The notes beneath the pieces were generated by a model. That model saw only the letters and a list, made by a program, of their open reading frames with translations, did not search any database and was not told the DNA's origin. Positions 1 to 32,472 of a stretch of DNA of 32,472 nucleotides are shown piece after piece. This DNA comes from Bacillota bacterium (GTDB taxonomy: Bacteria > Bacillota > JAAYKD01). Position 1 is the stretch's first letter; each line of letters starts with the position of its first letter. Location of the stretch: NCBI GenBank assembly GCA_012522585.1, contig JAAYKD010000107.1, positions 1 to 32,472 of the forward strand. The letters are read 5' to 3'. The position numbers and the translations under genes were made by a program.

Positions 1-11
1 GAAGGTGATAA

Positions 12-1331
12 ATGATGACCATCCATATTGTGGGAGGGGGCTTGGCAGGCAGTGAAGCAGCCTATCAAGCAGCAAAATCTGGTTTACCGGTAGTTTTATA
101 TGAAATGCGCCCGGTCAAACCATCACCGGCTCACAAAAGTGATAAATTTGCAGAATTAGTCTGCAGCAATTCCTTAAAATCAAACAATTTGGATAACGCA
201 GCCGGCTTGCTCAAAGAGGAGATGAGAATTTTAGATTCTCTGATTATCGAAGCAGCTGAAGCCACCCGAGTTCCGGCCGGTCAAGCCTTGGCGGTGGACC
301 GGGAGGCTTTTTCTGAATATGTAACGCGACGTCTTTATTCTCTGGACAATTTAAAAATTGTCAGAGAAGAGGTTATAAATCCTAAAATCGAAGCAGACGA
401 TATTTGGATTTTTGCCAGCGGCCCTTTGACCTCTGAAAGTCTTTTAGGTTATTTGCAGAGTTTATTCGGTCAACCCTATCTTCATTTTTTTGATGCGGCC
501 GCTCCTTTAGTCAGTCGGGAATCTCTGGATATGAGTAAAATCTACGCAGCCTCCCGTTACGATAAGGGAGATCCAGATTATCTCAACTGTCCCATGAATA
601 AAGAGGAGTATTTGCAGTTTTGGCAAGCCTTGGTCGAGGCCAAGCAGGTTGAATTAAAGGAATTTGAAGAGGAAAAGTATTTTCAGGGCTGTGTACCCAT
701 TGAAGAGCTGGCAGCCCGAGGCCAGGATACCTTGGCTTACGGTCCCTTAAAGCCCAAAGGCCTGATTGACCCGAAAACCGGTGAGACCCCCTATGCGGTG
801 GTTCAGCTCAGGCAGGATAATATAGCAGCCGACCTTTATGGTCTGGTTGGATTTCAAACAAGCCTCTTGTTTCCCGAGCAAAAGCGAGTCTTCTCCCTCA
901 TACCCGGATTGGAAAAAGCGGAGTTTTTACGCTATGGAGTCATGCATCGCAATACCTTCATTCAATCGCCCATTCTCTTAGATGAGCATTTTCGACTGAA
1001 GACTAAGAAAAACATCTTCTTTGCCGGCCAAATGACCGGGGTTGAGGGCTATATTGAATCGGCCGCTACAGGTTTAATCTGTGGAATTAATGCAGCTCGC
1101 CAGCTTAAAGGTCAAGAACCTCTGAGCCCGGGGCAACACAGTATGCTGGGGGCTTTGATGCATTATGCCACCAACTGCGATCCGAAAAGATTTCAGCCGA
1201 TGAATGCTGTTTTTGGAATTATGCCTCCTCTGGCTGAAAGAGTCAGAAATAAAAGGCAGCGCTACAGCATGTATTCCAAGCGGGGCATCGAAGCAATCGA
1301 GGAGTATCGGGCACTTCTGGAAGTGAAATAA
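12..1331 (+). CDS. trmFO: Methylenetetrahydrofolate--tRNA-(uracil-5-)-methyltransferase TrmFO
   Basis: N-terminal FAD motif IHIVGGGLAGSEAAYQAA, MRPVKPSPAHKSDKFAELVCSNSLKSN, GQMTGVEGYIESAATGL; ATG at 12 or 15. Confidence 0.96.
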   Translation: MMTIHIVGGGLAGSEAAYQAAKSGLPVVLYEMRPVKPSPAHKSDKFAELVCSNSLKSNNLDNAAGLLKEEMRILDSLIIEAAEATRVPAGQALAVDREAFSEYVTRRLYSLDNLKIVREEVINPKIEADDIWIFASGPLTSESLLGYLQSLFGQPYLHFFDAAAPLVSRESLDMSKIYAASRYDKGDPDYLNCPMNKEEYLQFWQALVEAKQVELKEFEEEKYFQGCVPIEELAARGQDTLAYGPLKPKGLIDPKTGETPYAVVQLRQDNIAADLYGLVGFQTSLLFPEQKRVFSLIPGLEKAEFLRYGVMHRNTFIQSPILLDEHFRLKTKKNIFFAGQMTGVEGYIESAATGLICGINAARQLKGQEPLSPGQHSMLGALMHYATNCDPKRFQPMNAVFGIMPPLAERVRNKRQRYSMYSKRGIEAIEEYRALLEVK

Positions 1332-1403
1332 CGATATTAAATAATCAGTATTGGTTAAAAGAAGATTGGATCAGCGATTCTTTAGAAGTATCTTTGATTA
1401 GCA

Positions 1404-1446
1404 AACTCCTCCAGCAAGGCTTTGATAGAGCCTTGCTGGAGGAGTT
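1404..1446. repeat. Perfect 18-bp inverted repeat with 7-nt loop (AACTCCTCCAGCAAGGCT-ttgatag-AGCCTTGCTGGAGGAGTT)
   Basis: Arms 1404-1421 and 1429-1446 are exact reverse complements; no U-tract on either side. Confidence 0.9.
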
Positions 1447-1550
1447 AAAATTAGCGGCTAGAAAACATTATAATAATTCACCTAGAAAAACACTTGGGTA
1501 AGTATCATAAAAATATCAGGTGATAAATTTAACAAAAATAAAATTAACTC

Positions 1551-1579
1551 TTGCCAAAAAGTGTTTAACTTGTTATAAT
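1551..1579 (+). promoter_or_regulatory. SigA-type promoter for rpsB (TTGCCA-17-TATAAT)
   Basis: -35 TTGCCA 1551-1556, 17-bp spacer, -10 TATAAT 1574-1579. Confidence 0.8.
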
Positions 1580-1585
1580 AATCGG

Positions 1586-1699
1586 CGGTGTTAATACACA
1601 CGGGTGCTGAGTTAAATTCCTGTGCTTTCAGTAATCAGAAAGTGGATGCTAACGATGAAGACCCGGAGGAAAAAACAAAAAGAAAGGTAGGAAATACGA
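1586..1699 (+). promoter_or_regulatory. Candidate structured 5' leader of rpsB mRNA
   Basis: ~115 nt between predicted TSS and rpsB ATG; CGGGT near 5' end can pair with ACCCG shortly before the Shine-Dalgarno region. Confidence 0.4.
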
Positions 1700-2398
1700 A
1701 TGTCTGTAATTTCTATGAAACAGCTTTTGGAAGCCGGTGTTCACTTTGGACATCAAACCAGACGCTGGAATCCCAAAATGGCCCCTTATATCTTTACTGA
1801 GCGCAATGGTATCTATATCATTGACTTGCAAAAAACAGTAAAAAAGATTGAAGAAGCCTATAATTTTATCCGCTCCTTATCTGAGCAAGGCGGCACTGTT
1901 TTGTTCGTAGGAACAAAAAAGCAAGCCCAGGATGCTATGGCAGAAGAAGCTCAGCGCTCCGGCATGTTCTATGTCAATCAGCGTTGGCTTGGTGGCACCT
2001 TGACCAACTTCCAAACCATCCAAAAGAGAATTCGTCGCTTACACGATCTCAGAGCAATGGAAGAAGATGGCACATTTGATGTTTTACCCAAGAAGGAAGT
2101 CATCAAATTGCGTCATGAAAAGGATAAACTGCAAAAGTTCTTAGGCGGGATCAGTGAAATGAAGAGATTGCCCGATGCACTTTTCATCATCGATCCGAGA
2201 AAAGAAAAGAATGCCATTAACGAAGCCAGACGCTTAGGTATTCCAATCGTGGCCATTGTCGATACTAACTGTGATCCAGATGAAATTGATTATGTGATTC
2301 CCGGCAACGATGATGCAATCAGAGCCGTGCGTCTATTATCCTCGGTGATTGCCGATGCTGTTATTGAGGGTCGCCAAGGGGAATCAATGGCAGAATAA
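1700..2398 (+). CDS. rpsB: 30S ribosomal protein S2
   Basis: [64 protein letters not shown]. Confidence 0.98.
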
Positions 2399-2408
2399 AT
2401 GTAAACTC

Positions 2409-2447
2409 GATCGGCCTTAAGGATTTTTCTTTTAAGACCGATCTTTT
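2409..2447 (+). terminator. Intrinsic terminator/attenuator between rpsB and tsf
   Basis: GATCGGcCTTAA ... TTAAGaCCGATC followed by TTTTTTT. Confidence 0.75.
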
Positions 2448-2477
2448 TTAAAGGAATATAATTTGGGGGAATGCATT

Positions 2478-3365
2478 ATGATTACAGCAGCAGCTGTTAA
2501 AGAACTAAGAGATCGTACCGGTGCCGGTATGATGGATTGCAAAAGAGCTTTGCAAGAAGTTCAAGGTGATCTGGAAAAAGCAATTGCGCTTTTAAGAGAA
2601 AAAGGCTTAGCCGCAGCAGCTAAAAGAGCTGGACGTGCAGCCAATCAAGGTTTGATCATGGGCCAGGTTAAAGGCAGTGAAGCTTCTTTAATCGAAGTCA
2701 ATTGTGAAACAGACTTCGTTGCTAAAAACGAAGATTTCCAAGAATGGGTCCAGCAATTGGCTGATACCGTTTTGGAAAATAAATTTACTTCGGTAGAACA
2801 GTTGTTAGAGCATAAAATCGATGGTCTGACTGTTCAAGAAGAATTGACCAATCAAATTGCAACCATCGGTGAGAATATGGGTATCCGCAGAGTTGCCTAT
2901 TATCAACCTGCCGAAAACACCTTGATGGATCTCTATATCCATGGTGGCGGTCGCATTGGTGTTTTAGTTGCCTTGAAGTTTGCTAACGAAAAAGCTATAA
3001 AATCTGAATTAGCCGAAGAGTTAGCTCATGACTTAGCCTTGCAAATTGCAGCTTCCAGACCTCTTTATATAGATTCTGAAGAAGTGCCTGCAGATATCGT
3101 AGAAAAAGAAAAAGAAATCTATTTAGCTCAAGCGATCAACGAAGGTAAACCTGAAAATATTGCTCAGCGTATGGTCGAAGGACGCATTCGTAAATACTTT
3201 GAAGAGATTTGCTTAGTTGAGCAGGTTTTCGTCAAGGATACAGGTGTTTCAGTCGGCCAATTGTTAAAAAATGTAGCTAAAGAATTAAATACAGAAATTG
3301 CAGTAAAATCTTTCACCAGATTTGAAATCGGTGAAGGGTTTGAAGCTGAAGAAAGCGAAAATTAA
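2478..3365 (+). CDS. tsf: Elongation factor Ts
   Basis: VKELRDRTGAGMMDCKRAL, EVNCETDFVAKN; ATG at 2478 preferred over upstream TTG at 2463. Confidence 0.97.
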   Translation: MITAAAVKELRDRTGAGMMDCKRALQEVQGDLEKAIALLREKGLAAAAKRAGRAANQGLIMGQVKGSEASLIEVNCETDFVAKNEDFQEWVQQLADTVLENKFTSVEQLLEHKIDGLTVQEELTNQIATIGENMGIRRVAYYQPAENTLMDLYIHGGGRIGVLVALKFANEKAIKSELAEELAHDLALQIAASRPLYIDSEEVPADIVEKEKEIYLAQAINEGKPENIAQRMVEGRIRKYFEEICLVEQVFVKDTGVSVGQLLKNVAKELNTEIAVKSFTRFEIGEGFEAEESEN

Positions 3366-3373
3366 TATAGAGA

Positions 3374-3409
3374 CAAAAGGAACATCAATATAGTGTGATG
3401 TTCCTTTTG
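3374..3409 (+). terminator. Hairpin between tsf and pyrH (probable terminator)
   Basis: CAAAAGGAACATCA / TGATGTTCCTTTTG 14-bp perfect stem. Confidence 0.7.
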
Positions 3410-3422
3410 ATTAAATGGGGAG

Positions 3423-4175
3423 GTGGCGTTTTTGCGTCCTAAATATCAGCGTATAGTGTTAAAACTTTCCGGTGAAGCTTTAGCAGGTGAACCCAAAGAA
3501 CGTGATAAGAAGTTTGGCTATGATTCTGCAGTTTTGTCTGATATAGTCAATCAGGTCAAAGAAATCAGTGATTTGGGCATAGAAGTTGCCTTAGTAGTCG
3601 GTGGTGGCAACCTTTGGCGAGGTGTCAAAGGAAGTCAAACCTTAGGGATTGACCGAGCCACAGCAGATTATATGGGAATGTTGGCAACGGTTATGAATGC
3701 CTTGGCTTTACAGGGGGCTCTAGAATCGGCTGGTGTGGTTACCAGAGTTCAGTCGGCTATTGAAATGAGAGAAGTTGCTGAACCTTATATCAGGCGCAGA
3801 GCAATTCGCCATCTGGAAAAGGGCAGAGTTGTCATCTTTGCAGCCGGAACCGGCAATCCTTATTTCACTACTGATACTGTAGCTGCTTTGCGTGCCGCTG
3901 AAATAGATGCTGAAATTGTTTTGAAAGCCACAGGAGAAGTGGATGGAGTCTATTCATCTGACCCCAAACTTGACACTCCTGAAAACAAAGCAGTTAAATA
4001 TGACAGGATAACCTATCATGAAGTTTTAAAAGAAGAACTAAAAGCGATGGATGCAACGGCGATCTCTCTTTGTATGGACAATGATATCCCCATCATTGTC
4101 TTTAATCTCTCGGAACCGGGCAATGTAAGAAGAGCTGTATTTGGTGAAAAAATTGGAACTTACATAGGAGGTTAA
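3423..4175 (+). CDS. pyrH: UMP kinase
   Basis: [46 protein letters not shown] start. Confidence 0.97.
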
Positions 4176-4177
4176 CC

Positions 4178-4735
4178 ATGATGAAAGATTATTTGCTAAA
4201 CATTGAAGAACGCATGGAAAAGACTATTGTTGCTTTAAAGAATGAACTGATCACAATCAGAGCCGGTCGAGCTCATCCGGGCCTTTTGGAAAGAATTATG
4301 GTGGAATACTATGGAGCTTCCACTCCATTGAACCAGATCAGCAATATTTCCTGTCCGGATGCTCGCAGTATGGTCATCCAACCTTGGGACAAAACTGCCA
4401 TTAAAGCCATTGAAAAAGCCATCTTGGTTTCCGATTTAGGATTAAATCCCTCTAATGATGGTTCGATTATTCGTTTAGTCATCCCCCCACTGACTGAACA
4501 GCGGAGAAAAGATCTGACTAAGATGGTGGATCGAAAAGGCGAAGAAGCGAAGATTGCTTTACGCAATATCCGCCGCGATGCCAACGACGAAGCCAGGCGT
4601 ATGGAAAAAGAAAAAATGTTTTCTGAGGATGAAATGCATTTGGCCTTTGATGAATGCCAAAAAGTAACAGACCGTTTCGTCAAGGAAGTCGATGAAGTTA
4701 TTGAGTTGAAGAACAAGGATATTATGGAAGTCTGA
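4178..4735 (+). CDS. frr: Ribosome recycling factor
   Basis: IRAGRAHPGLLERIMVEYYGASTPLNQISNIS, IIRLVIPPLTEQRRKDL. Confidence 0.97.
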   Translation: MMKDYLLNIEERMEKTIVALKNELITIRAGRAHPGLLERIMVEYYGASTPLNQISNISCPDARSMVIQPWDKTAIKAIEKAILVSDLGLNPSNDGSIIRLVIPPLTEQRRKDLTKMVDRKGEEAKIALRNIRRDANDEARRMEKEKMFSEDEMHLAFDECQKVTDRFVKEVDEVIELKNKDIMEV

Positions 4736-4757
4736 TTTCTTTATATGTAGATTTTTC

Positions 4758-4788
4758 CGGAGGGCCGATCAAGCCCTCCGCTTTCTTT
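4758..4788 (+). terminator. Intrinsic terminator after frr
   Basis: CGGAGGGC-cgatcaa-GCCCTCCG followed by CTTTCTTT. Confidence 0.75.
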
Positions 4789-4840
4789 ATCATAGCTAAT
4801 CTGCTATCTTTAAAGGGAGTTTAATTGATGAGGTGAAAGA

Positions 4841-5569
4841 ATGTCTCAATTGGAGAATAGAATCAAAGTTGAAAGAGAAAATTTGCCCAAGCATATTGCT
4901 TTTATCATGGATGGCAACGGACGCTGGGCTCAGCAGAGAAAGATGCCTCGCTCTTTCGGCCATAATGCCGGTCTTGATGCGATGCGCAGAGTCATCCGTT
5001 TTTATGGGGAAGTTGGAATTAAAGTTCTTTCCTTTTACGCTTTTTCTACGGAAAATTGGAAGCGTAGTCAAAGAGAAGTCAATTTTTTAATGAATCTACC
5101 CATAGATTTCATCGAACAGGATTTACCTGAACTGATGGAGCGAGGGGCCAGGCTCATTTACAGCGGTGATTTGACAAAAATCCCTAAAAAGACCCTGGAT
5201 GCTATGAGAAGAGGGGAAAAGGCCACAGCTCAAAACAATGACCTGATTATCAATATCGCTTTTAATTATGGAGGCAGGGATGAGATAATCAGAGGAATCA
5301 GAGCTATGGCATTAGAACACAAAGAAGGCTTTTTGCAGGCTCTCAATGAAGAAGATTTAGGAAAATTTCTTGATCATCCGGAATTGCCTGATCCCGATTT
5401 GATTGTCAGAACCGGAGGAGAGCAGAGGCTTTCCAATTTCTTTCTCTGGCAAGCAGCCTATTCTGAATTGTTTTTCACTGAAGAATATTGGCCTGATTTA
5501 AACGAGGAGCTTCTAGAGAAAATTCTCGGAGATTATTTAGATAGAAACAGACGATTTGGCGGCCTTTAG
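4841..5569 (+). CDS. uppS: Isoprenyl (undecaprenyl) diphosphate synthase
   Basis: HIAFIMDGNGRWAQQRKMPRSFGHNAG, YAFSTENWKRSQ, DLIVRTGGEQRLSNFFLWQAAYSE. Confidence 0.97.
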   Translation: MSQLENRIKVERENLPKHIAFIMDGNGRWAQQRKMPRSFGHNAGLDAMRRVIRFYGEVGIKVLSFYAFSTENWKRSQREVNFLMNLPIDFIEQDLPELMERGARLIYSGDLTKIPKKTLDAMRRGEKATAQNNDLIINIAFNYGGRDEIIRGIRAMALEHKEGFLQALNEEDLGKFLDHPELPDPDLIVRTGGEQRLSNFFLWQAAYSELFFTEEYWPDLNEELLEKILGDYLDRNRRFGGL

Positions 5570-5595
5570 AATTTTGCCGGAAGGGGAGAAGCCGA

Positions 5596-6375
5596 GTGTT
5601 TCAGCGCACGGTTACCATTTTTATTTGGGCACCCATATTTTTAGCTTTTATACTATTAGGTAAATGGCCTTTACGTATTTTTTTTATTGGCATCATACTT
5701 TTGGCAGCTAATGAGTTAAAAAATATGGTTGAACCTAATAACATTCAAATTGATCTGCCTGCCATTGCTATGATGAGCAGTGCGGCTTTTTTCATTCAGC
5801 CTTTGAGTGAAAGTAATTTGATCTGGATCTTTTTTGGCTTTTTAGTCTATCTTCTGGCCAAAAAGGTTCTTCTATTTCCTTCTTTTTCATTGGTCAGCCT
5901 GGCTATGAATTGCTTTGCAGCTCTTTATATAGTGACGCCGTTTTGGTCGGCCTATTATTTACGGGTTAGTGAAAACGGCATTGCTTGGGTTTTAATTGTC
6001 TGTTTTTTAGCTTGGTCCTATGATATTTTTGCCTATTTAACCGGATACTTTTTCGGGAAAACTCATCCTTTTCCTGATATCAGTCCTAAAAAGAGCACGG
6101 AAGGTTTGATCGGCGGGCTTGTTGGCTCTGTTCTGACCATGCTGGTCTTTAGCTTTGTGATGAAACTCTCCCCTTTAAACTTTGCCATCCTAGGCCTTTT
6201 CGGGGGAATTGTTGCACAAATAGGCGATTTAGTAGAATCCTCAATTAAAAGGGAATTTAAAATCAAGGACTCTGGGAATCTTCTTCCCGGTCACGGAGGA
6301 ATTTTAGATCGATTCGATTCCTGGATGCTGGTCGTTTTCGTCGTCATTTTATTTAGACGTTATGTTTTTATGTGA
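5596..6375 (+). CDS. cdsA: Phosphatidate cytidylyltransferase
   Basis: Multi-TM protein with SPKKSTEGLIGG and GDLVESSIKREFKIKDSGNLLPGHGGILDRFDS signature. Confidence 0.93.
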   Translation: MFQRTVTIFIWAPIFLAFILLGKWPLRIFFIGIILLAANELKNMVEPNNIQIDLPAIAMMSSAAFFIQPLSESNLIWIFFGFLVYLLAKKVLLFPSFSLVSLAMNCFAALYIVTPFWSAYYLRVSENGIAWVLIVCFLAWSYDIFAYLTGYFFGKTHPFPDISPKKSTEGLIGGLVGSVLTMLVFSFVMKLSPLNFAILGLFGGIVAQIGDLVESSIKREFKIKDSGNLLPGHGGILDRFDSWMLVVFVVILFRRYVFM

Positions 6376-6383
6376 GGTCAATT

Positions 6384-7535
6384 ATGAAAAATATTACAAT
6401 TTTCGGTTCCACAGGCTCGATTGGGCGTCAGACTTTGGCTATCGTCAGAAAATTCCCAAATCTATATAGAGTAAGAGGCCTGACTGCCAAAAGCAATATA
6501 GCTCTGCTAAAAGAACAGATAGATGAGTTTAAACCTGATTTTGTTGTTGTTGAAGCAGAAAAAAACGGACAATTGCTCAAGGAAGATTACCCTGCTTTGG
6601 AAGTTTTTACAGGTTCAGAGGGCCTTTTGCAAGCAGCAAAAATTGAAGTGGATACTATTATCATGGCTCTCAGCGGCTTTGCCGGATTGGCACCAATTCT
6701 TCAAGCTTTAAGTCAAGGTCAAAAAGTAGCCTTGGCCAATAAGGAACCTGTGGTAGCTGCCGGACCTCTTTTAAAGCAATATGTGCAAGCATATCATGGT
6801 CTTATTTTCCCCGTGGACAGCGAACATTCAGCTGTTTTTCAAGCCTTAGAAGCAATTGGACCTAAGAGCAATTTAGACACAGTCTATTTGACAGCCTCCG
6901 GAGGTCCTTTTTATCGACAAGAGAAACGAGATCTGAGCCAGGTCAGTCCTGAAGAGGCAATTAAACACCCTAAATGGTCTATGGGAGCCAAATTATCGGT
7001 GGATTCGGCTACTTTGATTAATAAGGGTTTGGAAGTAATGGAAGCCAGATGGCTCTTTGATTTAGAATCTGACCAGATCGAGGTTGTTATCCATCCTCAG
7101 AGCATCGTTCATGCAGCTGTCAAAGCTAGAGACGGAGCTTTAATCGCTCATCTGGGCTATCCGGATATGCGTATGCCCATTGCCTATGCACTGTCCTATC
7201 CTGAGAGACTCAATTTAGATCTGCCAAAATTATCTTTGTCAGAATTGTCTCAGCTCACTTTTGAAGAACCAGATTTGAAGAGATTCCCCGGACTGGCCCT
7301 TTGTCTTGAGGTCAACCGAAAGAGCGGATTATATCCAGCTGCTTTAAATGCAGCTAATGAGGAAGCTGTCGCTGCCTTTTTAGACAAAAGGATTCTCTTT
7401 ACTGAAATAGTGCCCGTGATAGCTGAAGTCTTGGATAAAGGTGACTTTCAGGGGAAAATTCAATTAGAAAATATATATCGAGTCGATAGAGAAGCTCGAG
7501 AAATCAGCAGAGAAATAATTTCTCGCTTAATTTAA
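6384..7535 (+). CDS. dxr: 1-deoxy-D-xylulose 5-phosphate reductoisomerase
   Basis: ITIFGSTGSIGRQTL, ALANKEPVVAAG, PVDSEHSAVFQAL, NKGLEVMEARWLF. Confidence 0.97.
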   Translation: MKNITIFGSTGSIGRQTLAIVRKFPNLYRVRGLTAKSNIALLKEQIDEFKPDFVVVEAEKNGQLLKEDYPALEVFTGSEGLLQAAKIEVDTIIMALSGFAGLAPILQALSQGQKVALANKEPVVAAGPLLKQYVQAYHGLIFPVDSEHSAVFQALEAIGPKSNLDTVYLTASGGPFYRQEKRDLSQVSPEEAIKHPKWSMGAKLSVDSATLINKGLEVMEARWLFDLESDQIEVVIHPQSIVHAAVKARDGALIAHLGYPDMRMPIAYALSYPERLNLDLPKLSLSELSQLTFEEPDLKRFPGLALCLEVNRKSGLYPAALNAANEEAVAAFLDKRILFTEIVPVIAEVLDKGDFQGKIQLENIYRVDREAREISREIISRLI

Positions 7536-7550
7536 AACCGAGGTGATTTA

Positions 7551-8558
7551 GTGTCCGCAATAATCTTAGCAATTCTAGGCTTTGGCCTTTTAATAATAGT
7601 TCACGAATCAGGACATTTCTTTGTTGCCAAGTTTTTTGGTATCGAAGCCGATGAGTTTTCTATCGGCATGGGTCCTCAAATAATAGGTAAACAAATAGGC
7701 AGAACCGAATTTTCCTTGCGAGCTTTGCCCATTGGGGCTTTTGTTCTCTTTGCCGATCCGGAAGACGAGGCTAATCTAGAGGCCAACCCCTTTGTCAATG
7801 CAGCCCCGATCAAGCGCTTGCTCATCGCTTTAGCCGGACCTCTGGCTAATTTTAGTCTAGCCTTGATTCTTTTGATTTTACTGGCTTTTTTTAGCGGCAT
7901 AGCTTCAAACCAGCCAATTGTCGGGGCTTTGATGCCAGGGGGAGTAGCCGAAGCAAGCGGCCTCATGGCAGGGGACAGAATAGTCAAAATTGAGGGTCAT
8001 TCAATCGATACCTGGTCTGATATTACAACTTATGTCGCTCCTGCGGCAGAGCAAAAACTGATTGTCGAGATTGAAAGAAAGGGCGAAAATTTGACTTTTC
8101 TTTTAACTCCTGCTTTGAATGATGAAAATCGTGGCGTCATAGGGATTGCCAGTTCGGTAGAAAAATATTCCTTCTTAGGCAGCTTCTCTGCCGGCATCGG
8201 TGAAGCTTTCGGCATGCTGAAAGAAGTGGTTTTAGGTTTGAGGCTGCTCTTCAACAAAGAAGCATTGGGTCAATTAATCGGCCCGATCGGCATTGTTTCC
8301 ATAACAGGCCAGATGGCCAGAAGTGGCTTAGCAGACTTCAATTGGTTTTTAGCTTTTTTGAGCATCAACCTAGGAGTATTTAATCTAGTGCCAATTCCAG
8401 CTCTCGATGGAGGGAGAATTATTTTAGTTCTCTTGGAAATGATCAGAGGCAAGAAACTGAACGAAAAAGTTGAAGGTATCATCAGTACCTTGAGTTTTGT
8501 CTTGATCTTTGGTCTGATAATTTTAGTTTCCTTTAGGGATATTTTAAAACTCTATTGA
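7551..8558 (+). CDS. rseP: Site-2 membrane metalloprotease RseP/RasP family with one PDZ domain
   Basis: HESGHFFVAKFFGIEADEFSIGMGP, PDZ-like GGVAEASGLMAGDRIVKIEG, NLVPIPALDGG. Confidence 0.94.
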   Translation: MSAIILAILGFGLLIIVHESGHFFVAKFFGIEADEFSIGMGPQIIGKQIGRTEFSLRALPIGAFVLFADPEDEANLEANPFVNAAPIKRLLIALAGPLANFSLALILLILLAFFSGIASNQPIVGALMPGGVAEASGLMAGDRIVKIEGHSIDTWSDITTYVAPAAEQKLIVEIERKGENLTFLLTPALNDENRGVIGIASSVEKYSFLGSFSAGIGEAFGMLKEVVLGLRLLFNKEALGQLIGPIGIVSITGQMARSGLADFNWFLAFLSINLGVFNLVPIPALDGGRIILVLLEMIRGKKLNEKVEGIISTLSFVLIFGLIILVSFRDILKLY

Positions 8559-8583
8559 TTTTATAGACTGAGGTAATCGTTAT
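8419..8583 (+). repeat. Direct repeat copy 1: rseP 3' end plus downstream RBS-like sequence
   Basis: ~165-bp segment near-identical to 8594-8758, constant offset of 175 bp. Confidence 0.92.
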
Positions 8584-8593
8584 TAGGCTGGAG

Positions 8594-8733
8594 TTATTTT
8601 AGTTCTCTTGGAAATGATCAGAGGCAAGAAACTGAATGAAAAAGTTGAAGGTATCATCAGTACCTTGAGTTTTGTCTGGGTCTTTGGTCTGATAATTCTA
8701 GTTTCCTTTAGGGATATTTTAAAACTCTATTGA
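8594..8733 (+). pseudogene. Truncated duplicate of rseP C-terminus (VILVLLEMIRGKKLNEKVEGIISTLSFVWVFGLIILVSFRDILKLY*)
   Basis: Frame preserved relative to rseP copy; no upstream start or RBS; TAG just before. Confidence 0.8.
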
Positions 8734-8758
8734 GTATATAGACTGAGGTAATTGTCAT
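8594..8758 (+). repeat. Direct repeat copy 2: duplicated rseP 3' end between rseP and ispG
   Basis: Aligns without gaps to 8419-8583 with only about ten substitutions. Confidence 0.92.
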
Positions 8759-9830
8759 GGAAAGAAAAATAACTAAAAAAATTGCTGTTGGCAATATTTT
8801 TATCGGTGGTGATGCCCCCGTCGTCGTTCAATCTATGTGTGATACGAGAACTGAGGATACAGCTGCCACCATCGAGCAAATTTTGCAATTGCAAAATGAG
8901 GGATGCGAACTGATCAGAGTTGCCGTGCCTCACGAACAGGCTGCTCGAGCCTTAGGAGCCATTAAGCAGAAAATCCAAATCCCTCTAGTGGCAGATATTC
9001 ATTTTGATTATCGCTTAGCCTTAATTGCCTTGGAGGAAGGCGTCGATAAACTGAGAATCAATCCCGGTAATATTGGCTCTCCTGAGAGGATTGAGGCTGT
9101 GGTCAGGGCAGCCAAGGATAGAAATGTACCCATCAGAATCGGTGTCAATGCCGGCTCGTTGGAAAGAGAGATTTTAGAAAAATATGAGCGGCCGACAGCC
9201 CAAGCCATGGGTGAGAGCGCCCTTTCTCATATTCGTATTTTAGAGGAGCTGGATTTTTTCGACATTCTGATCTCAGTTAAAGCGAGCTCGGTGCCCATGA
9301 CCATTGAGGCCTATCGAAAGCTCTCACAAATTGTTGACTATCCTCTTCACTTAGGGATAACCGAAGCCGGGCCACCTTCCACAGGCATCATACGTTCGGC
9401 TGTTGGGATGGGTTCCTTGCTTTCAGATGGAATAGGAGATACCTTGAGAGTATCCTTGAGTGCTGACCCCAGGGAGGAAGTCAGGGTAGCTTGGGAAATA
9501 TTGAAGAGCCTTGAACTTAGAAAAAGAGGCATCACTTTAGTTTCATGCCCAACTTGTGGCCGAGTTAAAGGGGATGTCTATGAATTGGCCAGAAGAGCCG
9601 AAGAGGCATTAAGAAATTATCAGGGGATACCTCTGACCGTTGCAATTATGGGCTGTGAAGTCAACGGCCCCTTGGAAGCCAAGCATGCAGATCTTGGTTT
9701 GGCCTGCGGAGTGGATACGGCTCTGCTCTTCGTCAAGGGAGAGATAGTAGCAAAACTCAGCCCTCCTGAGTATTTCAGGGCATTGCTGGCAAAAATCGAT
9801 GAAGTAAACAAAAATGCCATTAATCAATGA
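8757..9830 (+). CDS. ispG: 4-hydroxy-3-methylbut-2-en-1-yl diphosphate synthase (flavodoxin)
   Basis: VVVQSMCDTRTEDTAATIEQI, LVADIHFDYRLAL, SCPTCGR, MGCEVNGPLEAKHADLG. Confidence 0.97.
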   Translation: MERKITKKIAVGNIFIGGDAPVVVQSMCDTRTEDTAATIEQILQLQNEGCELIRVAVPHEQAARALGAIKQKIQIPLVADIHFDYRLALIALEEGVDKLRINPGNIGSPERIEAVVRAAKDRNVPIRIGVNAGSLEREILEKYERPTAQAMGESALSHIRILEELDFFDILISVKASSVPMTIEAYRKLSQIVDYPLHLGITEAGPPSTGIIRSAVGMGSLLSDGIGDTLRVSLSADPREEVRVAWEILKSLELRKRGITLVSCPTCGRVKGDVYELARRAEEALRNYQGIPLTVAIMGCEVNGPLEAKHADLGLACGVDTALLFVKGEIVAKLSPPEYFRALLAKIDEVNKNAINQ

Positions 9831-9866
9831 TTTTTACCACGTTTAGCCTGCATTTGTGCTAAGTAC

Positions 9867-9895
9867 TTGCCAATATTAATTTTTTATGTTAAAAT
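9867..9895 (+). promoter_or_regulatory. SigA-type promoter of the rimP-nusA-infB operon (TTGCCA-17-TAAAAT)
   Basis: TTGCCA 9867-9872, 17-bp spacer, TAAAAT 9890-9895. Confidence 0.75.
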
Positions 9896-9909
9896 TACTA
9901 TTGCTTGTT

Positions 9910-9938
9910 GAGAGTGGGCCTGCCCACTCTCTCTTGTT
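9910..9938 (+). terminator. Leader hairpin upstream of rimP (probable attenuator)
   Basis: GAGAGTGGG-cctg-CCCACTCTC 9-bp stem followed by pyrimidine-rich TCTTGTTTG, starting ~10 nt after predicted TSS. Confidence 0.65.
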
Positions 9939-9957
9939 TGTGAAAAGAGGTGATTTG

Positions 9958-10416
9958 ATGAGAGCTAACCTAGAAAAGGTGGAAAATATTGCAGCCGAGG
10001 TAGCCGAAGAATTGGGTTATGAGCTTTATCGCGTCCAGATGATGAAAGAGAGAGGACGCAGCATTTTGAGGATTACGATCGACCACGATGAGGGGATAAA
10101 TCACCAGGATTGTGAAAAGTACAGTCGAGCAATTGACCCCCTTTTAGATCAGGAAGATCCGATTCCATACAGTTATTACCTGGAAGTTTCTTCACCGGGG
10201 TTATATCGTCAACTCTATAATGAAAATCATTATCAAAAGCATTTAGGCTCATTTGTCAAGGTTGTCTGTCGCCGCGGGGTGGCAGGAGCTCGCACCCATC
10301 GGGGGACTTTGGCTTCTTTTGATCATGAATATATAAATTTAACAATCGCTGAGCAAGAGTTAAAAATACCCAGAGAACTTATTAAATCAGTAAAATTAGA
10401 TATCCCTGAAGGATAA
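9958..10416 (+). CDS. rimP: Ribosome maturation factor RimP
   Basis: AEELGYELYRVQMMKERGRSILRITIDHDEGINHQDCEKYSRAIDPLLD, YLEVSSPGLYRQL; ATG at 9958 with RBS AGAGGTG. Confidence 0.95.
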   Translation: MRANLEKVENIAAEVAEELGYELYRVQMMKERGRSILRITIDHDEGINHQDCEKYSRAIDPLLDQEDPIPYSYYLEVSSPGLYRQLYNENHYQKHLGSFVKVVCRRGVAGARTHRGTLASFDHEYINLTIAEQELKIPRELIKSVKLDIPEG

Positions 10417-10438
10417 GGGATAAAGGAGTAAAGGCAGA

Positions 10439-11488
10439 ATGAACAAAGAATTCATCGAGGCTTTGGCGGCAGTTGCTAAAGAGAGAAATATTTCCGAGGA
10501 AATGCTCTTTAAAACCGTGGAACAAGCCCTTGTTTCAGCATATAAACGTAGTTTTAGCAATGCTACCAATGTCAGAGTGAGTATAGATACAGTCAGTGGA
10601 GAACTCAATGTATTCTCTCAAAAAACAATAGTCGAAGAGATTAAAGATCCACGCAGTGAGGAAACTCTGGAAAATGCTAAGCGAATTAACCCTGAGTATC
10701 AATTAGGCGATATCATAGAAAACGAAGTTACCCCTCAGGATTTTGGCAGAATTGCAGCTCAGACAGCCAAACAAGTTGTAGTGCAGCGTTTGCGCGAAGC
10801 GGAAAGAGGCATGGTCTATGACCAATACGCTGACCGTGAAGGTGAAATCATCGGAGGGATGATTCAACGCTATGAGCAAAAGAACATCATAGTTGAATTG
10901 GATAATCAAGTTGAAGCTCTGTTACCTTTAAGTGAGCAAGTGATGGGTGAGGATTATTCAGTTGGCAAGAGATTGAGTTTTTTTGTTGTTGAAGTCAAAA
11001 GATCCATGAAAGGTCCACAAATTATCGCTTCCCGTTCCCATCCCGGCCTCTTGAGAAGGCTTTTCGAACTTGAAGTACCTGAATTATACGATGGCACCGT
11101 AGAAATGAAATCCATCGCCAGGGAAGCAGGACAACGTTCTAAGGTTGCCGTATATTCTAAACATGAAGACATCGACCCTGTTGGTGCTTGTGTTGGTCCT
11201 AAGGGGGCTAGAGTCCAGGCTGTGGTCAATGAACTCAATGGAGAAAAGATCGATATTGTCAATTATTCTGAGGATATGGCTGAATACGTTGCCAACGCTC
11301 TCAGTCCGGCTAAAACAATCTATGTTGATGTCCTGGAGGACGGGAAATCAGCTCGGGTTATAGTTCCTGATTATCAGCTTTCTTTGGCCATCGGCAAGGA
11401 AGGACAGAATGCCCGTTTAGCAGCTAAATTGACAAATTTTAAAATCGATATTAAAAGTGAATCCCAAGCTGAATCTGAAAATTTATAG
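10439..11488 (+). CDS. nusA: Transcription termination/antitermination factor NusA
   Basis: KTVEQALVSAYKRSF, SRSHPGLLRRLFELEVPE, IDPVGACVGPKGARVQAVVNELNGEKIDIV. Confidence 0.97.
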   Translation: MNKEFIEALAAVAKERNISEEMLFKTVEQALVSAYKRSFSNATNVRVSIDTVSGELNVFSQKTIVEEIKDPRSEETLENAKRINPEYQLGDIIENEVTPQDFGRIAAQTAKQVVVQRLREAERGMVYDQYADREGEIIGGMIQRYEQKNIIVELDNQVEALLPLSEQVMGEDYSVGKRLSFFVVEVKRSMKGPQIIASRSHPGLLRRLFELEVPELYDGTVEMKSIAREAGQRSKVAVYSKHEDIDPVGACVGPKGARVQAVVNELNGEKIDIVNYSEDMAEYVANALSPAKTIYVDVLEDGKSARVIVPDYQLSLAIGKEGQNARLAAKLTNFKIDIKSESQAESENL

Positions 11489-11528
11489 GAAGCTTAATTG
11501 GTAATTCTGTTTAAAGGGACGTGAAATA

Positions 11529-11831
11529 ATGAAGAGGAGAAAAACACCTCAACGAATGTGTGTAGGCTGTCAAGAAATCTCTCCCAAGCGTCAATTAATT
11601 AGAATAGTTCGCAGTCCCCAAGGGGAACTGTCTCTTGATTTAAGTGGTAAAAAATCAGGCCGAGGTGCCTATCTTTGCCGTAATCAGGAGTGCTTTCACA
11701 CTGCAGTTAAAGCTAAAAGGTTGCAGAAAGCCTTGAAATGTGAAATTTCTTCTGAGCTTTTAGCAATTTTAGCAGGTGAATTGGATTTACTGGAAGAAGA
11801 TAAAGAAGAAAGAACTATTGATAAAACATAA
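11529..11831 (+). CDS. ylxR: YlxR family RNA-binding protein
   Basis: RKTPQRMCVGCQEISPKRQLIRIVRSPQGELSLDLSGKKSGRGAYLC between nusA and infB. Confidence 0.93.
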   Translation: MKRRKTPQRMCVGCQEISPKRQLIRIVRSPQGELSLDLSGKKSGRGAYLCRNQECFHTAVKAKRLQKALKCEISSELLAILAGELDLLEEDKEERTIDKT

Positions 11832-11933
11832 ACACTTAATTGCATTGCAGCAAAATACCGATATTTCGGTGAGGAGTGGTCGTATCTTTTAATGAAATAA
11901 GTTCAATTTTTGCCGAAATATGGAGGTGGCTCA

Positions 11934-14654
11934 ATGGATAAAATAACCGTCAGCGATCTGGCGAAGGAACTCAAAGTATCTACAAAATTGATTAGCAGCC
12001 TATTGACCGCTTTGGACATGACTGACGTAACAGCTAATACTGTTATAGCCGATCCTGTTGCTAAAGCGGTATCTGATGTTGTACTCAAAGAAAAAGCTAA
12101 GAAAGCAGCAGCCAAAAGAAAAGAAAAGGCTGAAGAAAAGAGTAAAACCGCTGTTCAAGATAAAAAAGCAGCTGAATCTAAGGATTCAGACAAAACAATA
12201 AAAACTATCCCGGTCAGACAAGAACCTGCCAAACGCCCTGCTCAGCAGGCACCCAGAGCTCCCAGACCCGCTTCTGATGCTCCCAGGCAGACTAGACCTC
12301 GTCCGGATAGCAGACCGACAGGTGATAGAAGATCTGCTCAAGCGGTCGATCGAAGACCTGCTCAAGCGGTCGATCGTAGACCTGCTCAAGCTGGAGACCG
12401 AAGACCTGCTCAAGCCGGAGACCGAAGACCTGCTCAAGCCGGGGACCGAAGACCTGCTCAAGCTGGAGACCGAAGACCTCCCCAAGCTGGAGACCGAAGA
12501 CCTCCCCAAGCCGGAGATCGAAGACCTGCTCAAGCAGGAGATCGAAGACCTCCGCAAGCTGGGGATAGAAGAAGAGCTCCTGATCAGAGAAGCCGCAGCC
12601 CCAGAGGCCAGCAGCCTACCGGTGCCAGAGCAGATGGCAGAGTCAGTCGACCGGTCGGAAACAGACCGCCGGTAGTTCCGCCTCCGCCGCCACAGGTGGC
12701 TCAGCAGCAGACTACACCCACCAAGATGGTCAAAAAAGACCACAAGTATTCTGACGAGCGCTATCGCTCTCAAAATAGAATGTTTTCCTCTGAAAACGAA
12801 AGAAGTCAGCGCAGCTCAAGGAGAACTAGGAATACTCGAACCAGACCCCGCGGAAGACAGAGGGTTAAATCTGCAGAGAGAATTATTACCACAAAAGTAC
12901 CCAGTCAAATCGAATTGGGCGGAAGCATTACCGTCAAGGGTATTTCCGATTTACTCAAGACGGATGTACCTTCGGTAATCAAAAAGCTGATGGGAATGGG
13001 CGTTATGGCTGCTATGAATCAGGAAATTGATTTGGATACAGCCACTTTACTAGCTCAAGAATTTGGCAGTAAAGTCGTAGCTCCCAAAGAAGCATTTGAC
13101 CCGGAAGTTCTTGTAGCAGATATTGAGGATAAAGAAGAGGACTTGATGGACCGTGCACCCGTAGTTACCGTTATGGGTCATGTTGATCATGGTAAGACCT
13201 CACTCCTCGATGCTATCAGATCGACTAATGTTGTCTCCCGGGAAGCAGGGGGTATTACCCAGCATATCGGTGCTCATACAGTCGAAGTTCAGGATAAAAA
13301 AATCACATTTTTAGATACACCCGGTCACGAAGCATTTACTATGATGCGAGCTCGCGGAGCTCAAGTTACTGATATAGCGATTTTAGTAGTTGCGGCCGAT
13401 GACGGTGTGATGCCTCAAACGATTGAAGCAATCAATCATGCTAAAAATGCTGATGTTCCAATAGTAGTTGCGATTAATAAAATAGACAGACCCCAAGCTC
13501 AACCTGAAAGGGTTAAACAAGAACTGACCGAGCACGGTTTAATCGCCGAAGAATGGGGCGGCGACACTATCATGGTCAATGTTTCAGCCTTGAGAAAAGA
13601 AGGAATTGAATTGCTTTTGGAAAGCGTCATTCTTTTAGCTGAAATTTTGGAATTGAAAGCCAACCCCAAGCGCAAAGCCGTCGGTACTGTTATTGAAGCT
13701 AAGTTGGATAAAGGACGCGGTCCTGTGGCCTCTGTTCTAGTTCATAAAGGCACCTTAAGAATCGGTGATACGATTGTAGTGGGTAGAACTTATGGCCGAG
13801 TCAGAGCTATGGTTGACGATAAAGGTCAGCGCATAGAAGAAGCCGGGCCCAGTACCCCGGTAGAAGTGCTGGGACTCAACGAAGTACCCGATTCCAGCGA
13901 TACTTTTAACGTGGTAGACGACGAGCGTCAGGCCAGACAATTAGCTGAGACCAGAGCTTCCAATTTGAAATTGGAAGAGCAAAGATCAGGCAGAGTGACC
14001 TTAGAAGACCTGTTCAGCAAGATGAGCAGTGGCGAGGTCAAAGAATTAAATATCATCTTAAAAGCCGATGTCCATGGTTCTGTTGAAGCTATCAGAGCCT
14101 CCTTGGAGCGACTTTCCACTCCTGAAATCAGAGTAAATATTGTCCATACAGGTGTGGGAGCAGTTTCGGAAAGTGACGTCATGTTGGCCAGTGCATCCAA
14201 TGCCATTATTTTTGGTTTTAATGTGCGCCCTGATTTAAATGCCACCAAAGTAGCAGAAGCTCAAGAAGTCGACATCAGAACCTACAGGGTCATCTATGAG
14301 ATCGTCGACGATGTGGAAGCAGCCATGAAGGGTATGCTGGCTCCCGTATTAAGGGAAAGAGTAATCGGTCATGTGGAAATCAGAGATCTTTTCAAAATCT
14401 CCAGATTAGGCACAATCGCTGGTTGCTATGTCAATGAAGGCAGGGTAACCAGAAATTCTATGGTTAGAGTTATCAGAGATGGCACAGTCATCCATGAAGG
14501 TGCAATTGAATCTCTCAGACGGATCAAAGACGATGTCCGTGAAGTAGCAACCGGCTATGAATGCGGCATCATGTTGGAGAGATTTAATGATATAAAAGTC
14601 GGTGATCGTTTTGAAGTCTACATCAATGAAGAAATCAGACGTACCGAACTATAA
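11934..14654 (+). CDS. infB: Translation initiation factor IF-2 with long repetitive N-terminal linker
   Basis: [54 protein letters not shown] 11934 after GGAGGTGG. Confidence 0.97.
12324..12563 (+). repeat. Minisatellite: ten 24-bp units encoding an AQAGDRRP-type octapeptide repeat in IF-2
   Basis: Consecutive units of type GAYCGAAGACCTGCTCAAGCYGGA. Confidence 0.93.
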
Positions 14655-14683
14655 AATTCCTTAAATTTCAAGGAGGAGATTAG

Positions 14684-15049
14684 ATGAAACAAAGAGCTTT
14701 GAGAATTTCAACTGTGATTAAAAATGTGGTCAGCAATCTCATACAAAATGAAATACGCGACCCTCGTATCGGCTTTGTCAGCGTTTCCGATGTGGAAGTA
14801 AGCGGTGACTTGCGCTTAGCCAAGATCTATATCAGCCCGATGGGGACTGATGAAGAAAAGCAAGCTTCCATGGCTGGTCTGGAAAGTGCCAAAGGCATGA
14901 TCAGAACAGCAATCGGACAGGCTGTGAAACTGAAATATACTCCGGAAATTCAGCTGATTCAAGATGATTCTATTGCTAGAGGTTCAGAACTTTTAGATTT
15001 AATCAACAAAGTAACTGCTCCCAAAGAGCAAGAAGAAGAAAAAGAATAG
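14684..15049 (+). CDS. rbfA: Ribosome-binding factor A
   Basis: IRDPRIGFVSVSDVEVSGDLRLAKIYIS, RTAIGQAVKLKYTPEIQLIQDDSI. Confidence 0.95.
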   Translation: MKQRALRISTVIKNVVSNLIQNEIRDPRIGFVSVSDVEVSGDLRLAKIYISPMGTDEEKQASMAGLESAKGMIRTAIGQAVKLKYTPEIQLIQDDSIARGSELLDLINKVTAPKEQEEEKE

Positions 15050-15062
15050 CAAGAAATCGATC

Positions 15063-15104
15063 AGGCGGCAGGAAAATTTCCCGTCGCCTTTCCTTTATCT
15101 TTTC
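15063..15104 (+). terminator. Probable intrinsic terminator between rbfA and truB
   Basis: AGGCGGCAGGAAA / TTTCCCGTCGCCT imperfect stem followed by TTCCTTTATCTTTTC. Confidence 0.6.
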
Positions 15105-15123
15105 TTAGAAAGAAGGTTGTGCC

Positions 15124-16053
15124 ATGATTCATGGTGTAATCAATTTGAATAAACCAAAGGGGATTACCTCCCATGACGCAGTCAGCCGTTTGCGCCGGAT
15201 TTTGCAGCAAAGGAGAATTGGTCATACAGGCACTTTGGATCCTTTGGCTCAAGGTGTTTTGCCTATCTGTTTAGGCGATGCTACCAGAATTGCCGAATAT
15301 CTGAGCGGAGCCGATAAAACTTACAGGGTCTGGATGCGCTTTGGCTATAGCTCTGACACCCTGGATATCACAGGTCAGGTTAAAGAAGTTGAATCTGAAG
15401 AAATATCGAGCAGGGATCTGGATAAGATTTTGCAAAATTTTCAAGGTGAGATAGAGCAAGTCCCCCCCATGTATTCTGCCATCAGTATCAAAGGGCAGAG
15501 ACTCCATCAATTGGCTCGACAGGGTAAGACTATAGACAGACCTGCCAGAAGGGTTATAATCCATAAAATAGAGCATTTGAACTCCTTCAAAGGACCTTTG
15601 GGCTTTGAAGCTGAATTGAGGGTTAAATGCAGTAAGGGCACTTATATCAGGTCTTTGGTTCAAGATATTGGCAAGGCTGCCGGCACTGATGCTATTTTAA
15701 CCGATTTGACCAGAGAAAAAAGCGGTGGTTTTAGTCTTGATCAGTCTCTGGATTTTGCAAGCATAGAAGCCAGAGTCGAATCGGCCCAGACAGCAGAAAT
15801 TTTACATCTTCTGTCTCCTAAACAATTATCATTGCCGATCAGAACACTCACTCCGGAAGAAAAAAACGAAATCAAGTTCGGTCGTTTTATCAATTGCTCC
15901 TTGGATGAAAAAGAGATTTTAGCCCAAGAGGACCTGTTGCTGCTCTATCAAGAAAAACTGGTAGCTATCGGCACCCTTGTTGATCAGGACGGGTCTTGTC
16001 TGATCAAGCCAAAGAAAAACTTTGTCAATCCTTTGAAATTCGTGAAAAAATAA
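15124..16053 (+). CDS. truB: tRNA pseudouridine(55) synthase
   Basis: GVINLNKPKGITSHDAV, IGHTGTLDPLAQGVLPICLGDATRIAEY, KCSKGTYIRSLVQDIG. Confidence 0.97.
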   Translation: MIHGVINLNKPKGITSHDAVSRLRRILQQRRIGHTGTLDPLAQGVLPICLGDATRIAEYLSGADKTYRVWMRFGYSSDTLDITGQVKEVESEEISSRDLDKILQNFQGEIEQVPPMYSAISIKGQRLHQLARQGKTIDRPARRVIIHKIEHLNSFKGPLGFEAELRVKCSKGTYIRSLVQDIGKAAGTDAILTDLTREKSGGFSLDQSLDFASIEARVESAQTAEILHLLSPKQLSLPIRTLTPEEKNEIKFGRFINCSLDEKEILAQEDLLLLYQEKLVAIGTLVDQDGSCLIKPKKNFVNPLKFVKK

Positions 16054-16069
16054 AAGCCAGGTGAATATA

Positions 16070-16855
16070 ATGAAAATCTATAATGCTGAGGACAGCCTGC
16101 CTGAACAAAAGAGAATAATCGCTTTGGGCAATTTTGATGGAGTTCATTTGGGTCATCAAGCTATAATAAAAAATGCCGTCGAACTGGCAAATAAATCCGA
16201 TGCCTTGGCCTCGATTTTGCTTTTTGAACCTCATCCCATGGCTCTTTTGCAGCCCAATCAGGTTCACCCTCTTTTAACTTCGCTAGAAGCTAAAATTGAA
16301 TACTTTACCCGGTTGGGTTTAGATGAATTGATAATTCATCCTTTTACCGAAGAAATTAAATCAATGTTGCCGCAACAGTTTTTTCTTCAGATCCTCTGTC
16401 AAAAACTGAATGCCGGGGGATTTTCCATTGGCTTCGATTATACTTTTGGCAATCAGCATAAGGGCAATGCCTCACTCTTGAGAGAATTCAGCTTGGCTAA
16501 GAATTTGACTATTGTCATTCAAAAAGAGGTTTTGTTTGACGGTGAACCGGTTTCTTCCACAGAGATCAAGAAAGCGATCAGGAGCGGCCGCTTTGACCGG
16601 GCTAATCGATTGTTGGGGCGTAAATATTGTCTTTCTATCGAGTCTTTTACTAAGGAAGAAGATGTCTATCGCTTGAATTTTAACCAGCAGGCCGTCTTGC
16701 CCCAAGCGGGAGAATTTTCTGTTTCGGTCTGCCAGGCTAACAATCTTTTGGACCAGAAGGGTCTTCTTTTCCTTGAAGAGGGAAGGGTCAAACTAAAGAT
16801 CAAAGAAGAACTTTGTCGGCAGAAAAAATACCTTTTATTTTTTCAAAATCAATGA
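16070..16855 (+). CDS. ribF: RibF-family FAD synthetase (FMN adenylyltransferase) with reduced C-terminal region
   Basis: ALGNFDGVHLGHQAII, FEPHPMALL, VSSTEIKKAIRSGRFDRANRLLGR; usual riboflavin kinase GRxLGxPTAN motif not seen. Confidence 0.85.
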   Translation: MKIYNAEDSLPEQKRIIALGNFDGVHLGHQAIIKNAVELANKSDALASILLFEPHPMALLQPNQVHPLLTSLEAKIEYFTRLGLDELIIHPFTEEIKSMLPQQFFLQILCQKLNAGGFSIGFDYTFGNQHKGNASLLREFSLAKNLTIVIQKEVLFDGEPVSSTEIKKAIRSGRFDRANRLLGRKYCLSIESFTKEEDVYRLNFNQQAVLPQAGEFSVSVCQANNLLDQKGLLFLEEGRVKLKIKEELCRQKKYLLFFQNQ

Positions 16856-16864
16856 AGATAGCCC

Positions 16865-16893
16865 TTGATATAATGAGCCTCATGGGTTATAAT
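16865..16893 (+). promoter_or_regulatory. SigA-type promoter of rpsO (TTGATA-17-TATAAT)
   Basis: TTGATA 16865-16870, 17-bp spacer, TATAAT 16888-16893. Confidence 0.75.
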
Positions 16894-16899
16894 GCATGA

Positions 16900-16973
16900 G
16901 CAACCTAAGGCTAGGTAAATAGCTCCTCCGGCTTTCTACTTGGCTCTAGGAGTAAATATTTTAGGAGGACAAA
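16900..16973 (+). promoter_or_regulatory. Candidate S15 autoregulatory leader
   Basis: Hairpin ACCTA-AGGC-TAGGT 16903-16916; CTCCT 16923-16927 can pair with AGGAG 16948-16952 or with the Shine-Dalgarno AGGAGG 16963-16968. Confidence 0.5.
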
Positions 16974-17240
16974 ATGATTACCAAAGAATTGAAACAAGAA
17001 TTGATTGAAACTTATCGCTTACATGAAAATGATACAGGTTCACCGGAAGTTCAAATTGCTATTTTGACTGAACGCATTAAGCAGTTGACTGAGCATTTAA
17101 AGACTCATAAAAAGGACCATCACTCAAGAAGAGGTATGTTCTTGATGATCGGTCAGCGTCGTTCTCTTTTGGATTACCTGCGTAAAATTGATGTTGAACG
17201 CTACCGTGAGATTATCCAAAAACTAGGAATCAGACGTTAA
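16974..17240 (+). CDS. rpsO: 30S ribosomal protein S15
   Basis: [55 protein letters not shown]. Confidence 0.98.
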
Positions 17241-17250
17241 TTAAAAAAGC

Positions 17251-17280
17251 AACGCCGTTTCTTATAAACGGCGTTTTTTT
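17251..17280 (+). terminator. Intrinsic terminator after rpsO
   Basis: AACGCCGTTT-cttat-AAACGGCGTT followed by TTTTT. Confidence 0.93.
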
Positions 17281-17365
17281 ATAGCTTTGTTGCAGGAATA
17301 GATGAATCGGATAACGAAATTACTATGGATATAAAGAATAAAGAAAAGAAAAACAGGAGGTACAA

Positions 17366-19456
17366 ATGGTACACGAAGTAGAACGTGAAATTGCCGGACG
17401 CAAACTGAGAATTGAAACCGGACGTTTAGCTAAACAGGCCAATGGTGCTGTTTTAGTGTCTTACGGCGAAACTGTAATTTTAGTTACAGCTTGCGCTTCA
17501 AAGGAATCGAGAGCCGGCATAGAGTTTTTTCCCTTAACCGTTGACTATGAAGAGCGTCTATACGCTGTTGGAAGAATCCCGGGTTCTTGGGGCAGAAGAG
17601 AAGGCAGAGCATCGGAAAAGGCTGTCTTATCAGCCAGAGTAACTGACCGCTCGATCAGACCTCTTTTCCCTTCCGGTTTTCGCAATGATGTGCAAGTGAT
17701 CATCACAGTTTTAAGTGTGGAGCAGGACAATGCTCCGGAAGTAGCAGCTATCATCGGTGCATCAACAGCACTTTCCATTTCCGGAATACCCTTTAACGGA
17801 CCGGTGGCCAGTGTTATGGTGGGATATGATGGAGAAAATTTAATTCTCAACCCAACCGAAGAACAGAGCGCTGAAAGTCTTCTGCACTTACAAGTTGCCG
17901 GAACTAAAGATGCAATTAACATGGTAGAAGCCGGAGCTAAAGAAGTTTCGGAAGAAATCGTCTTAAAAGCTTTAGAGTTCGGCCATGAAGCCATCAAGGG
18001 CATCATCGAAATGCAAGAGGAATTGATTGCCAAGGTGGAGATCAAAGAAGCTGAAATGATCGTTCATAGAGTTTCTGATCAGGTTTTGGAAGAAGTCAGA
18101 GCCAAAGCCTATGAAAGCTTGATCGAAATCAATGCAATTACCGAAAAACATGAAAAAGAAGCCGAAATTGATCGATTGAATAAGGAGATTGTCGAAGAAC
18201 TTTCGGAAGAATTCCCCGAAGAAGATGAAATCAACGAAGCTTTCTCTCAAATTTTAAGAGAAGTGGTCAGGGAATTGATTTTGCAAGGAGTCAGACCCGA
18301 TGGCCGCTCAGCTGAAGAGATCAGACCAATCTCCATTGAAACCAGTGTTTTAAATAGAACCCACGGCAGTGGTTTATTTACCCGTGGTCAGACTCAGGTT
18401 TTGAGTATTGCTACTTTGGGAGCCTTAGCTGATGTACAACAGCTTGATGGCTTGACAACTGAGGATAGCAAGCGCTTTATGCATCATTACAACTTCCCTC
18501 CCTTTAGCGTTGGCGAAACCAGACCACTTCGTGGACCCAGCCGTAGGGATATCGGGCATGGAGCCTTAGCTGAAAGAGCTTTAGAAGTCATGTTGCCCGA
18601 TGAAGATGAATTCCCCTACACTTTGCGTTTGGTTTCTGAAGTCTTGGAATCAAATGGTTCCAGTTCCATGGCCAGCATCTGTGGCAGCAGCTTAGCTTTG
18701 ATGGATGCAGGCGTGCCTATCAAAGAGCACGTAGCTGGTATTGCTATGGGGCTGATCAAAGAGGGGGATAGGTTGGCTATCCTGACGGATATTCAGGGTA
18801 TGGAAGACCATTTAGGCGATATGGATTTCAAAGTCGCAGGTTCTTCCAAGGGTATCAATGCTCTGCAAATGGATATTAAAGTGGCCGGTCTGGATATGAG
18901 CATTTTGAAAAAAGCCTTGGCACAAGCCAAAGCAGGAAGACTCTTTATCTTAAACAAGATGAATCAAGTCATCCCTCAAGCCAGAGAAGAATTGTCACCC
19001 TTTGCTCCTCGCATCATTATGATGAAAATTGATGTGGAGAAAATCAGAGACGTAATCGGACCCGGCGGTAAGGTCATCCAAAAAATCATCGCTGATACAG
19101 GTGTTAAGATTGACGTTGAACAGGACGGACGTATTTTCATTTTCGTTGCCGGAATGCAATATGAAAATGGAATGAAAGCCCTCAAGATGATCGAAGATAT
19201 TACAGCTGAAGTTGAAGTCGGCAAGACCTATTTGGGCACAGTCACCAGAGTTGAGAAATATGGAGCTTTTGTTGAAGTCCTCCCGGGCAAAGATGGCCTG
19301 GTCCATGTCTCCCAATTAGCCTTAGAACGAGTAGAGCATCCTCAAGATGTTGTTTCTGTAGGCGATGAGATCTTAGTCAAAGTTACTGAAATCGACCGTC
19401 AAGGCAGGGTCAACTTGTCCAGAAAAGAAGTTCTAAAGGCTGAAGCCGGAGTTTAA
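17366..19456 (+). CDS. pnp: Polyribonucleotide nucleotidyltransferase
   Basis: Two RNase PH domains, KH ([30 protein letters not shown]) and S1 ([29 protein letters not shown]). Confidence 0.98.
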
Positions 19457-19489
19457 ATTTAATCAACTTATAATTCCTTTGAGAATGGG

Positions 19490-19951
19490 GTGAGTCGCTT
19501 GCGAGGTTTTGCCTGGTTGGAAAAATATAAAAGTTTGAACCGACCACTTCCGCAAAGGAAAACTAAAGGGAGTGCAGGCTACGATTTAGCAGCCTTAGAG
19601 GCAGTCAGAATCGAGGCTGAATCATCCTTACTCATCGAAACAGGTCTGAAAGCCTATATGCAGGCAGATGAGGTATTGCTGCTTTTTATTCGCAGCAGTA
19701 TAGCTATCAAGAAAAACCTGCGTTTAGTCAATGGAGTAGGGGTTATTGACAGTGATTATTACAATAATCCCCAAAACGAAGGCCAGATTCTGATTGCTTT
19801 AGAGAATTTGAATCCCTATCCCATAGAGATTCAAGCCAATGAGTTGCTTGCTCAAGGCATTTTCACAAAATTCCTCTTAACTCAAGAGGATAGAAGCGAA
19901 GGTTTAAGAATCGGTGGCATAGGTTCCACTGATTCTCAAAAAGAGAAATAA
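19490..19951 (+). CDS. dut: dUTP diphosphatase
   Basis: GSAGYDLAALEAV, RSSIAIKKNLRLVNGVGVIDSDYYNNPQNEG, RIGGIGSTD; GTG start. Confidence 0.88.
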   Translation: MSRLRGFAWLEKYKSLNRPLPQRKTKGSAGYDLAALEAVRIEAESSLLIETGLKAYMQADEVLLLFIRSSIAIKKNLRLVNGVGVIDSDYYNNPQNEGQILIALENLNPYPIEIQANELLAQGIFTKFLLTQEDRSEGLRIGGIGSTDSQKEK

Positions 19952-19962
19952 TACTTTTTAGA

Positions 19963-19999
19963 CGAAAGTCGGTATAGTATCAGGCTATGCCGACTTTCG
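19963..19999. terminator. Long inverted repeat downstream of dut
   Basis: CGAAAGTCGGTATAG-tatcagg-CTATGCCGACTTTCG, 15-bp stem with one wobble; weak U-tracts. Confidence 0.45.
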
Positions 20000-20539
20000 C
20001 CATTTTCCGGGCTTGTTTGGATTGTTCCAGTGCCTGTTCAAAGTCAAATGCACCGATTTCGATAGCCCTCCACCTTTTACTTATTTTTAGTAAAGTCATA
20101 GTTCTCGAAAATTATCCATATTTGATTCTCTCTCTTAAATTGGACATCCATACAGTTCCTACAGTACCAAAGGAATCTTCGCTGAATAGTTCGCCCAAAT
20201 TGCCTTTGTATGAGCCTGCGTTAAAGGAATGTTCGAATTTTTGGTGGTTCGCCTTTTTGTAGGAAGCGTCCCTTGTTTGAATATAGTGTGCTACTTCAGG
20301 ATTAGCAGAGTTGTAGACTTCAATTTGTGTTCCGTCAGACGAAACCTGAACAACCGCAACATCCTCTGTTCCCTGAGAGTTAGTTGTGCCGATTGCCTCC
20401 TTTAGGTTAAATGAAAACCGAACTTCATTTTTCTCTAAATCAAAGCCAAACAAGCCGAACTCCGCTTGAAAAACGAGGAATTTCTCATCTTAAGGGTCCA
20501 GTAGCTTTCGGTAGAAAAGTGTATTCTGCCTCGAGAGTA

Positions 20540-20568
20540 TTGTCAAAATAAAGGCCATATGTTACTAT
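20540..20568 (+). promoter_or_regulatory. SigA-type promoter of the STAS-like/wHTH gene (TTGTCA-17-TACTAT)
   Basis: TTGTCA 20540-20545, 17-bp spacer, TACTAT 20563-20568. Confidence 0.6.
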
Positions 20569-20593
20569 GTAATCAGTTACATTGAATTCAATG
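20568..20593. promoter_or_regulatory. Two adjacent palindromes at the TSS region: TGTAA-tcag-TTACA and CATTGAATTCAATG (candidate operator)
   Basis: 20568-20581 and 20580-20593; the second is a perfect 14-bp palindrome. Confidence 0.4.
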
Positions 20594-20614
20594 AAGGCGA
20601 AGGGAGGGTGAGTT

Positions 20615-21169
20615 GTGACTACCAAAAGATTCAATATGGCTGAAGAGCACGAGCTATTGATCACCCGGCAACTAGGAAAAAAAATGAAAGATCAATTGGT
20701 CTCAAAATTTACCGATAATTCACAGATTGAGATCATATATTTAGATTTTTCCAATATCATTGTCTTAGATTTTTCTTGGGCAGATGAATTTGTGGCCAAA
20801 CTGGCCGTTGAGCTTAATGCTAACCTTCATGGTGAGAAAGCTCTGGTCGTGGCCAATTGTACCGACGACCAATTCGAGAACATCAATGCTGCGCTTTTAC
20901 AAAGAGCGTTGACTTTGACTGCCGAACAAGAGGGCAAATCTTTTTTCATCGGTGATTTAAAAGAACCTCTTTTAGAGACCTTGACCTGGGTCGGAGAAAA
21001 TAGCCAAGTTACTGCTCGCGATTTAGCCAATCATTTTGGTTTAGCAATTAATACAGCCAGCAATCGTTTGAGTGAATTAGCTAAAAGACGTTTGCTCTTC
21101 AGAGGCGAGACCATCATGGAGAGCGGGGGTAAACAATTCTCTTATTTTCCTATTCGTACTTCTAATTAA
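20615..21169 (+). CDS. STAS-like (DUF4325-type) domain protein with C-terminal winged helix-turn-helix
   Basis: IIYLDFSNIIVLDFSWADEFVAKLAVEL resembles STAS-like; VTARDLANHFGLAINTASNRLSELAKRRLLFRGE resembles a wHTH. Confidence 0.6.
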   Translation: MTTKRFNMAEEHELLITRQLGKKMKDQLVSKFTDNSQIEIIYLDFSNIIVLDFSWADEFVAKLAVELNANLHGEKALVVANCTDDQFENINAALLQRALTLTAEQEGKSFFIGDLKEPLLETLTWVGENSQVTARDLANHFGLAINTASNRLSELAKRRLLFRGETIMESGGKQFSYFPIRTSN

Positions 21170-21207
21170 ATTTTAAATCGACTTAAATAAAGAAAGGGTG
21201 TCTTTTC

Positions 21208-22236
21208 GTGGCAACAAAAGATAAGCAAAAAGCATTGGATGTGGCTTTGGCCAGTATTGAAAAGCAATTCGGAAAAGGTTCTATTATGCGGATGGGGGAG
21301 GCCCAAGCAAGACTCAACATTGGTATTATTCCTACAGGCTCCCTGGCCCTGGATATCGCTCTTGGAGTAGGTGGAGTGCCCAGAGGTCGAGTGATCGAGA
21401 TTTACGGACCAGAATCTTCAGGAAAAACAACTTTGGCCCTGCATATTCTAGCTGAAGCACAAAAGCTTGGGGGAACGGCAGCATTTATCGATGCTGAACA
21501 CGCACTGGATCCTGTTTACGCCGAGAACTTAGGGGTAGATGTAGACAATCTGATCATCTCTCAGCCTGATACAGGTGAACAGGCTTTGGAGATTACCGAA
21601 GCTTTGGTCAGAAGTGGAGCTGTCGATGTTGTTGTTGTGGACTCCGTGGCCGCCTTAGTTCCCAGAGCCGAAATTGACGGTGAAATGGGAGATTCCTTTA
21701 TGGGCTTACAGGCTCGGCTGATGTCTCAGGCTTTAAGAAAATTAGCCGGGGCTATTTCCAAATCCAATACAGCGGTTATTTTCATCAACCAAATCAGAGA
21801 GAAAATTGGTATTATGTTTGGTAATCCCGAAACGACTACCGGAGGCCGTGCTCTCAAGTTTTATTCCAGCGTGCGTTTAGATATACGCAGAATCGAAAGC
21901 TTAAAACAAGGGTCTGAAATTGTCGGCAACAGAACCAGAGTCAGAGTGGTCAAGAACAAAGTTGCCCCTCCTTTTAAACAAGCAGAATTCGACATCATGT
22001 ATGGCCAAGGCATATCCAGGGAAGGCTCGGTTTTGGATATGGGCGTTGAGCTAGAAATAGTCAATAAAAGCGGAGCTTGGTTTTCTTATGACGGTGAGCG
22101 CTTAGGTCAAGGTCGAGAAAATGTTAAAAACTTTTTGAGAGATCATCCTGACTTGCTTGCCGAGATAGAGGAAAAAGTCAGAGATTTTTACAATCCTAAG
22201 GAAGTCGAGGTCGAAGAAACAGAGGAAGAAAAATAA
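21208..22236 (+). CDS. recA: Recombinase RecA
   Basis: [74 protein letters not shown]. Confidence 0.98.
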
Positions 22237-22695
22237 ATGCAGGATGAAGAGCAAAAATGTTTGAATAGGGCAGTTTCACTTTTAAGCAGAGTTTCCTATT
22301 CAAAGAAAAGACTGAATGATAAATTGAGAGGGAAATTTGCTCAATCTACAATCGATGCAACCATCAAAGAGCTGGAGGAGCTGGGCCTCTATTCAGAAAC
22401 TAAGGAAATAGGAGTTTGGCTCAGATACTATCAAGGTGGTAAAAAAAGCAGAAGAGAGATAGAATATGCCCTCTTGCAAAAGGGTTTTCCCAAAAGTTTG
22501 ATTTTAGAGCAGCTGGAAAGCTTGGATGAGCAAAGAGATGAAGAAGTTTTAAAAATCCTGGTCGAACAATTAAAAAACAGAAATAACTTGAACGATGAGA
22601 AAATATTTATGCGACTTTTACGCAAAGGCTTTGCCTCCAATTCGATCAAGAAAATCATCAGAGAACTTTCCTCAGAGGACAGTGAATTATACTAA
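22237..22695 (+). CDS. recX: Regulatory protein RecX
   Basis: AVSLLSRVSYSKKRLNDKLRGKFAQSTIDATIKELEELGLYSE; immediately follows recA stop codon. Confidence 0.88.
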   Translation: MQDEEQKCLNRAVSLLSRVSYSKKRLNDKLRGKFAQSTIDATIKELEELGLYSETKEIGVWLRYYQGGKKSRREIEYALLQKGFPKSLILEQLESLDEQRDEEVLKILVEQLKNRNNLNDEKIFMRLLRKGFASNSIKKIIRELSSEDSELY

Positions 22696-22928
22696 AAAAA
22701 TTAGGGCTCCAAAATTATTTTGTCAGTAACGGTGAAAAGCAAAGCTCATCTTGACGAAAAAGCAGAAAAAGGTTAGAATGGGAAGACAAATGTACATTCA
22801 TATTCGTTTTATATTCATCGAGTTGGTAAAAAACTTGCTTTTTATAATAGGCTATTTTGTCTTTTACAAACGAAATATACTGTTCATTGACAATTTAATT
22901 AGCGGAGGTGTAGATTATACAACATTTA

Positions 22929-24470
22929 GTGAAATATGTAATCGGAATCATAGTCTTGTTAGTTGTACTCCTGATCGGCTGGTTTATCGGTAAAAGTTAC
23001 CGTTTTAAAAGAGATGAAGCTGAATTGGGTTCAGCCAAAGAACAAGCTAAAAGCATCCTAGAAAAAGCTTTAAAAGACGCAGAAATTCAAAAGAAAGAAG
23101 CCTTGTTTGAAGCTAAAGAAGAAGTTCATAGGTTGCGTTCCGAATTGGAAAAAGAAATTAAAGATAGACGTAACGAATTACAACGTCAAGAAAGAAGAAC
23201 TATTCAAAAGGAAGAGTCTTTGGATAAAAGGCTTGAGGGAATAGAAAGACAAGAAGAAAAACTGCAAACGAAAGAACAGGAAATCGATCGAGTTCGAGAA
23301 CAAGCTGATGAAATATATCAAAAGCATTATACCGAATTGGAAAAAATTTCCGCTATGACCCAAGACGAAGCAAGAAGTCATCTTTTGCGCTTGGCTGAAG
23401 AAACAATTCAAACCGATTTGGCTTTGATGATTCGCAATGCCGAAATAGAAGCAAAAGAAAAATCTGAGCGCAAAGCCAGGGAAATAATTGGCTTAGCCAT
23501 TCAAAGATGTGCCGCCGATCACGTGGCAGAAACTACTGTTTCTGTGGTGGAATTGCCCAATGATGATATGAAAGGCAGAATCATCGGCAGAGAAGGACGC
23601 AATATCCGCACATTAGAAACTCTAACCGGTTTAGATCTGATTATAGACGATACCCCGGAAGCAGTTATTTTATCCGGCTTTGATCCGGTTCGTCGTGAAA
23701 TCGGCCGGGTCGCACTGACCAGGCTGGTTCAAGACGGTCGTATCCATCCGGCTCGCATCGAAGAAGTAGTTGAGCGAGCAATGCGAGAAGTCGATCAGCG
23801 CATCGAAGAAGAAGGAGAAACCGCCACTTACGAAGTAGGTGTGAACGGACTCCATCCTGAGATTATCAAATTGTTAGGACGCCTGCATTTTAGAACAAGC
23901 TATGGGCAAAATGCTCTGAAACACTCAAAAGAGGTAGCTTATTTAGCAGCCATGATGGCGGCTGAAATTGGGGCTGACGAAACCATGGCCAAAAGAGCCG
24001 GTTTGCTCCACGATTTGGGCAAGGCAGTCGATCATGAAATCGAGGGTTCTCATGTTTCCATCGGGGTTGAATTGGCCCGCAAATTTGGTGAAGGACCCGA
24101 AGTTCTTCATGCTATTGAGGCCCACCACGGTGACGTAGAGACCAAGACCGTAATCGCTTCATTGGTCCAGGCTGCTGATGCCATATCTGCTGCCAGACCC
24201 GGTGCCAGAAGGGAAACTCTGGAAACCTATATCAAGCGTTTGCGTAAACTGGAAGAAATTGCCACAGAATTTGAAGGCGTTGAACAAGCTTATGCTATTC
24301 AAGCCGGACGTGAAATCAGAATCATGGTCAAACCTGATAAGGTTGATGATATTATGGCATATAAGCTGGCCCGAGATATTGTCAAGAATATTGAAGACAA
24401 TTTAAACTATCCCGGTCAGATTAAAGTTACTGTAATCAGAGAGACTAGAGCTATAGATTACGCCAAATAA
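22929..24470 (+). CDS. rny: Ribonuclease Y
   Basis: N-terminal TM, coiled coil, KH ([40 protein letters not shown]), HD ([14 protein letters not shown]); start uncertain, see findings. Confidence 0.97.
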
Positions 24471-24477
24471 GATTCAA

Positions 24478-24511
24478 GCAGTGTGAATTATCCAATTCAC
24501 ACTGCTTTTTT
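24478..24511 (+). terminator. Intrinsic terminator after rny
   Basis: GCAGTGTGAATT-atcc-AATTCACACTGC followed by TTTTTT. Confidence 0.93.
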
Positions 24512-24567
24512 CATTAAATAGAGGATTTTTAAATTTCAAGAATGAATTATAAATAGAGGTGTTTTTT

Positions 24568-25155
24568 ATGCTCGATTATTTTAATTATTACGATTTTTAT
24601 GACGGTACTCTGTACCTTGAATCTTTTTTGATTTTATTTGCCAATATCTATAGAGTTAATTTCGATAAGGAAGAAAAAGCATTAACAATAACATTCATTT
24701 CTACCAAGACCGATACTCAGAGAAAGGATGATGAATTATTAGAAAAGATCCATAGGGCTCTCTCAATTTTTCGTAAAGTCAATGAAACTCAATCCAGAAT
24801 ATTTCAACTCGATTTAAAATCAGATGCCTATGTCAACAGATTAGTCTACAAAAGGGATATTGAATCTTTAACCCCGGCAGAAGTAAAGTGTATAGCAGAT
24901 TTATTTGAACAATTTTTACCCTTAGAAATCTTTTTCGACCAGATCAATCAACATAGTCTTTTAGCTTATACCTCCCATGATGAGATTTTTTATCGCCATG
25001 ATAATTTTGAATTTCTGAATAATTACAAATCCATGAAGATGTCTCGCTCCTCAGCCGGTGTCAGAATGGATAAGCTCATCAAGGAAATTGTCAGTGCTTT
25101 AAACGAAGAAGAATCATCCTGGGAACAGGATTTGAACATCGAAGGAGAGATTTAG
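24568..25155 (+). CDS. Hypothetical protein, no recognised family
   Basis: 195-aa ORF with RBS AGAGGTG and ATG at 24568; overlaps start of ymdB by 1 nt. Confidence 0.75.
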   Translation: MLDYFNYYDFYDGTLYLESFLILFANIYRVNFDKEEKALTITFISTKTDTQRKDDELLEKIHRALSIFRKVNETQSRIFQLDLKSDAYVNRLVYKRDIESLTPAEVKCIADLFEQFLPLEIFFDQINQHSLLAYTSHDEIFYRHDNFEFLNNYKSMKMSRSSAGVRMDKLIKEIVSALNEEESSWEQDLNIEGEI

Positions 25156-25937
25156 TGAGATTTCTAGCAATAGGAGATGTGGTTGGCGACGTTGGTTGTC
25201 GCATGATAGAAAATCACTTATCTTCTTTAATCCGATTTTATGGGGTTGACCAAGTTGTGGTCAATGGAGAAAACGCTTTTAAAGGCCGGGGCTTGAACAG
25301 AAAAACCGTCGAACTTCTTTTTGCCTCGGGCGCCAATGTAATAACTTCCGGCAATCATATCTGGGATCATCGAGAAATCTTCGATTTTATCGATAAGGAT
25401 GACAGAATCCTCAGACCGGCCAATTATCCAGCTGAGACTCCGGGGTTGGGCTGGAACAAATTTTGGGCCGGAAGTACAGGTATACCCTATGTGGTCATCA
25501 ACCTCTTGGGTCGGGTATTTCTTTCCGAAGTCGATTGTCCTTTCCATGCTGCCGATAGAATACTAGAGAGTATAAGCAAAGATGTAAAAATTATCCTCGT
25601 CGATTTTCATGCTGAAGCAACGAGTGAAAAGTTCGCTTTAGCTCATTATTTAAAATCTAGAGTCAGTGCTATTTTCGGAACACACACCCATGTTCAGACA
25701 TCCGATGAACAGATCTTGGCAGGGCATACAGGTTATATTACCGATTTAGGCATGACCGGTCCCCATGATTCTATCTTGGGTGTAGATTCAGAAGCTGTAA
25801 TTTATAAATTTAAGACACAATTGCCGGTTCGTTTTAAAAGTGCTGAGGGCGCCGGTCGCTTGGATGGCATTTTTCTGGAAATTGATGAGAAGACCGGCAA
25901 AACCAATACTATTGAGCGCATACAAGTCTTTGAATAG
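25155..25937 (+). CDS. ymdB: YmdB-family metallophosphoesterase
   Basis: MRFLAIGDVVGDVGCRMI, VVNGENAFKGRGLNRKT, ITSGNHIWDHREI, VDFHAEATSEK, FGTHTHVQTSDEQIL. Confidence 0.95.
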   Translation: MRFLAIGDVVGDVGCRMIENHLSSLIRFYGVDQVVVNGENAFKGRGLNRKTVELLFASGANVITSGNHIWDHREIFDFIDKDDRILRPANYPAETPGLGWNKFWAGSTGIPYVVINLLGRVFLSEVDCPFHAADRILESISKDVKIILVDFHAEATSEKFALAHYLKSRVSAIFGTHTHVQTSDEQILAGHTGYITDLGMTGPHDSILGVDSEAVIYKFKTQLPVRFKSAEGAGRLDGIFLEIDEKTGKTNTIERIQVFE

Positions 25938-25966
25938 TCAATGATTATATTTAAGGGGAGATCTTA

Positions 25967-26230
25967 ATGGAAATTCTAAAAGTCTCAGCAAAATCCAATC
26001 CTAATGCTGTAGCAGGAGCTCTGGCCGCCACAATTCGTGAAAAAGGAGCTGCTGAAATGCAGGCCATCGGAGCAGGGGCTTTAAACCAAGCCGTCAAAGC
26101 CATTGCCATAGCTCGAGGTTTTGTAGCTCCTATTGGTTTGAACTTAGTCTGTATACCTGCTTTTACCGATATAGAAGTTGCAGGTGTGACTAAAACAGCA
26201 ATTAAACTAATCGTCTTAACATCTTTATAA
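25967..26230 (+). CDS. spoVS: Stage V sporulation protein S (SpoVS/Alba-like)
   Basis: MEILKVSAKSNPNAVAGALAATIREKGAAEMQAIGAGALNQAVKAIAIARGFVAP. Confidence 0.96.
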   Translation: MEILKVSAKSNPNAVAGALAATIREKGAAEMQAIGAGALNQAVKAIAIARGFVAPIGLNLVCIPAFTDIEVAGVTKTAIKLIVLTSL

Positions 26231-26256
26231 TAGTAAATAAAATTCGCAAATTTAAT

Positions 26257-26313
26257 AAGGGTCCACTTTCTTGGTCTAAGCCAATTGCTTGGAATGAGCC
26301 AAAGTGGACCCTT
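26257..26313. repeat. 13-bp inverted repeat AAGGGTCCACTTT ... AAAGTGGACCCTT with 31-nt loop
   Basis: Arms 26257-26269 and 26301-26313 are exact reverse complements. Confidence 0.85.
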
Positions 26314-26325
26314 GGGCTAGGCCAA
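26271..26325. promoter_or_regulatory. Three tandem TTGG-N5-GCCAA palindromic sites (candidate operator array)
   Basis: TTGGTCTAAGCCAA 26271-26284; TTGGAATGAGCCAA 26289-26302; TTGGGCTAGGCCAA 26312-26325. Confidence 0.5.
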
Positions 26326-26376
26326 TTTTACTTGAAGTCAGAAATAGACACAATGATTTTATGAAAATCAAAGGAA

Positions 26377-26406
26377 TTGCAGGGGCAAAAAGAGAATATT
26401 TAAGAT
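26377..26406 (+). promoter_or_regulatory. Possible SigA promoter for the GntR gene (TTGCAG-18-TAAGAT)
   Basis: TTGCAG 26377-26382, 18-bp spacer, TAAGAT 26401-26406. Confidence 0.4.
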
Positions 26407-26468
26407 GTAACGTGTAATTCACTCTAAGAAATTCATGCGTTTTAAAAAATTGGCTTAAGGAGGAAAAT

Positions 26469-27440
26469 GTGGACTTATCTAATATTTATTTGGACAAAAA
26501 AAACGGTGTGCCACTTTATCTTCAACTGTCCGAGCAATTGAAGAGCATGATTTTGAGCGGATCACTTACAACCGGTCAGCGTTTGGCCACCGAAAGAACC
26601 ATGTCTGAAAAGCTGAAGGTCAGCCGTAATACAATAAGTTTAGCTTATTGTGAATTGGAAAAAGAAGGTCTGGTCATCTCTCGGCAAGGCAGTGGCACTT
26701 ATGTTGCTGATTTAGAGCGCAGATTGCAACAGATTGACAGACGGCAATCCTTGATGAAGGCAATAGACGGGGTTATCAAAGAGGCAGCCGAGAACGGCTA
26801 CACTTTAGAGGAATTCAACAGTCTTTTTGCCGGACGGATCAGGGAGTGTCGGGGACATTTTAAAAAAGTTCACGTAGTCTTTGTGGAATGCAATCATGAG
26901 CAGGCAGATTACTTCGCCAAAGAAATTGAATTGGGTTCAGGTGTGACAGTTGAGGCTGTTCTCCTCGACGAAATCAAGGAAAAGAAAGAAGTTTTGCTGG
27001 CGGCTGATTTGGTCGTAACTACATTTTATCACCTTGAGGAAGTAAAGGATTTTATTCCTGAAAGAAGCAATGAAATTTTAGGAATTGCTCAAGATCCTCA
27101 GGTTGATACAATCGTAAAAATTGCCAGATTGTCCAAAAGTGAAAAAATCGGTCTCGTTTCGACCAGCGATATCTTTGCTACAGACGTCATTCGTTCCATT
27201 CAAAACTCAGGTATTCCTGGCCTCAGGTTTATCAGAAGCATTTCCAAAGATCCCGAAGAATTAAAAACACTCATAAATTTAGTTGAAGTTGTTGTTGTTT
27301 CCCCCGGAAGAAAAGAGGAAATTGAAGAATTAGCCGGTGATAGAGAAGTAGAAGTCATTGAATTTATCTATCGTCCCGATATGGGTTCGATAAATCTTTT
27401 GAAAAATGCAGTCTTACGCTTACGCGATAAAGATAACTAA
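26469..27440 (+). CDS. GntR-family regulator with C-terminal ligand-binding-like domain
   Basis: GVPLYLQLSEQLKSMILSGSLTTGQRLATERTMSEKLKVSRNTISLAYCELEKEGLVISRQGSGTYVA; GTG start after AAGGAGG. Confidence 0.9.
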   Translation: MDLSNIYLDKKNGVPLYLQLSEQLKSMILSGSLTTGQRLATERTMSEKLKVSRNTISLAYCELEKEGLVISRQGSGTYVADLERRLQQIDRRQSLMKAIDGVIKEAAENGYTLEEFNSLFAGRIRECRGHFKKVHVVFVECNHEQADYFAKEIELGSGVTVEAVLLDEIKEKKEVLLAADLVVTTFYHLEEVKDFIPERSNEILGIAQDPQVDTIVKIARLSKSEKIGLVSTSDIFATDVIRSIQNSGIPGLRFIRSISKDPEELKTLINLVEVVVVSPGRKEEIEELAGDREVEVIEFIYRPDMGSINLLKNAVLRLRDKDN

Positions 27441-27453
27441 AGGAGGAATTGCT

Positions 27454-27666
27454 ATGGAGAACAATCCAAAAACCAGGGTTGTCGTGGTCAATGAGAAATT
27501 CTGTAAGGGTTGCGGCATATGTATAGCCTTTTGCCCCAAGAAAGCTTTGACACCCCAAATCAACGGAAAACCCGTTTGGGACAATGATCTTTGCATTCGT
27601 TGTGGCTTATGTGAATTACGCTGCCCCGATTTTGCTATTTACTTAGTACAGGAGGGAGAAGAATAA
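27454..27666 (+). CDS. korD: 2-oxoacid:ferredoxin oxidoreductase delta subunit (2x[4Fe-4S])
   Basis: CKGCGICIAFCP and CIRCGLCELRCP; ATG 27454 after AGGAGG; followed by alpha/beta/gamma genes. Confidence 0.88.
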   Translation: MENNPKTRVVVVNEKFCKGCGICIAFCPKKALTPQINGKPVWDNDLCIRCGLCELRCPDFAIYLVQEGEE

Positions 27667-28784
27667 TGAAAAAACCAGTTTTAATGCAAGGTAATGAAGC
27701 ATGTGTACATGGTGCTCTGGCAGCAGGGATTGGCTTTTACGCCGGTTATCCAATAACTCCCTCAACTGAAATTGCTGAGCTCTTAGCTGAAGAAATGCCC
27801 AAAGTAGGCGGCTATTTCATTCAAATGGAAGATGAAATTTCCAGCATGGCAGCTACAATTGGTGCCAGTCTAGCCGGTAAAAAAGCTATGACCGCCACTT
27901 CCGGCCCCGGTTTTTCCTTAAAACAAGAAAACCTAGGCTTTGCAGTTATGGCAGAGGTACCCTGTGTAGTCGTCAACGTTCAGCGCAGTGGCCCCAGTAC
28001 AGGTCTGCCAACCTCACCGGCCCAAGGAGATGTCATGCAGGCTCGTTGGGGATCTCATGGTGATCATGCCACTATAGCCCTTTCTCCTTACTCTGTAAGA
28101 GAATCCTTTGATGTTACAGTCAAAGCTTTTAATTTAGCTGAAAAATATAGAACCCCTGTAATCATCCTCTTAGATGAAATCGTCGGTCATATGCGGGAAA
28201 GAATTGACATTCCAGAGCCCGGCACCTACGAAGTCTTAGAGAGACCCAAAACCGATTTATCTCCTCAAGAATATCAACCCTTTGATGCTCCGGTTGATGG
28301 CATTGTACCTTTGGCACCCTTTGGTACCGGCTATCGTTTCCACATCACAGGTTTAACCCACGATCGAACAGGTTTCCCCTCTACCAAACCAGCTGAAGTT
28401 GATTATAAGATCAGACGTCTCACTTCAAAAATTGAGATGAACACTGAAGATATTGTGGAATGGGAAACTTATAATTGTGACGATGCCGACACAATTATCG
28501 TAGCCTATGGCGGAACTGCTCGTTCAGCCCAAGCTACCATGGAATTGGCTCGAGAAAAAGGTTTAAAAGTTGGTCTTTTCAGACCCGTCACCATCTGGCC
28601 CTTCCCAGAAAAAGCCTTGATCGATATAGCTAAAGACAAAAGAGTTATCGTGGCTGAAATGAACTTAGGCCAGGTCGCTTTAGAAGTCGAAAGAATATTG
28701 AAACAGGATATTGAAAAAGTTAACAAAATAGACGGTGAACCCATAACACCACAAGAAATTCTTGATCAAATTGAGGGGGTATAG
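27666..28784 (+). CDS. korA: 2-oxoacid:ferredoxin oxidoreductase alpha subunit
   Basis: MQGNEACVHGALAAGIGFYAGYPITPSTEIAELLAEEMP, TATSGPGFSLKQENLGFAVMAEVPCVVVNVQRSGPSTGLPT. Confidence 0.92.
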   Translation: MKKPVLMQGNEACVHGALAAGIGFYAGYPITPSTEIAELLAEEMPKVGGYFIQMEDEISSMAATIGASLAGKKAMTATSGPGFSLKQENLGFAVMAEVPCVVVNVQRSGPSTGLPTSPAQGDVMQARWGSHGDHATIALSPYSVRESFDVTVKAFNLAEKYRTPVIILLDEIVGHMRERIDIPEPGTYEVLERPKTDLSPQEYQPFDAPVDGIVPLAPFGTGYRFHITGLTHDRTGFPSTKPAEVDYKIRRLTSKIEMNTEDIVEWETYNCDDADTIIVAYGGTARSAQATMELAREKGLKVGLFRPVTIWPFPEKALIDIAKDKRVIVAEMNLGQVALEVERILKQDIEKVNKIDGEPITPQEILDQIEGV

Positions 28785-28786
28785 AA

Positions 28787-29602
28787 ATGAGTAACGGAAG
28801 AGAATTGCTGCGCCTGAATAAAATGCCACATATTTGGTGTCCCGGCTGCGGAAACGGTATCATCACCTCTCAAGTTTTAAGAGCAATCCAAGAATTAGAG
28901 TGGGATCAAGATAAAACCGTAATCGTTTCCGGAATTGGCTGTTCATCAAGAGCACCCGGATATTTGGATTTTTCTACACTACACACAACTCACGGCAGAG
29001 CTTTAGCCTTTGCTACCGGTTTGAAATATGCCAATCCTGAGTTGAAAGTAATCGTCTTGACAGGTGATGGAGATAGCGCTGCTATCGGTGGAAACCATCT
29101 GATCCATGCCTGCCGACGCAATATTGACATAACCACCATCGTTTTCAACAACTCAATCTACGGTATGACCAGTGGACAATATTCTCCCTTAACACCGACC
29201 GGCAGTTTAGCCACAACAGCTCCTTACGGAAATATTGACAGAACCTTTGACTTAAGCCAATTGGCAGTGGCAGCCGGAGCTACTTATGTTGCTCGCACCA
29301 CTACCTACCATACCAATCAATTGCGTGATTTCATCAAAAAAGGTATGCAAAATAAAGGCTTCTCAGTCATCGAAGCTGTAACTCATTGTCCGACTTACTT
29401 CGGTCGTCGTAATCGTATGGGTGGTGCCGTTGAGATGCTCAACTGGCAAAAAGATCATGCCGTACCAATCAGAGCGGCTGAGCGCTTGAGTGAAGAAGAA
29501 TTAGCCGATAAATTCATCATCGGTGAGTTCCATAATAAACCTGAGCCTGAGTACTGTGAGCGTTATGCTCAATTGATTGCAAATACAAAGGGGCAAGAAT
29601 AA
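28787..29602 (+). CDS. korB: 2-oxoacid:ferredoxin oxidoreductase beta subunit (TPP-binding)
   Basis: PHIWCPGCGNGIITSQVLRAI, LTGDGDSAAIGGNHLIHACRRNIDITTIVFNNSIYGMTSGQYSPLTPTG. Confidence 0.93.
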   Translation: MSNGRELLRLNKMPHIWCPGCGNGIITSQVLRAIQELEWDQDKTVIVSGIGCSSRAPGYLDFSTLHTTHGRALAFATGLKYANPELKVIVLTGDGDSAAIGGNHLIHACRRNIDITTIVFNNSIYGMTSGQYSPLTPTGSLATTAPYGNIDRTFDLSQLAVAAGATYVARTTTYHTNQLRDFIKKGMQNKGFSVIEAVTHCPTYFGRRNRMGGAVEMLNWQKDHAVPIRAAERLSEEELADKFIIGEFHNKPEPEYCERYAQLIANTKGQE

Positions 29603-30144
29603 TGAAAAAACAATTAGAAGTCCGATTGAGTGGTGCAGGCGGCCAAGGTCTGATCTTAGCAGGTATTATTTTAGCTGAAGCTGCCTTATATGATGAGAAA
29701 AATGCTATCCAGAGTCAATCTTACGGTCCGGAAGCCAGAGGCGGTTCCAGCCGAGCCGAAGTTATTATTTCAGATAATGAAATCCATTATCCCAAAGTAA
29801 TAAGCCCTAATGTTTTAGTTTCCTTGACTCAAGATTCCTACAATAAATATAAAGGTGAATTAGCCGAAGATGCAATTCTGATCGTCGATGAGACAGTCGA
29901 GGTGGAAGCAGACATCAAACACACTGTCTACCAATTACCTTTACTGGAAATTGCCAGAGTTGAGTTGCGTCCGGTGGTAGCCAATATAGTTACCTTAGGT
30001 GCCTTCCAAAGAATAACCGGTTGCGTTTCCTATGAATCTTTAGAAACAGCTGTCTTAGACAGAGTACCTAAAGGAACAGAAGAACTGAATAAACAAGCCC
30101 TTGCAGCCGGCCACAAAGCGGCAGGAGATCTACTTGCCAGATAA
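29602..30144 (+). CDS. korC: 2-oxoacid:ferredoxin oxidoreductase gamma subunit
   Basis: EVRLSGAGGQGLILAGIILAEAA, QSQSYGPEARGGSSRAEVIIS. Confidence 0.93.
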   Translation: MKKQLEVRLSGAGGQGLILAGIILAEAALYDEKNAIQSQSYGPEARGGSSRAEVIISDNEIHYPKVISPNVLVSLTQDSYNKYKGELAEDAILIVDETVEVEADIKHTVYQLPLLEIARVELRPVVANIVTLGAFQRITGCVSYESLETAVLDRVPKGTEELNKQALAAGHKAAGDLLAR

Positions 30145-30190
30145 GAAATTTGTCTGAGCTATCTGAGGGTTTACATCTGCAATGCTAAAA

Positions 30191-30218
30191 TACCCTCCCG
30201 CTCATCGCCGGGAGGGTA
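30191..30218. terminator. Hairpin after korC
   Basis: TACCCTCCCG-ctcatcgc-CGGGAGGGTA, 10-bp perfect stem; only weak U-tract. Confidence 0.55.
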
Positions 30219-30261
30219 GCTTACTTAAAAAAGTGAAATTTTAACGGAGGTTTGACGATAG

Positions 30262-31932
30262 ATGAACGATCGAGAAAAATTAAAAGCTTCTGTGGAACAA
30301 TGGGAAAATACGACAGTCGCCAGAATTACATCCCGCTTTCCCGAGCGCAAAGATCCCTTTACCAGTTCATCCGGCTATGAAATTCAAAGGGCTTATACTC
30401 CTTTGGACATAGATGGTTTTGATTATCATGAAGACTTAGGATTACCGGGAGAATACCCTTACACAAGGGGAGTCCAACCCACAATGTATCGCGGGCGCTT
30501 CTGGACCATGCGTCAATACGCCGGCTTTGCATCTGCTGAAGAATCCAATGAACGCTATAAATACTTACTGCAACAAGGTCAAACCGGCTTATCAGTAGCC
30601 TTTGATCTGCCGACGCAAATAGGCTACGACTCCGATCATCCACTTTCTCAAGGAGAGGTAGGAAAAGTTGGAGTTGCCATTGACTCCTTAGCCGATATGG
30701 AAATTCTTTTTGACGGAATTCCCTTGGATAAAGTCAGCACATCCATGACCATCAACGCACCCGCTGCAGTTTTGTTGGCCATGTATATTGCCGTGGCTGA
30801 AAAACAGGGAGTTACACCGGATAAATTAAACGGAACTATTCAAAACGATATTTTGAAAGAGTATATCGCTCGCGGGACTTATATCTTCCCACCCAAGCCA
30901 TCAATGCGTTTGATCACCAATACTTTTGAATATTGTTCTAAAGAAGTGCCGGATTGGAATACCATCAGTATTTCCGGCTACCATATCAGAGAAGCTGGCT
31001 CCACAGCAGCTCAAGAGATTGCCTTTACAATAGCTGACGGTATTGCTTATGTTGAAGCAGCTATTGATGCCGGTTTAAATGTAGACGATTTTGCTCCTCG
31101 ACTTTCCTTTTTCTTCAACTCCCACAATGATCTCTTTGAAGAAATAGCAAAATTTAGAGCAGCGCGCAGACTCTGGGCTAAAATCATGAAGGAGCGCTTC
31201 AAGGCGACCAATCCCAAATCAATGATGTTGCGCTTCCACACTCAAACAGCAGGTTCAATGCTGACAGCTCAACAGCCTGACAACAATATAATCAGAGTAA
31301 CTCTGCAAGCTTTAGCTGCGGTTTTAGGTGGAACTCAGAGTTTACATACAAACTCCAGAGACGAAGCCCTGGCTTTGCCCACTGAAGATGCAGTCCGCAT
31401 CGCTTTGAGAACTCAGCAGATTATTGCTTACGAATCCGGTGCCGGTGATACCATCGATCCCTTGGCCGGTTCCTATTATATTGAATCCATCACCAATGAG
31501 ATGGAAAAAATGGCAGAAGATTATCTGCAGCGGATCGACGATTTAGGCGGAGCTGTTGTAGCCATCGAACAGGGCTACATCCAGCAAGAAATTCAAAACA
31601 GTGCCTATGATTGGCAAAAAGAAATTGAAGACGGTAAGCGCGTAGTTATTGGCGTCAACCGCTTCACCATGGAAGAAGAATCACCTAAAGGATTGCTCAA
31701 AGTAGATCCTAGAGTAGGAGAAATGCAGGAAGAAAAAATCAGAGCTTTGAAAGAGAAACGAGACAACGAGGAAGTTGAATCCACTCTGCAAGCTTTGAAA
31801 GAAGCTGCAGCTACCGAGGAAAACCTGATGCCCTTGATTCTCAATGCTGTTAAAGCCTATGCAACTCTAGGTGAGATTTGCGGCGTTTTAAGAGAAGTCT
31901 TTGGTGAATACCAAGCTTCCATAACCATATAA
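30262..31932 (+). CDS. B12-dependent acyl-CoA mutase large subunit (methylmalonyl-CoA mutase family)
   Basis: [89 protein letters not shown]. Confidence 0.93.
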
Positions 31933-31944
31933 GGAGGAAGTCGT

Positions 31945-32340
31945 ATGTCAAACCCTATTCGTGTCTTAATAGCTAAACCCGGCCTGGACGGTCATGACCG
32001 TGGTGCCAAAGTTATTGCCAGAGCATTCCGCGATGCCGGTATGGAAGTTATCTACACCGGTTTGCGTCAAACCCCGGAACAAATAGTGGAAACTGCCATT
32101 CAAGAAGACGTTGACGTCATCGGCATGTCAATCCTTTCCGGCGCTCACAATCATCTTTTCCCAAGAGTAATGGAATTGCTCAAAGAAAAAGACGCTCTTG
32201 ATATTTTGGTCATAGGCGGAGGGGTTATTCCTGACGAAGACATTCCTTACTTAAAAGAATGTGGTATCAAGGAAATTTTCACACCCGGTACACCTACATC
32301 AGATACAATAGATTTCGTGCGTCAACATGTTAAAAAATAA
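31945..32340 (+). CDS. B12-binding small subunit of the acyl-CoA mutase
   Basis: [42 protein letters not shown] (DxHxxG), [29 protein letters not shown]. Confidence 0.95.
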
Positions 32341-32472
32341 TCTTACTGAATACGAACTGGCCCTGATCGAGGGACTGAAAAGTAAAAAGCGCCGACAATT
32401 GGCCAAATCCATTACCCATGTGGAAAATGACTTTTTGGCCACCAGGCCTTTTATGGGTGTTGTTCACCAGCA
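32327..32472 (+). CDS. Start of MeaB/ArgK-type G-protein chaperone (truncated by window end)
   Basis: [44 protein letters not shown]...; overlaps the mutase small subunit end by 14 nt. Confidence 0.65.

Follow-up and report, generated by a model that had tools for sequence, protein, structure and literature searches.

Autoregulation is common among members of the GntR family, and in AraR a GntR-type wHTH is joined to a two-lobed domain of the sugar-binding type. It has been described that GntR operators may carry additional half-sites located 7-12 nt from the centre of the site (PMC4494728). The operators of the FadR subfamily follow the consensus NyGTM-N0-1-KACNy and those of HutC the consensus NyGTMTAKACNy, and the YtrA operators are long palindromes in which conserved bases stand well away from the centre, most of them serving a single regulated operon (PMC4494728). 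The locus considered here lies in a window (the whole stretch of DNA that was analysed, 32,472 nucleotides) in which recA, rny, ymdB and spoVS precede a gntR gene, which is followed by korDABC and then by genes that read as methylmalonyl-CoA mutase (recA, rny and the mutase being named from the sequence). As judged from sequence comparison, sites located between spoVS and gntR very probably constitute a composite operator through which GntR would repress its own gntR-korDABC operon.

The initial annotation of this region had described three dyads of the form TTGG-N5-GCCAA and a 13-bp inverted repeat that is not followed by a U-tract. All of these were recovered, with the starts of the dyads and both arms of the repeat matching exactly (Table 1), and a terminator scan found no U-tract after the repeat. 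The accompanying view that such recurrence is unlikely by chance is true of the cluster, because no more than one TTGG-N6-CCAA turned up in any of 20,000 order-1 resamples of the 238-bp intergenic region, whereas the lone motif is not rare. The window contains seven TTGG-N6-CCAA sites (no other spacing between 0 and 15 gives more than two), of which three are packed inside 55 bp, and its densest TTGG/CCAA cluster is the same 70 bp that hold the dyads. When folded as RNA, dyads 1 and 2 join the inverted repeat in a single long stem (-34.4 kcal/mol, z -4.1), and these two dyads are not fully independent since the TTGG of dyad 1 pairs with the CCAA of dyad 2.

Table 1. Positions of the sites and genes discussed, in window coordinates.
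Feature	Position	Strand	Remarks
Candidate promoter TTAACA-16-TAAAAT	26216..26243	+	-35 inside the 3' end of spoVS; 10/12 in consensus scan
Left arm of 13-bp inverted repeat, AAGGGTCCACTTT	26257..26269	+	carries GGTCCA, the outer half-site in inverted form
Dyad 1, TTGGTCTAAGCCAA	26271..26284	.	possible accessory operator; 7.8 bits, window rank 17
Dyad 2, TTGGAATGAGCCAA	26289..26302	.	probable accessory operator; 12.0 bits, window rank 4
Right arm of inverted repeat, AAAGTGGACCCTT	26301..26313	+	gives the main operator its outer half-site TGGACC
Main operator (putative), AGTGGACCCTTGGGCTAGGCCAAT	26303..26326	.	TGG-N5-TGG-N6-CCA at 26305, 26313, 26322; holds dyad 3 (26312-26325)
Leader block, AGAAATAGACA...AAAAAGAGAA	26339..26396	+	conserved with G001, in register with the operator
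Shine-Dalgarno region, TTGGCTTAAGG	26450..26460	+	conserved with G001; not an operator by motif
gntR, GntR-family regulator	26469..27440	+	N-terminal wHTH and 193-aa sensor domain without Pfam family
korDABC, 2-oxoacid:ferredoxin oxidoreductase	27457..30144	+	presumed controlled operon

A genome-wide search, which had been suggested as a check, gave a divided answer: the motif alone is common in the 1.91-Mb genome (92 TTGG/CCAA sites with N6 versus 63 with N7), for which reason the signal resides in the cluster and not in the motif, whereas the full operator pattern is restricted to the window. Elsewhere in this genome, 22 of the 24 TTGG-N5-GCCAA sites that were checked fall within ORFs, and the intergenic sites L026 and L040 have unrelated genes as neighbours. 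In a pattern scan of the same genome TGGAYYNNTGGRYTRNNCCA had no zero-mismatch match other than the main operator, and matches with one or two mismatches occurred at the level of controls, with eight of nine checked lying inside ORFs. A wider regulon within this genome was therefore rejected, as the full operator pattern has no match outside the window; the notion that the dyad array is a repeat family was also discarded, since a DNA search with the intergenic region returned only short pieces elsewhere.

The operator assignment was addressed by phylogenetic footprinting with GntR orthologues of roughly 40-50% protein identity. Across the phylum, 84 of 399 genomes had such an orthologue, relatives of the window carried them as well, and 80 named orthologue contigs with their flanks were used, including Carboxydocella, Tumebacillus, Kyrpidia, Thermincola, Candidatus Fermentithermobacillaceae, Atribacterota and others. 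A palindromic motif was learned ab initio by EM from upstream stretches of 160 bp at 63 non-redundant orthologues, with the window and its relatives G001 (same family) and G003 (same order) left out of the training. The result was AATGGActAATgcATTagTCCATT with the nested 14-mer ATGGAyTArTCCAT, present in about two thirds of the 63 regions. The same two spacing classes emerged independently from simple counts made without EM, with TGG-N6-CCA in 26 and TGG-N14-CCA in 39 of the 80 upstream regions, versus 2 to 20 of 80 for other TGG/CCA spacings. The best orthologous sites reach 25-32 bits and the window site is weaker (14 bits); its nested layout, TGG-N5-TGG-N6-CCA, recurs in four orthologous loci (L122, L146, L162 and L174).

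Within the window, the 24-bp motif ranks the main operator first among about 32,450 positions (14.2 bits), a site made up of dyad 3 and the right-hand arm of the inverted repeat, and just one of 300 column-permuted versions of the motif places its top window match in the same intergenic region. The nested 14-bp motif ranks dyad 3 second, ahead of dyad 2 and dyad 1 (Table 1), so that motif scores argue moderately for dyad 2 and weakly for dyad 1 as operators. The earlier proposal that the adjacent GntR has an operator array here thus survives as regards the operator, though not as regards three equal dyads, given that the core is a 24-bp operator with three half-sites. Orthologues have a conserved palindrome in front of the regulator gene, as expected of a GntR autoregulatory operator. 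The footprinting, the first rank in the window, the presence of the site in G001 without spoVS and the absence of a U-tract all speak for an operator, but the half-site at the RBS, which had been described as a matching one, does not: although TTGGCTTAAGG is indeed there, it has no match to the operator motif, its score led to its rejection as an operator, and its conservation with G001 is best read as that of a Shine-Dalgarno region.

Like the window, the two nearest relatives provide results that are free of training circularity. In both G001 and G003 the top match of the 24-bp motif at the locus lies upstream of gntR, at 13.8 bits in either case (at -157 and -220, respectively). In G001, gntR is directly preceded by ymdB, with spoVS absent there, and a comparable repeat and operator are present, which indicates that gntR, rather than spoVS, is the gene that the site accompanies. 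Of the half-sites, G001 retains the outer ones only, the inner TTGG of dyad 3 being absent there. The distance from operator to leader is the same in the window and G001 (GCCAAT-N13-AGAAATAGACA), and the conserved leader block is a candidate promoter or leader element.

What the sequences show directly is that the sites exist and are conserved, that they are nearly confined to the regions upstream of gntR, and that gntR is linked with kor. Around the orthologues, 832 kb exclusive of the gntR upstream regions contain four sites of at least 14.1 bits, and 108 kb of the genome to which the window belongs contain none. At a threshold above 11 bits, 71 sites lie within 300 bp upstream of gntR versus nine elsewhere in about 830 kb. 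Some circularity enters this count, given that motif training had used the 160 bp upstream of gntR. The orthologue loci preserve the order gntR-kor, and an operator site was found at 46 of 56 kor-linked orthologues versus 6 of 24 other loci; the motif scan detected no site at the other 10 kor-linked orthologues. Four loci from other Bacillota (L165, L173, L183 and L184) show the arrangement rny-ymdB-spoVS ... gntR-korDABC-mcm as well, and additional sequence separates their spoVS from gntR. Non-kor GntR homologues were observed at L130, L134, L139, L160, L169, L178 and L123, where they adjoin genes for glutamate mutase (mutE, mutL, B12-binding subunit), 2-hydroxyglutaryl-CoA dehydratase or Asp/Glu racemase. 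The operator motif is absent from these loci with the exception of L123, where it precedes gntR and an Asp/Glu racemase gene takes the place of kor, and therefore the other non-kor homologues may recognise a different site.

The inverted repeat could alternatively represent a transcript end or processing hairpin of spoVS, with the dyads being by-products of a long imperfect stem. The long RNA stem, as well as the start of the repeat 27 bp past the spoVS stop codon, are in keeping with this explanation, which the initial annotation had also entertained, yet a search for an intrinsic terminator (a GC-rich hairpin plus U-tract) found none, nor is there any terminator-like match between spoVS and gntR. 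Moreover, G001 carries a comparable repeat and operator in a ymdB-gntR arrangement without spoVS, and the letters in the window fit a motif derived from loci that mostly have other upstream genes, so that a role confined to the end of spoVS appears quite improbable. As a separate observation, in L055 and L056 a T-run comes after an operator-like palindrome upstream of gntR, where the preceding gene ends, and therefore terminator and operator seem to overlap in these loci; a dual role as terminator and operator is possible.

There is likewise only a slight probability that the hairpin acts at the RNA level within the 5' leader of gntR-kor, that is, as an attenuator or mRNA stabiliser, rather than as a DNA operator. 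The corresponding stretch also folds in G001 (z -5.4) and G003 (z -4.3), and a candidate promoter is located upstream of the repeat; however, RNA folding is the default for DNA palindromes, the hairpins of the window, G001 and G003 share operator half-sites and not stem or loop length, distant orthologues possess the DNA motif without a long hairpin, and a search for Rfam families gave none (the best match, CyaR, had an E of 1.4, far under gathering). It is very improbable that the sites serve another regulator which happens to control gntR-kor operons in many genomes, a suggestion that could draw on the misfit between the motif and the published FadR and HutC consensus sequences (PMC4494728). 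Against it, the site tracks gntR and not kor, as illustrated by L123 with its gntR and Asp/Glu racemase gene, and sites are nearly absent elsewhere around the orthologue loci. Furthermore, the frequent autoregulation of GntR members agrees with an operator of GntR itself.

If the sites are a GntR operator, a GntR dimer would bind the main operator through its outer half-sites TGGAC and GCCA, the extra inner half-site would create dyad 3, and dyad 2, and perhaps dyad 1, would act as accessory sites that strengthen GntR binding. We infer direct binding and repression, together with the promoter and the ligand: bound GntR would block transcription of gntR-korDABC, because a likely promoter at the spoVS/gntR boundary precedes the sites. 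The promoter call itself is weak, as there is one promoter-like site between spoVS and gntR and shuffled sequences give about as many. A position just after the -10 box is the usual place of a repressor site, and among 25 orthologues whose site is strong, 20 have a -10-like hexamer that begins no more than 30 bp before the operator; the main operator of the window is about 60 bp beyond the candidate promoter, a greater distance than most orthologues show. Relief of the block would come from a ligand of the C-terminal domain, with glutamate or 2-oxoglutarate as the best guess since non-kor homologues adjoin genes for glutamate mutase, 2-hydroxyglutaryl-CoA dehydratase and Asp/Glu racemase.

The GntR protein (323 aa) belongs to the GntR family according to its PF00392 wHTH (57.9 bits versus a cut-off of 27), while its C-terminal domain of 193 aa matches no Pfam family and could not be related by sequence to any known family. 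This domain was modelled apart, because a fold search with the full-length model gave wHTH matches only, and it is confidently predicted as alpha/beta (pLDDT 91), with a weak fold likeness (TM below 0.5) to two-lobed binding proteins, an NtrC-family regulator domain (2q5c) and glutamate racemases. Its coding stretch (26859-27437) specifies an invariant ECN.EQ and conserved T...H, SP.R and PD motifs, and it is possibly an unnamed ligand-binding domain. The learned motif, TGGAC...GTCCA, differs from the FadR operator consensus and also from that of HutC, and the C-terminal domain has no UTRA match in Pfam; the aminotransferase domain of MocR is absent from the 323 aa, and an alpha/beta domain of 193 aa stands in place of the short C-terminal domain of YtrA. 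For these reasons the protein is a GntR-family regulator outside the subfamilies tested. As a tentative proposal, to which we give somewhat less than an even chance, it may represent an undescribed GntR subfamily across Bacillota and Atribacterota with an unclassified sensor domain for glutamate or 2-oxoglutarate. Such a subfamily would regulate the oxidation of 2-oxoglutarate through kor or, in related members, the genes of glutamate mutase and 2-hydroxyglutaryl-CoA dehydratase, and it would use an operator of at least three half-sites about 8 bp apart that would be occupied stepwise by more than one dimer.

In the open literature we found nothing relevant on a GntR regulator of kor, nor any description of this GntR group as a regulator of 2-oxoglutarate or glutamate fermentation. 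The operator is of an ordinary kind, and its motif is one for which no description was found in open papers. It supplies a testable DNA motif and a target operon for an unnamed GntR orthologous group of anaerobic Bacillota and Atribacterota; together these point to a regulator of 2-oxoglutarate and glutamate fermentation and, if the operator assignment is true, to a self-controlled switch for an enzyme that degrades 2-oxo acids. The wHTH resembles those of AraR and YvoA/NagR (33-39% identity in structural matches), whereas no sequence kinship with a known family was detected for the sensor domain. With the palindromic operators of FadR, HutC and YtrA the locus shares a palindrome upstream of the regulator's own operon and an extra half-site (PMC4494728), although its motif, TGGAC-N10-GTCCA with the nested TGGAyTArTCCA, is different from those of FadR and HutC. 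YtrA regulators have a short C-terminus and an ABC transporter as target, in contrast to the 193-aa sensor domain and presumed metabolic enzyme target of the present GntR; their operators are nevertheless alike in being long palindromes whose conserved bases are distant from the centre and which mostly serve one operon (PMC4494728).
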